64,000 bases of DNA. Source: Bacteroides sp. Its GTDB lineage: Bacteria; Bacteroidota; Bacteroidia; Bacteroidales; Muribaculaceae. Positions 1 through 64,000 of this stretch are shown piece after piece. A program made the translations under genes and the position numbers. Below the pieces are notes generated by a model, which was given only the letters and a program-made list of their open reading frames with translations, ran no database searches and was not told the DNA's origin. Position 1 is the first letter of the stretch, and each line of letters starts with the position of its first letter. Where the stretch lies: positions 1 through 64,000 of the forward strand of contig JAAVCG010000005.1 of assembly GCA_014802435.1 (NCBI GenBank), given 5' to 3'.

Positions 1-46
1 GTGAAATGAGTCGCTGTCGTACAGAATCCGTACAAAATGGTGCATA

Positions 47-84
47 AAAACGCCTAACACTGACAGTTATCAGCATTAGGCGTT
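47..84 (-). terminator. Rho-independent terminator after mnmE
   Basis: A 9-bp perfect stem (AACGCCTAA/TTAGGCGTT) continues through a symmetric CA/CA internal loop into a second 4-bp stem (CTGA/TCAG). On the minus strand the stem is followed by a T run (GGCGTTTTTATG), as expected of an intrinsic terminator about 70 bases past the mnmE stop. The T run is weaker on the plus strand. Confidence 0.75.
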
Positions 85-156
85 CTTGAATGTATTAAGT
101 TTTATCGCTCAGTAACAGTCAATTGCTATCAATACAAAGCATTGATAATCAACTAA

Positions 157-1485
157 TTACTTGCCGATGCAGAAGGATTGGAAGATTTGGGTTAGGAGGA
201 GGGGGGTGGTGATTGGGGTGGTGATGGAGGAGAGGTGGGTTATTGTTTCGCGGATGTCTTGGGCGATTAGGTCAGTGGGGAGGGTTGTACGGAGGGCGTC
301 GATGATGCGGGCGGATGATTGTGCGGCTTGGATGAGGGCTTGGTAGTGGCGTGCGTTGGTGACGGTTTGTGCGGGGTTTATTTGCATTGGGGCGGCGCGG
401 CGGGTGAGTTCGTCAGTGAGTTTTTTGAGGTCAGAGTCGTTGAGGGCCGAGATGGAGATTGCGCCGTCGGGGGCGGGTGAGAGGTCGGTTTTGTTGTAGA
501 TTATGAGGGTTTTGGGGTCGTCGGAGGGGGGTAGGGTGGGGTTTGAGGCGTCGACGAGCCAGAGGGTAATATCGGCGGTTGAGATTGCTTTTCGAGCGCG
601 GTCAATGCCGATTTGTTCGATGGGGTCAGAGGTGGAGCGGATGCCTGCGGTGTCAATGAATCGGAAGAGGAGGCCGTTGATTTCGGCGGTGTCTTCAATG
701 ATGTCGCGGGTGGTTCCGTGAATGTTGGAGACGATGGCTTTTTCTTCTCCGAGGAGTCGGTTCAGGAGGGTTGATTTTCCGGCATTGGTGGCTCCGGCAA
801 TGGCTACTTTAATGCCTTCTTTGATAGCTTTTCCGGCGGCGAAGGAGTCGGCGAGGGCAGTTACTTTTTGGTTTATTTCTTTAGCGAGGGCGAGGAGTTG
901 GGAGCGGTCGGCAAAGTTGACGTCTTCTTCGCTGAAGTCGAGTTCGAGTTCAGTAAGTGTAGCGAGTTCAATGAGTTTGTTGCGCAGGGCGTCGAGTTGG
1001 GCGGAGTATTCGCCTCGGATGTGGGATAGTGCGATTTTGGCTGCGATTCGGGAGTCGGCGGCAATGATGTCGGCTACGGCTTCGGCTTCGGCAATGTCGA
1101 GTCGGCCGTTTACGACGGCTCTGCGAGTGAATTCGCCTCGGTCCGCAATTTCGGCTCCTTGGCGGATGAGGAGGTTAATGAGTTCTCGTTGAATCCATTT
1201 AGAGCCGTGGACGGAGATTTCTATGGTTTCTTCGCCGGTGTAGGAGCGGGGTGCGCGGAAGATGGTGATTACGGCGTCGTCGAGGTGTTGGCCGGTTTGA
1301 GGGTCGAGGATTGTTCCGAAGTGAGCGGTGTGGGATTTTGCTTTTGAGAGGTCGATTCCACGCCAAATTTTGCTGACAATTTCAATTGCTTTGGGTCCGG
1401 AGATGCGGGCGGTGGCTATTCCTCCGGTTCCGGGGGGAGTTGATATTGCGCAGATTGTTGAGTTGTTTATTTGGCGTTGTTCCAT
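157..1485 (-). CDS. mnmE: tRNA uridine-5-carboxymethylaminomethyl modification GTPase MnmE
   Basis: With MnmG, MnmE installs the carboxymethylaminomethyl group at wobble U34 of certain tRNAs in the cytoplasm. The N-terminal folate-binding domain opens with TICAISTPPGTGGIA. A G domain follows, inserted in the helical domain, with Walker A GATNAGKST near residue 230, DTAG and NKTD. The protein ends in the catalytic CIGK (residues 439-442), so it is complete. At 442 residues it is slightly shorter than the usual 450-460. The start ATG overlaps the 3' end of the upstream endonuclease gene by 19 bases, so the two are probably co-transcribed. Many shadow ORFs on the plus strand come from its codon bias and are not genes. 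Confidence 0.97.
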   Translation of the reverse strand: MEQRQINNSTICAISTPPGTGGIATARISGPKAIEIVSKIWRGIDLSKAKSHTAHFGTILDPQTGQHLDDAVITIFRAPRSYTGEETIEISVHGSKWIQRELINLLIRQGAEIADRGEFTRRAVVNGRLDIAEAEAVADIIAADSRIAAKIALSHIRGEYSAQLDALRNKLIELATLTELELDFSEEDVNFADRSQLLALAKEINQKVTALADSFAAGKAIKEGIKVAIAGATNAGKSTLLNRLLGEEKAIVSNIHGTTRDIIEDTAEINGLLFRFIDTAGIRSTSDPIEQIGIDRARKAISTADITLWLVDASNPTLPPSDDPKTLIIYNKTDLSPAPDGAISISALNDSDLKKLTDELTRRAAPMQINPAQTVTNARHYQALIQAAQSSARIIDALRTTLPTDLIAQDIRETITHLSSITTPITTPLLLTQIFQSFCIGK

Positions 1486-2312
1486 TTGTGGAATTGGGAT
1501 TTTGATTCGAGAATGTTTTCAATGGAGTCAGGGAGTGAGGCGAAGAAGTCGTGGCCTGTTAGTGCTTCGATGGAGTCAACGGTGACGACTGTGTTTTGCA
1601 TTCCTCCGACTACTTTTCCTTGGGGCATAAGGAAGGCGATTGCCCGGGGGGGATTGGCGTATGGGGCGAGGATAACCTTGAAGAATTGTTTTGGGACTGC
1701 TACTTCGGTGTTGCCAATGAATTCGTCGGGTGCGGGCGGGTTGATTACGGGTCCTGCAATGATGATAATGGCGGAGTCTCGGATGGCCCAGTCGCGACAT
1801 TTGTTTTCGAGTTTACCCCATGTTCCGCTGTTGAGAGCCTGGACTTGCGGACACATGTTTGCCATGGTGAAACATTCGGTCATAGCGAGTTCGGACCATT
1901 TCATGTCGGCCGCTGGGGCCATGTGTCCTCTGGTGTAGCCTGAGCCGGTGTAGTCAGCATGGGTTGGGCATCCTTCAATGTCATAGTCTTTGAAGAATTT
2001 TTTGCCTTTTCGTAGTGCGGGTCCGGATGTTTCGTCGGCGGTGAGTTCCCAGCTTACCCAGTTTGGGAGATGGGTTTCTTTATTGAAGCTGACTTTAAAT
2101 CCGGTGTATTGTTTGATTTGTTCGGGCACACCGGGGGCTGTTTTTACATCGAGGAGGCCTTTTGTGTCAGTAATTGCTGCGGGGACTTCGGGCGCGAGAT
2201 GAGGCATCATTGCATTGCATGCTTTGACGATGCAGCAGGCAATGATGATTGTCACTCCGACGAGAATCAGAGTGCGGGCAATTGACATTTTGTCGTTGTA
2301 TGGTTTACTCAT
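1467..2312 (-). CDS. membrane-anchored DNA/RNA non-specific endonuclease
   Basis: This is a NUC1-type betabetaalpha-metal nuclease. The catalytic region reads SGYTRGHMAPAADM, followed by the metal-binding asparagine region TMANMCPQ and NSGTWGKLE. One hydrophobic segment near the N terminus (ARTLILVGVTIIIACCIV) should act as a membrane anchor or uncleaved signal, which places the enzyme outside the cytoplasmic membrane. I chose the ATG at 2312 (MSKPYNDK). It sits in the overlap ATGAGTAA with the stop of the upstream DUF4091 gene, while the longer ORF start lies inside that gene. The usual DRGH motif is TRGH here; the His is kept. The likely role is nucleic acid degradation for nutrient use, but the substrate is not shown by the sequence. 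Confidence 0.85.
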   Translation of the reverse strand: MSKPYNDKMSIARTLILVGVTIIIACCIVKACNAMMPHLAPEVPAAITDTKGLLDVKTAPGVPEQIKQYTGFKVSFNKETHLPNWVSWELTADETSGPALRKGKKFFKDYDIEGCPTHADYTGSGYTRGHMAPAADMKWSELAMTECFTMANMCPQVQALNSGTWGKLENKCRDWAIRDSAIIIIAGPVINPPAPDEFIGNTEVAVPKQFFKVILAPYANPPRAIAFLMPQGKVVGGMQNTVVTVDSIEALTGHDFFASLPDSIENILESKSQFHKWNNAK

Positions 2313-3912
2313 ATCGTGCGATGATGGCGTTAATGGAGTCGATTTGCCGGCCTGTGGAGGCATTGGGCCGGGGACGGGTGTGAGAGGCAATCATCAGAGC
2401 GTCATTGAGTTCGGCGAGGACTTCGGCATTGTTGTCAGCAATGAATTCGAGGCGGAGGAGGCGAACTTTTTCGCTGAGTTGGATACCTTCAATGAGGCGT
2501 TCGAATCTGACGGATGATTTCGCGTCGGGGTAGATGAAATAGGTGTCGCCCGGGGCAAAAAGTTTGAATCGGGAATCATGGAGCGGGTCGTCGGTCCAGT
2601 TGCTCCAACTCCAGTGGAGGTATCCGTCATGCCCGGTAATAGTGCTGTGGAGCGGGAGCCATGCGGCATCCGCGGGAGCTGAGTTGCTGAAGATGTTAGG
2701 TTCGGGAGATGAGCAGCAGGTATAGAGTGATGAGATCTGACCGCGGGCTCTGCGGCGCGCTACTTCACCGGGAGGGAACTGGTCACCTTGAGTGATTGTA
2801 AGAGCGTAGAGTCGGTCAGCAATTTCAGGGTGATAGTTTCCGGCGAGAGAGATTTTCATTCCGGGAGCGGCTTCGTCAATAATTTCGATGGCATTTTTCA
2901 TGTCGGCCATGGAGCGTTCGTCCATAGCAATCATGGTTCGGTCAAACCATCCTTTTTCAGTGACGTGGGCGGCGAAGGCGCTGAGGAAGTTGCTCCATAG
3001 TTCGCGATATTCAGGCGAATCAGTGGTAGTTTTCAGGAATTCATAATCATTTTTTGCGCGGTCAAAATAGCGGAAGCTCATTTCCCATGGAATCATCGAG
3101 TAACATTCAATGTCAGGGCCGACGCCTTGTTCGGTCATGAATTCAACCCATCGGTCAAAAACGGTGTAGTCATATTCCCAGGTGCCGTCAGCATTTCTGA
3201 ATGTTTCAACCATCGGCAGGAAGAGGTCATTGCTCTGTTCGCCCCAGGGCTCAAAAAAGAGGATTGCCGAGATGGTTCGCTGAGAGGCGTCGGCAAGCAT
3301 CTTTGCATAGGGTTTGAGGAGTTCGAAGTGGGCGTCAGACCATGGTTCAACGCCATAATAACGGCTGATGGCATAGGGCTGTTGCCACAGGTTGAGGTAG
3401 AATTTACGGTCGGCCGGAGCGGGGATAGCCCGGCGGTTGACTTTTATGGTGATGGGGATAGATTCTCCGTCAATTGTCAGGGAGTCAACGTAGGTGCCGG
3501 GCGCGATGTCGTCGGCGACATTGAGCGAGACCCAAACGGGACGTGATTGTCCGGCGACAACCTGCGCGGCGGGGTCGGAAATAATATCGGGGACTTCATA
3601 TGGCTCATACTCCTTTTGTGGGCGTCCGCAGCCGCGGAATCCATTGGTGGTCACATAGTCGATGAATCGGGCTTCGCCGCTGATGGGGCCTAAAATTTTG
3701 GCGGTCACTACTCCGTCCGTTTTGGGTGAAAACAGGGCCAGGGCATTGACTTTTTCGCCACGCCAACAGGAGATGACGGTGTCCGTCGGCCATTGTTCAA
3801 TGGATTCATTAGAGTAAAAATGGCGGTTTTTATCGGCCCAGGCAAGCTGAGCGGAGGCAGCAAATGAGCCCAGGGCAATAGCCGCCAGTGAGAGCATATT
3901 ACGAAGTTTCAT
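2305..3912 (-). CDS. secreted DUF4091 domain protein
   Basis: The protein has 535 residues with an N-terminal signal peptide (LSLAAIALGSFAASAQ), so it is exported. The C-terminal third carries features I associate with DUF4091: a Trp-rich GYLHWSWSNW stretch, then GDTYFIYPD and FERLIEGIQ. DUF4091 occurs in bacterial glycoside-hydrolase-like proteins with a TIM-barrel-like middle region, and a carbohydrate-active function is the usual assumption. No catalytic pair could be named with confidence. The stop overlaps the start of the downstream endonuclease by 8 bases, which indicates translational coupling. The upstream neighbour mrp ends 25 bases away. Confidence 0.8.
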   Translation of the reverse strand: MKLRNMLSLAAIALGSFAASAQLAWADKNRHFYSNESIEQWPTDTVISCWRGEKVNALALFSPKTDGVVTAKILGPISGEARFIDYVTTNGFRGCGRPQKEYEPYEVPDIISDPAAQVVAGQSRPVWVSLNVADDIAPGTYVDSLTIDGESIPITIKVNRRAIPAPADRKFYLNLWQQPYAISRYYGVEPWSDAHFELLKPYAKMLADASQRTISAILFFEPWGEQSNDLFLPMVETFRNADGTWEYDYTVFDRWVEFMTEQGVGPDIECYSMIPWEMSFRYFDRAKNDYEFLKTTTDSPEYRELWSNFLSAFAAHVTEKGWFDRTMIAMDERSMADMKNAIEIIDEAAPGMKISLAGNYHPEIADRLYALTITQGDQFPPGEVARRRARGQISSLYTCCSSPEPNIFSNSAPADAAWLPLHSTITGHDGYLHWSWSNWTDDPLHDSRFKLFAPGDTYFIYPDAKSSVRFERLIEGIQLSEKVRLLRLEFIADNNAEVLAELNDALMIASHTRPRPNASTGRQIDSINAIIARYE

Positions 3913-3937
3913 AAGGGGCAGATGGGGGAGGGGTGAA

Positions 3938-5050
3938 TTATTTGTGTACTTCTACTTTTGCAGTTGGAGGAAGGGTTTCGTTGCGGCGATTCACTGCATC
4001 ATTAACCTTTGAGGCGAGTGCCAGGAAGGCGTGACCCTCAGGCGAGTCTCCGAGGGCAATGGGGGAGCCGGCATCAGCTTTTACGCCGATATCTTCAACC
4101 AGAGGGATTTGGCCCAAAAGCTCCACATTGAGCTCCTCAGCGAGGCGCTTGGCGCCTTCCTTGCCGAAGAGATAATATTTTTCTTCCGGATGACGCAGGG
4201 GGGTGAACCAAGCCATGTTTTCTACGAGTCCGAGCACCGGAACGTTGACTTTGGGGTCCGTAAACATTGCGATTCCTTTACGTGCATCGGCCAGGGCCAC
4301 TTCCTGCGGGGTGCTGACCACTACTACTCCGGTCAGCCCCAGGGTCTGGACCAGGGTCAGATGGATATCGCTGGTGCCCGGGGGCATATCAATCACAAAG
4401 TAATCCAGTTCGCCCCAGTCGGCCTGAGTAATCAGCTGATTGAGAGCATTAGAGGCCATTGAACCGCGCCAGAGGACCGGTTTGTTCTTATCAACCATGA
4501 ACCCGATAGAGAGCATCTTGATTCCATAGGCTTCAGCAGGGATGATGAGGTCGCGGCCTTCAACCTCATGCATGAAAAGCTGTTCATCCTCCACTCCAAA
4601 CATCTTGGGCATTGACGGGCCGAAGATGTCGGCGTCAAGTACCCCAACCTTATGGCCTAAGCGGCTGAGAGCCACGGCCAGATTTGCGGCAACAGTGCTT
4701 TTGCCGACACCACCCTTACCGGAGCTTACGCCGATGATGTTTTTGACTCCGGGTAGGGGCTTGGGAGCGGCTTGCTTTTCCGGGGCATTCTTTTTAGCGG
4801 TGACGGTAATGTTTCCCTTGATGTCAATATCGGGGGCGATGAAAGTCAGGATTGCCGTTTCGGCATTCTTAACAACTGAGCGGATAAACGGGTCAGTTGA
4901 TTTCTCAAAAGTCAGAGAGAAAGAGACTTTGCGTCCGTCAATACGGATGTCATCATTGACCATTCCGAGTTCAACGATGTTTTTCCCATTACCGGGATAA
5001 CGCACTTGCTTAAGCGCGTCGAGAATCAAGTTGGGGTAGAGCGTCTGCAT
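3938..5050 (-). CDS. mrp: Mrp/NBP35-type iron-sulfur carrier P-loop ATPase
   Basis: This is an ApbC/Mrp-family P-loop ATPase thought to carry or deliver Fe-S clusters in the cytoplasm. An N-terminal MIP18/DUF59-like domain (about residues 1-85) precedes the ATPase domain with the deviant Walker A SSGKGGVGKST, DADIFGPSMP and VIDMPPGTSD. The CxxC cluster ligand seen in many Mrp proteins after ENM is absent: the sequence reads ENMAWFTPLRHPEEKYYLFG. As far as I recall, Bacteroidetes homologues share this, so I read it as a lineage trait, not a lesion. The start codon overlaps the trmB stop as TAATG. Confidence 0.93.
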   Translation of the reverse strand: MQTLYPNLILDALKQVRYPGNGKNIVELGMVNDDIRIDGRKVSFSLTFEKSTDPFIRSVVKNAETAILTFIAPDIDIKGNITVTAKKNAPEKQAAPKPLPGVKNIIGVSSGKGGVGKSTVAANLAVALSRLGHKVGVLDADIFGPSMPKMFGVEDEQLFMHEVEGRDLIIPAEAYGIKMLSIGFMVDKNKPVLWRGSMASNALNQLITQADWGELDYFVIDMPPGTSDIHLTLVQTLGLTGVVVVSTPQEVALADARKGIAMFTDPKVNVPVLGLVENMAWFTPLRHPEEKYYLFGKEGAKRLAEELNVELLGQIPLVEDIGVKADAGSPIALGDSPEGHAFLALASKVNDAVNRRNETLPPTAKVEVHK

Positions 5051-5805
5051 TATTCGGGTGAGTTATAATTTCGGCCATAGCTGCGATAGGAGTCGAGTTC
5101 AATATCGTCAGCCTGTGGCTCCAGGAGTTTGATTTCCGGAGGGAGGGTGAAAGCTAAGTATTTGATAGTGAGTCCTCGGTCAAGCCATTGTTTTTCATAA
5201 TGGGTTTTGATTTCGAGGATATCGTTTGAGCCGGGGGGAACGTCCTCATAGAGATTAGCCGTATTGGCCTTGACGGGGAGCTGATTGAGCTCAACAAGGC
5301 GGCGGGTATACTCATAGAGAAACGGGCTGTCCGTCTTCAGATTGATGATTCCGTCCGGAGCGAGAAGCGGACGATACATTTCAAGGAAGTTAGTGGCCGT
5401 CAGTCTTTTGCGGGTTTTCTTCATTTGCGGGTCAGGAAACGTAATCCAGATTTCCGCAACTTCTCCGGGGGCAAAAAAGCGGCTCAGGAGTTCAATGTTG
5501 GTGCGCAGGAATCCGGCGTTTTTCAGGCCGCTCAGGTGAGCCTCTTTTGCTCCGGCCCACATGCGCGCGCCCTTGATGTCGATGCCTATGAAGTTTTTAT
5601 CGGGGAATTTGCGGGCCAGGCCGACGGTGTATTCCCCTCGTCCGCAGCCTAATTCCAGAACTATCGGGTTAGAATTGCCAAAAAACCGGGAATGCCAATT
5701 TCCCCGGAGATCAAATTCTTGATTTTCAAGCGCGCTGAATGGAACCTGAATCACGTTAGGCAATTGTTCCATCTCGGCGAACTTCTTCAACTTGTTTTTT
5801 CCCAT
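5050..5805 (-). CDS. trmB: tRNA (guanine-N7-)-methyltransferase TrmB
   Basis: TrmB makes m7G46 in the variable loop of tRNAs using S-adenosylmethionine. The Rossmann SAM-binding motif [15 protein letters not shown] lies near residues 52-66 and is followed by [12 protein letters not shown]. The family-specific [16 protein letters not shown] and the C-terminal THYEKQW are present. At 251 residues it is typical or slightly long. It is the first gene of a trmB-mrp pair with a one-base TAATG overlap, so translation is probably coupled. Confidence 0.95.
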
Positions 5806-5832
5806 TCTTAATTTCAGTTGTTAGCTTAAAAG

Positions 5833-7056
5833 TTAAATGGAGACTTTAGCGATTCCGGCCTCGCTGACAATTAGGTAAACGCCTTTGGTCCAACCGGAAG
5901 TATTAAAGTTTGTTGACGTTTTAGGAGTGTTGGCGCGGGCAATCAGGTGGCCGGCGGCATTGTAGATGCTGACCGTCTGCAGCGGTTGATTTGCTTTAAT
6001 TATGATTTGGTTGCCGTTGCGCTTGATTGTCAGCAGTTTGGCGTTTGATGCCGTGTTGACTATATCAATTGTTGACTCGGCCAGGGGAATGACGTTGAAT
6101 TCCTTCCATTGGTCGGCCTCGCGAAAATCATCAATCAATTCATCAGGGGCAATCAGGGTTACGTCTTTTTGGGCAATGTTGCGCCAAACATTTTCGCCAA
6201 GATAGGGCACATTTGAAACCTGCGAGGCGTCAAATTCAGTCAGTCCGGTCATGTTGGCCATGGCGTTATCGGCAATATAATCAGTTGAGGCCGGAAGTGA
6301 CAGCATTTGAATTGAAGAGGTACCGTTCAGGGCCGATTCGCCAATATTTCTGACGTTTTCCGGAAGCACCAAGGTCACCAATCCCCGACATTCGGCCAGG
6401 GCCCAGGGTCCGATTTCCGAGCATCCGGCCAGCTCTTTCAGGTTAAGATTCTTGATTCCGCTCGCTTCAAACATTCCCTCCGGGATTGAAGGTAAGTTCA
6501 TGTTTGAGGCAATAGCTACTGACGTCAAGTTGCCGCAATAAGCAAACGCGCGTTCACCGATGGAGTGAACCGACGCGGGAATGGAGATTTTTTCCAGATT
6601 ATTGCATCGCAAGAAGGCATATTCGCCAATTGTTTCCAATCCAGAGGGGAGAGTAATTGAAATCAATCCTGTTCCTGACAGGGCTCCTTTATCAATGGAT
6701 TTCAGCCCGGCGGGAAGTTTCAGCTCTTTCAGCCGGCTGAGTCCGGTCAGGGAGTAAGCGGGTAGTGCATCGTCGGCTGATTTTGAGAGTCCCGTATATG
6801 GGAGTCGGCTTCCTGAATAGCTTACGATTTTGACGTTGCTGAGGTCCAGTGAGGTCAAATCGTTGAAGTTATCCTGAATGAAAGAGAAGTCGGCGGCATT
6901 CATCGTGCCGCTGAGGGTCAGAGTGGTTTCTTTCTTGTCAACTTCGGCGGCGGCATCTTTCAGCGAGCCGGCTGTAAGGCCCTTAATGTCAGTGGCCGAG
7001 CCGAATGAGGGCAGGATGACTGCGGAAGCGATTATGAGAGGATGGAGGAGTTTCAT
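5833..7056 (-). CDS. secreted BspA-like leucine-rich repeat protein
   Basis: This is a 407-residue exported protein with signal peptide LIIASAVILPSFGSA. The middle is a series of BspA/LRR_5-type repeats, for example LKELKLPAGLKSIDKGALSG and LEKISIPASVHSIGERAFAY, each about 23 residues. The C terminus (VSIYNAAGHLIARA, then WTKGVYLIVS) resembles the Por/type IX secretion sorting domain, which suggests delivery to the cell surface. Related proteins are often adhesins or surface-layer proteins. No enzyme domain is visible. It lies 6 bases downstream of the XRE-S24 regulator and may share its transcript. Confidence 0.85.
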   Translation of the reverse strand: MKLLHPLIIASAVILPSFGSATDIKGLTAGSLKDAAAEVDKKETTLTLSGTMNAADFSFIQDNFNDLTSLDLSNVKIVSYSGSRLPYTGLSKSADDALPAYSLTGLSRLKELKLPAGLKSIDKGALSGTGLISITLPSGLETIGEYAFLRCNNLEKISIPASVHSIGERAFAYCGNLTSVAIASNMNLPSIPEGMFEASGIKNLNLKELAGCSEIGPWALAECRGLVTLVLPENVRNIGESALNGTSSIQMLSLPASTDYIADNAMANMTGLTEFDASQVSNVPYLGENVWRNIAQKDVTLIAPDELIDDFREADQWKEFNVIPLAESTIDIVNTASNAKLLTIKRNGNQIIIKANQPLQTVSIYNAAGHLIARANTPKTSTNFNTSGWTKGVYLIVSEAGIAKVSI

Positions 7057-7062
7057 TTTTAT

Positions 7063-7758
7063 TTATGCAGTTGTATAATTTATTACTGAGTCAACAATAT
7101 AGAGGCGCTGAATCTCATCACGCCTGATTTCCATATCGTCATATTCGGGGTTGTTACTGTGGAGAATAACGTAGTTGCTGTTCTCATGGCGCCGAATCTG
7201 TTTGACCATGCGGAATTCTTCCATGACTATTACGTAGGTTTTCCCCCAGATAATAGTGTCGGTTGCCACTTCGCGGATGGCAATGAAGCTTCCGTTAGGA
7301 ATTTGGGGCTGCATGGAGTTTCCGCTTACCCGGACCATACATTCATTGCTTCCGGTCAGTCCGGGCAGGTCAATATATCCGCTGATGCGGTCCTCCGTGA
7401 GCTGTCGCTCCAAGGGGCCGAATCCGGCGGTGACGTCAATATCGTAGAGGGGCACTCCGCGGCGTGCACTTGTCTCAACGAGAGTCTCCGCCGGGTTGAT
7501 GCCCACATGAGGCTCGGATTTGCCAAAGGGTACGTCCTCGCCCGTCATCAGCCAAAGTCGGGAGACACCCAAGTCAAGGCAGATACGATTTACCAGGCCT
7601 ACGGTGACGGGCAACCGGCCGCTCAGGTGCTTCGACATGTTTGCGGGACTGATGCCGAGCTTATTGGAAAAGGCGCTCTGCGACAGTCCCATCAAGAGCA
7701 TCAGCTTTTTGATGCGCTTGATGATTTCCTGCTGTTGTTCAATGGGTATTTGAGGCAT
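7063..7758 (-). CDS. XRE-family HTH regulator with S24 (LexA/CI-like) peptidase domain
   Basis: The N-terminal helix-turn-helix (about residues 10-65: GLSQSAFSNKLGISPANMSK) is of the Cro/CI type. The C-terminal half is an S24 peptidase-like domain with VSGNSMQPQIPNG (Ser nucleophile) and FRMVKQIRR (candidate Lys general base), and a possible cleavage linker at DIDVTAGF. By analogy with LexA and phage repressors it may autocleave under stress, but many S24 regulators of Bacteroidetes do not have known inducers. No integrase or phage genes are nearby, so it looks like a chromosomal regulator. It sits directly between a secreted nuclease gene and a surface protein gene, which are candidate targets. 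Confidence 0.88.
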   Translation of the reverse strand: MPQIPIEQQQEIIKRIKKLMLLMGLSQSAFSNKLGISPANMSKHLSGRLPVTVGLVNRICLDLGVSRLWLMTGEDVPFGKSEPHVGINPAETLVETSARRGVPLYDIDVTAGFGPLERQLTEDRISGYIDLPGLTGSNECMVRVSGNSMQPQIPNGSFIAIREVATDTIIWGKTYVIVMEEFRMVKQIRRHENSNYVILHSNNPEYDDMEIRRDEIQRLYIVDSVINYTTA

Positions 7759-7771
7759 ATGCAGAGCCGGG

Positions 7772-9475
7772 TTAATTAGGAGTGACGATTACTTTTACTG
7801 CGCCGCTAACTGAGTTTGAAACAAGGAGATACAGGCCGTCGGGCAGTTCAATGACGGTATTGTCGTCAACATCCTCCAGGCGGCGGACAACTCGGCCGCT
7901 CGGCTCGATGATTCGCAGTTCGGGCAGGGTAGAGGTGGTGTTGATAAGGATTGCTCCGCCAATGTTTTTCGCCGTCAGCTTGGCGCTTTGATATACTCCG
8001 GTGATAGCTCCGGGAGAAACGATGATGGAGTTGCTGGCCGGGGAGACTACTCCAAGGCGAACGGCCTGAACCGTATAGCTCTCTGAGCCGCTGAAATCAT
8101 TGATTTCAAGCCAGGTGTCTTCGGCAACCACTTGAGTTGTCGAGCCGCCGTGAGAATCATATATCGTGCGGTTAACAATATAGTAGTCAATGACTTCGTC
8201 CTGAGCTCCGGGCTCCCAGTTTGCCGTATAGCTTGTCTCGGTAATGTCAGTAGCCGCCAGGGCAATCGGGGCGGTTAGTTCGGGGCGTTCAAGGCATTCT
8301 CCTTTGAGGCCGATGCCTACGGAGCCGCTGATTCCGCCTCCGGAGATAACCATGCGGGTTTCATGAAGTCCCGTTTCGGTCGGCGTATAGGTAACGTTGA
8401 CCCAGAGTCCGTCTGCGGCATTGACGGCGATGGGTGATACCTTGACTGTTGCCTTTCCGTCAATGTTGAATTTATCGGCATCGTCGGTTACTCCCGGGCG
8501 GTCATAGATGGTCAGCGTGAGCATCTGGCCTTCCTTCATGTTCTCTCCTTTGAGGTGGAGTTTGGAGGTTGCCGAATTTCCCATGGCCACTTCTCCAAAG
8601 TCAAGTTCCATGTCTTGAATGGGAGTAATCAGAGTTGGAGTGCCGGAGGGAGTGTATCCCCCGTCAATATGTTCGCTCAGGAGGAAGGGCTCGCCATATT
8701 TATCGCCCCAGATGTATTCGGCCAGTTCCGGGAAGTCGATAAATGGGTTTCTGTTGTTCTGAATCTTATAGACGGCCTCATTGCGGTCTATTTCTTTTTG
8801 GCTTACTTGGTCAGCGCGGGCCCAGTTCAGGAGCAAGTCGCGGCTCCAGGTGTTGAGAGTGGGGTATGTGCCGGTCATGACCATATAAGTATATTTCCAG
8901 GTCAGGTCCTGATAACATGTCGCCATATAGAAGTAAGTTCGGGCAAAGTCACCTTTATACTCATCGTCAGGCTCAAAGACGAGGTTTGCGCCGCCTCCTT
9001 GTCCGGTGACGGGGATGCCTACGGTGGTGATTCCGTTGTCAAATTTCGGGGTCTTGGAGCGGTCAACAGTGCCCAAGGGATAGTTACTCTTGGCCATATT
9101 GGCGGCGCTTTCAGAGGGATAGAGATGGTTGAGGTCCACATAGGCCGGAATGTCGGTCAGGCCGCCCCACCAGCTCTTGGGGAACGAGTGCTCGCGGTTA
9201 AGTCCCTTAAAACTTGGCGCATAAAGGGGAATGTCGCTATACATGTCCCACCATCTGCGTGAGTCCGGATAGACGTCGGTCTTCTCAAAGTTGGTCGGTA
9301 AGCCGCTGTAGCTCACCTCTGTATGAGGATATATGACTTTATAAACGGCGGTTTTGAGTTCGGCGCCGCTCAGGCCGTTGATTGAGTTATAGTAACCCGC
9401 AGGTATCAGGCGGTCTGCAGCGCTGCCGCTGAGTGAAAGTCCGCTAAGTAAGCTGAGTAAAAGAAATTTTTTCAT
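7772..9475 (-). CDS. secreted endonuclease I (EndA/NucM-type) with Ig/Fn3-like domains and sorting tail
   Basis: The 567-residue protein starts with a signal peptide (FLLLSLLSGLSLSGSAA). The N-terminal ~250 residues are endonuclease I: the metal-binding LNREHSFPKSWWGG is followed by DLNHLYPSESAANMAKSNYP and YMATCYQ. A choice-of-anchor/Ig-like domain (about residues 280-395), an Fn3-like domain (about 400-490) and a Por-secretion-like tail (LRIIEPSGRVVRRLED, then LPDGLYLLVS) follow. It should degrade extracellular nucleic acid at the cell surface or outside. A well-formed promoter lies just upstream, divergent from that of pncB. Confidence 0.9.
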   Translation of the reverse strand: MKKFLLLSLLSGLSLSGSAADRLIPAGYYNSINGLSGAELKTAVYKVIYPHTEVSYSGLPTNFEKTDVYPDSRRWWDMYSDIPLYAPSFKGLNREHSFPKSWWGGLTDIPAYVDLNHLYPSESAANMAKSNYPLGTVDRSKTPKFDNGITTVGIPVTGQGGGANLVFEPDDEYKGDFARTYFYMATCYQDLTWKYTYMVMTGTYPTLNTWSRDLLLNWARADQVSQKEIDRNEAVYKIQNNRNPFIDFPELAEYIWGDKYGEPFLLSEHIDGGYTPSGTPTLITPIQDMELDFGEVAMGNSATSKLHLKGENMKEGQMLTLTIYDRPGVTDDADKFNIDGKATVKVSPIAVNAADGLWVNVTYTPTETGLHETRMVISGGGISGSVGIGLKGECLERPELTAPIALAATDITETSYTANWEPGAQDEVIDYYIVNRTIYDSHGGSTTQVVAEDTWLEINDFSGSESYTVQAVRLGVVSPASNSIIVSPGAITGVYQSAKLTAKNIGGAILINTTSTLPELRIIEPSGRVVRRLEDVDDNTVIELPDGLYLLVSNSVSGAVKVIVTPN

Positions 9476-9495
9476 GAAATGATTCTTTATTTTTG

Positions 9496-9526
9496 CAAAA
9501 TTACAACTTTTTTACGATATGGACAA
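9496..9526 (-). promoter_or_regulatory. promoter of the secreted endonuclease I gene
   Basis: On the minus strand a -33 TTG is followed after 20 bases by TAATTTTG, which fits the Bacteroidetes consensus TTG-N19-21-TAnnTTTG. It lies 21 bases upstream of the start codon. It is divergent from the pncB promoter. Confidence 0.7.
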
Positions 9527-9546
9527 ATAAATTTGCCGATATTTAT

Positions 9547-9575
9547 TTGTTATTGATAATATTTTTGTAATTTTG
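9547..9575 (+). promoter_or_regulatory. promoter of pncB
   Basis: The plus strand has TTG, 18 bases, then TAATTTTG, ending 7 bases before the ATG at 9583. The position implies a very short or leaderless transcript. Confidence 0.6.
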
Positions 9576-9582
9576 CACCATT

Positions 9583-10794
9583 ATGCAGCAGATAATCCAA
9601 CATTTTACCGACGACGACCTCTATAAGTTTACGATGTGTTGCGCCGTCATTGATAATTTTCCACGCACTCGCGTCAGGTATCAGTTTATTGACCGCAATC
9701 ACTCGGTCTATCCCGCCGGCTTTGCCGAGGAATTGACAAGACAAATAAAACTGCTTGAAAACGTGGTTATTACCCCGGAGGAAGTTGAATTTATGCGCCG
9801 GCATTGTTCTTACATTCCCGCATGGTTCCTGCGTTATCTTCAGGGATTCCGGTATAATAGCGAATGGGTTAAAGTTTCTCAGGATTCCGAGGGTCACCTT
9901 TCAATTGAATTTGAGGGCGCATGGTCTGATACTATTTTGCTTGAGGTCAAGGTCCTGGCCATTGTTTCAGAACTTTATTACCTGATGACCGGCGAGGCTG
10001 AATCTGCTGATTATGATGATTATTATTCCCGCTCGGCGCTGAAGGCTGAAAAGATGATTCAGGCCGGATGTAATTTCTCGGATATGGGCACGCGCCGCCG
10101 ACTGTCTTTTCGCGCTCAGGAGGTTGCCGTCCGCGCCATGAAGCAGCAGTCTGATGCAATGAATGGACCCGGTCGATTTATCGGCACGAGTAATGTCTAT
10201 CTCGCTATGAAATATAACGTTACTCCTATCGGCACAATGGCTCATGAATTTGTATGCGCCATCGCCGGAATGTTTGGCCCTCAGATGGCAAACCATATGG
10301 CCATGGAGGCGTGGTCCAAGACTTATCGCGGCGCTCTGGGCACTTTCCTCTATGACACCTACGGCTGGGAAATCTTCTCCCTTAACTTCTCTGAGGACTA
10401 TGCTAATATGTTCAAGGGGCTGAGAGTTGATAGCGGAGATAACTTTGAGCAACTCGACCTGATATGCGAAAAGTATCGGAGCCTTAACATTGACCCGCGC
10501 ACCAAGCAGGTGATTTTCAGCAATGGCCTGAACGTTGATGAGGCAATTGAGATTCAGCGTTATGCTGCTGATAAGTGTATCCCCTCATTTGGCATAGGCA
10601 CTCACTTCACGAATGATTTCCCGGGAATCAAGCCTCGGAATATAGTCATCAAGCTGATTGCCGCAAAAATCACTGAATCATGGCCCTTTTACTGTGATAC
10701 CTGCAAGTTTAGTGAGGACCGCGGAAAATATACCGGCAAGAAGGAAGTAGTCGACCGATTCAAGGCCGCGATTAACCTTGAATCTGAGGATTGA
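9583..10794 (+). CDS. pncB: nicotinate phosphoribosyltransferase
   Basis: PncB converts nicotinate, PRPP and ATP to nicotinate mononucleotide in the NAD salvage pathway. The family signatures TDDDLYKFTMCCAV at the N terminus, FSDMGTRRRLSFRAQ, GTSNVYLAM, TMAHEF (phospho-His region), DTYGWEIF and RVDSGD are all visible. The 403 residues are full length. The start ATG directly follows a good promoter. The 3' end overlaps the convergent PH-like gene by 23 bases. Confidence 0.96.
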   Translation: MQQIIQHFTDDDLYKFTMCCAVIDNFPRTRVRYQFIDRNHSVYPAGFAEELTRQIKLLENVVITPEEVEFMRRHCSYIPAWFLRYLQGFRYNSEWVKVSQDSEGHLSIEFEGAWSDTILLEVKVLAIVSELYYLMTGEAESADYDDYYSRSALKAEKMIQAGCNFSDMGTRRRLSFRAQEVAVRAMKQQSDAMNGPGRFIGTSNVYLAMKYNVTPIGTMAHEFVCAIAGMFGPQMANHMAMEAWSKTYRGALGTFLYDTYGWEIFSLNFSEDYANMFKGLRVDSGDNFEQLDLICEKYRSLNIDPRTKQVIFSNGLNVDEAIEIQRYAADKCIPSFGIGTHFTNDFPGIKPRNIVIKLIAAKITESWPFYCDTCKFSEDRGKYTGKKEVVDRFKAAINLESED

Positions 10795-11203
10795 TTTGCT
10801 TCAGTTGGATGATGAATTCCTTTTGTCGTACGGGCGAGATTACCAGCGGCATGACGCTTTTGAGCACACTCCGGTCAGTAAAATGAATGGCAATGCGGTG
10901 AACCAATGAGAGCGCCGGGGCTGACAAAATGGACTTTGTCGGCACTATTTTCGCGATTTTATCTATGGGATAATCCTGCTTGAAAAACATTGTGTAGACA
11001 ATCAGTTTGTCGCCCTCAATGCAGTAATATGTGCCGATATACAAAACGGCAATGAACACTAACATGCTGAGGCAAACAATCAGTGGCATGACTATGTCAT
11101 CGTCAATCAAAAGTGTGGAAAAACAACAGGCTATAACTATAATCAGCAATAGCCATGTCGACCAATCGCAACGGGAGCGATAGACAGTTCGTTGTTGAGT
11201 CAT
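10772..11203 (-). CDS. membrane protein with bacterial PH-like domain
   Basis: This is a 143-residue protein with two adjacent hydrophobic segments (LLLIIVIACCFSTLLI and VMPLIVCLSMLVFIAVLYIG). A soluble C-terminal part, YYCIEGDKLIVYTMFFK to FIIQLKQINPQ, resembles the bacterial PH (YdbS/YdbT-like) fold. The function is unknown. Its ATG overlaps the stop of the META lipoprotein gene (ATGA), so the two are probably one operon. The tail overlaps the end of convergent pncB. Confidence 0.65.
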   Translation of the reverse strand: MTQQRTVYRSRCDWSTWLLLIIVIACCFSTLLIDDDIVMPLIVCLSMLVFIAVLYIGTYYCIEGDKLIVYTMFFKQDYPIDKIAKIVPTKSILSAPALSLVHRIAIHFTDRSVLKSVMPLVISPVRQKEFIIQLKQINPQIQG

Positions 11204-11631
11204 TTTTTGTCTGTCGATTTATGGAGGATAATGTATGCTCCGGAATTGATAAAATTCAGGCGCGTGATTGAGTCGTTTTCGGTGTCGATTGTGGCGACTT
11301 GCATTATGAATTTGCGGAAGGCGTCTTCTGTGGTCATGTTATCGCATGCTATTTCCGTCACGGCTCCGTCGCCAAGAATCAGGGTGTCGCCCTTGATGTC
11401 ATAGCTTCCGGCTAAGGTGTTGCAATTCGTTTGAACAAAATATTGACCCGAATCAAACGTAATGTATTGTCTGCTACCAGGAACTTCTTCGGCCGGCCGA
11501 ACATAGGTGGAATCATTGAAGACGATGTTTTCAATGTCCCATTGTCCCTGCATATCGATCGTGGGCTGCGGGGCCTGGTGAGCGCAGGCCGTTAATCCTG
11601 CGGCTCCTATTATAATATGGTGAAGTTTCAT
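11200..11631 (-). CDS. META-domain lipoprotein (HslJ-like)
   Basis: The 143-residue protein has a short hydrophobic N terminus ending in a lipobox, GLTAC, with the Cys at residue 16, so it should be a lipoprotein. The rest is a META domain: GQWDIENIVFNDS, then YFVQTNCNTLAGSY and AFRKFIMQVATI. META proteins such as HslJ are linked to heat or novobiocin tolerance in E. coli, but the molecular role is unclear. A consensus promoter lies 23 bases upstream. Confidence 0.85.
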   Translation of the reverse strand: MKLHHIIIGAAGLTACAHQAPQPTIDMQGQWDIENIVFNDSTYVRPAEEVPGSRQYITFDSGQYFVQTNCNTLAGSYDIKGDTLILGDGAVTEIACDNMTTEDAFRKFIMQVATIDTENDSITRLNFINSGAYIILHKSTDKK

Positions 11632-11653
11632 GATTTGAGATTTTTTGTCTGCG

Positions 11654-11683
11654 CAAATTTAGCAAAAAATCCCAAATTCCCAA
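11654..11683 (-). promoter_or_regulatory. promoter of META lipoprotein operon
   Basis: On the minus strand TTG, 19 bases, then TAAATTTG match the Bacteroidetes sigma consensus. The -7 box lies 22 bases upstream of the META lipoprotein ATG. Confidence 0.65.
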
Positions 11684-11700
11684 AATCTCCAATTCAATTT

Positions 11701-12390
11701 TTAATTAAGGAGGGCGGCGAGGGGGGCGCGGGAGGGGACATGGAAGGAGTGAGGGGTCACATCCTTGATGAGTCCTGCCGAGGAGAGATGGTTAGTGGCT
11801 GAGCGCCAGGTTTGTGCCGGAATGCCGAAAACCGTATGCAGGTCGGTTTTTTCCGCGCGGATTTCAATGTCAGTGCTTCCTTGCTGAGTCAGGGAGCTTA
11901 TCCAGTAGGCTATGCGCTGGATAGGACTTCCGGAGGTCAGGGCGGTGAGCCATCGGGGGCCTCGCTGGGAGGTGGTGCAGACGCTGTTGAGATAGTTAAA
12001 GAGGAAGACGGTGTCAGAGGAGAGCATACGCCGATATTCTTCTTTTGAGATTTCCATGATTCCGGTGGTCTCTACGGCTTGAACCGTGGCCGGATATTGG
12101 GTGAGTCGCCCGAATAGATGGTCCGGCGCAATTACTTGCGGCGCCGTCAAGGTCTGGCTGACGGTCAGCAGGCCGTCAGGGTCAGTGATTGTCAGACGCA
12201 CTACTCCGGTCAACACGAACTTAAGTTCATCGCAGGGTGTGCCGGCGGTGACAATCGTCTGGCCGGGTTGAAATTTCAGGAAGTGGAGCTTATATTTTCC
12301 GGCAATTTCGGTTAATCGCGCGCTGCTGGCTCCCTTGATTAGAGGGAGGTCAAGAATGGTGCGGTATATGGGCGAGTCATGTTTTTTCAT
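11701..12390 (-). CDS. Crp/Fnr-family transcriptional regulator
   Basis: The protein has 229 residues. An N-terminal cyclic-nucleotide-binding-like beta-roll (about 25-130: FLKFQPGQTIVTAGTPCDEL) is followed by a dimer helix and a C-terminal winged helix (about 175-225: KTDLHTVFGIPAQTWRSATN). The Arg-containing phosphate-binding cassette of true CRP is not evident, so the ligand is unknown. No Fe-S cysteine set typical of FNR was seen. It stands 27 bases downstream of cinA and may be read with it. Confidence 0.85.
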   Translation of the reverse strand: MKKHDSPIYRTILDLPLIKGASSARLTEIAGKYKLHFLKFQPGQTIVTAGTPCDELKFVLTGVVRLTITDPDGLLTVSQTLTAPQVIAPDHLFGRLTQYPATVQAVETTGIMEISKEEYRRMLSSDTVFLFNYLNSVCTTSQRGPRWLTALTSGSPIQRIAYWISSLTQQGSTDIEIRAEKTDLHTVFGIPAQTWRSATNHLSSAGLIKDVTPHSFHVPSRAPLAALLN

Positions 12391-12417
12391 GGTGCAATAT
12401 GCTCTAATGCTACCATC

Positions 12418-13671
12418 TTAACGCTCATTCAGCTCGGAAAGTTCGCGGAAGAGTGCAATCAGGGCTGCTGTTGCGGCGCGGTCAATAACGCGGTCACGCG
12501 TTCCGGGGAAGTGGTAACACCGGGATTTTACTCCGGCAGCCGAAGCTGTAGCTATCCAGACGGTGCCCACGGGTTTCCCCTCCGTAGCGCCGCCGGGTCC
12601 GGCTATTCCTGAGGTGGCTACGGCAAGGTCGCTATTGGTCAGGTGCCTGATGCCGGCAGCCATTTGCTCTACAACGGATTCAGACACTGCTCCATGGGCT
12701 TCAATGTCGGCGGCGTTGACTCCTAAAACTGAGGCTTTGACCTCGTTGCTATAGGCAACAACGGATCCTTTCATTGCTGCGCTGGCTCCGGGAATGCTGC
12801 AAAGACGCGATGCAATGGTGCCTCCCGTGCAGCTTTCAGCAGTGGAGACTGTCAGCTTTCGCTCGGTCAGTAATCGAAGCAATTGCTCTTCAATGGTCAC
12901 ATCGCCGTCGGCAAGAAAATTCTCTGCCGGAATGAGGGCTATCAGTTCCTTGCGCAGATGCTCCATCTTCGGGCGGATTGACTCCGGACCTCGGCCGTCA
13001 AGGCGCAGGCGGATTATTCCCGGCTTGGGCAAGTAGGCCAGATGAGCAAAGGAGGGTAGGGAGTCTTCCCAGTCAGAGAGAATCTGCGCCAAGGCACTTT
13101 CGGAAATATCGAATGCCATAACGGTGTGGCGCACCAGGATATCTTTCTCCGGAAAACGTTTGATTAACTCCGCGGCAACTCGTTTTTCCATCATCTGAAC
13201 CGTTTCAAACGGCACTCCCGGCATGCAGACAACTACTTTGTCTTCCGGTCTTTCAAACCACAGGATGGGGGCCGTTCCCACTTCGTTTTGAATTATCCGG
13301 GCATTATCAGGCACCAGTGCCTGGCGGGCAGTCAGCTCGTTGAGATGCAGATTGCGGCGGCTTATTACTTGCTTGACGTTTTCCAGCACCTCAGGGTCCT
13401 CGCGGAGCTTGCCGCCAAACAGCCGGCAGAGTGTTTGCTTGGTTTGGTCATCTTTGGTGGGGCCGAGTCCGCCGGTGGTGAGCACGACTTTAACTTCACT
13501 GAGGGCGCGGTCAAGGGCTTCATGGAGCGCCTCGGCAGTGTCGGCAATGACTTCCACTCGCTTGAGTTCCCATCCGTGGGGCTCAAGTATGCGGGCAATG
13601 GAGCCGGAATTGGTGTCAGTGACTTGCCCGGCAAGCAGTTCGTCACCTATGGCTATGATAATATATTGCAT
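12418..13671 (-). CDS. cinA: CinA: competence/damage-inducible protein A with nicotinamide-nucleotide amidohydrolase
   Basis: The N-terminal ~170 residues form a MoaB/MoeA-like domain (IIAIGDELLAGQVTDTNS, TTGGLGPTKDD, VCMPGVPFE). The C-terminal domain is the PncC-type NMN deamidase (STAESCTGGTIASRLC, then TSGIAGPGGATEGKPVGTVW). The enzyme recycles NMN to nicotinate mononucleotide and can hydrolyse ADP-ribose in related bacteria, so it fits NAD metabolism like the nearby pncB. The 417 residues are complete. The gene is read away from the tRNA. Confidence 0.95.
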   Translation of the reverse strand: MQYIIIAIGDELLAGQVTDTNSGSIARILEPHGWELKRVEVIADTAEALHEALDRALSEVKVVLTTGGLGPTKDDQTKQTLCRLFGGKLREDPEVLENVKQVISRRNLHLNELTARQALVPDNARIIQNEVGTAPILWFERPEDKVVVCMPGVPFETVQMMEKRVAAELIKRFPEKDILVRHTVMAFDISESALAQILSDWEDSLPSFAHLAYLPKPGIIRLRLDGRGPESIRPKMEHLRKELIALIPAENFLADGDVTIEEQLLRLLTERKLTVSTAESCTGGTIASRLCSIPGASAAMKGSVVAYSNEVKASVLGVNAADIEAHGAVSESVVEQMAAGIRHLTNSDLAVATSGIAGPGGATEGKPVGTVWIATASAAGVKSRCYHFPGTRDRVIDRAATAALIALFRELSELNER

Positions 13672-13709
13672 ATGATTCGGTTAATGAGGGGATTGTGTAT
13701 AAAAAAGTT

Positions 13710-13745
13710 GAAATCCGTCGCAGCATCACGCCGGTAACGGATTTC
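13710..13745 (-). terminator. terminator downstream of tRNA-Met
   Basis: A 9-bp perfect inverted repeat (GAAATCCGT/ACGGATTTC) with an 18-base loop is followed on the minus strand by AACTTTTTTATAC. It lies about 28 bases past the 3' end of the tRNA. Confidence 0.7.
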
Positions 13746-13772
13746 TTATAAGTGTCAAACATCATGAAGTAG

Positions 13773-13846
13773 TAGCGGGACCGAGAATTGAACTCGGGAC
13801 CTCCGGGTTATGAATCCGACGCTCTAACCAACTGAGCTATCCCGCC
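13773..13846 (-). tRNA. tRNA with anticodon CAT (elongator Met, less likely Ile2)
   Basis: The minus strand gives a full 74-base cloverleaf without encoded CCA. The acceptor stem is GGCGGGA/TCCCGCT with a G1-U72 wobble, the D-arm is GCTC/GAGC, the anticodon loop TTCATAA has CAT at 34-36, the variable loop is AGGTC and the T-arm is CCGAG TTCAATT CTCGG. The first pair is not the mismatch of initiator tRNA, so it should be elongator Met. An Ile2 (lysidine) tRNA cannot be excluded by eye. The base pair closing the anticodon loop (31-39) is A-C, a mismatch worth noting. Confidence 0.93.
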
Positions 13847-13951
13847 ATGAGGTCTTATGTCGTTTTGACGGGTGCAAAGTTACGGAGAATTTTTTAAACC
13901 ACCAAATTTTTCGCCAAAAAATTTCTGAAATGTAAAATTTTATGCTAATAT

Positions 13952-13983
13952 TTGGTGTGTATGCGGAAAAATTGTTACCTTTG
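13952..13983 (+). promoter_or_regulatory. promoter of gyrA
   Basis: TTG, 21 bases, then TACCTTTG fit the Bacteroidetes consensus. The -7 box lies 72 bases upstream of the gyrA ATG, leaving room for a 5' leader. Confidence 0.6.
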
Positions 13984-14055
13984 TAGGTTGATTTACGGGT
14001 GCTGTTACCCCGCGCCCCTATAATTAATGCGTAAATAATAGACTAATCTTACTAT

Positions 14056-16572
14056 ATGCAAGAAGACAGGATTCAGAGAATTAACATTGAGAGCGAGATG
14101 AAGTCCGCTTACATCGACTACTCAATGTCAGTTATCGTTTCGCGTGCGTTGCCTGACGTGCGCGACGGACTCAAGCCCGTACAGCGTCGTGTGCTCTATG
14201 GCATGCACGAGATGGGCAATACGTCTGACAGACCGCCGATGAAGTCGGCTAACTGTGTCGGTGAAGTGATGGGTAAATATCACCCTCATGGTGACTCATC
14301 AATCTATGGCACTGTAGTCCGTATGGCTCAAGACTGGGCCATGCGTAACATCCTCATCAATGGTAAGGGTAACTTCGGTTCTATCGACGGCGACTCTGCC
14401 GCCGCTATGCGTTACACCGAGGTGCGCCTGGCAAAGATGGGTGAGGAGATGCTCGCCGATATCGGCTCTGACACCGTGGAGATGCAGCGCAACTATGACG
14501 ATAAGCGCGACGAACCTACGGTGCTCCCAACCCGATTCCCTAACCTCCTGGTGAATGGCGGAACGGGTATTGCCGTCGGTATGGCTACTAATATGCCTAC
14601 TCATAACCTGCGCGAATCTATCGATGCCTCGATTGCCCTGCTGGAGAATCCCGAAATCACCATTGAGGAGCTGATGAATTATATTCCCGCTCCTGACTTC
14701 CCTACGGGCGGTATCATCTATGGTATTCAGGGAGTGAAGGATGCTTATGAAACCGGACGTGGACGCGTCATTATCCGTTCAAAGTATGAAATGGAGAATG
14801 AAGGCAACCACACCAATATCATCATCACTGAGATTCCCTACGGAGTTAACCGCTCGGACCTGGTCAAGCAAATTGCCGGACTCGTCTCCGAAAAGAAAAT
14901 TGACGGCATCTCGGATATTAACGACGAAAGCGACTCTAACACCGTTCAGCGCATTGTTATCTCCCTGAAGGTTGATGCCAACCCGATGGTGGTGCTCAAC
15001 AAGCTCTTCAAGATGTCGGCTCTGCAGTCAAGCTTTGCCGTTAATAATGTGGCCCTCGTCAATGGCCGCCCCAAGACTCTCAATCTCAAGGAGCTGCTCC
15101 AGGCGTTCATTGCTCATCGTTATGACGTCGTTATCCGCCGCACGAAGTATGAGCTCCGTAAGGCCGAAGAACGCGCTCATATCCTTGAAGGATTGATTAT
15201 CGCCTCTCAGAATATCGACGAGGTTATCCGTATAATTAAGGAGAGCGACAGCCCCGATGCCGCGCGTGAAGCCCTGGCGGAACGTTTCGGCTTGACCGAG
15301 GCTCAGACTCAGGCCATCGTTGAAATGCGTCTGCGTCAGCTCACCGGACTCGAACAAGACAAACTTCATAAGAACTACGAGGAAGTGCAGGCCGAAATCC
15401 GTCGCTTGCATGAAATTCTTGACAATCCCGACGTTTGTCGTGCCGTTATCCGTGGCGAACTGGAAGAAGTGCGTGATAAGTATGGCGACGACCGCCGCTC
15501 GGAAATCAATCAGGCCGGCGGACAGTTTGATGATGACTCCTTCTATGATGATGACGAAATGGTTATCACCATCAGCCATCTTGGCTACATCAAGCGCACC
15601 AAGCTGACCGAATTCCGCGCTCAAAATCGCGGTGGAGTCGGAATCAAGGGCTCCTCAACCCGCTCTGAGGACTTCATCGAACATATTTATACGGCCAATA
15701 ACCGCTCCTATATGCTCTTCTTTACCGAGCGCGGCCGCTGCTACTGGCTCAAGGTTTACAATATCCCCGAAGCTGCGCGTAATCAGAAGGGTAGGGCAAT
15801 CCAAAACCTCCTCAGCATTGAAAGCAACGACTCCGTTAAGGCTTACATTGCCGTTCGCTCGCTCTCTGATGCCGAATTTGTCAATGGTCATAACCTCGTG
15901 TTCTGCACCAAGAAGGGCGTGATTAAGAAGACTCCCCTCGAGGCTTACTCCCGCCCGCGCTCGCTCGGCGTCAATGCCATTATTATCCGTGAAGACGACG
16001 AGCTGCTCCAGGTTGAACTCACCAGCGGCAACAGCGAAATCATCATGGCTAACCGCAATGGTCGCGCAATTCGTTTCGATGAAAAGCGTGTTCGCGAAAT
16101 GGGCCGTATGTCAACGGGTGTGCGCGGCATGACCCTTGATGATGAGCAGGATGAAATCGTTGGCATGATTTGCATGGAGCCTGAAACTTCCAAGTCAGTC
16201 CTCGTGCTCTCTGAAAATGGCTACGGCAAGCGCTCTGACCTTGACGACTACCGAATCACCAACCGTGGCGGCAAGGGCGTGAAGACCTTGAACATCACTG
16301 ACAAGACCGGTAAACTCGTGGCAATCAAGAGCGTCGATGATGAAAATGACCTCGTAATCATTAATCGCTCCGGAATCACTATCCGTCTGCACATGGACGA
16401 TATCCGCATCATGGGCCGAGCAACTCAGGGTGTGCGCATGATTAACCTTGAAAAGCGCGGTGACACGATTGCAAGTGTCTGCGTCGTGGATACTGACCCC
16501 GATGAGGCTGTTGATGAGCAGGAAGGCGCTGATGTGCAATCCTCTGATGATGCCCCCGCAACTGATGAATAA
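14056..16572 (+). CDS. gyrA: DNA gyrase subunit A
   Basis: The 838-residue GyrA breaks and rejoins DNA in the gyrase A2B2 complex. The winged-helix active site has [11 protein letters not shown] with catalytic Tyr120. The quinolone-determining region reads [17 protein letters not shown], with Ser81 at the position of E. coli Ser83 and Gly85 at the position of E. coli Asp87. The C-terminal beta-pinwheel carries repeated blades and the GyrA box QNRGGVG. The tail is acidic ([16 protein letters not shown]). The sequence is complete. The 5' region has a consensus promoter. Confidence 0.97.
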
Positions 16573-16602
16573 ATTTTCGTAAACACTATAACTTTAAAAA
16601 TC

Positions 16603-17853
16603 ATGAAAAAATTACTTCTGCTCGCTTGCGGTCTGCTGATTTCTGGAGCCGCTGTCGCTCAGGAGCAGGTGCTCAAGGAAGCTGAGCGCATGCTCAAAGT
16701 TGAAGTGCCCGATCATGGCAAAGTGGCTACTATGCTTAAAGGCGCTATGGCTGACCCTTCTACGGCCAATAACGTTAAGACCTGGTTCCTTGCCGGTAAA
16801 AACGGTTTCCAGACTTGGCAGACCGGTTATGAACAATACATGCAGGGTGCTAACCCTGACAAGGTTAATATGAGCCGTGCGCTCGTCGAGGGCTATTCTT
16901 ATCTGATGAAGGCCCTTCCGATGGACACTATCGTTGACGATAAGGGTAAAGTTAAGACCAAATACTCCAAGGAGATTGTCAAGCTGATTTCTTCCAGCCC
17001 CAGCTCTTTCCATGATGCCGGCGTCTTCCTTTATGAAAGCAACGATATGGCCGGAGCTTATCATGCTTGGGAAATCTATCAGGAACTCCCCACTCTGGCT
17101 TTCCTCGGCAAGGCTGCGCCCGCGTTTGACCCTGACTCAGTTCGTGCCGCTGACCTCTATAACATGGGTATCTTCGCTTATCAGGCTGACATGAAGCCCG
17201 AAGCTATGAGCGCATTCCTGCGCGCCGGCCGCCTCGGTCATGGTGAAGTGGCTTATGACAATGCCCTGGCTATGGCTTCTGCTATCGGTGACCCGGAAAT
17301 GATTGCCGAAGTGGCCAATGAAGGCTTCAGCAAGTATGGCAAGCAGGCTTATATTGCCGAGCTCATCAACCTCTATATCCGCAATAAGGAATATGACAAG
17401 GCTATGGAGATGCTTGACCGCTCACTGGCTGCTACTCCCAATAATGCCGTGCTCCTTTATTCAAAGGGCGTGCTCGTTGAAAACCAGGTCAACGAAGAAG
17501 GCATCTCTCAGGAAAAGATTGACGCTGCCAATGCCGAGGCTCTTGACCTCTATAAGCAGGCTTCAGAAGCTGACCCCAACAATGCCGAAGCTCATTTCCA
17601 TTATGGACGTATGCTCGCCAACAGGGCTTACACCATGAGCGATAATGCAACTGACCTCTCTGTTTCAGAATATAACGAACTGAAAAAGAACACCCTCGAC
17701 CCGCTCTTCCGTCAGGCTGCCGGTGAACTCGAAAAGTGCATCGAGCTTGACAAGGAAGCTAACCGTCAGGCATTTAGCATCCTCAAGAATATCTATTACA
17801 ACCTCAACGATGAGGCTAACATGAACCGCATTGCCGAGCTCGAACTCGACTGA
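16603..17853 (+). CDS. exported tetratricopeptide repeat protein
   Basis: The protein has 416 residues with a signal peptide (MKKLLLLACGLLISGAAVAQ). Most of the rest is helical with TPR-like repeats, clearest at EYDKAMEMLDRSLAATPNNA and ALDLYKQASEADPNNAEAHF. It probably works in the periplasm as a scaffold; a partner cannot be named. It follows gyrA by 30 bases and ends at a strong hairpin terminator, so gyrA and this gene may form one transcript. Codon use is strongly biased, as in highly expressed genes. Confidence 0.8.
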   Translation: MKKLLLLACGLLISGAAVAQEQVLKEAERMLKVEVPDHGKVATMLKGAMADPSTANNVKTWFLAGKNGFQTWQTGYEQYMQGANPDKVNMSRALVEGYSYLMKALPMDTIVDDKGKVKTKYSKEIVKLISSSPSSFHDAGVFLYESNDMAGAYHAWEIYQELPTLAFLGKAAPAFDPDSVRAADLYNMGIFAYQADMKPEAMSAFLRAGRLGHGEVAYDNALAMASAIGDPEMIAEVANEGFSKYGKQAYIAELINLYIRNKEYDKAMEMLDRSLAATPNNAVLLYSKGVLVENQVNEEGISQEKIDAANAEALDLYKQASEADPNNAEAHFHYGRMLANRAYTMSDNATDLSVSEYNELKKNTLDPLFRQAAGELEKCIELDKEANRQAFSILKNIYYNLNDEANMNRIAELELD

Positions 17854-17883
17854 TTCATGACGCTGAATCTTTAAACATTCGCG

Positions 17884-17913
17884 GAGGGCTGTCAGTGAAA
17901 ACTGATGGCCCTC
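17884..17913 (+). terminator. terminator after the gyrA-TPR transcript
   Basis: The hairpin is GAGGGC, TG, TCAGT, loop GAAA, ACTGA, TG, GCCCTC: 6 bp plus 5 bp around a symmetric TG/TG internal loop, with a GNRA tetraloop. The 3' side is AT-rich (TTAAATTTAAG). Confidence 0.65.
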
Positions 17914-17943
17914 TTAAATTTAAGTGCTTTTTTTCTGATTTTT

Positions 17944-17974
17944 TTGCGTGATTCAAATATTTTTCGTAACTTTG
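17944..17974 (+). promoter_or_regulatory. promoter of clpP-clpX
   Basis: TTG, exactly 20 bases, then TAACTTTG match the Bacteroidetes consensus, 40 bases upstream of the clpP ATG. Confidence 0.7.
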
Positions 17975-18013
17975 ATTAGAAATTTGATAATAATACGAAA
18001 AAGATAAATAGAA

Positions 18014-18712
18014 ATGAACAACTTCATGCACGACGATTTTCGCAAGTTTGCTACCAAACATTGCGGAATTAACCCGTTGGTTTTCGACCAATATACGGCT
18101 CAAGCCAACTCTAACATAACCTCAAGCTATATCAGCCCCACCATCATGGAAGAACGCTCCCTCAATGTTACTCAGATGGACGTTTTCTCCCGCTTGATGA
18201 TGGACCGCATTATCTTCCTCGGCACTCAGGTTGATGATTATAGCGCCAACGTTATTCAGGCTCAGCTGCTTTATCTTGATAATAATGACCCCGGCAAGGA
18301 CGTAAATCTCTATATCAACTCTCCCGGCGGCTCCGTTTATGCCGGCCTCGGTATCTATGACACCATGCAGTATATCAATAGCGACGTCGCTACAATCTGC
18401 ACCGGCATGGCTGCTTCAATGGCTGCCGTGCTCCTCGTGGCCGGTGAAAAGGGTAAGCGATTCGCCCTCAAGCACTCCCGAGTGATGATTCATCAGCCGA
18501 TGGGCGGCGCTCAGGGTCAGGCAAGCGATATTGAAATCACTGCCCGCGAAATCCTCAAACTCAAGCATGAACTCTACTCAATCATTGCTGATCATTCCGG
18601 CCAACCCATTGAAAAGGTCGAGCAGGACAGTGACCGTGACTACTGGATGATTGCCGAGGAAGCCAAGAAATATGGCATGATTGACGAAGTTCTTATCCGC
18701 AGCAAGAAATAA
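18014..18712 (+). CDS. clpP: ATP-dependent Clp protease proteolytic subunit
   Basis: ClpP forms the tetradecameric serine peptidase chamber fed by ClpX. The triad is visible as GMAASMAAV (Ser), HSRVMIHQP (His) and DSDRDYWM (Asp). The N-terminal ~30 residues before [14 protein letters not shown] are longer than in E. coli and may be a propeptide or a Bacteroidetes extension. The stop overlaps the clpX start as TAATG, so the subunits are coupled. Confidence 0.96.
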
Positions 18713-19968
18713 TGGCAAAAAAGAATTCCGGACATACCTGTAGCTTCTGCGGCGGTCCGATGTCGGCTGATGCCGTCGTCGTCCCCTCACCGCTCGAACC
18801 CGGGGTGTTGATTTGTTCTGACTGTGTTGCCGGCATCAGTGATTTGCTCCGCGACGTTGCCAATGAAAAGCATCGTCGCTCGGGCTCCGACGCCGTCAAG
18901 TCGATGGACGAGGTCCCGACTCCCCGCGAAATCAATGATTATCTGAATCAATACGTCATCGGACAAGATAGCGCTAAACGCTATCTTTCCGTTGCCGTCT
19001 ATAACCACTATAAGCGCCTGGCTCAAAAGAAGGAAGACGATGATGTCGATATTGAAAAAAGCAATATCATCATCGTTGGCCCGACGGGCACCGGCAAGAC
19101 CCTGCTGGCCAAGACCATTGCCCGCCTGCTTGACGTTCCGTTCACCATTGTTGACGCTACGGTCCTGACTGAGGCCGGTTATGTAGGTGAAGACATTGAG
19201 AGCTTGCTCACCCGTCTGCTCCAGGTGGCTGACTATGACGTTGCCAAGGCTGAACGCGGCATTGTCTTCATTGACGAAATTGACAAGATTGCCCGCAAGA
19301 GCGACAATCCGTCAATCACCCGCGACGTTTCCGGCGAAGGCGTTCAGCAAGGGCTCCTCAAGCTCCTTGAAGGCTCAATTGTCAATGTCCCGCCCCAGGG
19401 AGGCCGCAAACACCCTGAAGCCAAGATGATTCAGGTCGACACCAAGAATATCCTCTTCATTTGTGGCGGCGCATTTGACGGCATCGAGCGCAAGATTGCT
19501 AACCGATTGAACACTCACGTCGTTGGTTACGCCACTGACTCCAATAAGCAGAAAATCAAGCGCGACAATTATCTCAGCTATGTGGCCCCGCAGGACCTCA
19601 AGTCTTTCGGCCTTATTCCTGAAATCATTGGCCGTCTGCCCATTTTGACTCATCTTGACCCGCTTGACCGTGACGCCCTTCTGCGCGTTCTGACCGAACC
19701 GAAGAATGCAATCATCAAGCAGTATCAGAAGATGTTTAAGATGGATGGCGTTGAGCTGACTTTTGATTCCGATGCCTTGGAGCTGATTGTTGATAAGGCT
19801 ATTGAATATAAACTCGGTGCGCGCGGTTTGCGCTCCATCGTGGAGTCAATCATGGTCGACATGATGTATGACATCCCCGGAACCGATACCAAGAAGTTGA
19901 ATATTACTCGCGATTATGCTTTGGGGCAGATTCAAAAAGCCCATTTCGAAACAGATATTGTGCAGTAA
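18712..19968 (+). CDS. clpX: ATP-dependent Clp protease ATP-binding subunit ClpX
   Basis: ClpX unfolds substrates for ClpP. The N-terminal C4 zinc-binding domain is CSFCGG followed by ICSDC. Walker A is [12 protein letters not shown], Walker [12 protein letters not shown], and the pore loop GYVGED is intact. The ClpP-docking tripeptide is present in the IGF-loop region of the C-terminal half, at [18 protein letters not shown] (family pattern). The 418 residues are full length. Confidence 0.96.
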
Positions 19969-20127
19969 TATCTCCCCCTCCCGCTGATATACATTCGCCT
20001 CTCTCCTCATTTTGTCTATAAACAACAGAATATAACTCTTTTTAAGTCATAATAATCCCGCAGAAAAAGAAATAGAACTCAACCTCTCTTTCTCAAACTG
20101 ATTAATTCTCACATTATTCACGAACTT

Positions 20128-22314
20128 ATGGCCAACTATACCGACCTGTCCGATGCTCTGAAGCGTCATTTCGGCTTTGAATCCTTCAAAGGTAATCAAG
20201 AGCAAGTCATCAATGCCCTGCTTGAGGGTAACGACGTCTTCGTATTGATGCCGACGGGGGGAGGAAAATCCCTCTGTTATCAGTTGCCGTCATTGATGAT
20301 GGACGGTTGTGCCATAGTCGTTTCCCCGCTGATAGCACTGATGAAGAATCAGGTCGATGCCATGCGCAATTTCAGCGAGGATGACGGGATTGCTCATTTC
20401 CTGAATTCGAGTCTTAACCGCGCGGCTGTTGACGCCGTGAAGGAAGATATTATCTCCGGACGCACCAAGCTCCTCTATGTTGCGCCCGAATCGCTCACCA
20501 AGGAAGACAATATTGAATTCCTCAAGAGCGTGACCATTTCGTTCTATGCCATTGACGAGGCTCATTGCATCTCTGAATGGGGCCATGATTTCCGCCCTGA
20601 ATATCGCCGCATCCGCCCGATAATCAATGAAATCGGTGTCCGTCCGGTCATTGCTCTGACCGCTACGGCCACTCCTAAGGTGCAACATGACATTCAGAAA
20701 AACCTTGGAATGACCTCGGCTAAGGTCTTCAAGTCGTCGTTTAATCGCGAAAACCTGTATTACGAAATCAAGTCTAAAACCGCTAATGTCGATAAGGACA
20801 TTATCCGATATATCAAGACTCATGAAGGGAAAAGCGGCATTATTTATTGCTTGGCGCGAAAAAAGGTGGAAGAACTCGCCGAACTCTTGCGCGTCAACAA
20901 TATCAAGGCCTTGGCTTATCATGCCGGAATGGATTCGGCTACTCGCTCCGCTAATCAGGACGCTTTCCTGATGGAAGAAGTGGACGTGATTGTTGCCACC
21001 ATTGCCTTCGGTATGGGTATTGACAAGCCCGACGTCAGGTTCGTGATTCACTATGATATGCCGAAAAGTCTGGAAGGATATTACCAGGAGACGGGTCGTG
21101 CAGGCCGTGACGGCGGCGAAGGCCATTGTATCACGTTTTATTCCTCCAAGGATTTGAGAAAAATGGAGAAGTTCATGCAGGGTAAACCCGTGGCTGAACA
21201 GGAAATTGGAAAGCAGCTTCTTGCCGAGACGGCATCATATGCTGAATCTTCCGTCTGCCGCCGGCGCACTCTCCTCCATTATTTCGGTGAGAATTATGAG
21301 GTTGAGTATTGCGGAAACTGCGATAATTGCATTCATCCGAAAAAGAAAGTGGAAGCTAAAGAAGAATTATCGGCTATAATTGAAATAGTAGCCGCACTGA
21401 AAGAAAAATTTAAGGCAGAACTGATTGTTGATGTAGCCCTCGGTAACAAGACCGCCGACGTGAAGGCTTATGGTCTTGATGAATTGGACCAGTTTGGAAT
21501 GCTTGACCATAGCTCTGACCGCCTGCTGATGGCAGTTATCCGTCAGGCTGTGATTGCCGGCTATCTGAGCCGCGACATTGAAAACTTCGGGCTTATTCGT
21601 GTAACTGACAAAGGCATGCAATATCTTCATAAGCCGACGTCGTTCAAAATCGTGGAGGATAATGAGTTTAGTGACGAAGACGAAGAACCGATGCCCCCGA
21701 AGGGCGGCGCAACCGGTGCCGTTGACCCCGAGCTCTTCTCAATCCTTAAGGACCTCCGCAAAAAAATTGCGCGTAACCATAATCTCCCTCCTTACGTCAT
21801 TTTCCAGGACCCCTCCCTTGAACAGATGGCTACTACTTATCCCATCACCATGGAGGAACTCCAGAACATTACCGGAGTAGGGCAGGGAAAGGCCAAACGC
21901 TATGGCGATGAATTCCTGCGCGTCATCCGCCAGCATGTCGAAGATAATGAAATCGTCCGCCCGGAAGACATTACCGTAAGGACCGTCCCCAAAAAGAGCC
22001 GCCAGAAAATCTCTATCATTCAAGGTATTGACCGCAAGATTCCGCTTGATGAACTTGCCATTACCCTTGCTCTCGATTTTGATGAACTGCTGACGGAGAT
22101 TGAGGCCATTGTCTATTCCGGCACCAAACTGAACATCAATTATTTCATTGACCAGATGATTGACCCTGACGTGGTCGACGAAATATCTGACTATTTCAAA
22201 ACCGAGAGCGAAAGCGGCGATGTTGAAACCGCCATTCAGGACCTCGGCTCTGATTTTGACGATAACGAAATCCGTCTGGTCCGCATCAAGTTCCTCTCAG
22301 AGGTTGCTAACTGA
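20128..22314 (+). CDS. recQ: ATP-dependent DNA helicase RecQ
   Basis: RecQ is a 3'-5' helicase of recombination repair. The helicase core shows MPTGGGKSLCYQLP (Walker A, near residue 40), IDEAHCISEWGHDFRP and QETGRAGRDG. The RQC zinc site follows (CRRRTLLHYFGE, then CGNCDNC). An HRDC domain is near residues 565-640, and a further helix-turn-helix-like C-terminal domain ends the 728-residue protein, longer than E. coli RecQ (about 610). The gene stands alone after clpX with a 159-base gap in which I saw no clear promoter. Confidence 0.95.
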   Translation: MANYTDLSDALKRHFGFESFKGNQEQVINALLEGNDVFVLMPTGGGKSLCYQLPSLMMDGCAIVVSPLIALMKNQVDAMRNFSEDDGIAHFLNSSLNRAAVDAVKEDIISGRTKLLYVAPESLTKEDNIEFLKSVTISFYAIDEAHCISEWGHDFRPEYRRIRPIINEIGVRPVIALTATATPKVQHDIQKNLGMTSAKVFKSSFNRENLYYEIKSKTANVDKDIIRYIKTHEGKSGIIYCLARKKVEELAELLRVNNIKALAYHAGMDSATRSANQDAFLMEEVDVIVATIAFGMGIDKPDVRFVIHYDMPKSLEGYYQETGRAGRDGGEGHCITFYSSKDLRKMEKFMQGKPVAEQEIGKQLLAETASYAESSVCRRRTLLHYFGENYEVEYCGNCDNCIHPKKKVEAKEELSAIIEIVAALKEKFKAELIVDVALGNKTADVKAYGLDELDQFGMLDHSSDRLLMAVIRQAVIAGYLSRDIENFGLIRVTDKGMQYLHKPTSFKIVEDNEFSDEDEEPMPPKGGATGAVDPELFSILKDLRKKIARNHNLPPYVIFQDPSLEQMATTYPITMEELQNITGVGQGKAKRYGDEFLRVIRQHVEDNEIVRPEDITVRTVPKKSRQKISIIQGIDRKIPLDELAITLALDFDELLTEIEAIVYSGTKLNINYFIDQMIDPDVVDEISDYFKTESESGDVETAIQDLGSDFDDNEIRLVRIKFLSEVAN

Positions 22315-22327
22315 TTAATTTAACATT

Positions 22328-23044
22328 ATGGAAGATCTGATTATCGATTACTCCGATGCCGAGGTGCTCCGCAAGGAGTTGGTAGTGCTCAAGCATGTCA
22401 ACTTCCGGTTGAGCAAAGGCGAGTTTGTCTATTTTATCGGCAAGGTGGGTAGCGGAAAGTCATCATTGCTCAAAACAATGTATGCTGAGGTGCCCGTTAA
22501 TAGCGGCGAGGCGCGCGCCTTTGAGTTTGACTTGCTCAAGCTCAAAGCCAAGCGAGTCCACCTCCTGCGCCGTAAAATCGGTATTGTCTTCCAGGATTTC
22601 CAGCTGCTCACTGACCGCTCGGTCCATGAAAATCTCCTCTTTGTCCTGAAAGCAACCGGATGGAAGGACAAGCAGCTGATGGAGGAGCGCATTGAAAAGG
22701 TGCTCGGAATGGTGAATATGGCCAATAAGTCATATAAAATGCCTCATGAACTCTCCGGAGGCGAGCAGCAACGCATCGCTATTGCCCGCGCGCTCCTCAA
22801 TGAACCGGACCTGATTTTGGCCGATGAACCGACCGGAAACCTCGACCCCGAAACCGGCACCCGCATCGTTGAAATGCTCCATCAGATTGCGGCCGATAAT
22901 AAGACAGCCGTCATTATGGCCACCCATAATCTGGCGCTGACCGAGCAATTCCCCGCCAAGATTTATCGCATTGAGGACAAACGCCTCATCTGCCTCTCAG
23001 AAAATCCCCAAGAAATCAAAACTCAAGAAGATATAGAAGAATGA
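22328..23044 (+). CDS. ftsE: FtsE-like ABC transporter ATP-binding protein
   Basis: This is a 238-residue ABC ATPase of the FtsE/LolD group. Walker A is GKVGSGKSS, the signature is [16 protein letters not shown] and Walker B is [13 protein letters not shown]. FtsE works with membrane partner FtsX to control peptidoglycan hydrolases during division. No ftsX is next to it here, so the assignment to FtsE over other small exporter ATPases rests on similarity of the core. The stop overlaps the lysC start (ATGA), an unusual partnering of a division ATPase with lysine biosynthesis genes that I believe occurs elsewhere in Bacteroidales. Confidence 0.85.
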
Positions 23045-24357
23045 ATGTAATGAAGTTTGGCGGTACGTCCGTCGGTTCAGCGCTGCGCATTAAGGAAGTG
23101 GCCAAGCTGGTCACTTCGCGTGGTAAGAACATCATTGTGCTCTCCGCAATGTCAGGAACCACTAACACCCTGGTGGAAATCTGTGACTATCTCTACAAAA
23201 AAAACATTGATGGCGCCAAGGAAATCATCAATCAGCTTGAACTCAAGTATCAGCAGGTAATTGCCGAACTTTTTGACTCGGAAATAGCCATTGAGGAAGC
23301 ATCTAAGGAAATCAAGCAGATTTTTGCTTATATCCGTTCGCTCGCCAAGGATATTTTCACTCTCTTTGAAGAGCGTGAAATTCTTGCTCAGGGCGAAATG
23401 ATGAGCACTAAGCTCATGAACATCTATCTGCATGAACAGGGAGTCAACTCCGCCTTGATTCCGGCTCTTGACTTCATGAAGACCGACAAGAACTCCGAGC
23501 CTGACACTCAATATATTCGCACTCACCTGCTCGAACTCCTTGACAAGAACCCTGACGCCGCTCTCTATATCACTCAGGGATATATCTGCCGCAATGCTTA
23601 TGGCGAGGTCGATAATCTCCAGCGCGGAGGCAGCGACTATACGGCATCGCTCATCGGAGCCGCCGTCAGTGCCGACGAAATTGAAATCTGGACCGATATT
23701 GACGGCATGCACAATAATGACCCCCGTTACGTTGAGGGAACCTCGCCCGTTGCCGAGCTGCATTTTGAGGAAGCGGCCGAGCTCGCTTATTTCGGCGCCA
23801 AGATTCTTCACCCGACGTGTGTGCTCCCCGCAAAGCTGAATAATATCCCCGTCAGATTGCTTAACACCATGCAGCCTGAGGCCAAGGGTACGCTCATCTA
23901 TAACTGCACTCCGACTCATACAATCAAGGCCGTCGCCGCAAAGGATAACATTACCGCCATCAAAATCAAGAGCGGACGCATGCTCCTGGCTTATGGCTTC
24001 CTCCGCAAGGTGTTTGAAATCTTTGAAACCTATCAGACATCCATTGATATGATTGCCACTTCAGAGGTGGGAGTCTCCGTGACGATTGACAATACCCGCA
24101 ATCTGCATCATATCATTGATGACCTGAAGAAGTTCGGTACGGTTACGGTTGACCATGACATGGCGATTATCTGCGTGGTCGGCGACCTCGAATGGCACAA
24201 CTGCGGCTTTGAAACCCGCGTGCTCGATGCCATGACTAACATTCCCGTGCGCATGATTTCTTATGGCGGCAGCAATTACAACATCTCGCTGCTTGTTCGC
24301 CAAAGTGATAAGGTCAATGCTCTTAATGCACTTCAAAAATCTCTCTTCAATGACTGA
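23041..24357 (+). CDS. lysC: aspartate kinase (monofunctional)
   Basis: The enzyme phosphorylates aspartate in the first step to lysine, threonine and methionine. The kinase domain starts with MKFGGTSVGS and has RGGSDYTASLIGAAV and EIWTDIDGM. The C-terminal part (about 300-438) contains two ACT-like units, suggesting feedback control by an amino acid. There is no homoserine dehydrogenase fusion. It overlaps lysA at its 3' end, so the pair supplies the diaminopimelate/lysine branch. Confidence 0.94.
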   Translation: MNVMKFGGTSVGSALRIKEVAKLVTSRGKNIIVLSAMSGTTNTLVEICDYLYKKNIDGAKEIINQLELKYQQVIAELFDSEIAIEEASKEIKQIFAYIRSLAKDIFTLFEEREILAQGEMMSTKLMNIYLHEQGVNSALIPALDFMKTDKNSEPDTQYIRTHLLELLDKNPDAALYITQGYICRNAYGEVDNLQRGGSDYTASLIGAAVSADEIEIWTDIDGMHNNDPRYVEGTSPVAELHFEEAAELAYFGAKILHPTCVLPAKLNNIPVRLLNTMQPEAKGTLIYNCTPTHTIKAVAAKDNITAIKIKSGRMLLAYGFLRKVFEIFETYQTSIDMIATSEVGVSVTIDNTRNLHHIIDDLKKFGTVTVDHDMAIICVVGDLEWHNCGFETRVLDAMTNIPVRMISYGGSNYNISLLVRQSDKVNALNALQKSLFND

Positions 24358-25483
24358 ACATTTTCCCCTGACGGAGTTTGAATCTCATCGAACTCCGTTT
24401 TATTTCTATGACCTCGGGCTTCTTGACCGAACTATTGATGACCTTCTGGCAAATAAGGGCGATTTCCATGTTCATTATGCTCTGAAGGCTAATTCTAATC
24501 CGGTTATCGTGAGCCATATCGCCGGGCGCGGACTCGGCGCTGACTGTGTGAGCGGAGGTGAAATTCAGCGCGCCCTTGATTGTGGAATCCCCGCTGAGAA
24601 AATCGTCTTTGCCGGAGTGGGTAAGACTGACGAGGAAATCCTCCTGGCCTTAAATGCCGGGATTGGTTGCTTCAACGTTGAATCTGCACCTGAGCTCGAG
24701 GTGATTTCCGCCCTCGCCGTACAGACCGGGAAGAAAGCCCGCATTGCCATTCGTGTCAACCCCAATGTCGATGCACATACCCATGCCAATATCACTACCG
24801 GCCTGGCCGAAAATAAGTTTGGAATCAATTTTGAGATGCTCCCTGATATGGTGAGCCTTGCTCATTCCCTTCCGGCCATTGAACTTACCGGTCTTCATTT
24901 CCATATCGGGTCACAAATAACTGATTTTGAGCCCTTCGTGAAGCTCTGTGAGGTGATTAATCGCTTGCAGACCCAGGTGCGCGTTAACCATATTAACGTG
25001 GGCGGTGGCCTCGGAATTGACTATACCACTCCTGACGGACACCCGATTCCTGACTTCAAGGGCTATTTTGATACCTTCCGCCGGAATCTCAACCTCCTCC
25101 CCGGCCAGACTCTCCATTTTGAACTGGGGCGGAGCGTGGTCGCTCAGTGCGGCTCGCTGATTTCACGGGTGGTTTACGTCAAACATGGGTTGGCCAAAAA
25201 TTTCATGATTTGTGATGCCGGAATGAGTGAATTGCTCCGTCCCGCCCTTTATCAGGCCCATCATCTCATTCAAAACCTCTCTGAACCGGAGAGTGCTCCA
25301 AGAGAGACCTATGATGTCGTCGGGCCAATTTGCGAGTCATCTGACGTTTTCGGCTCTGATGAAATCCTCCCTGCAGCCCGGCGCGGCGATTTGATTGCCT
25401 TCCGTTCTGCCGGAGCTTATGGAGAAACTATGGCCTCAAATTATAATTTACGTCAACTTTATCCCCCGGTATTTAAAAAATGA
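24350..25483 (+). CDS. lysA: diaminopimelate decarboxylase
   Basis: LysA is a PLP enzyme that converts meso-diaminopimelate to lysine. The PLP lysine is in HYALKANSNP, with VSGGEIQRAL, GLHFHIGSQI, NVGGGLGIDY and CESSDVF following. The ORF track starts at 24263, but I prefer the ATG at 24350 (MTEHFPLTEF): it overlaps the lysC stop by 8 bases, and the extra upstream residues lie out of frame in lysC. The resulting length of about 377 residues is normal for Bacteroidetes. The stop overlaps the start of the next gene. Confidence 0.95.
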   Translation: MTEHFPLTEFESHRTPFYFYDLGLLDRTIDDLLANKGDFHVHYALKANSNPVIVSHIAGRGLGADCVSGGEIQRALDCGIPAEKIVFAGVGKTDEEILLALNAGIGCFNVESAPELEVISALAVQTGKKARIAIRVNPNVDAHTHANITTGLAENKFGINFEMLPDMVSLAHSLPAIELTGLHFHIGSQITDFEPFVKLCEVINRLQTQVRVNHINVGGGLGIDYTTPDGHPIPDFKGYFDTFRRNLNLLPGQTLHFELGRSVVAQCGSLISRVVYVKHGLAKNFMICDAGMSELLRPALYQAHHLIQNLSEPESAPRETYDVVGPICESSDVFGSDEILPAARRGDLIAFRSAGAYGETMASNYNLRQLYPPVFKK

Positions 25484-26433
25484 AGCAACTTAGCAAGTGG
25501 ATTTATATCCTCATTGTGGTGCTTATTTTAGTGCCCTTCTCTTATTTCTGCAACATTTCCGAGCCTATCTCGCCGGCAATTGCTCTGCTCTTGGGCCTGA
25601 TTTTGGCGTTTACGCTTGAAAATCCTTTCCCCAAGTTCAATAAAAAGTGCTCCAAGTATCTCCTCCAGGCTTCAGTCGTTGGCTATGGTTTCTCAATGAA
25701 TCTCCAGGAATCATTGAAGTCAGGTGCTGAGGGCATGGCCTTCACCGTTTGCTCCGTTATCGGGCTGATGGTTATCGGTGTGATGCTTGGCTATTGGCTT
25801 CATATCGAGCGCAAAACTGCTTATCTCATCTCGTCAGGCACAGCCATCTGCGGCGGCTCGGCAATCGCCGCCGTCGGCCCCGTTGTCAAGGCTAATGACC
25901 ATGAGATGGCCGTCTCTCTCGGCGTGATTTTTATTCTGAACGCTATCGCCCTCTTCATTTTCCCGCCCTTAGGTCATATGGCCGGAATGACGGAAACGCA
26001 GTTTGGCACATGGGCGGCTATTGCCATCCATGACACTTCCTCCGTTGTTGGTGCCGGCGATGCTTATGGTCCCAAGGCACTTGAAGTGGCCACTCTCATT
26101 AAGCTCACCCGTGCCCTCTGGATTATCCCCTTGGCTCTGGTTACAATGGCGATTTTCCGTGACAAAACAGCTAAAATCTCCATCCCCTGGTTCATTTTCC
26201 TTTTCATCCTGGCTATGGTTATCAATACTTATGCCGGACTCCCCGTTGCCTTTGGTCAAACAATGGCTTTCTGGGCTAAGAAAGGAATGGTGCTGACACT
26301 CTTCATGATTGGTGCTTCACTCTCTCTGAAGAGCATCAAGGCGGTTGGTTTCAAGCCGTTGATTCTTGCCGTCGCGCTTTGGGTCATCATTGGTGTCACC
26401 TCTTTCTTCGTGGTGATTAACACTATCGACTGA
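25480..26433 (+). CDS. YeiH-type putative sulfate exporter family membrane protein
   Basis: The 317-residue integral membrane protein has about nine or ten hydrophobic segments. Family-like signatures are TAICGGSAIAAVGPV and AIHDTSSVVGAG. The UPF0324/YeiH family is called putative sulfate exporter, but the substrate is not established for most members. It starts in the ATGA overlap with lysA and is followed by comEC after 4 bases, so it is part of the ftsE-lysC-lysA transcript. Confidence 0.88.
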   Translation: MKQLSKWIYILIVVLILVPFSYFCNISEPISPAIALLLGLILAFTLENPFPKFNKKCSKYLLQASVVGYGFSMNLQESLKSGAEGMAFTVCSVIGLMVIGVMLGYWLHIERKTAYLISSGTAICGGSAIAAVGPVVKANDHEMAVSLGVIFILNAIALFIFPPLGHMAGMTETQFGTWAAIAIHDTSSVVGAGDAYGPKALEVATLIKLTRALWIIPLALVTMAIFRDKTAKISIPWFIFLFILAMVINTYAGLPVAFGQTMAFWAKKGMVLTLFMIGASLSLKSIKAVGFKPLILAVALWVIIGVTSFFVVINTID

Positions 26434-26437
26434 CCTG

Positions 26438-28132
26438 ATGGGGCGCGCCCCGTTTTTACTTCCCTTAATCGGGCTGATATTCGGAATTTTGATTTCCGAG
26501 TATTTGCCCGATTTTCCCTTATGGGGACTGGCCCTGTTAGTTCTTGCAGGCGTGGCGCTTATGTTCGTCCGGCGTCCGGTTATAGGCCTGCTGATGATGT
26601 TTATGGCCGTAGGGTGGGGCGTTACGGAGCTGCATAAGCCGCTGCCCCTTGCCGTTACGGGCGACGGACGTTATTCCGCGTCGGTGCTCCATTCCTGGGA
26701 GACTGACGGAAATGCACTGATGGGTATAGTTAAGGTCGACTCGGTCAACCGGTCATCAGTCGCGCCCTTCACTATTACGGTCCAGATGATTGGCCACCGT
26801 AACGTTATCATGCCCGGGGAAAGGATTGCCTTCCGTGCAAAGATTATGCCGCCTAAGGAGAATCCGCAACTGCCTGACATTCCGTTTGGAAATTCGTTGG
26901 ACCGTCGCTTCGGAGTTGTCGGATTCGCTATGGTTTTGCCTGATTCGTTGATTTACTGTGTTGATGGGTGCGGATTTTCCGCCATGATGTACAGGCTGAA
27001 CCGGCAGATGATTTCAAGGCTCAGTGAGGCTGACCTTGATGACCGGGCCTTCTCCCTTCTTGCGGCCATGCTGCTTGGCGATAAGTCAATGCTGCCGCCG
27101 GATGAGGTCAATGCCTATTCCGCCTCCGGATTGTCTCATCTTTTGGCGCTGAGTGGAACCCATGTTGCGGTGATTGTCTCTCTGATAGCTCTCGCCCTGT
27201 TTCCGTTGACCATTGCACGCCATAATCAGGTTCGCTTCCTTTTGTCAGTGGTGCTCCTTTGGTTCTATGCGTTCTTGACCGGAATGTCGCCATCAGTTGT
27301 GAGGGCGGCAGTCATGGCCTCGGTTTACCTTTTCGGGCGCATAATTGAGCGTCCCTCGGTGCCGATTAATTCCCTCTGTTTCGCCGCCTGGGTTATTCTG
27401 ATGGTTAACCCGATGGAATTGTTTATGCCCGGATTTCAGATGAGTTTTGCGGCCGTTGCCGGCATTATCGTTTTTTATCCCCTGCTGAATCAGATTGACC
27501 GCCGCAAGCATCCCCGCCTTTATTTTCTTTGGTCTTACCCGGCTGTTTCTATCGCCGCCATGATGCTGACAGGGCTGGTGGCCACATGGTATTTCCATAC
27601 TTTTCCCCTTTATTTTCTCCCGGCCAATCTGCTGGCGGTGCCCGTTATGCCCCTGATTTTGGGCTTGGGCGTTTTGTTGCTGATGGCTCCGTCATTTCAT
27701 CCGGCTGCATGGGCGGTTAATGGGTTGTGTGGATTTCTGAGCGCCGTCGCCCGCTGGATTTCTGAGATGCCTCAGGCCGTTTTTGCTGATGTCTATCTGC
27801 CGCTGTGGTTTACTGTTTTGTTGCCGATTTTACTGCTTTTGGCCGGAATTGCATTGGGAAAGAAGAATTATGCGGCCGCGATTGCCTCTGTGATGCTTAT
27901 TCTGACGGCTTTTGGTGCCGAACGGATTTTGCGCCCGCAGTTTCCTCCGGAGGAATCATTTGAGTTGGATGATGCCTTGGTAGTGCGCCGGGGTGACTCG
28001 CTGATGGTCTTTACGGAGCTGAAAAATGAAACAGACCGCCGGGAAGCAGCGGTCTATTTTACTCGGCGGTTGAGGCACTATTGCGCGCGGCGCGGCTTGC
28101 CTCCGCCTGAAATCTTTGAGAGAGTTGATTAA
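26438..28132 (+). CDS. comEC: ComEC/Rec2-family DNA uptake channel
   Basis: ComEC forms the inner membrane channel for single-stranded DNA in natural transformation. The 564-residue protein has N-terminal hydrophobic segments, an OB-like DUF4131 region (about 60-190), then the competence domain with GLSHLLALSGTHVAVI and many membrane helices. It ends shortly after the last helices, so the metallo-beta-lactamase domain found in Bacillus ComEC is absent. Bacteroidetes members often lack it. It overlaps the convergent cupin gene by 4 bases. Confidence 0.9.
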   Translation: MGRAPFLLPLIGLIFGILISEYLPDFPLWGLALLVLAGVALMFVRRPVIGLLMMFMAVGWGVTELHKPLPLAVTGDGRYSASVLHSWETDGNALMGIVKVDSVNRSSVAPFTITVQMIGHRNVIMPGERIAFRAKIMPPKENPQLPDIPFGNSLDRRFGVVGFAMVLPDSLIYCVDGCGFSAMMYRLNRQMISRLSEADLDDRAFSLLAAMLLGDKSMLPPDEVNAYSASGLSHLLALSGTHVAVIVSLIALALFPLTIARHNQVRFLLSVVLLWFYAFLTGMSPSVVRAAVMASVYLFGRIIERPSVPINSLCFAAWVILMVNPMELFMPGFQMSFAAVAGIIVFYPLLNQIDRRKHPRLYFLWSYPAVSIAAMMLTGLVATWYFHTFPLYFLPANLLAVPVMPLILGLGVLLLMAPSFHPAAWAVNGLCGFLSAVARWISEMPQAVFADVYLPLWFTVLLPILLLLAGIALGKKNYAAAIASVMLILTAFGAERILRPQFPPEESFELDDALVVRRGDSLMVFTELKNETDRREAAVYFTRRLRHYCARRGLPPPEIFERVD

Positions 28133-28458
28133 GGTTTCACTTTGACGAGCATCACCTTGGCATCGGTTTTGGCGTAAACGCTGTGGGGCACGTCAGCGCC
28201 CATCAGCAGGAATTCGCCTGCATGAAGAATGTAGGGCTTATCGTGCATGAAGAAGTCAATTTCGCCTTCAAGCACCGTCACCATGACTTCCGCCGGGGCC
28301 ACGTGTGTGTCAAGTTTCTGGCCGGCTTTGAAGCCTACCAGGCTGACTCCGCCATTGTCGGTGGAGAAGATGTTTTGGAAGCTGACGTGCTCATCGCTGA
28401 GCCCTACGTGATAGGTAAGGTTATGAACCTCACCGAATTTAATGTGTGTTTCTAACAT
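28129..28458 (-). CDS. small cupin-domain protein
   Basis: This is a 109-residue single-domain beta-barrel. Cupin motif 1 is GQKLDTHVAPAEVMVTVLEG and motif 2 is LHAGEFLLMGADVPHSV. Metal ligands are His (DTH), Glu and the His of PHSV. Such proteins are often metal-binding enzymes or sensors of unknown substrate. The start codon ATG at 28458 is followed by a typical MLETHIKFGE opening. No partner gene is obvious. Confidence 0.85.
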   Translation of the reverse strand: MLETHIKFGEVHNLTYHVGLSDEHVSFQNIFSTDNGGVSLVGFKAGQKLDTHVAPAEVMVTVLEGEIDFFMHDKPYILHAGEFLLMGADVPHSVYAKTDAKVMLVKVKP

Positions 28459-28529
28459 AGCTATTATGTTTTTTGAGGTTTGAGTTTTACGATATTTAAA
28501 CGCCCTCAGCCCCCCTTTTGTTTAAACGG

Positions 28530-28560
28530 AAAAGGCGGACGCATGGTTGGCCCGCCTTTT
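28530..28560 (-). terminator. terminator of the lpxD-lpxC/fabZ-lpxA operon
   Basis: A 9-bp perfect inverted repeat AAAAGGCGG/CCGCCTTTT with a 13-base loop lies 23 bases beyond the lpxA stop. The T run exists on both strands, but the gene order makes it the lpxA terminator. Confidence 0.8.
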
Positions 28561-28583
28561 CTGAAGAGGTGATGTATTTAAGT

Positions 28584-29369
28584 TTAATTGTTTCCCTTGA
28601 GGATTCCGCGTTTTGATGCGCGGATAAAGGAGATGACTTCGTTGCGGAGTTCGCTTTCCGGAATGGTTTGTTCAACGCAGGTGATAGCGCTGGTGGTGTT
28701 CAGGTCGGCCGAGAAGATGATGCGGTAAATCTCCTGAAGCAATGAAATCTGCTCGCTGGAAAAGCCGCGGCGACGAAGGCCGACAACGTTGATACCGACA
28801 TAAGAGCTCGGATTGCGTCCACACATGATGTAAGGAGGAATGTCCTTATTGATGAGCGAGCCGCCCTGCATCATTACGTGGGCACCGACATGGCAGAACT
28901 GATGAATCAGAGAGCCGCCGCCGATAACTGCGTTATGGTCAATATGAACTTCTCCGGCAATCTGGCTGGCATTGGAAATGATGACGCTGTCGCCGATAAC
29001 GCAGTCGTGGGCCACATGGGTATAAGCCATAATCAGGCAGTGGGAGCCAACGATGGTAGTGCCCTTGGAGGCAGTGCCGCGGTTGACTGTGGCACATTCG
29101 CGGATATTGGTATAGTCGCCAATCACGGCGGTAGTCTTCTCGCCTTTGAATTTCAGGTCTTGCGGCTCGCCGGCAATGACGGCTCCGGAATGGATATTGC
29201 AGTGGCGGCCGATGCGCGCACCGTCAAGAACCACGGCGCCCGCATGAAGATGAGTTCCTTCACCGATTTCTACGTCGTCGGCAACGAAAACAAACGGGTC
29301 TATCTTGACATTTGAGCCGAGGCGAGCATTGGGAGAGACGCTGGCAAGGGGGCTGATAAGTTCAGACAT
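28584..29369 (-). CDS. lpxA: acyl-ACP--UDP-N-acetylglucosamine O-acyltransferase
   Basis: LpxA makes the first step of lipid A synthesis by acylating UDP-GlcNAc at O-3. The protein is a left-handed beta-helix built on hexapeptide repeats, with IHSGAVIAGEPQDLKFKG, the MAYTHVAHDC region with the catalytic His, and a C-terminal helical domain. The 261 residues are typical. It follows lpxC-fabZ with a 2-base gap. Confidence 0.96.
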   Translation of the reverse strand: MSELISPLASVSPNARLGSNVKIDPFVFVADDVEIGEGTHLHAGAVVLDGARIGRHCNIHSGAVIAGEPQDLKFKGEKTTAVIGDYTNIRECATVNRGTASKGTTIVGSHCLIMAYTHVAHDCVIGDSVIISNASQIAGEVHIDHNAVIGGGSLIHQFCHVGAHVMMQGGSLINKDIPPYIMCGRNPSSYVGINVVGLRRRGFSSEQISLLQEIYRIIFSADLNTTSAITCVEQTIPESELRNEVISFIRASKRGILKGNN

Positions 29370-29371
29370 AA

Positions 29372-30754
29372 TTACTTGTTTTTGATAATTTGGGCCATGA
29401 ATTCACATTCGGTGACAATCTTTTCGCCGACAAAGGCATAACCTTTCATGACGGCACATCCGCGGCGAAGCTCGCTCATGAACGATACATGGAAAATCAG
29501 TGTGTCGCCCGGAACTACCTTGTTGCGGAATTTAACATTGTCAATCTTCATGAAGTAAGTGGAGTAACGTTCGGGCTCGTCAACGGTTGAGAGCACGAGG
29601 AGTCCGCCGGTTTGAGCCATGGCTTCAACTAACAGCACTCCCGGCATCACGGGTTCCTGGGGGAAGTGGCCCTGGAAGAACGGTTCGTTGCCGGTGACGT
29701 TCTTAACGCCGACAATATAGTTGGGGCCGCGGTCAATGATTTTATCAACCAAAAGGAACGGATAACGATGAGGGAGTTTTGAGCGGATATCGTTAACGTC
29801 CATCAGGGGCTCGATGTTGGGATTATAGACCGGAGCCTGGATTTCCTGACGCTTGAGTTCCTTGCGGATTTTCTTGGAGAGGGTAGTGTTGAGGCTGTGG
29901 CCCGGGCGAGTGGCAATCACGCGGCCCTTGATGCGACGGCCAATGAGGGCAAGGTCGCCTAACACGTCAAGGAGCTTATGGCGCGCGGGTTCATTGTCAT
30001 GCACCAGGGGAGTGGTGTTGACATAGCCGAACTCGCTGACGTTAACGTGAGGAGCACCCATCAGGTCGGCGATATGGTCAAGCGTTTCCTGATTCATCTC
30101 TGAATCATAGATGACGATGGCATTTTCAAGGTCGCCCCCCTTGATGAGATTGGCTTTTACCAGGGGTTCAATTTCGCGCACAAAGACGAAGGTGCGGCTG
30201 GCGGCTATCTCCTTGTTGAAGTCTTCGAGACTGTCAAGGCTGGCAAATTGATTGGGAATCACGGGAGAGTCAAATGCAATCATGACGTCAATGGCGAATT
30301 CATCATCGGGCATCACGACGATGGATGCGCCGGTGGTGTCGTCACGCACCTCGATTTTCTGTTTGACTACGTAGACTTCGCGCTCGGCCGACTGCTCTTC
30401 CAGGCCTACTTTTTCAATCGCTTCGGCAATCTTGATGGCAGAGCCGTCAAGAATGGGCATTTCAGGGGCGTTGACCTTGATGAGGCAGTTATCAACCCCG
30501 GCAGCATAGAGTGCGGCAAGGGCATGTTCAATGGTGCTGACGGTTACGTCGCCTTTACCGATTACGGTGCCGCGGGTGGTTGCCTTGACGTTTTCGGCTA
30601 AGGCGTCGATGATGGGCTGATCTTCAAGGTCTACTCGCTGGAATTTATATCCATGGTTGACGGGAGCGGGAACGAATTCCGCTTCAATTTGAAGGCCGGT
30701 GTGGAGTCCGGCGCCATTCAGTTTGAATGACTCTTTAAGCGTTTGCTGCTTCAT
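29372..30754 (-). CDS. lpxC-fabZ: bifunctional LpxC deacetylase / FabZ dehydratase
   Basis: The 460-residue protein is a fusion. Residues about 1-310 are LpxC, the Zn-dependent UDP-3-O-acyl-GlcNAc deacetylase ([10 protein letters not shown] and [14 protein letters not shown] with its zinc ligands). Residues about 320-460 are FabZ, 3-hydroxyacyl-ACP dehydratase ([13 protein letters not shown], then [23 protein letters not shown] with the active His and Glu). This fusion is known across Bacteroidetes and supports the taxonomic call. It links lipid A synthesis to supply of hydroxyacyl chains. Confidence 0.96.
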
Positions 30755-30769
30755 ATTGTATGAAATATC

Positions 30770-31804
30770 TTAATTTTCGAGTTCTTTAATTTTCTTTTCA
30801 AGTTCACGCACCTTGACGATGAGGTCGCCGACGCGGGTCAGCTGTGCTTGCTGACGCATCCATTGACGAGCCGGGAGCACGGGTGAGCCCATCAGGGTTG
30901 ACCCGTCGGCCGCATTGGAGTGCATGCCGCTCTGGGCGCCAACGTTGACATGGTTACCGATGGAGATATGTCCGGCAATGCCTACCTGGCCGCCAAACAT
31001 GCAGTTGCTGCCAATCTTGGTTGACCCGGCAATGCCCACTTGGGCCGCCATCACGGTGTTTTCACCTATCTCTACGTTATGGGCCACTTGAATCAGATTG
31101 TCTAACTTGGTGCCGCGGCCAATGAAGGTTTGACCCATAGTGGCACGGTCAACCGTCGTGTTGGCGCCGATTTCAACGTTGTCGGCAATGACTACGCGTC
31201 CCATCTGGGGAATCTTTGAGTAGGTGCCGTCAGGGTTCGGTGCGTGGCCAAAACCGTCGGCGCCGATAACTGCACCGGAATGGAGAATGCAGTTGCTGCC
31301 AATCTGACAGCCCCTGTAAATCTTTACTCCGGCATAGATTATGGTGCCGTCGCCAATGGTGACGCCCGGACCTACATAAGCCTGAGGATAGATTTTGACC
31401 CCTTTGCCGAGTTTGGCACCTTGGCCGATATAGGCAAATGCACCAATGTAGGCCTCTTCCGGAATCTCTACTCCCGGAGCGATAAAGCTCGGCTCCTCAA
31501 TCCCCGTCGGCTGGGGATTCGTCAGCTGGTCAACGAGGGTCATCAACTGAGCCAGGGCCGCATAAGGCTCTGCCACTCGGATAAGGGTGGCATTCGTGGG
31601 CTCGGTCAGCTGAAACTCGGTGGATACGAGAATTGCTCCCGCCCGGCTTTCCGGAACGTAATGGGCATATTTAGGGTTGGAAAGAAAGGTCAGGGCCTTG
31701 GGGCCGGCGCTTTCAATCTTATCAAATGCAGAGAGCATAACGTCGGGGTTGCCTTCAACGGTCCCTCCGATCAGTTGCGCAATTTGCTGTGCGGAAAATT
31801 CCAT
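30770..31804 (-). CDS. lpxD: UDP-3-O-acylglucosamine N-acyltransferase
   Basis: LpxD adds the N-linked hydroxyacyl chain in lipid A synthesis. An N-terminal uridine-binding domain ([17 protein letters not shown]) precedes a hexapeptide-repeat beta-helix with [10 protein letters not shown] carrying the catalytic His region, and a C-terminal coiled helix ([18 protein letters not shown]). The 344 residues are full length. It is the first gene of lpxD-lpxC/fabZ-lpxA. Confidence 0.96.
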
Positions 31805-31846
31805 TTATGATATATATAATGTGATAAACGTGTTTTATTTGACGTG

Positions 31847-31854
31847 CAAATTTA
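31847..31854 (-). promoter_or_regulatory. -7 box upstream of lpxD
   Basis: TAAATTTG on the minus strand, 43 bases upstream of lpxD, matches the Bacteroidetes -7 box. No TTG at the expected distance was found, so only half of the promoter is supported. Confidence 0.4.
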
Positions 31855-31939
31855 CAAAAAATCCCGTAAAAAATAAAAAAAATTGCCCAAAATGACCTTT
31901 TATGAGGCATTGAAAACTATTATTTTGCAAAAAATGTTG

Positions 31940-31947
31940 TAAATTTG
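31940..31947 (+). promoter_or_regulatory. -7 box upstream of engB
   Basis: TAAATTTG lies 34 bases upstream of engB on the plus strand. The nearest TTG elements are badly spaced (12 and 27 bases), so this is a half-site call. Confidence 0.4.
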
Positions 31948-31981
31948 CAGTATTAATCCAAAAAAACAAGTATATAACCCT

Positions 31982-32611
31982 ATGCAAATCACTTCAGCTA
32001 AATTTCAGATAAGCAACTCGCAAGTGGAGAAATGCCCCGATACGGACCTCCATGAATATGCCTTTATCGGGCGAAGTAACGTTGGCAAATCTTCGCTCAT
32101 CAACATGCTGACCGGACGCCGTAAACTCGCCATGACTTCGTCGACTCCCGGCAAGACCACTTTGATTAATCATTTCATCATTAATGATTCCTGGTATATC
32201 GTCGACTTGCCCGGATATGGCTATGCCCAGCGCAGCAAAACCGAGCGCGAGAAGCTTAAGCATATTATCGATGGCTACATTCTCGGGCGCCCTCAGATGA
32301 CCTCACTCTTCGTCCTGGTTGATTCGCGCCATGAGCCGCAGAAAATTGACCTCGAATTTATGGAATGGCTCGGCGAAAACGGCGTGCCCTTCGCTATTGT
32401 CTTCACTAAGATAGACAAACTCTCGCGCACGGCGGCCGAGAAAAATATCGAGGACTATAAGCGTCGGCTTCTGGAGCAATGGGAAGAACTGCCCCCCATC
32501 TTTATCACCTCCTCTGAAACCGGACTGGGCCGCGAGGAGCTGCTTGACTATATTGAAGAGCTCAATCAGCTCCCCGTTCAGACTGAATTTACCTCTGAAC
32601 CCGAACAATGA
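31982..32611 (+). CDS. engB: ribosome biogenesis GTP-binding protein EngB/YsxC
   Basis: EngB is a TrmE-Era-EngA-YihA GTPase needed for large ribosomal subunit assembly. G1 is [15 protein letters not shown]3 DLPGYGYA, G4 FTKIDK, with the family signature [12 protein letters not shown]. The 209 residues are normal. Its stop overlaps the start of the HU gene (ATGA), so it leads a three-gene operon. Confidence 0.96.
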
Positions 32612-32895
32612 ATAAGAACTTCACTCAAGAACTGAGCCTCAGAATTGGCCGCGACAAAAAGTCTACACAAGCGCTGATTGAGGGCCTTCAGAAGGCCATG
32701 ATTCAGTATTGTGGCGACGAGGAATCAGTGGCCATTCCCGGATTTGGAACTTTTTCAGCGGTCAAACACCCTGAACGCATCAGTACTGACCTCTCCACGG
32801 GGAAAACAATGCTGATGCCCCCTGAAATTATCGTAGAATTCCAACCCGCAAGCAAATTGCGCAAAATCGCCGAAAAGAATGTTGACTCTAAATGA
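32608..32895 (+). CDS. HU/IHF-family DNA-binding protein
   Basis: This 95-residue protein has the HU fold: helices with [16 protein letters not shown], then the beta-arm region [27 protein letters not shown] and [16 protein letters not shown]. It should bind and bend DNA as a dimer. It overlaps the next gene, which begins with another HU-like domain, so the two could pair. Confidence 0.88.
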
Positions 32896-33832
32896 TTTAT
32901 CTAAAACTTTGGTTGAACTGACCGGATGTCAGCCTACTGAAGCCGATGATTTTCTCCGCGAACTGTTTGCTCTTGCAGCTGAAATTCTGGAGGCGGAAGG
33001 CTCCGTAGAGGTGCCTCACTTAGGCCGATTTGTCATCATGGACGGAGCCATCCTTTTCCGTCCTGATGCCGATTTGGCCACTGAAGTAAACACCCCCTTT
33101 GCCGACTTTCAACCCATGGAAGTCCCCGACACGTTCTCACTCCAGACTCCCTTAGACCCGAAACCTGCCGAGGCACCCGAACCGGCACCGGAACCCGCCC
33201 CCGCCCCCGAACCTGAACCGGAGCCCGAACCCGTCCCCGCCCCTGAGCCCGCCCCGGAACCGGAGCCTGAGCCCTCTGATAACTCTGAGCCCTCTGATAC
33301 CCCCGCAGAAGCTAATGAGGAAATCAAAACCCGCAAGGCTTTGACCTGTTGTCGCACCCTGATGGTTGGCTTGGTTTGCGCAATTGCCGGTTTTGTCGGC
33401 GGTTGGTTTGCCGCAAGATATTATTCTCAGCAACCGTTCATCCAAGCTCAACCTGCTGAAAATACTCTCCCTGCCGTGATTGCCGAGCCGGAAGACTCCG
33501 TTGAAGATACTCTCGTCCCTGAAATCTCTGAACCCTCTGATTCTGCCGTGACTGCTGAAGAACCGGAGATTATTCAGCCCCGCAAAATCGTGACCGATAC
33601 CGTTAAAGTAGGGCGTTATCTGACCACTATGGCTCGCAGTCATTACGGACAAAAGGAATACTGGGTCTACATCTATGAGGCAAATCCGCAATTTGGGAAT
33701 CCTAACACTTTGCCCGCCGGAACCGTAGTCATTATTCCCCCGGCTGATTCCCTTGGCCTGACGCCCGGAAATGAGGAAAAATTGGCTGAGGCACATCGCA
33801 AATTAAACGAGATTTTGAGCCGCTTTAACTGA
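32879..33832 (+). CDS. HU-like domain, Pro/Glu linker, membrane helix and LysM-like domain protein
   Basis: The 317-residue protein begins with an HU-like fold (about 1-85: [32 protein letters not shown]). A Pro/Glu/Ala-rich linker (about 95-140) built on PEPAPEPEP follows. One membrane helix (LMVGLVCAIAGFVGGWFAARY) is near residue 170, and a C-terminal LysM-like domain (RYLTTMARSHYGQKEYWVYI, then LPAGTVVIIPP) lies near 240-295. This predicts a DNA-binding side in the cytoplasm and a peptidoglycan-binding side in the periplasm. I infer a nucleoid-to-wall link, which is not demonstrated. It ends the engB operon. Confidence 0.8.
   Translation: MLTLNDLSKTLVELTGCQPTEADDFLRELFALAAEILEAEGSVEVPHLGRFVIMDGAILFRPDADLATEVNTPFADFQPMEVPDTFSLQTPLDPKPAEAPEPAPEPAPAPEPEPEPEPVPAPEPAPEPEPEPSDNSEPSDTPAEANEEIKTRKALTCCRTLMVGLVCAIAGFVGGWFAARYYSQQPFIQAQPAENTLPAVIAEPEDSVEDTLVPEISEPSDSAVTAEEPEIIQPRKIVTDTVKVGRYLTTMARSHYGQKEYWVYIYEANPQFGNPNTLPAGTVVIIPPADSLGLTPGNEEKLAEAHRKLNEILSRFN
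33160..33300 (+). repeat. Pro-Glu-Ala low-complexity coding repeat
   Basis: Degenerate repeats of codons for Pro, Glu and Ala encode the linker of the HU-LysM protein. The minus-strand shadow ORFs rich in Gly/Ser/Ala here are artefacts of this repeat. Confidence 0.7.
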
Positions 33833-33862
33833 TTGAAATTTTTTATAGCTTAAATTAACAAA

Positions 33863-33898
33863 AACTAACGCTTAATTAACAATTATTTGGCGTTAGTT
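33863..33898 (+). terminator. inverted repeat between the engB operon and moxR
   Basis: AACTAACGC/GCGTTAGTT forms a 9-bp perfect stem with an 18-base AT-rich loop, 30 bases after the HU-LysM stop. A short AT-rich tract follows. It may be a terminator, or an operator for moxR because it lies just upstream of the putative -7 box. Confidence 0.5.
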
Positions 33899-33912
33899 AT
33901 TTGTTAATTTAT

Positions 33913-33920
33913 TAATTTTG
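33913..33920 (+). promoter_or_regulatory. -7 box of the bat operon
   Basis: TAATTTTG lies 60 bases before the moxR ATG. A TTG occurs 23 bases upstream (33887-33889), slightly farther than usual, overlapping the inverted repeat. Confidence 0.45.
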
Positions 33921-33980
33921 CACTGTTAATTTACCCAAATTAAGAATATAAAACACATAATTACCAAAATTTAAAACTAT

Positions 33981-34976
33981 ATGAGTGACTCTGTTAATAT
34001 TCGTGAGCTAAACGAGATCGTAGCTGCGAAGAGCGACTTCATCAACCTTATCACCAAGGGCATGGACCAGACAATCGTCGGCCAGAAGCACCTTGTTGAA
34101 TCACTCCTGATTGCACTCCTCTCTAATGGGCATGTGCTCCTTGAGGGTGTCCCCGGCCTGGCCAAGACTTTGGCTATCAAGACTCTCGCTCAACTCATTG
34201 ACGCTAATTACAGCCGCATACAGTTTACTCCTGACCTCCTCCCGGCCGACGTGATTGGCACCATGGTCTATTCCGTCAAGAATGAAACATTCCAGGTGAA
34301 GAAAGGCCCGATTTTTGCCAACTTCGTCCTTGCCGATGAAATCAACCGTGCCCCCGCCAAGGTTCAGTCAGCCCTCCTTGAAGCTATGCAGGAGCGCCAG
34401 GTGACCATCGGCGATAACACTTTTAAGCTTGATGAGCCGTTCCTGGTAATGGCTACTCAAAACCCCATTGAACAGGAAGGTACTTATCCGCTGCCCGAAG
34501 CGCAGGTTGACCGTTTCCTTCTGAAGGTCATTATCGGTTATCCCACCCGCGATGATGAACGCCTGATTATCCGTCAGAACATCTCTCCGGTGAAGACTGA
34601 AATCCATCCCTTGGTGAAGCCTGAAGAGGTTATCGAGGCTCAGAAGGTTGTTTCTCAGATTTATGTCGACGAAAAAATCGAACGCTATATCGTCGATATC
34701 GTCTTCGCTACCCGTATGCCCGCTGAATATGGAATGGATGACCTGACCGGCGTCATTGCCTTCGGCGCTTCGCCCCGTGCGTCTATCGCCCTGGCCAAGG
34801 CTGCCCGCGCCTATGCCTTCCTTCAGCATCGCGGATTCGTGGTGCCTGAGGATGTCCGCGCCGTTTGTCATGATGTGCTCCGCCATCGTATCGGCCTGAC
34901 CTATGAAGCCGAGGCTAACAACATTACCACTGACGAAATCGTTTCTAATATCCTTGACCGCGTACAGGTTCCCTAA
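33981..34976 (+). CDS. MoxR-family AAA+ ATPase of the bat operon
   Basis: MoxR ATPases act as chaperones, often with VWA-domain proteins. Walker A is GVPGLAKTLAIKTL, Walker B NFVLADEINRAPAKVQSALL, and sensor 1 LVMATQNPIEQEGTYPLPEAQ. The 331 residues are complete. It opens the set moxR, DUF58, BatD-like, batA, batBC, batD, batE, known from Bacteroides and linked to aerotolerance and envelope stress. Confidence 0.94.
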   Translation: MSDSVNIRELNEIVAAKSDFINLITKGMDQTIVGQKHLVESLLIALLSNGHVLLEGVPGLAKTLAIKTLAQLIDANYSRIQFTPDLLPADVIGTMVYSVKNETFQVKKGPIFANFVLADEINRAPAKVQSALLEAMQERQVTIGDNTFKLDEPFLVMATQNPIEQEGTYPLPEAQVDRFLLKVIIGYPTRDDERLIIRQNISPVKTEIHPLVKPEEVIEAQKVVSQIYVDEKIERYIVDIVFATRMPAEYGMDDLTGVIAFGASPRASIALAKAARAYAFLQHRGFVVPEDVRAVCHDVLRHRIGLTYEAEANNITTDEIVSNILDRVQVP

Positions 34977-34991
34977 TTCCTTGACTGATAT

Positions 34992-35867
34992 ATGGACGCA
35001 AACGAACTGCTGAAAAAGGTCCGCAAAATTGAGATAAAGACCAAAGGGCTTTCCCGCAATATCTTTGCGGGAGAGTATCATTCGGCCTTTAAGGGACGCG
35101 GCATGACGTTCAGCGAGGTCCGCGAATATCAGTATGGCGACGACATTCGCGACATTGACTGGAATGTCACCGCGCGCCATAATCATCCTTACGTCAAGGT
35201 CTATGAGGAGGAGCGTGAACTGACCGTAATGCTCTTGGTCGACGTCTCCGGCAGTCGCCTTTTTGGTGCCGCGGGAGTTGAAAAGCGGGAAATGATTGCT
35301 GAAATTGCCGCAACTCTGGCTTTTTCCGCCTCGCAGAATAATGATAAAATCGGATGTATTTTCTTCTCGTCCAAGGTTGAAAAATTCATTCCTCCCAAGA
35401 AGGGTATGCGTCATATCCTCTACATTATTCGCGAGCTCCTGGATTTCCGCCCCACTGAGGCCGGAACTGATATTGGCGGCGCGCTCCGCTTCCTGACGGA
35501 TGCCATGAAGAAGCGATGCACTACTTTCATCCTCAGTGACTTTATTGACGATTCCGCTTATTACCAACCCATGTCAATTGCCTCGCGCAAGCATGATGTC
35601 AGCGCCATTCAGGTCTATGATAAGCGCGATTCGGAGATTCCTGATGTAGGGCTTCTCTGTGTGCGCGACCTTGAAACCGGAGGCGAATGTTGGGTTGATA
35701 CTTCCTCCAAAAAGGTCAGGAATGCCTATGGAAAGTGGTGGTATGAACGACAGCAGAAAATGTCGGAAACCTTAAATCGCTGTCAGGTTGATTATGTCTC
35801 CGTCTCAACGGACGATGATTATGTTAAAGCCCTCATGGGCATGTTTAAACGTAGAGGTGTCAAATAA
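34992..35867 (+). CDS. DUF58 domain protein of the bat operon
   Basis: The 291-residue soluble protein has the DUF58 core: GRGMTFSEVREYQYGDDIRD and IDWNVTARHNHPYVKVYEEE. A VWA-like segment follows (VMLLVDVSGSRLFG) with a MIDAS-like DVSGS. DUF58 proteins normally stand next to MoxR ATPases and may be their substrate or adaptor. The gene ends immediately before the next start (TAAATG). Confidence 0.92.
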   Translation: MDANELLKKVRKIEIKTKGLSRNIFAGEYHSAFKGRGMTFSEVREYQYGDDIRDIDWNVTARHNHPYVKVYEEERELTVMLLVDVSGSRLFGAAGVEKREMIAEIAATLAFSASQNNDKIGCIFFSSKVEKFIPPKKGMRHILYIIRELLDFRPTEAGTDIGGALRFLTDAMKKRCTTFILSDFIDDSAYYQPMSIASRKHDVSAIQVYDKRDSEIPDVGLLCVRDLETGGECWVDTSSKKVRNAYGKWWYERQQKMSETLNRCQVDYVSVSTDDDYVKALMGMFKRRGVK

Positions 35868-36854
35868 ATGAACAGACTTAAAAACATATTGGCCGGACTC
35901 CTGGCGCTGACTTCGCTCGGCGCCGTCGCGCAAGTGAAGGTCACGGCGAAGGTGGACTCTATCGATGTCATTCAGGGAGCCCTGCGTCGGGTCGACGTAG
36001 AGGTTGTTCAGCCTGAGCAGATGAATCTCCGCTGGCTGACGGAGCGTCCCGCTGATGCCCGCTCTCAGGAGCCCGTGGAGCTGATTCCCGGGGTGGAAGT
36101 TAATTCCTCGTCGGAGGTCGATACCGTAAATCTCGGCTCCGGACGCCTGCAGCTTAACCGCACCTTGCTGATTCAGCCCTGGGATAGCGGCGAATTCGTC
36201 ATTCCCGGAATAGCCTTGGTGGCCGGCGAGGATACTTTTCGTTCTTCGCAGCTGGTAATCAAGGTGTTTACTGCTGATGTTGACACGATGACCACTATTC
36301 ATTCATGGGGTCCTGCTGTCAGTCAGTCCCGTGGATTTTTTGACTGGGTTCCGGACTGGATTGCCGATTATTGGTGGGCCTATGTTTTAGGTCTGCTGCT
36401 CATTGCCGGAGCTGTAACCGCTTATATCATCAAGCGTAAGGGCGGATTCAGCCAGGCTCTCAAACCCGCCGCCAAACCCGTGCCGCCTTATGAAAAGGCC
36501 ATGGAGCAACTTGCCGTGCTCAAGCAGCGTCAGCTCTGTGAAAAGGGTCAGGAAAAGACCTATTATACCGAACTTACTGAAATCCTGCGTCAATACCTTG
36601 AAGGTCGCTTCGGTATCAACGCAATGGAGATGACCACTCCGCAAATCAAGCGTGCGGTGCGCGCAACTGTCCCCGCTGAGGCTGCTCCCGGACTGATGAA
36701 TGAGGTTCTCGAGATGGCTGACTATGTTAAGTTTGCCAAGATGCGTCCGCTCCCGGAAGATAACGTGCGTGCCTTTGAGCAGGCCATCAAGTTCGTTGAA
36801 AACACCCGTCCGGCACCCGAACAGGATAATCAAGGAAAGGAGGCTGAAAAATGA
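35868..36854 (+). CDS. membrane-anchored BatD-like protein between DUF58 and batA
   Basis: The 328-residue protein has a signal peptide (LAGLLALTSLGAVAQ), a periplasmic beta-rich part (about 20-160), one membrane helix (WWAYVLGLLLIAGAVTAYII) and a cytoplasmic helical tail containing YYTELTEILRQYLEGRFGI. The tail resembles the C-terminal part of BatD in this operon (EAFYAELLRAMQTYLGDKF), so it could be a shortened paralogue. The function is unknown. It overlaps batA by 4 bases. Confidence 0.75.
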   Translation: MNRLKNILAGLLALTSLGAVAQVKVTAKVDSIDVIQGALRRVDVEVVQPEQMNLRWLTERPADARSQEPVELIPGVEVNSSSEVDTVNLGSGRLQLNRTLLIQPWDSGEFVIPGIALVAGEDTFRSSQLVIKVFTADVDTMTTIHSWGPAVSQSRGFFDWVPDWIADYWWAYVLGLLLIAGAVTAYIIKRKGGFSQALKPAAKPVPPYEKAMEQLAVLKQRQLCEKGQEKTYYTELTEILRQYLEGRFGINAMEMTTPQIKRAVRATVPAEAAPGLMNEVLEMADYVKFAKMRPLPEDNVRAFEQAIKFVENTRPAPEQDNQGKEAEK

Positions 36855-37849
36855 TTCAGTTTGCTCATCCCGCAATGCTCTGGCTCCTGCTGCTCCTGAT
36901 TCCGGTTATTGCCTGGTATATTATCCGGCGCCATAAGGAGCCCTCGCTTGGAATCTCGTCTACTTTCGCTTTTTCAAAGGTTAGCGGCGGATGGAAAGCG
37001 ATGTTGCGCCATTTGCTATTTGCCATGCGGGTGCTTGCCGCCGCCTGTTTGATTGTGGTGCTTGCACGCCCTCAGACTCATGATTCCTGGAGCCGCACTA
37101 ATGTTGAGGGCACTGACATCGTTCTGGTGCTTGATATTTCCGGGTCTATGCGCGCCGGCGACCTTGGACGGGTTAATCGCCTGGAGGCCGCTAAGAAGGT
37201 TGCCTCTCAGTTTGTTGCCGGACGTCAGAATGATAACATGGGCCTGGTGGTCTTTGCCGGCGAGAGCTTCTCAGCCGTGCCTCTGACCTCTGATCGTGCC
37301 ATGCTCGCCAATTACATCGGTGGAGTGAAAACCGGCCTTATTTCCGCCGACGGTACGGCCATCGGTGACGGTATTGCCTCCGCAATTAACCGTATTAAGG
37401 ACGGTCAGGCCGTCAGCAAAAGCATTATCCTCATCACTGACGGCTCTAACAATGCCGGAGTAGTGGCCCCCGAAACCGCTGCTGAAATCGCCAAGGACTT
37501 GGGGGTGAAAATCTACACTATCGGCGTTGGTAACACTCGCTCTTCAAATGAGGCCGTTCCTTATCTGGATGAAAACGGCAACTTGATTGACTATGCCCTT
37601 GTTGCGCCTATCGACACCGAGACTCTGGAGAGAATCTCATCCATGACCGGCGGCAAATATTTCGCCGCAACGTCAAGCACAGCCCTGAGCGATGTGTTCA
37701 GCGAAATCGATGCACTGGAGAAGACCGAATTTGATGTACGTAATTTCTCTCACACGGAAGATGACTATATGCCTTGGGCATGGCTCGCTTTCGGTCTGTT
37801 CGCGTTGCAGTTACTGCTGAAAGTCACCGTGGTTCGTTCAATTCCTTAA
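36851..37849 (+). CDS. batA: BatA: VWA-domain membrane protein
   Basis: The 332-residue protein has an N-terminal helix pair (LWLLLLLIPVIAWYIIRR and FAMRVLAAACLIVVL), a VWA domain with MIDAS motif VLDISGSMRAG and ITDGSNNAG, and a C-terminal helix (AWLAFGLFALQLLLK). The VWA domain probably faces the periplasm. It follows the standard Bat arrangement and is followed by batB after 15 bases. Confidence 0.92.
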   Translation: MIQFAHPAMLWLLLLLIPVIAWYIIRRHKEPSLGISSTFAFSKVSGGWKAMLRHLLFAMRVLAAACLIVVLARPQTHDSWSRTNVEGTDIVLVLDISGSMRAGDLGRVNRLEAAKKVASQFVAGRQNDNMGLVVFAGESFSAVPLTSDRAMLANYIGGVKTGLISADGTAIGDGIASAINRIKDGQAVSKSIILITDGSNNAGVVAPETAAEIAKDLGVKIYTIGVGNTRSSNEAVPYLDENGNLIDYALVAPIDTETLERISSMTGGKYFAATSSTALSDVFSEIDALEKTEFDVRNFSHTEDDYMPWAWLAFGLFALQLLLKVTVVRSIP

Positions 37850-37864
37850 TCCGATTCAGATACT

Positions 37865-39679
37865 ATGGTTAACTTTGCATATCCTCAGCTTTTTTATTTG
37901 CTGATTCCCGTGGCCTTACTCGGCCTGCTTTATATCTTCATGCGCTATCGGCGCAAGCGTAACATTGCCCGCTTTGGTAATCCTCAGATTTTGGCCGGGC
38001 TGATGCCTGATGTTTCAAAATATCTGCCTACGGTTAAAATCGTCATAGCCCTTCTGGCGCTGGTGAGCATGGTTTTCATGCTCGTTCGCCCGCGCACCAA
38101 GGGCGTGGCCACTGAAGAGGAGATGGAGGGCATCGAAGTGATGATTGCCATGGACGTTTCCAACTCCATGCTTGCTTCATCAACGGATGATCCTCGCGGA
38201 GTGTCACGCCTTAATCGAGCCAAACAGGTGCTCAATTCGCTCCTTGGCAAGCTGAATAATGACCGCGTCGGCCTCATTGTCTTTGCCGGCGATGCGTTCA
38301 CTCAGCTCCCCCTGACCCCGGACTTCGTTTCGGCCAAGCTTTACCTGAACGAGATTTCAACCGGCATGGTTGAGAATCAGGGCACTTCTATCGGTGCCGC
38401 CATTGAAGTGGCCATGAATTCTTTCAGCGGCGCTACTGACGTTGAACGCGCCATCATCGTTATCACTGATGCGGAAGATCAGGAGGGCGATGCGCAGGCA
38501 ATGGCTGCCGCTGCTCATAGCGAGGGAATTGAGGTTGACGTCATCGGCCTCGGCTCCGGAAAAGGCGCCCAGATTCCGCTTGACCGCTCCTATACTAATT
38601 GGCTCAAGGATGAGAATGGTCAGGTTGTAACGACCTATCTCAATGAGCAGTTGGCTCAGGAGATTGCCCAAGCTGGCGGCGGTGTCTATATCAACGGCGC
38701 ATCGGCTTCGGCTCTCAATGAACTGGTCAAGCGCCTTGATGAAATTAAAAAATCAAACCTCGGAAAGGTTAATTATACGGCCAATGATGAGCAATTTCCC
38801 ATCTTTGCATGGATTGCCCTGATTTTGGTCCTGGCTGATTGTATCCTTTCCAATAGAAAGATTGGATTCTTGAGAAAATATAACTTCTTTAGTCGTGGCG
38901 GAGCCGCCGTGATGTTCCTGCTTCTGAGCTTCGGAGCATCCGCTCAGTCCATCAAGCCTTATGGCAAGCCCATGGAGGATACATCGGTCCGTAAGGAGCG
39001 TCGGTTGATTCGTCAGGGCAATTCTGAATTTGACAGGGGACATTATTCAGAGGCGGAGATTCTTTATCGTCGCGCCCTGAATGAAAATCCCTCAAGTGAG
39101 GTGGCTCAGTTTAATCAGGCTCTTGCGCAGCTTCATTTAGCCGCAGATAATGCCGAGGCTAATCAGGAACTGATGGCAAATGCCGTAGAGACCATGCAGA
39201 AGCTCATGGCTGCCGCCCAAAACACTCAGGTGGCTGAATGGGCCGCATATAATCTCGGTAACGTGGCTTTTAATCAGCAGAACCTTCAGGGTGCCCTGCA
39301 GGGTTATAAGCAGGCCCTGAGAAAGAATCCCGCCAATGAACAGGCGCGTGAAAACATGCGCTTTGTCCAGAAGCAGATGGAAAATCAGGACCAGAATCAG
39401 GACCAGAACCAAGACCAGAATCAGGACCAAAATCAGCAGAATCAGGACCAACAGAATCAAGATCAGCAGAATCAGGACCAAAATCAGCAGAATCAAGACC
39501 AAAATAATAAGGATAATCAACAAGACCAACAGCAACAGCAGCAGAACATGAGTCAGCAAAACCGTGACCAGATTCTTAATGCCGTTGAAAAGAAAGATGC
39601 CGCAGCCCGCGCCCGTGCCGCCAAGCAAAATGCCAAGGACGGTCAAGGCTCGCGTCGTCAAACCGGTCGCAACTGGTAA
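37865..39679 (+). CDS. batB-batC: BatB-BatC fusion: VWA domain plus TPR and Asp-Gln-Asn repeat tail
   Basis: The 604-residue ORF joins two proteins usually encoded apart. Residues 1-335 are BatB: two N-terminal helices, a VWA domain with MIDAS IAMDVSNSM and ITDAEDQEGDA, and a membrane helix (FAWIALILVLADCIL). At about residues 343-360 a former BatC signal-peptide-like stretch (GGAAVMFLLLSFGASAQ) remains in frame. TPR-like helices (GHYSEAEILYRRALNENPS, LQGALQGYKQALRKNPA) follow, then a long DQNQ/QQ repeat (about 506-565). No stop or frameshift separates the parts. The joint may be cleaved by signal peptidase, giving two chains from one message. Confidence 0.88.
   Translation: MVNFAYPQLFYLLIPVALLGLLYIFMRYRRKRNIARFGNPQILAGLMPDVSKYLPTVKIVIALLALVSMVFMLVRPRTKGVATEEEMEGIEVMIAMDVSNSMLASSTDDPRGVSRLNRAKQVLNSLLGKLNNDRVGLIVFAGDAFTQLPLTPDFVSAKLYLNEISTGMVENQGTSIGAAIEVAMNSFSGATDVERAIIVITDAEDQEGDAQAMAAAAHSEGIEVDVIGLGSGKGAQIPLDRSYTNWLKDENGQVVTTYLNEQLAQEIAQAGGGVYINGASASALNELVKRLDEIKKSNLGKVNYTANDEQFPIFAWIALILVLADCILSNRKIGFLRKYNFFSRGGAAVMFLLLSFGASAQSIKPYGKPMEDTSVRKERRLIRQGNSEFDRGHYSEAEILYRRALNENPSSEVAQFNQALAQLHLAADNAEANQELMANAVETMQKLMAAAQNTQVAEWAAYNLGNVAFNQQNLQGALQGYKQALRKNPANEQARENMRFVQKQMENQDQNQDQNQDQNQDQNQQNQDQQNQDQQNQDQNQQNQDQNNKDNQQDQQQQQQNMSQQNRDQILNAVEKKDAAARARAAKQNAKDGQGSRRQTGRNW
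39380..39546 (+). repeat. tandem coding repeat (Asp-Gln-Asn-Gln) in BatB-BatC
   Basis: A 6- and 12-base periodic array on AATCAGGACCAG encodes about 50 residues of ENQDQNQDQN and QQ. It is coding, has no spacers and is prone to length change by slippage. Confidence 0.85.
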
Positions 39680-39684
39680 TAGTC

Positions 39685-41517
39685 ATGAAAAAATTCATTT
39701 CATTTTGCGCACTGTTATGTGTGGCGGTGATTGCCGCCGCACAAACGTCGGTTGAAGTATCCCTGCCGCGCAACGTCGCGGTTGGCGATAGGTTCAGCCT
39801 GACTGTGACTGTCAATAATCCGGAGGGTAGGGTGGCCGACTTCAAGGCCCCGAATCTGCCCGGGTGTACTTTTCTCGGAGGCCCGGGAGTGAGCACCAGC
39901 TCTTACACGAGCATTATCAACGGACGCATGCAGTCTTCAAAGTCTACCGGATATTCATTCACCTATCAGGCCGATAAGGAAGGCACGGTGAAGGTTCCGC
40001 AAGTGGATGTTAACGTTGACGGAAAGAACTATTCTACTAATCCCGGGCAGTTCACAGTGCTCCCGGCGTCGCAGTCGCGCCGCAATCAGCAGGGAGGGTG
40101 GGGACAGCCCGCGCCCTCTCAGCGTCAGCAACAGCAGCAGGATGCCTCCGGACGTAACAGCTCCGATTTTCAGGTTGGCGCAAATGAACTTTTCATGCGT
40201 GTTGCCCTCTCTAATAATAATATTTATGAGCAGCAGGCCGTTGAGTGTTCAATCAAACTCTATAGCATCAACGGGCAGGTTAGCGCCCTGGCCGCCTCTT
40301 CGATTCCTACTTTCGACGGCTGCCTGATTGAGGTTATCGGTATGCCCTCCACTCTTGACTGGCATTCGGAAACCATCAATGGCCGAAACTATTATGTAGC
40401 CACGGTTTATCGCGCATTGCTCTATCCTCAGCGCTCGGGCGATATTTCCCTGAGCGGTGGCGAATATAATGTGCAGGTTTATCGTCAGATGCTTGTTCAG
40501 GACTTCTTCTCCGCGCGCCCCGTCATGCAGGAAAAGGAAGTGACCCTGAAGCCGCAGGCCTCTACTCTCCATGTCAGGGCGCTCCCCGAGCCGCGTCCGG
40601 CGAATTTCTCCGGCGCTGTCGGGCGGTTTACCGCTTCAAGTCGCCTGGTGGGAAGCAAGTTTAAGACCAACGAGGCTTCCTCACTGATTTATACTGTTGA
40701 AGGCACCGGCAACATCAAGTTCCTGACTGAGCCGACGATTGACTTCCCGTCCGAATTCGAGGTCTATGACCCTCATGTCGAGAGCAATACCCGCGTGAGC
40801 GGCAGCAATATGACCGGAACGCAAACCATTGAGTATACTTTTGTGCCGCAGAGTGTCGGCAAGTTTAATATCGGCTCACATGAGTTTGTTTATTTTGACC
40901 CATCCAAGGGTCAATACGTGACCGAATCAGTCCCCGGATTTGAAATTGACGTTGAGCGCGGCGCCGAAGTAAGTAACTCGGCTGTGGTTGCCAAGTCTGA
41001 TATCCAGGCCAAAAACACTGATATCCATCATATCAAGCCCGGAGCGGACTCTCCGTCCCGCCCGGTGACTTATCTCACTCAGAGCGTCATTTATTGGCTT
41101 GTCTATCCGTTGCTGATAATTCTGGCGTCAGTCCTTCTCTGGCTGGCATTCAAGCGCAGGGGTGTCGACGTCAGAGAGCGGCGACTCAACCGCGCCGGAA
41201 AAGTGGCCCGCAAGCGGCTTGCCGGTGCCGGAAAGCTCCTGAATGCTCGGAAGTATGAAGCATTTTATGCCGAGTTGCTCCGCGCCATGCAGACTTATCT
41301 TGGCGATAAATTCATGATTCCCGCCTCACAGTTGAACCGTGACAATATTATCAAGGCGCTCAACGAAAGGGGCGCTCAACAGGAAACTGTCAGCGAGGTG
41401 ATCCGGATTATCGATGAATGTGAAATGGCACGTTACACTCCGAATCTCACCCCCGAAAATGCCGATAAAATCTTCATTTCGGCTCGTGATTGCATCAATA
41501 ATATTGAGAAGTTATGA
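39685..41517 (+). CDS. batD: BatD: oxygen-tolerance family protein
   Basis: The 610-residue protein has a signal peptide (FISFCALLCVAVIAAAQ), several beta-rich domains typical of the BatD/oxygen tolerance family (for example NVAVGDRFSLTVTVNN), a membrane helix (VIYWLVYPLLIILASVLLWLAF) near residue 480 and a cytoplasmic helical tail. A Gln-rich linker lies near residue 140. It starts 5 bases after batBC and overlaps batE by 4 bases. Confidence 0.9.
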   Translation: MKKFISFCALLCVAVIAAAQTSVEVSLPRNVAVGDRFSLTVTVNNPEGRVADFKAPNLPGCTFLGGPGVSTSSYTSIINGRMQSSKSTGYSFTYQADKEGTVKVPQVDVNVDGKNYSTNPGQFTVLPASQSRRNQQGGWGQPAPSQRQQQQQDASGRNSSDFQVGANELFMRVALSNNNIYEQQAVECSIKLYSINGQVSALAASSIPTFDGCLIEVIGMPSTLDWHSETINGRNYYVATVYRALLYPQRSGDISLSGGEYNVQVYRQMLVQDFFSARPVMQEKEVTLKPQASTLHVRALPEPRPANFSGAVGRFTASSRLVGSKFKTNEASSLIYTVEGTGNIKFLTEPTIDFPSEFEVYDPHVESNTRVSGSNMTGTQTIEYTFVPQSVGKFNIGSHEFVYFDPSKGQYVTESVPGFEIDVERGAEVSNSAVVAKSDIQAKNTDIHHIKPGADSPSRPVTYLTQSVIYWLVYPLLIILASVLLWLAFKRRGVDVRERRLNRAGKVARKRLAGAGKLLNARKYEAFYAELLRAMQTYLGDKFMIPASQLNRDNIIKALNERGAQQETVSEVIRIIDECEMARYTPNLTPENADKIFISARDCINNIEKL

Positions 41518-42281
41518 AAAAGTTAGCAATTTTACTCGTCGGAATCCTCATGTCCGTAACCGGCGTGAAAGCCTCAGTGGCCGATGCCGACTCCGCATAT
41601 ATGGCCGATGATTTCTTGACGGCCGCCGCCCTCTATCAGGAAGCGATCGACTCGCTCGGACCGTCGCCCGAGAGATATTATAACCTCGGCAATGCCTACT
41701 ATCGCGCCGGACTTAACGGCATGGCTATCGTCAGCTATGAACGCGCCCTGAGGCTTGACCCGTCAAACGCCGATGCAAAGGATAATCTGGAGTTTGTCAA
41801 CTCAAAGATTACTGACCGCACGGCTGCTTCCTCGTCGCTCTTCAGCTCCGCGACAGATAAGATCGCCGGGACGGTTCATCCCAATGTCTGGGCTTGGATT
41901 GCCATCGGGTGTTTCGTTTTGGCTCTCGTCGGGGTGTGTGTCTATTTCCTCACTGATGCCGTCATTTTGCGTAAAATCGGCTTCTTCGGCGGCGGTTTGT
42001 TACTGATTCTCGCTATTATTGGCAATGTGCTTGCATGGCGCGGCACTCGGGCTGCCGTCGGGAGCAATTCTGCCGTAGTGGTCAGTCCTTCCGTGATTCT
42101 GTCAACAACTCCCCGCCAGCCCAAGGATAGATCCGAAGAGGCATTGCTCCTCCATGAAGGAACAAAACTGGAGATTCTTGACTCCATTCCCGGCACGGGA
42201 AAAGACCGGATGTGGTATGACGTCAAGGTTGATAATGCCCATCGCGCCTGGATTTCATCTGATGCCGTTGAAATTATTTAA
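41514..42281 (+). CDS. batE: BatE: TPR and SH3-domain protein
   Basis: The 255-residue protein has a signal peptide, a TPR region (DDFLTAAALYQEAIDSLGPS, GMAIVSYERALRLDPSNA), two membrane helices (WAWIAIGCFVLALVGVCVYFL and FGGGLLLILAIIGNVLAW) and a C-terminal SH3-like domain (LHEGTKLEILDSIPG, AWISSDAVEII). It is the last Bat protein and is followed by a strong terminator. Confidence 0.9.
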   Translation: MKKLAILLVGILMSVTGVKASVADADSAYMADDFLTAAALYQEAIDSLGPSPERYYNLGNAYYRAGLNGMAIVSYERALRLDPSNADAKDNLEFVNSKITDRTAASSSLFSSATDKIAGTVHPNVWAWIAIGCFVLALVGVCVYFLTDAVILRKIGFFGGGLLLILAIIGNVLAWRGTRAAVGSNSAVVVSPSVILSTTPRQPKDRSEEALLLHEGTKLEILDSIPGTGKDRMWYDVKVDNAHRAWISSDAVEII

Positions 42282-42304
42282 TCATCTGATTATCAGTAAT
42301 TAAT

Positions 42305-42332
42305 AAAAAGTATGTTTAACAACATACTTTTT
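42305..42332 (+). terminator. terminator of the bat operon
   Basis: A perfect 12-bp stem (AAAAAGTATGTT/AACATACTTTTT) with a TAAC loop is followed by ATTTTT. It is bidirectional in shape and is placed 24 bases after batE. Confidence 0.9.
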
Positions 42333-42336
42333 ATTT

Positions 42337-42366
42337 TTGCCCTGACCGAAATTATGCCTAACTTTA
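42337..42366 (+). promoter_or_regulatory. promoter of the small HTH gene and UspA gene
   Basis: TTG, 19 bases, then TAACTTTA (one base off TAnnTTTG) begin directly after the bat terminator and lie 55 bases upstream of the 83-residue gene. Confidence 0.55.
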
Positions 42367-42420
42367 CGGACAACAAAACGAGAATTCACACCATTTAATA
42401 ACCATTAAAACCGATAACAT

Positions 42421-42672
42421 ATGAGCAAGACTATTTCATTCAACGAACTTCGTCAACTCAAAGACTCTCTGCCTGACGGTTCAATGCACCGCATTGCCGA
42501 CAAACTCAATATCACCGTTCAAACCGTTCGCAACTATTTTGGCGGAACAAATTATGAATTCGGCAAAAATCATGGCGTTCACATCGAACCCGGTCCTGAC
42601 GGCGGCATCGTGGTGCTTGACGACACCACAATCTACGACATGGCCCTTGAAATTCTCGCTGAAAACAAGTAA
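42421..42672 (+). CDS. small helix-turn-helix DNA-binding protein
   Basis: The 83-residue protein has a clear HTH-like segment (MHRIADKLNITVQTVRNYFG) followed by a Gly-rich wing-like part (HIEPGPDGGIVVLDD) and a short C-terminal helix. I recognise the type as a small conserved Bacteroidales protein but have no functional name. It sits in front of the DUF2007-UspA gene, 22 bases apart, and may regulate it. Confidence 0.75.
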   Translation: MSKTISFNELRQLKDSLPDGSMHRIADKLNITVQTVRNYFGGTNYEFGKNHGVHIEPGPDGGIVVLDDTTIYDMALEILAENK

Positions 42673-42694
42673 TTCCCCCCTTTCATTCTGAAAA

Positions 42695-43822
42695 ATGGCT
42701 GATGGACGACTGATTACGGTAGCTATTCATACTTTTGACAAGGCTGCTCAATTAAAAACGCTCTTGGAAAATGAGGGCGTGGAGGCCGTCCTGCAGAACG
42801 TTAACCTCTCTGACCCCGTGATTTCTTCCGGGGTCAGAGTTCGTATACATGAGGATGACCTCCCGTTGGCCCTGCGCATTATTGAAAACCCGGAGATTTT
42901 TGCCGTCGTTGATAAAGCGAAGCCCATGGAGAGCGTGACCGGCGAACAGACTTTGCTCTTGCCAGTTGACTTTTCCGAGCGGTCGTTTCATAGCGCCAAG
43001 GTGGCGTTTTCTATTGCTGCTCAGCATGGTTGGCGCGTCGTTTTCCTTCATGCCTATCTTGTGCCGCGCTCATCGTCAATCATGTCTCTTTCTGATTCGC
43101 TCAACTTTGATGTCAGTCAGGCGGGAGAATCGCAAGCCTCCATTGAGATTGCCCGTGGAGCGCATGAAATGATGTCATCGCTGATTGAGCGCGTAAAGTC
43201 ATCAATCAAGCGCGGACTCATGCCGGGCGTGAAATTCTCCAGTGTACTCCTTGAGGGAGTCCCGGAGGAGTGTATTGCCCAGTATATTAAGGAAAACCGC
43301 ACCGTGCGCCTGATTATTATGGGCACTCGTGCCGCCAGCCGGAAGGCCCATGACCTGGCGGGAAGCATTACGGCCGAGGTGCTTGATAGTTGCCGCATTC
43401 AAGCCTTGACAGTCCCTGAGGGTGACGCTTGGTTTAACTCGTTGGCCGACGTTAAGAGCGTCAGTCTGCTCTCAACCCTCGAGCAAGAAGACTTCCTCGC
43501 CCTTGACGCTCTCAACCGGTTGATGCCCCCCGGCAAACATCTTGACGTCAAGGTAATCTGTCTGCCCTCAAACAAGTATATGCGCTCAACAACCAAGGCT
43601 GCGCGCACAGCCCTCAGCGAGTACTGTAACGAACACTTCCCTCATTACTCCTTTACCCTCGAAAACGCCGGGAGCAAATTAGAGTCGCTTGAACAAAACG
43701 GCCCCGACCTTATCGTCGTCCCCAACCGCAAGAAAAACATGCTCCTCCGCCTCTTCAATCCCGGCCTCGCCCACCGCATCCTCTTCCACACAGACATCCC
43801 CATGATGGTCATCCCCGTCTAA
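42695..43822 (+). CDS. DUF2007 signal-transducing domain fused to universal stress protein
   Basis: The 375-residue cytoplasmic protein starts with a DUF2007-like domain (about 5-75: AIHTFDKAAQLKTLLENEGV, RVRIHEDDLPLALRII). A UspA domain follows (about 88-240: LLLPVDFSERSFHSAKVAFS, LIIMGTRAASRKAHDLAGSI), then a second, weaker Usp-like half (about 255-375) ending in PDLIVVPNRKKNML. The Gly-2x-Gly-9x-Gly ATP motif is only partly matched, so nucleotide binding is uncertain. It overlaps the convergent VWA gene by 4 bases (CTAA). Confidence 0.85.
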   Translation: MADGRLITVAIHTFDKAAQLKTLLENEGVEAVLQNVNLSDPVISSGVRVRIHEDDLPLALRIIENPEIFAVVDKAKPMESVTGEQTLLLPVDFSERSFHSAKVAFSIAAQHGWRVVFLHAYLVPRSSSIMSLSDSLNFDVSQAGESQASIEIARGAHEMMSSLIERVKSSIKRGLMPGVKFSSVLLEGVPEECIAQYIKENRTVRLIIMGTRAASRKAHDLAGSITAEVLDSCRIQALTVPEGDAWFNSLADVKSVSLLSTLEQEDFLALDALNRLMPPGKHLDVKVICLPSNKYMRSTTKAARTALSEYCNEHFPHYSFTLENAGSKLESLEQNGPDLIVVPNRKKNMLLRLFNPGLAHRILFHTDIPMMVIPV

Positions 43823-45213
43823 TCCGGCTCGATAGTTTCGGTTACGGAATTATAGGTGAAGGATTCGGTGGCGGATTTGATGAAGTTGGGGCCGGAGGTC
43901 AGGAGGTCGTCGGGGAGGTCATAGGTGTTGTCGTTGACTTGGAGGGTGTAGATTCGCATTCCTTTGGCTTGAGCTGCGGTGAGTTGTCGTGTCATTTCCG
44001 GATGGAGCGGGCCCCATTGGAAATCAGAGATTACGAGCATGTCGGCATTCTTGAATTTTTGTTTAAAGGGCCGGTATTTTGATTCTTGGGGAAGATGGTT
44101 GAAAATGAAGTCAAAGAGCGCGTTTTCATTGTTTCCGCCTGAATAGGAGTAAGATAGGAAGTGAAGCAGTCGCTTCCGCTGTCTGATAAGATTTGTCAGG
44201 ACAAAGAATGAAACGTCAAATGAATAGTTAATCAGACAGACCGGGCGTTTGTCTTTCTGAGCCACAATGGCTATGGCTAATGCCAGGGTCTTGGCAAGCG
44301 TTTCCGGTTCGCCGGTCATTGAGCCGCTGGTGTCAATACAGATGTAGATGGGGCCGGATTTGTCTTCCTGTTGTTCGGTTGAGCGGGAGGCGGAGGAGAA
44401 TATTTGGAGGCGTTTTTCGGCAAATTTTTGGTAGAAAATGTTTTCTGTCCCACGGGTGGCTAACAGGGCTAATTCAGAGGGCAGGAGGGTGTTGAGATTA
44501 TTTCCGGTGGTTACTCCGGAGATGTCGCTTCGTGAGGCAGACTGAAATTTTCCCTTTGCTGTGAACGATATGGAGCCTCCCCGACGCCCGATTTTCACCG
44601 CTAAATCCAAGATTGACGGATGAATTCGGCGGAGAAACTTCGCCTCGGCCGTGTGTGCCTGATCTGATGCTCCGCCGCCATGTTGATTTTTTGCGGCGAT
44701 GGCATAGTCTTTCAGCTCATCAGATTGAAACTGATTGGGCTTGAATGAGGTTGAGTGGCTTTCCGTAAGGTCTGATATTTCGGCATTTGGGGAAAAGAAC
44801 TCCATCATTTCCGGAGTGACTTCATCTTCATCCTTTTCTTGTTTCTCCTCCGGGTTGATTTCTGACTCGATGCGTGCCTTTTCGCTGTCAGAGAGCGGAA
44901 AGAGATGGCGTGCCATCCAGTCATTGAGGAAGTCTTCCTTCAGCTCCGTTCGTCTCGTTTCATCTGCCCATTCTCCGGAGCTCAGCGAGTCCATAAACTG
45001 CCTGATTTCAGCTATGGAGTATGCTTTCCAAAAGTCATCTTCGCCAATGACGCTATAAAACCGCGAATCGCAAACAATGTCCTTCATCATCTGATATTCA
45101 GGCGAAGAGGCGCCATGGAGATGATTTACCATGGTCATGAAATTGCCTCCACCTTTCATTGAGGCGGCAAATCCAACGATGCGTCGAAGATATGTCAGGT
45201 GAGTTTTAATCAT
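43819..45213 (-). CDS. ViaA-like VWA-domain protein
   Basis: The 464-residue soluble protein ends in a VWA domain (about 290-450) with MIDAS motif ICIDTSGSMTGEPE, then FDVSFFVLTN and MLVISDFQWG. The N-terminal half is helical with an acidic segment (EEKQEKDEDEVTP). It overlaps the partner AAA+ gene by 4 bases, the organisation of ravA-viaA in E. coli, where the pair interacts with respiratory enzymes and membrane lipids. The role here is inferred from that pairing. Confidence 0.85.
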   Translation of the reverse strand: MIKTHLTYLRRIVGFAASMKGGGNFMTMVNHLHGASSPEYQMMKDIVCDSRFYSVIGEDDFWKAYSIAEIRQFMDSLSSGEWADETRRTELKEDFLNDWMARHLFPLSDSEKARIESEINPEEKQEKDEDEVTPEMMEFFSPNAEISDLTESHSTSFKPNQFQSDELKDYAIAAKNQHGGGASDQAHTAEAKFLRRIHPSILDLAVKIGRRGGSISFTAKGKFQSASRSDISGVTTGNNLNTLLPSELALLATRGTENIFYQKFAEKRLQIFSSASRSTEQQEDKSGPIYICIDTSGSMTGEPETLAKTLALAIAIVAQKDKRPVCLINYSFDVSFFVLTNLIRQRKRLLHFLSYSYSGGNNENALFDFIFNHLPQESKYRPFKQKFKNADMLVISDFQWGPLHPEMTRQLTAAQAKGMRIYTLQVNDNTYDLPDDLLTSGPNFIKSATESFTYNSVTETIEPD

Positions 45214-46616
45214 TTCACACTTTTAATTCGGGTGCGATAAACTGCTATTACGTTTTGGAGTGGGGCATAAAGAGATGAGTTTGCCGTAAACAGATTTTGA
45301 TTCATCGAGCCAAAAAGCCTGTCAGCCATGGCGTCAACCGAATCACCCGCCTCAGTGATAAAATCGCCGGTCAGGTGACTGTCTGAGGTCCTCTTAAGGG
45401 AGTAATTAAACCCGTTGATGGCAATGACTCCCTCCTGGATAAACTTGATGATAAATGGTCCGCGGGCACGGATTATGAGATTTCCGTCAGTTGTTTCCGC
45501 TCCATAATGCAACGTGCCAGAGTTGGCCTTGAGGGCTTCATAATCTTTAATGGCAATTTTCATGGGGCTGCCATCACATTGCAGGATGTAATTCTTCTTG
45601 TCAGGGGAGAAGAAGGCGGGCTGCGAGTCAGTCTTCACGTGGCGCACGCTGCTCTTGATGTTGTCAAGATATTGCCGGAACAGGGCGGCGACAATCGTTT
45701 CAAACAGGATTTGTTGCACCACGGGAATCGATTCAACATCGTTCCAGAGCATATGGCTTAACAGCATCAGGTCAGAGAGGTCCGTCTCCTCGCGCCCGTT
45801 GAGAAACGCCGACATACGCATTACTCCGACGGCCTTTTTCCATCGGCGGTCTGATACGTAATACTTCATGTTTTCAGGCAGATTCTCGCCCGTGATCGGA
45901 TCTTTTTCGTCAATCTTGTTGTTGAGCTTCACCCTGATGTCGTAGATGAGGTCAAGCAGTATCCCGGGGATTCTGACCTGCTTGCTTTTTGATTGGATGG
46001 AGTTAAAATCTGACTCCGTCAGGGGCTTAAACTTTGGCGGCGTAGTTGCGCATGGCTGACTCTCCAGAAGATGGATAAAATTCTGTTTGCGGTCAATCGG
46101 GTTGACGATGTATCGGATAAGGAATCGGTCCCATAGGGCCTCAAGGCCTTCATCCTTGGCGGGGAGCTCATTAGAGGCTGCGATGATTCCTTTCATCGGG
46201 AGCTTCATTTCGCGGTTACCATTGATGAATATGCGCTCATTCAGGGCGGTCAGGAGTGAATTTTGAATCGCCGGCCCCGCCTTCCATATTTCGTCAAGAA
46301 ACACCACTTCCGCCTCCGGGAGATAACCGGCGGTTACGCGCTCATAGCAGTCGTTATCCTTGAGTTTGGATATGCTGACCGGGCCGAATATTTCATCCGG
46401 AGTGGAAAAACGTGACATCAAGTATTCAAACACCCGGGCATCCTTAAATGCCAATTTAAGCCGTCGGGCCATCATTGATTTGCCTACTCCCGGGAGGCCC
46501 AAAAGAAAGATGCTTTCACCGCTCAAGGCGCTTAATAGGCTCAGCGCCATCGCATCATCCCGCTCAAAAGTGTCGGCCTTCATAGCCGTAAGTATTTCCT
46601 GTATTCGCTTCTTCAT
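45210..46616 (-). CDS. RavA-like MoxR-family AAA+ ATPase
   Basis: This AAA+ ATPase of about 468 residues has Walker A GLPGVGKSMMAR, Walker B EVVFLDEIWKAGPAIQNSLL and sensor IIAASNELPAKDEG. After the ATPase core the C-terminal third is a separate mostly beta region. I chose the ATG at 46616 (MKKRIQEIL) over the ORF-track start at 46655, because the extra 13 residues are not family-like and the shorter start is a normal RavA opening. It is translationally coupled to the VWA gene. Confidence 0.86.
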   Translation of the reverse strand: MKKRIQEILTAMKADTFERDDAMALSLLSALSGESIFLLGLPGVGKSMMARRLKLAFKDARVFEYLMSRFSTPDEIFGPVSISKLKDNDCYERVTAGYLPEAEVVFLDEIWKAGPAIQNSLLTALNERIFINGNREMKLPMKGIIAASNELPAKDEGLEALWDRFLIRYIVNPIDRKQNFIHLLESQPCATTPPKFKPLTESDFNSIQSKSKQVRIPGILLDLIYDIRVKLNNKIDEKDPITGENLPENMKYYVSDRRWKKAVGVMRMSAFLNGREETDLSDLMLLSHMLWNDVESIPVVQQILFETIVAALFRQYLDNIKSSVRHVKTDSQPAFFSPDKKNYILQCDGSPMKIAIKDYEALKANSGTLHYGAETTDGNLIIRARGPFIIKFIQEGVIAINGFNYSLKRTSDSHLTGDFITEAGDSVDAMADRLFGSMNQNLFTANSSLYAPLQNVIAVYRTRIKSVK

Positions 46617-46624
46617 AGTAACTG

Positions 46625-46632
46625 CAAAGATA
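46625..46632 (-). promoter_or_regulatory. possible -7 box of the RavA-ViaA-like pair
   Basis: TATCTTTG on the minus strand lies 8 bases before the chosen ATG. If used, the message would be almost leaderless. No well-placed TTG was seen, so the call is weak. Confidence 0.35.
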
Positions 46633-46748
46633 AAACACCCCACGGGCGGAATCACGACCCATGCCTGTTAAAATTCCTTAACCATTCACAATTCCCCCCA
46701 AGTTTCGCTATCACTCTGTTATAATTCACTCATACTATATAACCAATG

Positions 46749-47435
46749 TCAGTTCATGATTTTTGTTTTATGGCGGATTGTCGTAAGTAGTTTTTGCAGG
46801 ATGGTTTGGGAGGAGATAGTTAGGTCGGTTTTGATGGGGTTATGGAAATATTTAGAGTTATTTGAGGATATTTCAATGTAATAGTTGCCTTGGGAGTTGG
46901 GCGAGCGGGAGATGGTTTTGACAATTCCAGTACCTATTTCGGGGATGGTTATTTGTTGGCCCGGGGTTATTTTAGATGCGATGTTTTGCGGGATATATGC
47001 GTAGTAGATTGCGTAGTCGGCCGGGCTTTCGTTGGCCACTTTAAGAAGTTCGGTTCCTGCGGGAATCGGGGTGTCTTCGTGGACGGGACCTATGTAGGTT
47101 ACACGTCCGGCTATTGGGGCGGTCGCGCAGGTGCCGTTGGTAAAGGCGAGCAGCGTGTCATTGGCTTTTACCGGGGCGTTGTCAGCGACATATATATGCT
47201 TGATTTTTACTGCCTCGGGCATTGAGATTATGGCGCTTCCGTCTGTGGCGAGGGGTGTGAGTTCGATGTCATAGCGTTCGGGAAGGCGGATGGTTGCACA
47301 CAAAGCCAGCGCGCCAATCAGTATCAGCGCAATCAGGGTTATCCCCCATCGCTGAATCCAAGAGGGGACTGCGCCCATAAGTTCCTGTACTTCTTCGCTA
47401 TGCAGGTCAAGGCCTTTCAGGTTTGGTTCGCTCAT
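46749..47435 (-). CDS. minimal HlyD-family periplasmic adaptor of the peptide exporter
   Basis: The 228-residue protein has a short cytoplasmic start, one membrane helix (WGITLIALILIGALALCATI), a lipoyl/biotinyl half-motif pair (KIKHIYVADNAPVKANDTLL and CATAPIAGRVTYIGPVHEDT) and a beta-barrel part. The long coiled-coil hairpin that reaches TolC in usual HlyD proteins (400 or more residues) is absent. It overlaps the C39 ABC gene by 4 bases, so it is the adaptor of that exporter. It is the last gene of the peptide locus. Confidence 0.85.
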   Translation of the reverse strand: MSEPNLKGLDLHSEEVQELMGAVPSWIQRWGITLIALILIGALALCATIRLPERYDIELTPLATDGSAIISMPEAVKIKHIYVADNAPVKANDTLLAFTNGTCATAPIAGRVTYIGPVHEDTPIPAGTELLKVANESPADYAIYYAYIPQNIASKITPGQQITIPEIGTGIVKTISRSPNSQGNYYIEISSNNSKYFHNPIKTDLTISSQTILQKLLTTIRHKTKIMN

Positions 47436-49645
47436 GAGAGTCCGAGTTCAATTTGGTTTTTAACGAGTGTATAATATGTTCCTTGGCGGGCGAGGAGTTC
47501 GGAGTGCGTCCCTTCCTCGACCACTTTTCCGTGGTCCATGACGATGATTTTGTCGGCGTCAACAACGGTGCTTAGCCGATGGGCTACGATGACTACGGTC
47601 TTGCCTTTATAGAAGGTCTTGAGATTCTGCATGATGATGCTTTCGTTGTAGGCGTCGAGTGAGTTTGTCGCTTCGTCAAAGAAGATGAATTGCGGATTTT
47701 TGTAGACTGCGCGGGCAATCAGTATACGCTGTTTCTGACCGGAGCTGATGCCGTTACCCTCCATACCGATTTTGGTGTTATAGCCCATCGGCAGGGAAAG
47801 GATAAAGTCCTCGATATTGGCCACCCGGACGGCATGGGCCAGGCGCTCGGGGTCTATCTCGTCGGTCGAGACGGCGATATTGCGGGCTATGGTGTCAGAG
47901 AATATGAAACCCTCCTGCAAGACCGAGCCGGAGACCTCGCGCCACTTGTGAGGATTAAGCATATTGAGCGGCGTCGGACCGATTTTTATAGAGCCGTGCA
48001 TCGGTTCGTAGAAACCCTGAAGGAGTTTTACTATTGTGGTCTTGCCGCTTCCGCTTGCGCCGACAATGGCAGTCACTTTGTTCGGCTCGATGGTGAGGCT
48101 TACCCCGTCGAGGGCGTAGTCCCGCTCGGCCCCGCTATAACTGAATTTAACGTCTGTGAAGGTAATAGGCTTGTCCGTAGGTACTTCGGTCTGCTTTGAT
48201 TCGATGTCCTGTTCCTCGTCAGGCTGTTTGTGGATTTCGTTGAGGCGCTCAAGGCTGATTTTCGCATCCTGGACAGCTTGGGTGAGTCCGATTAGGTCGC
48301 CGATGGGGGCCGACAGTTGACCGATAATGTAGGTCATTGACATCATCATACCGAGGGTCATCTGCCCGTCAATCACGGCTTTGGCGGCGATGAAGGTTAT
48401 CAGGATGTTGGTGCTCTGCGTGAAGAAAGCGCTGCCCACTTGCTGAATCTGGCCGATTGCCAATCCGCGCAGCCCGACTTTGAAGAGTTTCACCTGAATC
48501 CGCTCCCATTCCCAGCGTTTCTGGCGCTCGCTGTTGTTGAGCTTGATTTCCTGCATGCCCTGAATCAACTGGATTACGGAACTCTGCTCGCTCGCCGAGA
48601 GATTGAAGCGTCGGATGTCAAGTTCGCGACGGTATTTCATGAAGCCCCATATCCAAAGGACATAGAGAGCGTTGCCGCCGAGGAAAATCAGCAGGATAGG
48701 CATATAATAGTAGCCCAAGATGGCGGCGAATATCAGGAAGTTGAAGGCTGAGAAGATGATGTTCAGCGAGTTGTTCATCAGCAGCGACTTGATGCGGGCA
48801 TGGTCGCCGATACGCTGCATCAGGTCGCCGGTCATCTTCGAGTCGAAGAAGCGCAGTGGCAACCTCATCAACTTTATCAGGAAGTCTGAAATCAGCGCGA
48901 TGTCAATCCGGGCGTTGACATGAAGTGTAATCCAACTTCGCAGAAACCCGACCATCAACTGCGAGACAAACAGAAAGAGCTGAGCCATCAGAATCATCGT
49001 TACGAACCCGACGTGACGGCCGCCGATGCCCACATCGACAAGCGCCTGAGTCAGAAACGGGAAAATCAACTGCAAGACGCTGCCGATGAGCAACGCCAGA
49101 CCCAACTGGACGAACTGCCGCTTATATGGCAGCAGGTAGCGTCCGAAGTGAGCCAGTCCGCGCCAGGTTGTGTCGCGGCTTTCGCCGGGCGATTCGTAGA
49201 ACTGAGGCGCCGGCTCAAGCAGCAGAACCGTGCCTAACTTTTCTCCATTGGAGTTGCCGGAACTGACCCAGCATTTTTCAAACTCCTTGGCGTCATAGTC
49301 AACAATCTGCGATGCCGGGTCGGCTATGCGGTAAATAGTCTTCCCGCGGCGTTTAAACACTTTGCAGAGGACTACAAAGTGTTTATAATTCCAATGGAGG
49401 ATACAAGGCGTCGGCGCCGCTTTGGTCAAGCGTTCAACAGAAGTGCGGATACCCGTCGAGCGCATACCGATGCTTTCGGCGGCATCGCTTAGTCCAAGCA
49501 TTGAGACACCCTCGCGGGTAATGAACGACCTCTTCTGAAGGGTCTCCAGTGAGTAATGCCGCCCGTAGTACTGCGCAACCATCCGCAGACAAGCCGGGCC
49601 GCAGTCCATCATATTTAGTTGATGATAATGAGGAAACTTTCGCAT
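47432..49645 (-). CDS. C39-peptidase ABC exporter (bacteriocin-type)
   Basis: This 737-residue transporter trims double-glycine leaders and exports the peptide. The peptidase domain (1-~135) has QLNMMDCGPACLRMV with Cys15, HWNYKHFVVL with the catalytic His, and IADPASQ. A six-helix membrane domain (about 165-440) and an ATPase follow: Walker A GASGSGKTTIVK, signature GISSGQKQRILIARAV, Walker B FIFFDEATNSLD. I chose the ATG at 49645, which overlaps the OMP1 stop as TAATG. The ORF-track extension upstream lies inside OMP1 and is not family-like. It is the only intact exporter seen for the two precursors. Confidence 0.95.
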   Translation of the reverse strand: MRKFPHYHQLNMMDCGPACLRMVAQYYGRHYSLETLQKRSFITREGVSMLGLSDAAESIGMRSTGIRTSVERLTKAAPTPCILHWNYKHFVVLCKVFKRRGKTIYRIADPASQIVDYDAKEFEKCWVSSGNSNGEKLGTVLLLEPAPQFYESPGESRDTTWRGLAHFGRYLLPYKRQFVQLGLALLIGSVLQLIFPFLTQALVDVGIGGRHVGFVTMILMAQLFLFVSQLMVGFLRSWITLHVNARIDIALISDFLIKLMRLPLRFFDSKMTGDLMQRIGDHARIKSLLMNNSLNIIFSAFNFLIFAAILGYYYMPILLIFLGGNALYVLWIWGFMKYRRELDIRRFNLSASEQSSVIQLIQGMQEIKLNNSERQKRWEWERIQVKLFKVGLRGLAIGQIQQVGSAFFTQSTNILITFIAAKAVIDGQMTLGMMMSMTYIIGQLSAPIGDLIGLTQAVQDAKISLERLNEIHKQPDEEQDIESKQTEVPTDKPITFTDVKFSYSGAERDYALDGVSLTIEPNKVTAIVGASGSGKTTIVKLLQGFYEPMHGSIKIGPTPLNMLNPHKWREVSGSVLQEGFIFSDTIARNIAVSTDEIDPERLAHAVRVANIEDFILSLPMGYNTKIGMEGNGISSGQKQRILIARAVYKNPQFIFFDEATNSLDAYNESIIMQNLKTFYKGKTVVIVAHRLSTVVDADKIIVMDHGKVVEEGTHSELLARQGTYYTLVKNQIELGLS

Positions 49646-52614
49646 TATTTTCGCTTGGGGGTGATTGTCAGGTTGTATGTCAGTGATAGGAGGACGTAGG
49701 AAGGCTGGGTGTTGTAGCGGGTCATACTTATGGATTGAGTGTCGATTGAGCGCGAGAAGGTGGGAATTTGTTGGAGGATGTCGTAGCCGTGGATTTTGAT
49801 CAGCCAATTGCGGGCAAACTTCTTGCTGAGCGAGAGGTTCCATACCCAGTATGGACGGTCAATGTCGGAGTTACCGTAGCCGTAGCGGGTGTTTAGCGTC
49901 AGGGAGGTTTCGAGTCCGATGCCCCAGGGGAGTATGCCTTGGGCTTCGAGTGAGTAGTCAATGTCAGAGTAGCGGGCATTGGCAAATGAGTATTTTTCAG
50001 AGATTTGTCGGTTGAAGCGCATATCAACGTTTGCGCGGATATTGAAGTCGCGGATTGAGAATGACAGCGTGAATCTGTCGCCGAAAGTCCGGTAGTCGGA
50101 GCCTATCGTACCGGGATTGTCTATTTCTGATGAATAATCTACATTATGGCGGAGGCTATGGGAGAACTGGTTTTGAATGAAGAATCGGTTGCGAGGTCCG
50201 AAAGATTGACTGTAACCGAGCGACTGGGAAGTTGACCGGTTGCCGTTAACGTTCATCGGGGTTGAGATAATAGCTCCGGTTTCGGGGTTTAGGAATCGGG
50301 CTCTGGAAACGGCGTCATCAACTTTGCGGTAGTCGATGGACGCACTGATGGAGTGATGTCTTTTGCCGAACGACTTACGGTAGCTTAGCGAGTGGACCCA
50401 TGAACGGGTGTCTTTCAGATTCGGATTTCCCCTATAAATGTTCATCGGGTCAGTGGTATCTTCCTGATCATTGAGCCAGCGCATCTGAGGTAGAGTAAGG
50501 TATGTTGAGAACGAATAACTTAACCCTAAAATGTCAACTTTGGCCGAAGGAATCCACATTTCGGTATATTTCCGTAGGTTGATATGGCTGTGAACTCTGT
50601 TTTCTTGATATTGCCGGTAGTTCAGTTCATATTTGGAGTCAAGAATTATGCTCAGGTTCCAAAATCGGAGTCCAAGGTTTGCGCCGAATTTGTTGATATT
50701 TTCGGTTGAGCGGGAGTCATAACTGTTTATTTCGTCAAGAAGCATAGCCGACGAGCGGGTCAGCAGAGCCGGTTCCAGTTTGGCCTGATTGTCATAATAG
50801 CGGTTGAGGTCTCCCCGGTTGTCGTGGATAGAAAATAAATAGTCGATGGCGCCCTCAATGCTGAACTTTTTGTAAGTATATTTCGCCGAGCCGACGCTGA
50901 GGGTCAGATTCCCGGAGTTGTAGGTTCGCCGCTGTTCTGCCTTGGATATTTGGTTTAAATTATTGACAGCATCGTCAGGATAGATAATCTGTTGGGCGGA
51001 ATTATAGTCCAGGCGGGATGTCCGGAAGTTATAATTGCCATCAAATTTCATTCGGGCAATCGCGGGAATCAAGTAGGGGGCGAGCGCGTAACTGAGGTGG
51101 CCATTGCCTTCATAACTCCTTGACCGTTCATCGTTCTTCAAGGTCTGACGATATTTTATCGCCTCGGTCAGAGGGTCGGCCGACTCGCGATTTTCGAGGT
51201 CCGATTGGCGCGAATTGCTGCTTTCGTCTCTCTTTTCCCGTTCGGTATTCAGGTCAATGGAGGTCTTAAAAAGTCCGAAGCGGAAATGACGCGATAAAAT
51301 ATTATCCCAGCGCAGATCCATTGCGCGTGTCTTTCGGGCGTTTTCGTATGTGCCCAGACGAGAGCCTTCCGTAAAGAGTTCGGTTGTCTCACTTTGTGAT
51401 TCATAAAATCTTTTCCGGCCGCTGACGGTTAGATTCGAATTGAAGCCTTCTCTTTGCTGGTCTTTCCAATAGGTTTTAAATGTAGCACCCGCTTTGGCGG
51501 ACGTGACGAGCCCGGTATGAATGTCGGAAGCTGACCAACGGCCAGAGCCGTCGACCGACGCATCACTATTGACGTTGTTTCCCTGCAGATAAAGCCCATA
51601 CTCGACTCGGGAGTCATAGACCAAGGCGAAGATTCGGCCTAACCATTTCAACGACGGGTCATTGCTGACGTTCACTCCCCCACCAAGAGTATAGTTCGTA
51701 ATCAGCCCTCGGGAAAACTCCTTTTTCAGGTTAACATCAAGTACCAGCGGGTCATTTTCCTTGTCCCGCTCCTCGACTTTGCGGCTGTAGGCAATCTCGT
51801 CGGGCGCTTTTTTGTAGACCTTTATGTCTTTGACGGTATAGTGTGGTAGATTTTCAAGGGCGACTATTGGGTCTCCATTAAAAAACTTCTTACCGTTGAC
51901 AAGAAGTTCGCTGACCGGTTCACCATTGATGGTAATCTGACCACGGCGCGACAGAGAAGCCCCGGGCAAAGCCCTGATCAGGGCGTCAAGCATCGAGCCG
52001 TCGGGCAGATTGAACGCGTCGGCATTGTATACCAGCGTATCGCCGTTATGATACATCTTGATTTTCGTCGCCGTAACGGTCAGTTCCTTCAGCCTCAACG
52101 ATTTATCCTCGGGATAGATTCCATATTTTCCCGCATATAAGTAGGCGATATTGTCATAGACCTTTGCCTCATTCGTTTTCAGACGCATTGTGCGCCCCTC
52201 AAATCCCGGTTTTGTCAGACTGACAATCAGGACACTGTCATAAGGCACCGTAACTGAATATCTCACCGTATTGTTCATCGGGTCACTTAAATCAGGCAGG
52301 TCCATCCGGTCCCCCCTTTCCTTGGCGCGCTTTGCCTCGTCCATCATCTCCGTCTTGCGGTCAATCCAGCCGATGGAATCCACGGAGAATCCACCCGAAA
52401 GGCCGCTGACCGCCACCTTTACCCCGCTCAGAGGCAACTTATTCGACGAATTATAAATTTTCATCGAAAACTGAATCGAATCCGGTGTTTGCGCCTTATC
52501 CTGTGCCTTAGAGACAAGGAGAGTGCAAAAGATTATTAAGAAGGAAACATATAGTCGTATATGACCATATGTCCTATATTTAGCAAATTGTCGACTATAT
52601 GTTTCCATTGGCAT
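49645..52614 (-). CDS. outer membrane beta-barrel protein OMP1 (PF14905-like)
   Basis: The 989-residue protein has a hydrophobic signal (LYVSFLIIFCTLLVSKAQ), a carboxypeptidase-regulatory/Ig-like domain (about 45-170) and a TonB-receptor-like plug (about 180-285: LTVTATKIKMYHNGDTL, then VNGKKFFNGDPIVALENLP). A long beta-barrel ends in YVLLSLTYNLTITPKRK. It is 25-35% similar by eye to OMP2 and OMP3. No TonB box was identified. Its n-region is unusually long (about 22 residues) and contains a strong inverted repeat in the DNA. It lies 10 bases after precursor 1 and directly before the exporter, so it is the likely outer membrane partner of that peptide. Confidence 0.88.
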   Translation of the reverse strand: MPMETYSRQFAKYRTYGHIRLYVSFLIIFCTLLVSKAQDKAQTPDSIQFSMKIYNSSNKLPLSGVKVAVSGLSGGFSVDSIGWIDRKTEMMDEAKRAKERGDRMDLPDLSDPMNNTVRYSVTVPYDSVLIVSLTKPGFEGRTMRLKTNEAKVYDNIAYLYAGKYGIYPEDKSLRLKELTVTATKIKMYHNGDTLVYNADAFNLPDGSMLDALIRALPGASLSRRGQITINGEPVSELLVNGKKFFNGDPIVALENLPHYTVKDIKVYKKAPDEIAYSRKVEERDKENDPLVLDVNLKKEFSRGLITNYTLGGGVNVSNDPSLKWLGRIFALVYDSRVEYGLYLQGNNVNSDASVDGSGRWSASDIHTGLVTSAKAGATFKTYWKDQQREGFNSNLTVSGRKRFYESQSETTELFTEGSRLGTYENARKTRAMDLRWDNILSRHFRFGLFKTSIDLNTEREKRDESSNSRQSDLENRESADPLTEAIKYRQTLKNDERSRSYEGNGHLSYALAPYLIPAIARMKFDGNYNFRTSRLDYNSAQQIIYPDDAVNNLNQISKAEQRRTYNSGNLTLSVGSAKYTYKKFSIEGAIDYLFSIHDNRGDLNRYYDNQAKLEPALLTRSSAMLLDEINSYDSRSTENINKFGANLGLRFWNLSIILDSKYELNYRQYQENRVHSHINLRKYTEMWIPSAKVDILGLSYSFSTYLTLPQMRWLNDQEDTTDPMNIYRGNPNLKDTRSWVHSLSYRKSFGKRHHSISASIDYRKVDDAVSRARFLNPETGAIISTPMNVNGNRSTSQSLGYSQSFGPRNRFFIQNQFSHSLRHNVDYSSEIDNPGTIGSDYRTFGDRFTLSFSIRDFNIRANVDMRFNRQISEKYSFANARYSDIDYSLEAQGILPWGIGLETSLTLNTRYGYGNSDIDRPYWVWNLSLSKKFARNWLIKIHGYDILQQIPTFSRSIDTQSISMTRYNTQPSYVLLSLTYNLTITPKRK
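52543..52606 (-). repeat. 15-bp perfect inverted repeat at the 5' end of OMP1
   Basis: GGAAACATATAGTCG (52543-52557) and CGACTATATGTTTCC (52592-52606) are perfectly complementary with a 34-base loop, starting only 8 bases after the A of the OMP1 ATG. In RNA the stem is followed by UUCUUAAUAAUCUUUU. A hairpin at this place could damp translation or transcription of OMP1 behind precursor 1. Confidence 0.8.
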
Positions 52615-52624
52615 CTAAGTTGCG

Positions 52625-52903
52625 TTAGTAGCCTTTACCGTTAAATTCGATCGAGAATGAACCGGAGTATGATTCACACTTCTTTGTGATGTTTTCGTTG
52701 CATCGACTTGCGCATGCAGTTTCACAACCAGCTGCATCTTTTGCGTCGGAAATAGTTAACGAACGTGTGTCAGGGTCTCCTAAAAGATTATAGGAGCACT
52801 TGCAGACAGGATTGGTTAAATCGCCTGCCAGGATGCCTTTGAGTTCCTCCGGGGTCAGAGGGGTGCCGATGAGTTCGGCAGCAGGAATGATGAGTTTGCT
52901 CAA
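52625..52903 (-). CDS. peptide precursor 1: double-glycine-type leader, six-Cys core
   Basis: The 92-residue precursor has a 27-residue leader ending EELKGILAG, with hydrophobic residues at -4, -7 and -12 and Glu at -8, the C39 double-glycine pattern except Ala at -2. The predicted 65-residue core has Cys at 34, 36, 60, 64, 68 and 76 (CxC, CxxxCxxxC, C) and the ending CESYSGSFS. The leader is almost identical to that of precursor 2, but the cores differ. The start codon is TTG, where precursor 2 has ATG. It is placed between the GT-GT-MT gene and OMP1. The mature activity (toxin, signal or other) cannot be read from the sequence. Confidence 0.85.
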   Translation of the reverse strand: MSKLIIPAAELIGTPLTPEELKGILAGDLTNPVCKCSYNLLGDPDTRSLTISDAKDAAGCETACASRCNENITKKCESYSGSFSIEFNGKGY

Positions 52904-52940
52904 GATTCTTTTAGGTTTAAATGGTTAATAATTGAGTTTA

Positions 52941-54809
52941 TTAGTGAGGCTTTTGGGCCTCGATTGTTATTGATTCTTTTAGGTATTGTTCTTTGGGGAG
53001 GTAGGGATTGTGTTTGTTGACGTTTTGCAGTTCCTGATGGGTGCTTTCGTTCGGAGAAGTGAGGTTTATATGGTCAAAACCTGATTCGGAGAGGAGAGTG
53101 CAGATTTCTGAGACAAGATGGAGGTAGGCCTTGCTGAGTCGGGCGATGAAAGCATTGATTTGTTTTGAATCAGGCATTTCGCGCAGAGCATCGGCGCGAT
53201 AGAAGGTCAGGCGCAGTGTGCCTCCGGGTGAAAGGATACGGAAACATTCGCTTAAAACTTTCTTGAGCCTTTCAGGTCCGAAATTTTCAATGAGATGCTC
53301 GGCAAAAATGAAGTCAAAGGAACTGTCCGGGGCCGGAATCGGTTGGGTCACATCAAGAAACGTCACTCCAAAGTCCGGTTCAACGTCAGTGTTGAGCCAT
53401 CCGGGCAACTGATTCATCCCGCAGCCCAATTGTAGCGCCTTTGGACCGTCGCCGGCAAGATATTCGGCAATGCTCACCGGGTTGGGTTGCTCCGCCGCAG
53501 TCTTGAACGCCATAGGATAATGGCGCAATTTGACGCGGGCATTGTCGAAGTGGCGGCGAATCATGGAGTCATGGTTGTTTGACTCAGTGATGTCCGAATA
53601 GCCGAAGTCGGTTTGCTCGGAGATGAATGGAACGGTAACCATCTTGGCGGTCAGAAGGGCGGATAGTTTCTCATCGGCCACGTCGCGCAGGCTGAACGGA
53701 GCGCTGAGTATCAGGTCGTAAGCGTTGCGGTAAATGACGATGAACTGTGTACACCAAAATCGGTCAATCCACGCCACACCGCCCGGTAGGGGGACGAGGT
53801 TAGAGAAGTCACCGATGCCGCCCGAAAGCATCTGCGCACCCATTGCTCCGGCGAGCATTATCTGATGCAGAAGGCGCTCGCGATTGTATGCTTCCGTAAA
53901 GAAGTGGTCGTCCTCACATATCAGCACGAAGTCTTCATCGCTCTCCTTGGCTTCGGTGATTATTCGACAGATACTTTGCCAAAGGCCGATAGCGCCGATT
54001 TCGTGGCGCGACGCCTCGACGATATGCAGGTCAAATTCCGGACGGCCCTCAAACTCCTTGCGGATATGCTCCAGGCGGTCTGTTCGCTCCGGAAGGTTGA
54101 TGACGTAAGTGGGGATGAACGCGCGGCTTACGTCGGCCGACATAATGGCGCGCAGGGTATCGGGCGATATGGCTGAGTAGTGATTACGGACCTTATGCAG
54201 CTGAGCAAGAAGGCTTTCATTCTTCTGGAAAAAGCGAGTTACGCGCCCTTCCTCCTCGTTGATACTGGTAGCGTCGGAATAGCCAAACTCGCGCTGAATA
54301 CTGATATAAGGCGCCATAACATATTTTCGTTTGGCCAAATAGGAGAGTTGAATATCAACGGCATAACCCTCAGTGGTCTTTGCGGCAAGAATCTTAGGGT
54401 AGCAGCGGCGGAAAATCACCGTAAACTGCATCCCGTTAAACCAGTTGACCCAAAAAAGTCCCGGCGCAACCTCAACGGGATTGCGACAAACGGACATTCC
54501 ACCCGACAGCAGGTCGGCGTCAAGACTCTGCGCAAGCCGGATATAGTGCAACAATGTATCCCGGCTATAAGCTTCGGTAAAGGCATGGTCATCCTCGCAG
54601 AAGATGAAAAACTCACTTCCCCGGCGCTCCTCTTCCTCGACTATGCCGTAGAAAGTCTGCCACAGCCCATAGGGACCGTTGCGATGCTCGATTGCCGGAA
54701 CGATATGCAACTCAAACTCATCGCGCCCCTCAAACTCGCCGATAATCGACTCCCTGCGCTCAGTCCGAGCCGCAAGATTCACAGCATATACTTGTAGTTT
54801 TTCTGTCAT
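52941..54809 (-). CDS. two tandem GT25-like glycosyltransferase domains fused to a class I methyltransferase
   Basis: The 622-residue protein has three parts. Domain 1 (about 1-225) opens VYAVNLAARTERRESI and has FCEDDHAFTEAYS. Domain 2 (about 230-430) opens TYVINLPERTDRLEHI and has ICEDDHFFTEAYN. Both match GT25 (LPS/procollagen galactosyltransferase) start and acidic metal-nucleotide motifs, so both look active. Domain 3 (about 440-622) is a SAM methyltransferase with LQLGCGMNQLPGWLNTD and ILSPGGTLRLTFYR. No signal or membrane segment is seen, so it acts in the cytoplasm. It lies between OMP2 (5 bases) and precursor 1 (37 bases), so peptide modification is the first hypothesis. A surface glycan role is the alternative. 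Confidence 0.85.
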   Translation of the reverse strand: MTEKLQVYAVNLAARTERRESIIGEFEGRDEFELHIVPAIEHRNGPYGLWQTFYGIVEEEERRGSEFFIFCEDDHAFTEAYSRDTLLHYIRLAQSLDADLLSGGMSVCRNPVEVAPGLFWVNWFNGMQFTVIFRRCYPKILAAKTTEGYAVDIQLSYLAKRKYVMAPYISIQREFGYSDATSINEEEGRVTRFFQKNESLLAQLHKVRNHYSAISPDTLRAIMSADVSRAFIPTYVINLPERTDRLEHIRKEFEGRPEFDLHIVEASRHEIGAIGLWQSICRIITEAKESDEDFVLICEDDHFFTEAYNRERLLHQIMLAGAMGAQMLSGGIGDFSNLVPLPGGVAWIDRFWCTQFIVIYRNAYDLILSAPFSLRDVADEKLSALLTAKMVTVPFISEQTDFGYSDITESNNHDSMIRRHFDNARVKLRHYPMAFKTAAEQPNPVSIAEYLAGDGPKALQLGCGMNQLPGWLNTDVEPDFGVTFLDVTQPIPAPDSSFDFIFAEHLIENFGPERLKKVLSECFRILSPGGTLRLTFYRADALREMPDSKQINAFIARLSKAYLHLVSEICTLLSESGFDHINLTSPNESTHQELQNVNKHNPYLPKEQYLKESITIEAQKPH

Positions 54810-54814
54810 TTCGG

Positions 54815-57673
54815 TTATTTCTTTTTCGGTTTGATGTCGAGGCGATAGGTGAGGGAGAGCAGGGCGTAAGATGATACTGTGTTGTAGCGGATCTCGGTGC
54901 GTCCTTGGGCGTTGACGGAGCGTTGGGTGTTGGGGAGTTGGTGGAGGATATCAAACCCTATGGCCTTGACAACCCATTGGTTACTCTTTCCGAAGGCTTT
55001 TGAGAGAGTGAGATTCCATACCCAGTCAGTGGTGTTCATCGCTTTTTCGGCATATCCGCGGCGGCAGTAGGCCATAAGTTCGGTGTCAAGGTCGATTCCC
55101 CAGACAAGGGGCGACGTGGCTGAGACGCCATAGTTGACGTCAAGGTAACTGAACGGGGCAAAAACGTCGCTGAGGCTGACAAGCCTGTTCCATTTCAGGT
55201 CAACAATGCCATTGACGCTGAACGCATTATGTCGCCATGTGAGCTTGAATTTTTCGCTTATTCTGTAGTTGTTGACTTTCAGAAGATCCAGCCCGGAATT
55301 GTTGTCGGACGAGTAATCAACACTGCGCATAAGGGTTGGTATAATAGAGTTGCTGAAATAGAAGCTCTCTCTACGGTCAAGTGCCCGCTGATATGAAATG
55401 TTACCATAGACATTGAAGTTGCCGTTGATGTTGCGAGGTTGCAGTGTTGTCAGACCCGATTGGCGGTCGTAGGTTTGTGCCAATGCAATCAAATTGTTTG
55501 CTTGTTCGTATCCGGCACTGATTGACCAGCGTTGCATATGAGGCAGACCTTCTTGACTGATTTCGGCTTTTAGATTGTGAACGGAAGCTTTCGTCAACTG
55601 GGGATTTCCCAGACGAATCAATAGCGGATTACTCGTGTCTGAAACTTGAAGCATTTCCATCATTTCAGGGAGAATCTGCCTCAAGGACCAAGATATTCTC
55701 CATCCGATTTTGGATTTATTTACGGAGTAAAGCGCGATAATTGGCTGGAAGGTGATATCATTCTTATTCAGACGAAGGAGTTCGTTATAGCGGTAATCGT
55801 TAATTGTGCGGTTATGGAATTCCAAAGGGAGGTCCATCTGGAGCTGAGCCTTGAATATCCGTAATATGAAGGAAGCTGATAGAGAGTTCTTTTTGTTAAG
55901 GCGTGTAGTACTGTAGCTATTTATTTCGTCTAAGACCCATGTATTGGCTGCTGAGGGAACTATCTGTTCTTGGAAGACGCCAGACTCAACTTCGCGACGC
56001 TTGAGCGCACGCGATCCGCTTAAATGTTCCTGCTCGTAGCTGTATGTCAGGTGGCCGTCCATATAACCGTTGATTGGTTTATCCGAACCGAAGCTATGCC
56101 TGAAAGAAAGGGGACTGAAGCTCGCTCCATAGTGATAGCTGTGGCTTGGTTGATGGCCTTGTTGCTGCTCGTCGAGATTATAAGTGGCGTTGAGAGGATA
56201 GTGGAGGTAGTCCCAATTGTTAGCGTTTTCGTTGGCAGAGTTATATTTGCCGAATACGTTGAACAGGACATATCGGTTCGCAAACTTTAAAGGGCTACGA
56301 ACTGCAAAATCGGTCGATAAAGATACGCCCCAACGCTCTTCTTTTTGGTTGTTGAAGACCTTGCGGCTATAGAGTAAAGGAGTACCATCTGTAATACCTT
56401 CTTTGCCGTCTGTTTTTTCAATATTTTCTGAGTATTTGCAGCTGTTATGATGATAGAATGCTGCGGGCTTAACATTTAGCCAACCCCAGTCCCATTTTTT
56501 GTTCATGTTGCCGTTCCATTTCAGTTCGGTTGAATTGTTGTGGGAGTTGCTCGCCGAGCGGCTGAACGTATTTCCCCCCTCGAGGTATGTCTCGGTAAAT
56601 GTCTGCCTCCCTAATTTAACGTTACGTCTCTCGGCTTGTAGAGTCGTGTTGAAACTAAGCCGTTTCGATTTGTTTTCATTGCTATAATCAACTCCGGCAG
56701 ATTTGACGGTTATTTCGCCGCTTCCAGGGTCGGTTTTTATCCAGGTTCCACTGCTTGATGCTTCGCGCGTATCGTTCAGATTATTAGCGTTGGCATATAC
56801 TGATATGCTCTGAACCGGAGTGTAATACATAGCGAATACTCGCCCTAACCACTTCAAGTCAGCGCGATCATAGAGCGTTGATCCCAGACCTAATTCATAG
56901 TTGGAAATCAATCCCTTAGCATATTCTCGCTTAAGTTTAACGTCCATAACCAATGGGTCCTCCTTTGTCTTCGCCATTCCATTGAGTCCCTTCATTTCGT
57001 CCTCTTTACGATAAACCTGAATCTTATTTACCGTATAGGCGGGCAGATTGCTCAGAGCAACGCGCGGATCTCCCTTGAAGAAGTCTCGGCCGTTGACCAT
57101 TAGCGACGATACAAACTCGCCGTTAATCGTTATGCGCCCGTTTTCGTGCAACTCTGCGCCGGGGAGCGCCTTTATGAGATTATCGAGCATCGAACCCTCC
57201 GAGAGCTGAAAAGCCGCTGCATTATACTCGATAGTATCCCCCTTCATGACCATCTTGACCCGTGTAGCCGTCGCCGTGACCTCATTCAGCAATTTGGCGT
57301 TCATTTTCGGGAACATCTCTACGTCAGGAAGCCACAAAAGAGCTCCGGGTTTTAAAGCTAATTTAGTCGGCTTAAACTCAATAACCTTATTGTCATAACC
57401 ACTTACAATAAAAGTCAATGAGTAATATTTCATCATAGGGACCTGAACAACAAATCTCCCGTTATCACCTTCTACATTGATCTTAACCGAATCTGCAATT
57501 AGTTTATTTCCTGTCGTTCGGATTTCGAAAATATGATTACCTAATATCGGTTCTCCATTAAAACCATCAATTACACTTCCGGCAAAATATACAGAGTCAA
57601 TCTTCTCTGAGTGAGTAGCAAAACAAAAGATTGAGTTCGTCAATAATAATATTATAACTAAAAATACTCTCAT
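54815..57673 (-). CDS. outer membrane beta-barrel protein OMP2 (PF14905-like)
   Basis: The 952-residue protein has a signal peptide (VFLVIILLLTNSIFCFA), a regulatory Ig-like domain (about 25-130), a plug region (VTATATRVKMVMKGDTIEYN, VNGRDFFKGDPRVALSNLP) and a barrel ending SYALLSLTYRLDIKPKKK. It is closest to OMP3 and OMP4 in the C-terminal barrel strands. It stands 225 bases after precursor 2, separated by two hairpins, and is followed after 5 bases by the GT-GT-MT gene. The likely role is passage or binding of precursor 2 product at the outer membrane. Confidence 0.88.
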   Translation of the reverse strand: MRVFLVIILLLTNSIFCFATHSEKIDSVYFAGSVIDGFNGEPILGNHIFEIRTTGNKLIADSVKINVEGDNGRFVVQVPMMKYYSLTFIVSGYDNKVIEFKPTKLALKPGALLWLPDVEMFPKMNAKLLNEVTATATRVKMVMKGDTIEYNAAAFQLSEGSMLDNLIKALPGAELHENGRITINGEFVSSLMVNGRDFFKGDPRVALSNLPAYTVNKIQVYRKEDEMKGLNGMAKTKEDPLVMDVKLKREYAKGLISNYELGLGSTLYDRADLKWLGRVFAMYYTPVQSISVYANANNLNDTREASSSGTWIKTDPGSGEITVKSAGVDYSNENKSKRLSFNTTLQAERRNVKLGRQTFTETYLEGGNTFSRSASNSHNNSTELKWNGNMNKKWDWGWLNVKPAAFYHHNSCKYSENIEKTDGKEGITDGTPLLYSRKVFNNQKEERWGVSLSTDFAVRSPLKFANRYVLFNVFGKYNSANENANNWDYLHYPLNATYNLDEQQQGHQPSHSYHYGASFSPLSFRHSFGSDKPINGYMDGHLTYSYEQEHLSGSRALKRREVESGVFQEQIVPSAANTWVLDEINSYSTTRLNKKNSLSASFILRIFKAQLQMDLPLEFHNRTINDYRYNELLRLNKNDITFQPIIALYSVNKSKIGWRISWSLRQILPEMMEMLQVSDTSNPLLIRLGNPQLTKASVHNLKAEISQEGLPHMQRWSISAGYEQANNLIALAQTYDRQSGLTTLQPRNINGNFNVYGNISYQRALDRRESFYFSNSIIPTLMRSVDYSSDNNSGLDLLKVNNYRISEKFKLTWRHNAFSVNGIVDLKWNRLVSLSDVFAPFSYLDVNYGVSATSPLVWGIDLDTELMAYCRRGYAEKAMNTTDWVWNLTLSKAFGKSNQWVVKAIGFDILHQLPNTQRSVNAQGRTEIRYNTVSSYALLSLTYRLDIKPKKK

Positions 57674-57787
57674 AGGAAGTTTTCAACACTTAATTTATAT
57701 AAGATTAGAGTTTGATATTCGCAAGATTTGCTTGACAACAAGGGGATTAGAGGGTTCTATAAGAATTGATGAGCAGGGTCGAAGATT

Positions 57788-57820
57788 TAGATAAACTGAT
57801 TTTCAAAACCTGTTTATCTA
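57788..57820 (-). promoter_or_regulatory. second stem-loop between precursor 2 and OMP2
   Basis: TAGATAAAC/GTTTATCTA is a 9-bp perfect inverted repeat that continues inward with partial pairing (TTT/AAA). It lies in the 225-base gap between precursor 2 and OMP2, where no gene was seen. Confidence 0.6.
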
Positions 57821-57838
57821 TGTCAGAAACTAAAAGGA

Positions 57839-57876
57839 GGGGCCCTCAATATTAGAATTATAATTTGAGGAGCCCC
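57839..57876 (-). terminator. terminator-like hairpin after precursor 2
   Basis: On the minus strand GGGGCTCCTCAA pairs with TTGAGGGCCCC with one bulged base, then UCCUUUU follows. It starts 22 bases after the precursor 2 stop. It may end most transcripts after the small peptide gene and let some pass into OMP2. Confidence 0.65.
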
Positions 57877-57898
57877 ACCCCAAATGGGAACATGTGTG

Positions 57899-58153
57899 TT
57901 AACTATCTATTGCTGAGAATGAGATAGAGTAATCGTAGCAGTTCTCCGTTTTAGAACAGAGATCTTTGCATTCTGACCGGCATTCTTTTTCGGTTGTAAT
58001 GCCATTAAGTTCCTTGCCAACTCCGGTAGCTCCTAACACTTTCAGGTGACAAGAGCATGAGTAAGTGGTTGCTCCGGCAATGATGCCTTTGAGTTCCTCC
58101 GGTGTCAGAGGGGTGCCGATGAGTTCGGCAGCAGGAATGATGAGTTTGCTCAT
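57899..58153 (-). CDS. peptide precursor 2: double-glycine-type leader, six-Cys core
   Basis: The 84-residue precursor starts with ATG. Its 27-residue leader ends EELKGIIAG and differs from that of precursor 1 at one residue. The 57-residue core has Cys at 33, 35, 58, 62, 66 and 72, in the same order as precursor 1: CxCx4LG, CxxxCxxxC, C and CYDYSISFS. Spacing from Cys2 to Cys3 is 22 residues (23 in precursor 1), and from Cys5 to Cys6 it is 5 (7 in precursor 1). It lies directly downstream of the VKOR-thioredoxin gene, which fits a disulfide-rich product, and upstream of OMP2. Confidence 0.87.
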   Translation of the reverse strand: MSKLIIPAAELIGTPLTPEELKGIIAGATTYSCSCHLKVLGATGVGKELNGITTEKECRSECKDLCSKTENCYDYSISFSAIDS

Positions 58154-58403
58154 GATTCTTTGGTTTTTAAATGGTTAAAATTTAGTTGATTAGTGAGGAT
58201 TTCGGGCCTCGTTTTTGGTCAGGTGTAGAGGTAAATGAGGTCTTCGACAGTGTAGCCGGCGGGGAGTGGCTTGCCGTCAATAAGGATTGTTGGGGTCGCT
58301 GATATTCCCGCTTTTGCGGTCCATTTGTCGTGACGGATGAGTTCATCGACTATCTCCTTGGCGGTTTCCGCGGGGATTTCCTGCTCAGGAGGATTGGCAA
58401 AGG
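58139..58403 (-). repeat. duplicated segment, copy A (precursor start to VKOR 3' end)
   Basis: This segment is about 80% identical by eye to 62842-63104. It covers the start of the peptide gene, the intergenic spacer with GGCCTCG and the coding 3' end of the VKOR-thioredoxin gene. It shows that the peptide unit was duplicated. Confidence 0.75.
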
Positions 58404-59790
58404 GATGCTCCTTGGGGTGACCGTTTGTGTACCAGTCTGTTAGCAATTTCCATGTCGCTTGTTGGCCTTCAGTCTTGTAGGTTTCGACAATTCGTTTGTT
58501 TACGGGCGCGAGGTCGGGGTTGAAGTAGGTAAAGAAATATTGAATTCTGAACCCGGCGTCAATCAGTGGCTCAAGGCGCGAGTGCATCCTTCCGCACGGA
58601 TTGCAGAATGGGTTGCCGACAATGGTTATCAGCGGCAATTCCGAGTCAGGATTGCCGAAGAAGATGCTTGAAGCCTCCTCGCCCTCAACGGGATACGTCT
58701 CCGGGGAGTCACGCAGCAGTGAGTCCCAGATATGACTGTCAAACTTTATTTGGCGCAGTGATGTATTCTCCTTTTTGTCCTTCTCTGCAGCCGTATAATA
58801 ATCACTCAGATATCGCAGTGTGCTCATTATCAGCCAGTAAGCTGCGGCCAATGCCGCAAGGGCGCAAAGTAGAGGAAGAGTCAGTATAACATCCCGATAT
58901 ATGCCCCCGACAATCATGACTACGAACGCAACCCATACGCAAACCATGACCAGGAGGCAAAGCGCACACCACGACTTACGCTTAAACCCTTGGTAAGCAA
59001 CGCTCCATAGCGTTAAAGGTAGCGCAAGGGCCACGGCGATACTTACCGCTCCACCCAATCCCTGCGGACTACTAAGGAGCGTTGCCACTAAATTTACGCC
59101 GAAAAAGGCTATGCCGGCAATGCTCAGGTCAAATATTCCGAACAGTAGAGGCCCCGGGCCTGGGGATTTGTGCGGGTCAGTGCAACCGGCTGAGTTCAAC
59201 AGGCTGCAAATCTTGTCGGCAGCGGTGCTGTTGATATTCAGTTGCTTCTTAAGGAGCAAAACAGAGAGCCATGTTCCTAAAATATAAACAAGGCCGAGAG
59301 ATATGCTCAATGCCGAGAGTCTGCCGGCGACCGCTGCGCCCACAAGCAAGACAATAAGCCCGAGGCTGGACAAGACTGTCTGCAACCGATTGCTACGCTC
59401 TTCCCGGCGGTGGTCTTTCAGATTAGGTTCAGAAGAGGATTCCGATGCCTTAACTATCATTACTGTGCCGGTCCAGGCCTGCTTAAAAGTATCAAGCGGC
59501 GCCGAAAATGCACCGGATGAGGTCCGATATTTAACCTCATCGTCGGTTACCGAGGTGACTACCACGCAGTCGCCCGAGGCCTGGGCGACAAACGGACATG
59601 GAATCCGCCCAATCTGCTCCTTATTAGAAACGCGCAGCGACGTATGGTCAACGCCATAGCGGTTCAGAATCTGCCCGATGGCCCATAGCGAAGCGCCGTA
59701 AGGCATCTCCCGCTCTACTTGCCGGAGGTAGAGCGGAGTGAACGGCACTTTCAATTCCGAAAGAATGATTTCAATAATTGGCTGCGGCAT
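58219..59790 (-). CDS. degenerate C39-like domain, VKOR domain and thioredoxin domain fusion
   Basis: The 523-residue protein has three parts. Residues about 1-115 resemble a C39 peptidase fold but lack the catalytic Cys (YGASLWAIGQILNRYG) and the His (FVAQASGDCVVVTSV). A VKOR membrane domain follows (about 140-335) with helices, the loop cysteine pair CSLLNSAGC and the CALC active motif. The C-terminal part (about 370-523) is a thioredoxin-like domain with CNPC and the cis-Pro region ISATPTILIDGK. The fusion should relay electrons and form disulfides in the periplasm. It precedes precursor 2, so folding of the six-Cys peptides is the best guess; the inactive C39 part might bind their leader. 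Confidence 0.9.
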   Translation of the reverse strand: MPQPIIEIILSELKVPFTPLYLRQVEREMPYGASLWAIGQILNRYGVDHTSLRVSNKEQIGRIPCPFVAQASGDCVVVTSVTDDEVKYRTSSGAFSAPLDTFKQAWTGTVMIVKASESSSEPNLKDHRREERSNRLQTVLSSLGLIVLLVGAAVAGRLSALSISLGLVYILGTWLSVLLLKKQLNINSTAADKICSLLNSAGCTDPHKSPGPGPLLFGIFDLSIAGIAFFGVNLVATLLSSPQGLGGAVSIAVALALPLTLWSVAYQGFKRKSWCALCLLVMVCVWVAFVVMIVGGIYRDVILTLPLLCALAALAAAYWLIMSTLRYLSDYYTAAEKDKKENTSLRQIKFDSHIWDSLLRDSPETYPVEGEEASSIFFGNPDSELPLITIVGNPFCNPCGRMHSRLEPLIDAGFRIQYFFTYFNPDLAPVNKRIVETYKTEGQQATWKLLTDWYTNGHPKEHPFANPPEQEIPAETAKEIVDELIRHDKWTAKAGISATPTILIDGKPLPAGYTVEDLIYLYT

Positions 59791-59819
59791 AACAAATTAT
59801 TACGGTTGAACTGATGCTG

Positions 59820-59850
59820 CAAATTTAGGTGAAAAAAATGAGATATGCAA
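59820..59850 (-). promoter_or_regulatory. promoter of the VKOR-precursor 2 unit
   Basis: On the minus strand TTG, 20 bases, then TAAATTTG fit the consensus, 30 bases upstream of the VKOR ATG. An almost identical copy stands before the pseudogene at 63204-63234. Confidence 0.75.
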
Positions 59851-59914
59851 AAAAAATGGTAAATATTTTTTTTTCTTCAAAATGCCCCCTAACTTATTGA
59901 TTCATAATTATGCT

Positions 59915-62857
59915 TTATTTTCGCTTGGGTTTGATGTCGAGGCGATAGGAGAGAGTTAGCAGGGCATAGGCCGGCTGGGAGTTGAGGCGGGTTTCGGAGC
60001 GGCCCTGGGCGTTGAGGGTACGTTGTACGGTTGGGAGCTGTTGAAGCAGGTCGAAGCCGATGGCCTTGACGGTCCATTGCTTTGCGCTGCCGAAGGACTT
60101 ACTGATTTCGAGGTTCCAGACCCAGTCCGTGCGGTTCATAGTTGCGTCGCCATAACCGCGGCGGCAGTAGGCCATCAGGTCGGTGTCAATGTAGACTTCT
60201 CCCGGGATTTTTGCGCGTCCACCGATGCCATAATTAATGTCCAGATAGTCAAATGGCAGGAAAAGTCCGTCGAGGCTCTTCATCTGAGTCCAGCTGACGT
60301 TGACCTTGGCATTCAATTTGAAATCTGCCGAAAAGTTAAAACTCAGGCGGAAATCATCACGGATTGTCCAACTATTGACGGCTACGGCCACAGGAATGTC
60401 TGAATCTGATGAATAATCAACGTTATGTCTAAATCGCGGTATAAATGAATTGTTAAATTCGAGATTATTGTTTCGGGTCAGGAAAGAGAACGTTTCAAGT
60501 TTAATGTTTGCTGTCCAGTTTCCGTTGATATTGGCGGGTTGCCAAGTCGTAACGCCTGTTTCGCGATTATAGGTGCGCGCCATTGCCAATGCGTCGTCAA
60601 CCTTACTCCATCCCGCCGATAAATCAAACTGGGTCTTTAATCCTGTGCTTTTTTTATGACGGATGTAAGCTGATGCTGTATAAGTCTTCGCGCGCTTGAG
60701 GTTGGGGTTGCCGAGATTGGTGACCATCGGATTTGACGAGTCGCGGACATCAAGCATCTTCAGCATATCAGGCAACTCCTGATAGAAATTTCCGTCAAAG
60801 CCCCAGCTAAGCCCGGGAGTCCAGTAATCGCCATAGTCGAATTTGATTCTGGCGGAGTTTTTCCAATCATTGCGCGCAACTTCGCGCATGGTTTGCATGC
60901 GGAAGTCGGTCAGTCGACGAATTGAATATGTGGAGGCTCCCGAGAACGAAAGGCCATATTTGCCGCCAAAACTATAGGCGATATAGGCATTAATTCCGTT
61001 GTTCCATTCCCGGCGGGTGGTGTGATAACTATTTGCTTCATCAAGAAACCAACTTCCGAATTCTGACATAGAGGGCGCGTCTGAATCCGACTCTTGGAGA
61101 TTCATTTCTTCGAGAGAGCGTCGGCCGAGATTGTATTTTTGCTCATATTGATAGCCCAATCGTAAATTGAGGAATTTCGTTTCTGAAAGAGCAATCCTAT
61201 ATCTGTCCCATGATGGGGATATGGAGAAATTATAGTCTCTTGACGGGGCCAAATCATGTTGCAGGAGGTTGATGTCGCGATTCAGAATATTGGGATAAAT
61301 AATGAGGTCTGAGCTTTTGGAAGACACTCGCGAATTATTGTGAGCACCTTGGATTTCAATGCCGGCGCTACCATATTTGGATGGCAAGCAGTATAAGTTG
61401 AAGAGCAAGCGGCTCTTGACACCAAATTTTTGATCGCGGCTGAGCAGACGCTGACTGCGATAATAGAGCATATCTTGAGCAAAGTCTATTGAACCGGGGG
61501 CGGTGAAGTTCTCCGGGAGCATAGAGTTGCTTTCGGCCGAGGAGGAGGTGCGTCGGCCTGTACCTTTATCAAAGTTTATGTCCGTGCGGAACCAAATGCG
61601 CCCGATTCTATCAAAGCGGCGTGAGATTTCCCCTCCCCAGTCAATACTCCATGAACTGCGGCGAGCGGAATTCTTTGAACGGCTAAACGTGTTCCCACCT
61701 TCCATAAATTGCTCGCTTATGGCCGTTTGACCGGTCAGGCTCGTCTGGCGAACGATATTGAATGTCGTATTTATGCCGTTATAGCTTTGGTCGGCCCAGT
61801 CCGTGTTAAACTCTATTCCGGCGCGTTTGGTCGTGGTCTCGCCGGCGGAAACCTGCGGTTTATACCATTGACCTTTTGAACCGGCTTTTGCCGGGTCGTT
61901 AAGATTATTGGCCGAGGCATGAAGCGCAAGATAATTAAGTTTGGTATAGCGCATTGCAAACAGTCGGCCCATCCAGCGGGTATCCCACGCATTTTTCAGC
62001 GACGTGCCGCCACCGATTTCGCCGTTGGCAAGCCATCCGCCCATATATTCCTTTTTGAGGTTTACGTCCATGACCAAGGGGTCATTACTCTTATCGCGCT
62101 CAATGTTTCTCCCGCGGAATTCCTCCGGCTCGCGGCGATAGACCTGCACGTTTTTGACGGTAAACGCCGGGAGACTGCGCAAGGCAACTTGCGGGTCACC
62201 CTGAAAGAACTTGCGACCGTTGACCAACAGTTGATCTACAAACTGCCCGTTGACCGTAATCCGCCCGTTATCATCTAATTGCGCCCCCGGAAGTTCACGA
62301 ATCAGATTGTCAAGCATCGAACCCTCCGGAAGTTGAAAGGCCGTAGCGTCATATTCCAAGGTGTCGCCTTTCATCACCATCTTAACCTTTGTGGCCGTGA
62401 CGGTTACTTCATTCAGTCGATGTTCCTTTTGCGGGCGTCTTAGATATATTGCGCCCAACTCTACAAATGAAACCTTTTCCCCGGAGAATATCACCGATTT
62501 TTTTTCTACGTCAAACTCTTCCGTTTGATAGCCCTTTGCAGAGATTGTTACCTGATATTTGTCATGCTCGGGTACCGTTCCCTCATAGCGAACGATTTCA
62601 TAGGCTGAACGATAGCTCTCAGAAATTTCATATCCGATAGAATCTACCAACACGACTCCAAGAGAATCCCGTATAGTGATTTTTGCGTTTTTTAATGGTA
62701 GTTCCGTAACAGCGTCAAAAACGCTCCCAATTACGTTTATTGAGTTCTTTGGCTCACTGCATAGGCAGTACCCCCATATCATCATTGCGATTATTGTCAT
62801 TCCTATCCGCCTAAACGGATAGGAATGACATGTCGTTACTTTAATGAGTTTGCTCAT
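59915..62857 (-). CDS. outer membrane beta-barrel protein OMP3 (PF14905-like), start fused to a peptide leader remnant
   Basis: The 980-residue ORF begins MSKLI, the first five residues of the peptide precursors, then KVTTCHSYPFRRIG and a signal-like MTIIAMMIWGYCLC. A regulatory domain, a plug (VTVTATKVKMVMKGDTLEYD, VNGRKFFQGDPQVALRSLP) and a barrel ending AYALLTLSYRLDIKPKRK follow. The true start could be the internal ATG (MTIIAMM, 62800); the longer form would use the ribosome site of the lost peptide gene. Upstream is the VKOR pseudogene with a preserved promoter. No intact peptide gene is paired with it in the window. Confidence 0.85.
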   Translation of the reverse strand: MSKLIKVTTCHSYPFRRIGMTIIAMMIWGYCLCSEPKNSINVIGSVFDAVTELPLKNAKITIRDSLGVVLVDSIGYEISESYRSAYEIVRYEGTVPEHDKYQVTISAKGYQTEEFDVEKKSVIFSGEKVSFVELGAIYLRRPQKEHRLNEVTVTATKVKMVMKGDTLEYDATAFQLPEGSMLDNLIRELPGAQLDDNGRITVNGQFVDQLLVNGRKFFQGDPQVALRSLPAFTVKNVQVYRREPEEFRGRNIERDKSNDPLVMDVNLKKEYMGGWLANGEIGGGTSLKNAWDTRWMGRLFAMRYTKLNYLALHASANNLNDPAKAGSKGQWYKPQVSAGETTTKRAGIEFNTDWADQSYNGINTTFNIVRQTSLTGQTAISEQFMEGGNTFSRSKNSARRSSWSIDWGGEISRRFDRIGRIWFRTDINFDKGTGRRTSSSAESNSMLPENFTAPGSIDFAQDMLYYRSQRLLSRDQKFGVKSRLLFNLYCLPSKYGSAGIEIQGAHNNSRVSSKSSDLIIYPNILNRDINLLQHDLAPSRDYNFSISPSWDRYRIALSETKFLNLRLGYQYEQKYNLGRRSLEEMNLQESDSDAPSMSEFGSWFLDEANSYHTTRREWNNGINAYIAYSFGGKYGLSFSGASTYSIRRLTDFRMQTMREVARNDWKNSARIKFDYGDYWTPGLSWGFDGNFYQELPDMLKMLDVRDSSNPMVTNLGNPNLKRAKTYTASAYIRHKKSTGLKTQFDLSAGWSKVDDALAMARTYNRETGVTTWQPANINGNWTANIKLETFSFLTRNNNLEFNNSFIPRFRHNVDYSSDSDIPVAVAVNSWTIRDDFRLSFNFSADFKLNAKVNVSWTQMKSLDGLFLPFDYLDINYGIGGRAKIPGEVYIDTDLMAYCRRGYGDATMNRTDWVWNLEISKSFGSAKQWTVKAIGFDLLQQLPTVQRTLNAQGRSETRLNSQPAYALLTLSYRLDIKPKRK
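62795..62830 (-). repeat. 15-bp perfect inverted repeat at the 5' end of OMP3
   Basis: TGTCATTCCTATCCG (62795-62809) and CGGATAGGAATGACA (62816-62830) pair perfectly around a 6-base loop. The stem lies in the OMP3 n-region and includes the alternative start ATG at 62800, so it could hide that start in RNA. Confidence 0.85.
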
Positions 62858-63104
62858 GATTCTTTTGGTTAAAGTAGTTAATAGATTGATTTATTAGTGA
62901 GGCACGTGGCCTCGTTTTTGGTCAGGTGGTAAATAAGGTTTTCAACGGTGTAGCCGGAGGGGAGTGGCTTGCCGTCGATGAGGATAGTTGGGGTGGAGGA
63001 GATTCACGCTTTTGCGGTCCATTTGTCGTGACGGATGAGTTCATCTACTATCTCCTTGGCGGTTTCGATGGGGATTTCCTGCTCAGGAGGATTGGCAAAG
63101 ATTT
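62842..63104 (-). repeat. duplicated segment, copy B
   Basis: This matches copy A at 58139-58403: peptide gene start (ATG AGC AAA CTC ATT), the spacer and the 3' end of the VKOR-thioredoxin gene. The peptide gene body that should lie downstream is gone. Confidence 0.75.
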
Positions 63105-63174
63105 GCCGGAGGTAGAGCGGAGTGAACGGTACTTTCAATTCCGAAAGAATGATTTCAATAATTGGCTGCGGCAT
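62926..63174 (-). pseudogene. deleted and stopped copy of the VKOR-thioredoxin gene
   Basis: The first 24 codons (MPQPIIEIILSELKVPF) match the start of the intact gene at 59790. They are joined in frame to its last third (FANPPEQEIPIETAKEIV). About 1.3 kb, holding the C39-like rest, the VKOR domain and the CNPC motif, is missing. A Gly codon has become TGA (63004-63006) after WTAKA, and a 5-base loss near the end removes the native stop. Homology goes on past the TGA (PTILIDGKPLPSGYTVENL), so the nonsense change came on an already homologous gene. It has no function as a redox protein. Confidence 0.9.
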
Positions 63175-63203
63175 AACAAATTATTACGGTTGAATTGATG
63201 CTG

Positions 63204-63234
63204 CAAATTTATGTAAAAAAAATGAGATATACAA
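63204..63234 (-). promoter_or_regulatory. promoter preserved in front of the VKOR pseudogene
   Basis: TTG, 20 bases, then TAAATTTG on the minus strand copy the promoter at 59820-59850 base for base in the key boxes. It probably now drives OMP3. Confidence 0.65.
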
Positions 63235-63414
63235 AAATAGTGGTAAATATTTTTTCTTCAAAATGGCCCCTAACTTATTGATTCACAATATGGACGAAAA
63301 TTAAATTTTCTTCAGGCTGTTTTTATGCGTTATTTTAGAGCAATTCTAAGGCATATTTGAAGCCCTATTGCTACAGGATGGTTGCCGGCGAGAAATGCCC
63401 CCCGTTAGACTAAA

Positions 63415-63441
63415 TTGGTGATAATGATGGAAATTTTGCAT
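63415..63441 (-). pseudogene. stub of a C39 ABC exporter start after OMP4
   Basis: Directly after the OMP4 stop, in the same TAATG overlap as at OMP1-exporter, the reading frame is MQNFHHYHQ, close to MRKFPHYHQ of the intact exporter. After this the similarity ends and a stop follows within about 25 codons. I read it as the scar of a deleted exporter gene. The match is short. The rest of the gap to 63234 shows nothing else that I recognise. Confidence 0.5.
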
Positions 63442-64000
63442 TATTTTCGTCTGGGTTTTATGTCAAGGCGGTAGGTGAGGGAGAGCAGGGCGTAGGAGGG
63501 CTGGGAGTTATAGCGGGTTTCGGTTCGCCCCTGAGCGTTGACCACCTGGCGAATGGTCGGAAGTTGGTGGAGCAGGTCAAAGCCGATGGCTTTGACGGTC
63601 CATTGCTTGGCGGAACCGAAAGTCTTGCTCAGTTGGAGGTTCCATACCCAGTCGGTCGTGTTCATTGTTGGCTCTTCGTAGCCACGGCGACAATATACCA
63701 TCAGTTCGGTTTGTATGTCGACACCCCAAAGCAATGGCGTCGAGGCTAATATTCCATAGTTTACGTGCATAAAATAAAATGGCGCAAAAACCCGGTCAAG
63801 ACTTACAAGTCTATTCCAGTTAAAGTCGACTTTGCCGGAGATGGTTGCGTTCCCCGGCGTCCATTTAAGTTCAAAGTTGTTATTAATTTGCCAGTGATTT
63901 ACTTTCAGAACATTAGGCACGTCCGAATCAGTTGAGTAGTCCGCAGAACGCAATAACTCGCCTTTAAGAGAGTTTGAAAGGTAGACCCGTTCGCTTTTAT
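63441..64000 (-). CDS. outer membrane beta-barrel protein OMP4, C-terminal part (runs off the window)
   Basis: The open frame continues to the window edge (YLSNSLKGELLRSADYS, matching YFSNSIIPTLMRSVDYS of OMP2), so the ORF-track start at 63953, a TTG, is not the real start. About 186 barrel residues are visible, ending SYALLSLTYRLDIKPRRK. It is very similar to the ends of OMP2 and OMP3, for example FDLLHQLPTIRQVVNAQGRT. The N-terminal part and its peptide partner must lie beyond 64000. Confidence 0.88.
   Translation of the reverse strand, partial: KSERVYLSNSLKGELLRSADYSTDSDVPNVLKVNHWQINNNFELKWTPGNATISGKVDFNWNRLVSLDRVFAPFYFMHVNYGILASTPLLWGVDIQTELMVYCRRGYEEPTMNTTDWVWNLQLSKTFGSAKQWTVKAIGFDLLHQLPTIRQVVNAQGRTETRYNSQPSYALLSLTYRLDIKPRRK

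Follow-up and report, generated by a model that had tools for sequence, protein, structure and literature searches.

A catalytically dead C39-like domain fused to VKOR and thioredoxin domains in Bacteroidota, with an active site predicted to face the cytoplasm

Introduction

Exported bacterial peptides and proteins normally acquire their disulfides outside the cytoplasm. Bacteroides has been described as lacking general disulfide machinery, and in the bacteroidetocin (class IIf) loci, which combine a Cys-containing peptide bearing a GG leader with a PCAT, a five-TM protein and a separate thiol oxidoreductase, the oxidoreductase is required for toxin activity (PMC6671954). Bacterial VKORs fused to thioredoxins, such as those of Synechococcus (3KP9/4NV2) and the clostridial VKOR-DsbA (PMC12453122), contain loop cysteines, a CxxC motif and a thioredoxin-fold domain. 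With respect to C39 domains, LahT recognizes its leader ~20 Å from the cleavage site (PMC6363468), while the C39-like domain of HlyB in RTX exporters has lost the catalytic Cys and tethers its substrate, indicating that a dead C39 domain is able to hold cargo (PMC8277102).

Here, we describe a protein that brings these elements together, encoded in a 64,000-nucleotide stretch of DNA from a gut bacterium of the Muribaculaceae (hereafter the window). While it shares the loop cysteines, CxxC motif and thioredoxin-fold domain of bacterial VKOR-thioredoxin fusions, it adds a C39-like domain and an extra transmembrane helix (TM0) and carries the opposite charge pattern, with an active site predicted to be cytoplasmic. 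In contrast with the HlyB domain, which binds RTX cargo as part of an ABC transporter, its C39-like domain is partnered with a VKOR and thioredoxin and is linked to short leader peptides. The window also resembles bacteroidetocin loci in its GG-leader Cys-containing peptides and PCAT, but oxidase and membrane part are combined in one protein; no separate five-TM protein/thiol oxidoreductase pair of the bacteroidetocin type was found in the window, and the four-gene set of those loci is incomplete there. We give an even chance to the reading that the fusion is a dedicated peptide oxidase with all its working parts on the cytoplasmic face, whose dead C39 domain would hold the leader while the core is oxidised, ahead of export by the PCAT.

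Results

A C39 fold lacking catalytic residues precedes a complete VKOR and thioredoxin pair

The fusion is encoded by an intact ORF of 523 aa on the minus strand (58219-59790). Pfam assigned residues 6-117 to Peptidase_C39 (E 7e-7, 29.6 bits against a cut-off of 22, starting at profile position 18) and residues 166-292 to VKOR (E 3.7e-9, 37.3 bits, cut-off 27.5), while the match of residues 376-511 to Thioredoxin_4 fell under the cut-off (E 0.044). The AlphaFold2 model (mean pLDDT 89, pTM 0.74) contained a C39-like domain, membrane helices and a thioredoxin fold, with six long helices able to span the membrane (residues 124-155, 160-183, 222-239, 245-271, 276-294 and 305-349). The C39-like domain (PF03412) comprises residues 1-117 (59440-59790, minus strand) and is followed by TM0, an extra helix relative to canonical VKORs (residues 124-155; 59326-59421, minus strand), the VKOR bundle (PF07884, residues 160-325; 58816-59313, minus strand), and a C-terminal thioredoxin-fold domain (residues 374-523; 58222-58671, minus strand) that Foldseek identified from the model as DsbG/DsbC/DsbA-like. 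The cysteine motifs are C195-SLLNSAG-C203, C275-AL-C278 and C396-NP-C399, so an earlier sequence-only reading, which had proposed a complete VKOR (CSLLNSAGC, CALC) joined to a thioredoxin (CNPC), was correct in every motif. Pfam detected no ATPase domain in the fusion, whose C39-like domain is joined to a VKOR and not to an ABC transporter, and NCBIfam holds no model for the architecture.

The same reading had proposed that the N-terminal domain is a C39 domain without catalytic Cys or His. AlphaFold2 and Foldseek confirmed a C39 fold rather than any other, with leader-bound LahT (6MPZ, TM 0.69), ComA (3K8U, 0.68) and the HlyB C39-like domain (3ZUA, 0.65) retrieved as structural matches, and the catalytic residues are gone. 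Residues 1-115 contain two cysteines (C65 and C75) and one histidine (H49), none of them at a catalytic position. An hhalign comparison against the active C39 domains of PCATs encoded in the same loci (probability 98.2, E 3.4e-14) placed D74/C75 in the column of the catalytic His and the start of the protein past the catalytic-Cys segment. Likewise, a profile of 11 long relatives aligned with PCAT1 from residue 32, beyond the catalytic Cys, through the linker to residue 181. Among 130 relatives, the Q..DCG-type catalytic Cys motif was found in none, a His near the catalytic column in five and the Asp motif in one. The first helix, which lines part of the leader groove in active C39 domains, is shortened in the fusion. 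A phmmer search of the PDB with the C39-like domain alone returned only chance matches to PLP enzymes, and an alignment profile was required instead.

The fusion gene lies in a cluster encoding precursor peptides and a PCAT

The fusion gene belongs to a minus-strand cluster that also encodes a PCAT, a probable HlyD, barrel proteins, a glycosyltransferase-25/methyltransferase and precursor peptides, and all coordinates in this section refer to that strand. The precursor gene adjoining the fusion gene (57899-58153) encodes the leader MSKLIIPAAELIGTPLTPEELKGIIAG, which fits the L-12, L-7, I-4 spacing, followed by a six-Cys core. The leader DNA of a second precursor gene (52625-52903), which starts with TTG and also specifies a six-Cys core, is 93% identical to that of the first. 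Two more precursors lie just past the window. The 27-residue leader is almost identical in all four and ends in LT(P/T)EELKGI(I/L)AG or a near variant; the cores differ and contain five or six cysteines. The PCAT (47432-49645) combines an active C39 domain (HYHQLNMMDCG; Pfam C39 2.5e-29) with ABC_membrane and ABC_tran domains; its reading frame stays open to 49843, with the C39 domain starting near 49645. The cluster thus shows the features of double-glycine-leader/PCAT systems, namely hydrophobic residues at -12, -7 and -4, an AG site and a PCAT with a DCG motif. A probable HlyD-type membrane-fusion protein (46749-47435) was assigned by eye and from its position, HlyD following the PCAT in an annotated relative; Pfam gave no match for this candidate.

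An outer-membrane barrel/plug-like protein (54815-57673) is paired with the first precursor and belongs to a repeat family with 59915-62857, its paralog in the next cassette, and 63441-64000. The 5' MSKLI of 59915-62857 looks like what is left of the start of a precursor gene that has been lost, and the true start is probably Met20. Pfam also identified an outer-membrane beta-barrel protein (OMP_b-brl_3, 49645-52614) and a glycosyltransferase-25/methyltransferase fusion (52941-54809), which might glycosylate the peptides of the cluster.

The repeated unit consists of fusion gene, precursor and barrel, and the two other copies of the fusion gene are decayed; therefore, one intact oxidase probably serves several peptides. 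In the decayed copy within the window (62926-63174), codons 1-25 are joined to ~464-521, with a stop codon. A second miniature remnant (G000:C5:70265-70519) has the same internal deletion and stop codon, so the duplication probably followed the deletion. The 5' ends of the remnants are 95-98% identical to the intact fusion gene and may still act as the promoter of the next gene.

C39-VKOR proteins occur across Bacteroidota in long and short forms

We collected 130 relatives of the fusion across Bacteroidota: 23 long forms, 69 short forms, which lack the thioredoxin domain, and 38 forms from other families, the last being C39-VKOR-thioredoxin proteins gathered phylum-wide. In the VKOR-region tree, the C39-VKORs formed one clade with moderate support (0.72). 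A match was present in 66 of 149 Muribaculaceae genomes, mostly as one short form (~340 aa) each, with long forms occurring sporadically. The window genome has three members: one short form and two long forms, namely the fusion described here and another whose neighbour is a peptide ORF with 12 cysteines. The architecture itself was already known, since PGAP labels such proteins in plasmid records "vitamin K epoxide reductase family protein". Two genes (L152:787-1938 and L192:6323-7375, both minus strand) encode a VKOR and thioredoxin without a C39 match, possibly reflecting truncation or true loss of the C39-like domain.

Short forms retain the C39 fold, and Foldseek also retrieved VKOR structures for the short form. 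Where enough upstream sequence was available to judge the neighbouring gene (66 short-form loci), a thioredoxin without a signal peptide, mostly of ~97 aa, adjoined the short-form gene upstream in 58 (e.g. L002:2389-2682, minus strand, and L071-L129), with a CPHC motif in 52 and CGHC in six. We take these to be DsbA and PDI motifs rather than motifs of reducing thioredoxins. The pairing of short form and signal-less thioredoxin is a possible general cytoplasmic oxidation pathway.

Cysteine-rich leader peptides accompany most fusions outside Muribaculaceae, but short forms no more often than by chance

Peptides were sought within 4 kb of each gene using a strict double-glycine leader pattern and a minimum of three core cysteines, with the chance expectation derived from shuffled ORFs; a loose small-peptide regex had yielded many spurious ORFs and was replaced by this procedure. 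Such peptides were found at 32 of 36 loci outside Muribaculaceae, compared with 0.6 loci expected from shuffling, and the number of core cysteines was even in 62 of 66 peptides. In two annotated plasmid loci, the VKOR gene is followed by small ORF(s), further genes and a PCAT downstream, with HlyD next in one of them. At short-form loci, leader peptides were not above chance (3/46, shuffle 1.8). The proposal that the leader is held during oxidation is partly supported by the phylum-wide peptide linkage and by the predicted common cytoplasmic side described below, but it may not extend to the short relatives.

Precursor-like ORFs at Muribaculaceae long-form loci retain an L[ST]xxE[MAQ][KR]x[IV]-like leader motif, many of them without GG. 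At seven loci (L039, L040, L041, L042, L045, L061 and L066), the ORFs have the common core C.GK...C.W....G.C.....LyC, mostly without GG, and no exporter was seen near them. No PCAT match was obtained in three genomes carrying the long form, G024 (99% complete), G096 (94% complete) and G105, the first two of which are among those whose loci retain the leader motif. Coupling to export, as first suggested for this protein, therefore cannot be the whole story if the exporter is a PCAT. Retention of a recognition helix where the cutting protease is missing is what a dead, binding-only C39 domain would predict, although the glycosyltransferases or LanC-like proteins of these loci could equally preserve the leader motif. 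Beside long forms, LanC-like domains and TIGR04157-like glycosyltransferases occur at L036:10767-12661, L043:4919-6871 and L200:10008-11042, fused to each other in L043; the glycosyltransferases score under the curated cut-off. They are a point of likeness to the GG-Bacteroidales peptide systems (TIGR04149/TIGR04157), from which the fusion loci differ in that no radical-SAM enzyme was noticed at them and the chemistry would instead be that of disulfides.

Alternatively, the C39-like domain may be a structural, oligomerisation or PCAT-docking module derived from a transporter fusion, with a cytoplasmic oxidase finding its peptide through the thioredoxin or by proximity. We regard this as a possible but doubtful explanation. 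Short forms keep the fold without leader peptides and often without a PCAT (no active C39/PCAT match was found in seven nearly complete genomes carrying the short form only), so the C39-like domain must serve at least one further purpose, and perhaps only long forms use it to hold a leader. The Pfam C39 match also begins later in short forms (profile positions 41-46) than in the long forms searched (18-24). We did not rely on this late start as a sign that the leader groove is lost, because the match begins at positions 21-45 in forms from other families and the C39 fold is retained in the short form. In contrast, the presence of leader peptides at most long-form and other-family loci, and the persistence of the leader motif in Muribaculaceae genomes without a PCAT match, argue against a purely structural or docking module.

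The charge distribution predicts an inverted VKOR

The four VKOR cysteines (C195, C203, C275 and C278) are invariant in all 130 relatives, and four transmembrane helices precede the CxxC helix in the C39-VKOR family compared with three in canonical VKORs. Lysine and arginine residues were counted in the loops bounded by the AlphaFold helices, using an alignment across members, with the C39 junction, Cys loop, CxxC approach and thioredoxin junction taken as the active-site side. The ratio of K+R on this side to K+R on the other side was 15.2:1.1 in long forms (23/23), 13.3:1.5 in short forms (69/69) and 12.8:0.6 in the forms from other families (38/38), so that all 130 C39-VKOR relatives carry more positive charge on the active-site side. 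In contrast, the ratio was 3.4:10.0 in 22 canonical VKORs from Bacteroidota, 20 of which showed the reversed pattern. For the short forms, the count given here is the alignment-based one; an automatic topology parse (39 versus 30) had picked an incorrect CxxC or set of helices in many cases.

By the positive-inside rule, the VKOR is predicted to be inverted, with its active site on the cytoplasmic side, which would bring the VKOR cysteines together with the thioredoxin and C39-like domains at the cytoplasmic face; by this prediction, the usual periplasmic or lumenal orientation is not expected in the C39-VKOR family. C39 domains of PCATs are likewise cytoplasmic. The predicted placing of dead C39 domain and oxidase together on the cytoplasmic side is what a leader-holding model requires, and the signal-less thioredoxins of the short forms would be an independent sign of a cytoplasmic active site. 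An inverted VKOR from Aeropyrum pernix was reportedly described by Hibender et al. in 2017 and is said to be a natural VKOR that acts in a second compartment through its topology, a likeness to the fusion; to our knowledge, the archaeal protein has neither a C39-like domain nor a tie to leader peptides.

An ordinary periplasmic VKOR, with the N-terminal tail translocated and every working part in the periplasm to oxidise peptides already exported and freed of their leaders, appears unlikely to us. The bacterial VKORs that we know to have been characterised all act in the periplasm, and the six predicted transmembrane helices would put N and C termini on one side, making this arrangement sterically possible. 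However, it would break the positive-inside rule in every one of the 130 relatives, whereas 20 of the 22 canonical controls conform, and it would demand that ~120 residues without a signal peptide cross the membrane. The missing signal peptide on the short forms' partner thioredoxins also speaks against it.

Discussion

In the mechanism that we propose for the dedicated peptide oxidase, the dead C39 domain would dock the leader helix of the adjacent precursor through the hydrophobic leader residues at -12, -7 and -4 without cutting it, and the thioredoxin domain would oxidise the core cysteines of the docked precursor. The loop cysteines and CxxC of the VKOR would then re-oxidise the thioredoxin, passing electrons to a membrane quinone, after which the PCAT would take the oxidised precursor, cleave it after AG with its active C39 domain and export the peptide. 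The topology, leader binding, electron flow and order of oxidation and export in this scheme are our inferences. A point against a cytoplasmic oxidase is that the cytoplasm is normally reducing. It is very improbable that the C39-like domain has become a relic without function, since its catalytic residues are lost in all members but its fold and T18, L42, Y45, P66, F102 and G108 are conserved among very divergent ones.

The predicted inverted topology extends the earlier leader-holding idea, even though the architecture is not itself new. A description of the C39-VKOR-thioredoxin architecture was not found in the open-access literature, which, given that scope, is a weak sign of novelty.

More broadly, we think it somewhat more probable than an even chance that Bacteroidota possess a dedicated cytoplasmic disulfide pathway built on an inverted VKOR, the fused form oxidising leader-tethered peptides before export and the short form acting with a signal-less CPHC/CGHC thioredoxin on cytoplasmic substrates. 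If this is true, an inward-facing, phylum-wide VKOR with a leader-recognition domain would explain how the Cys-rich peptides of Bacteroidota are oxidised, and it would constitute a natural bacterial counterpart to engineered cytoplasmic disulfide systems.
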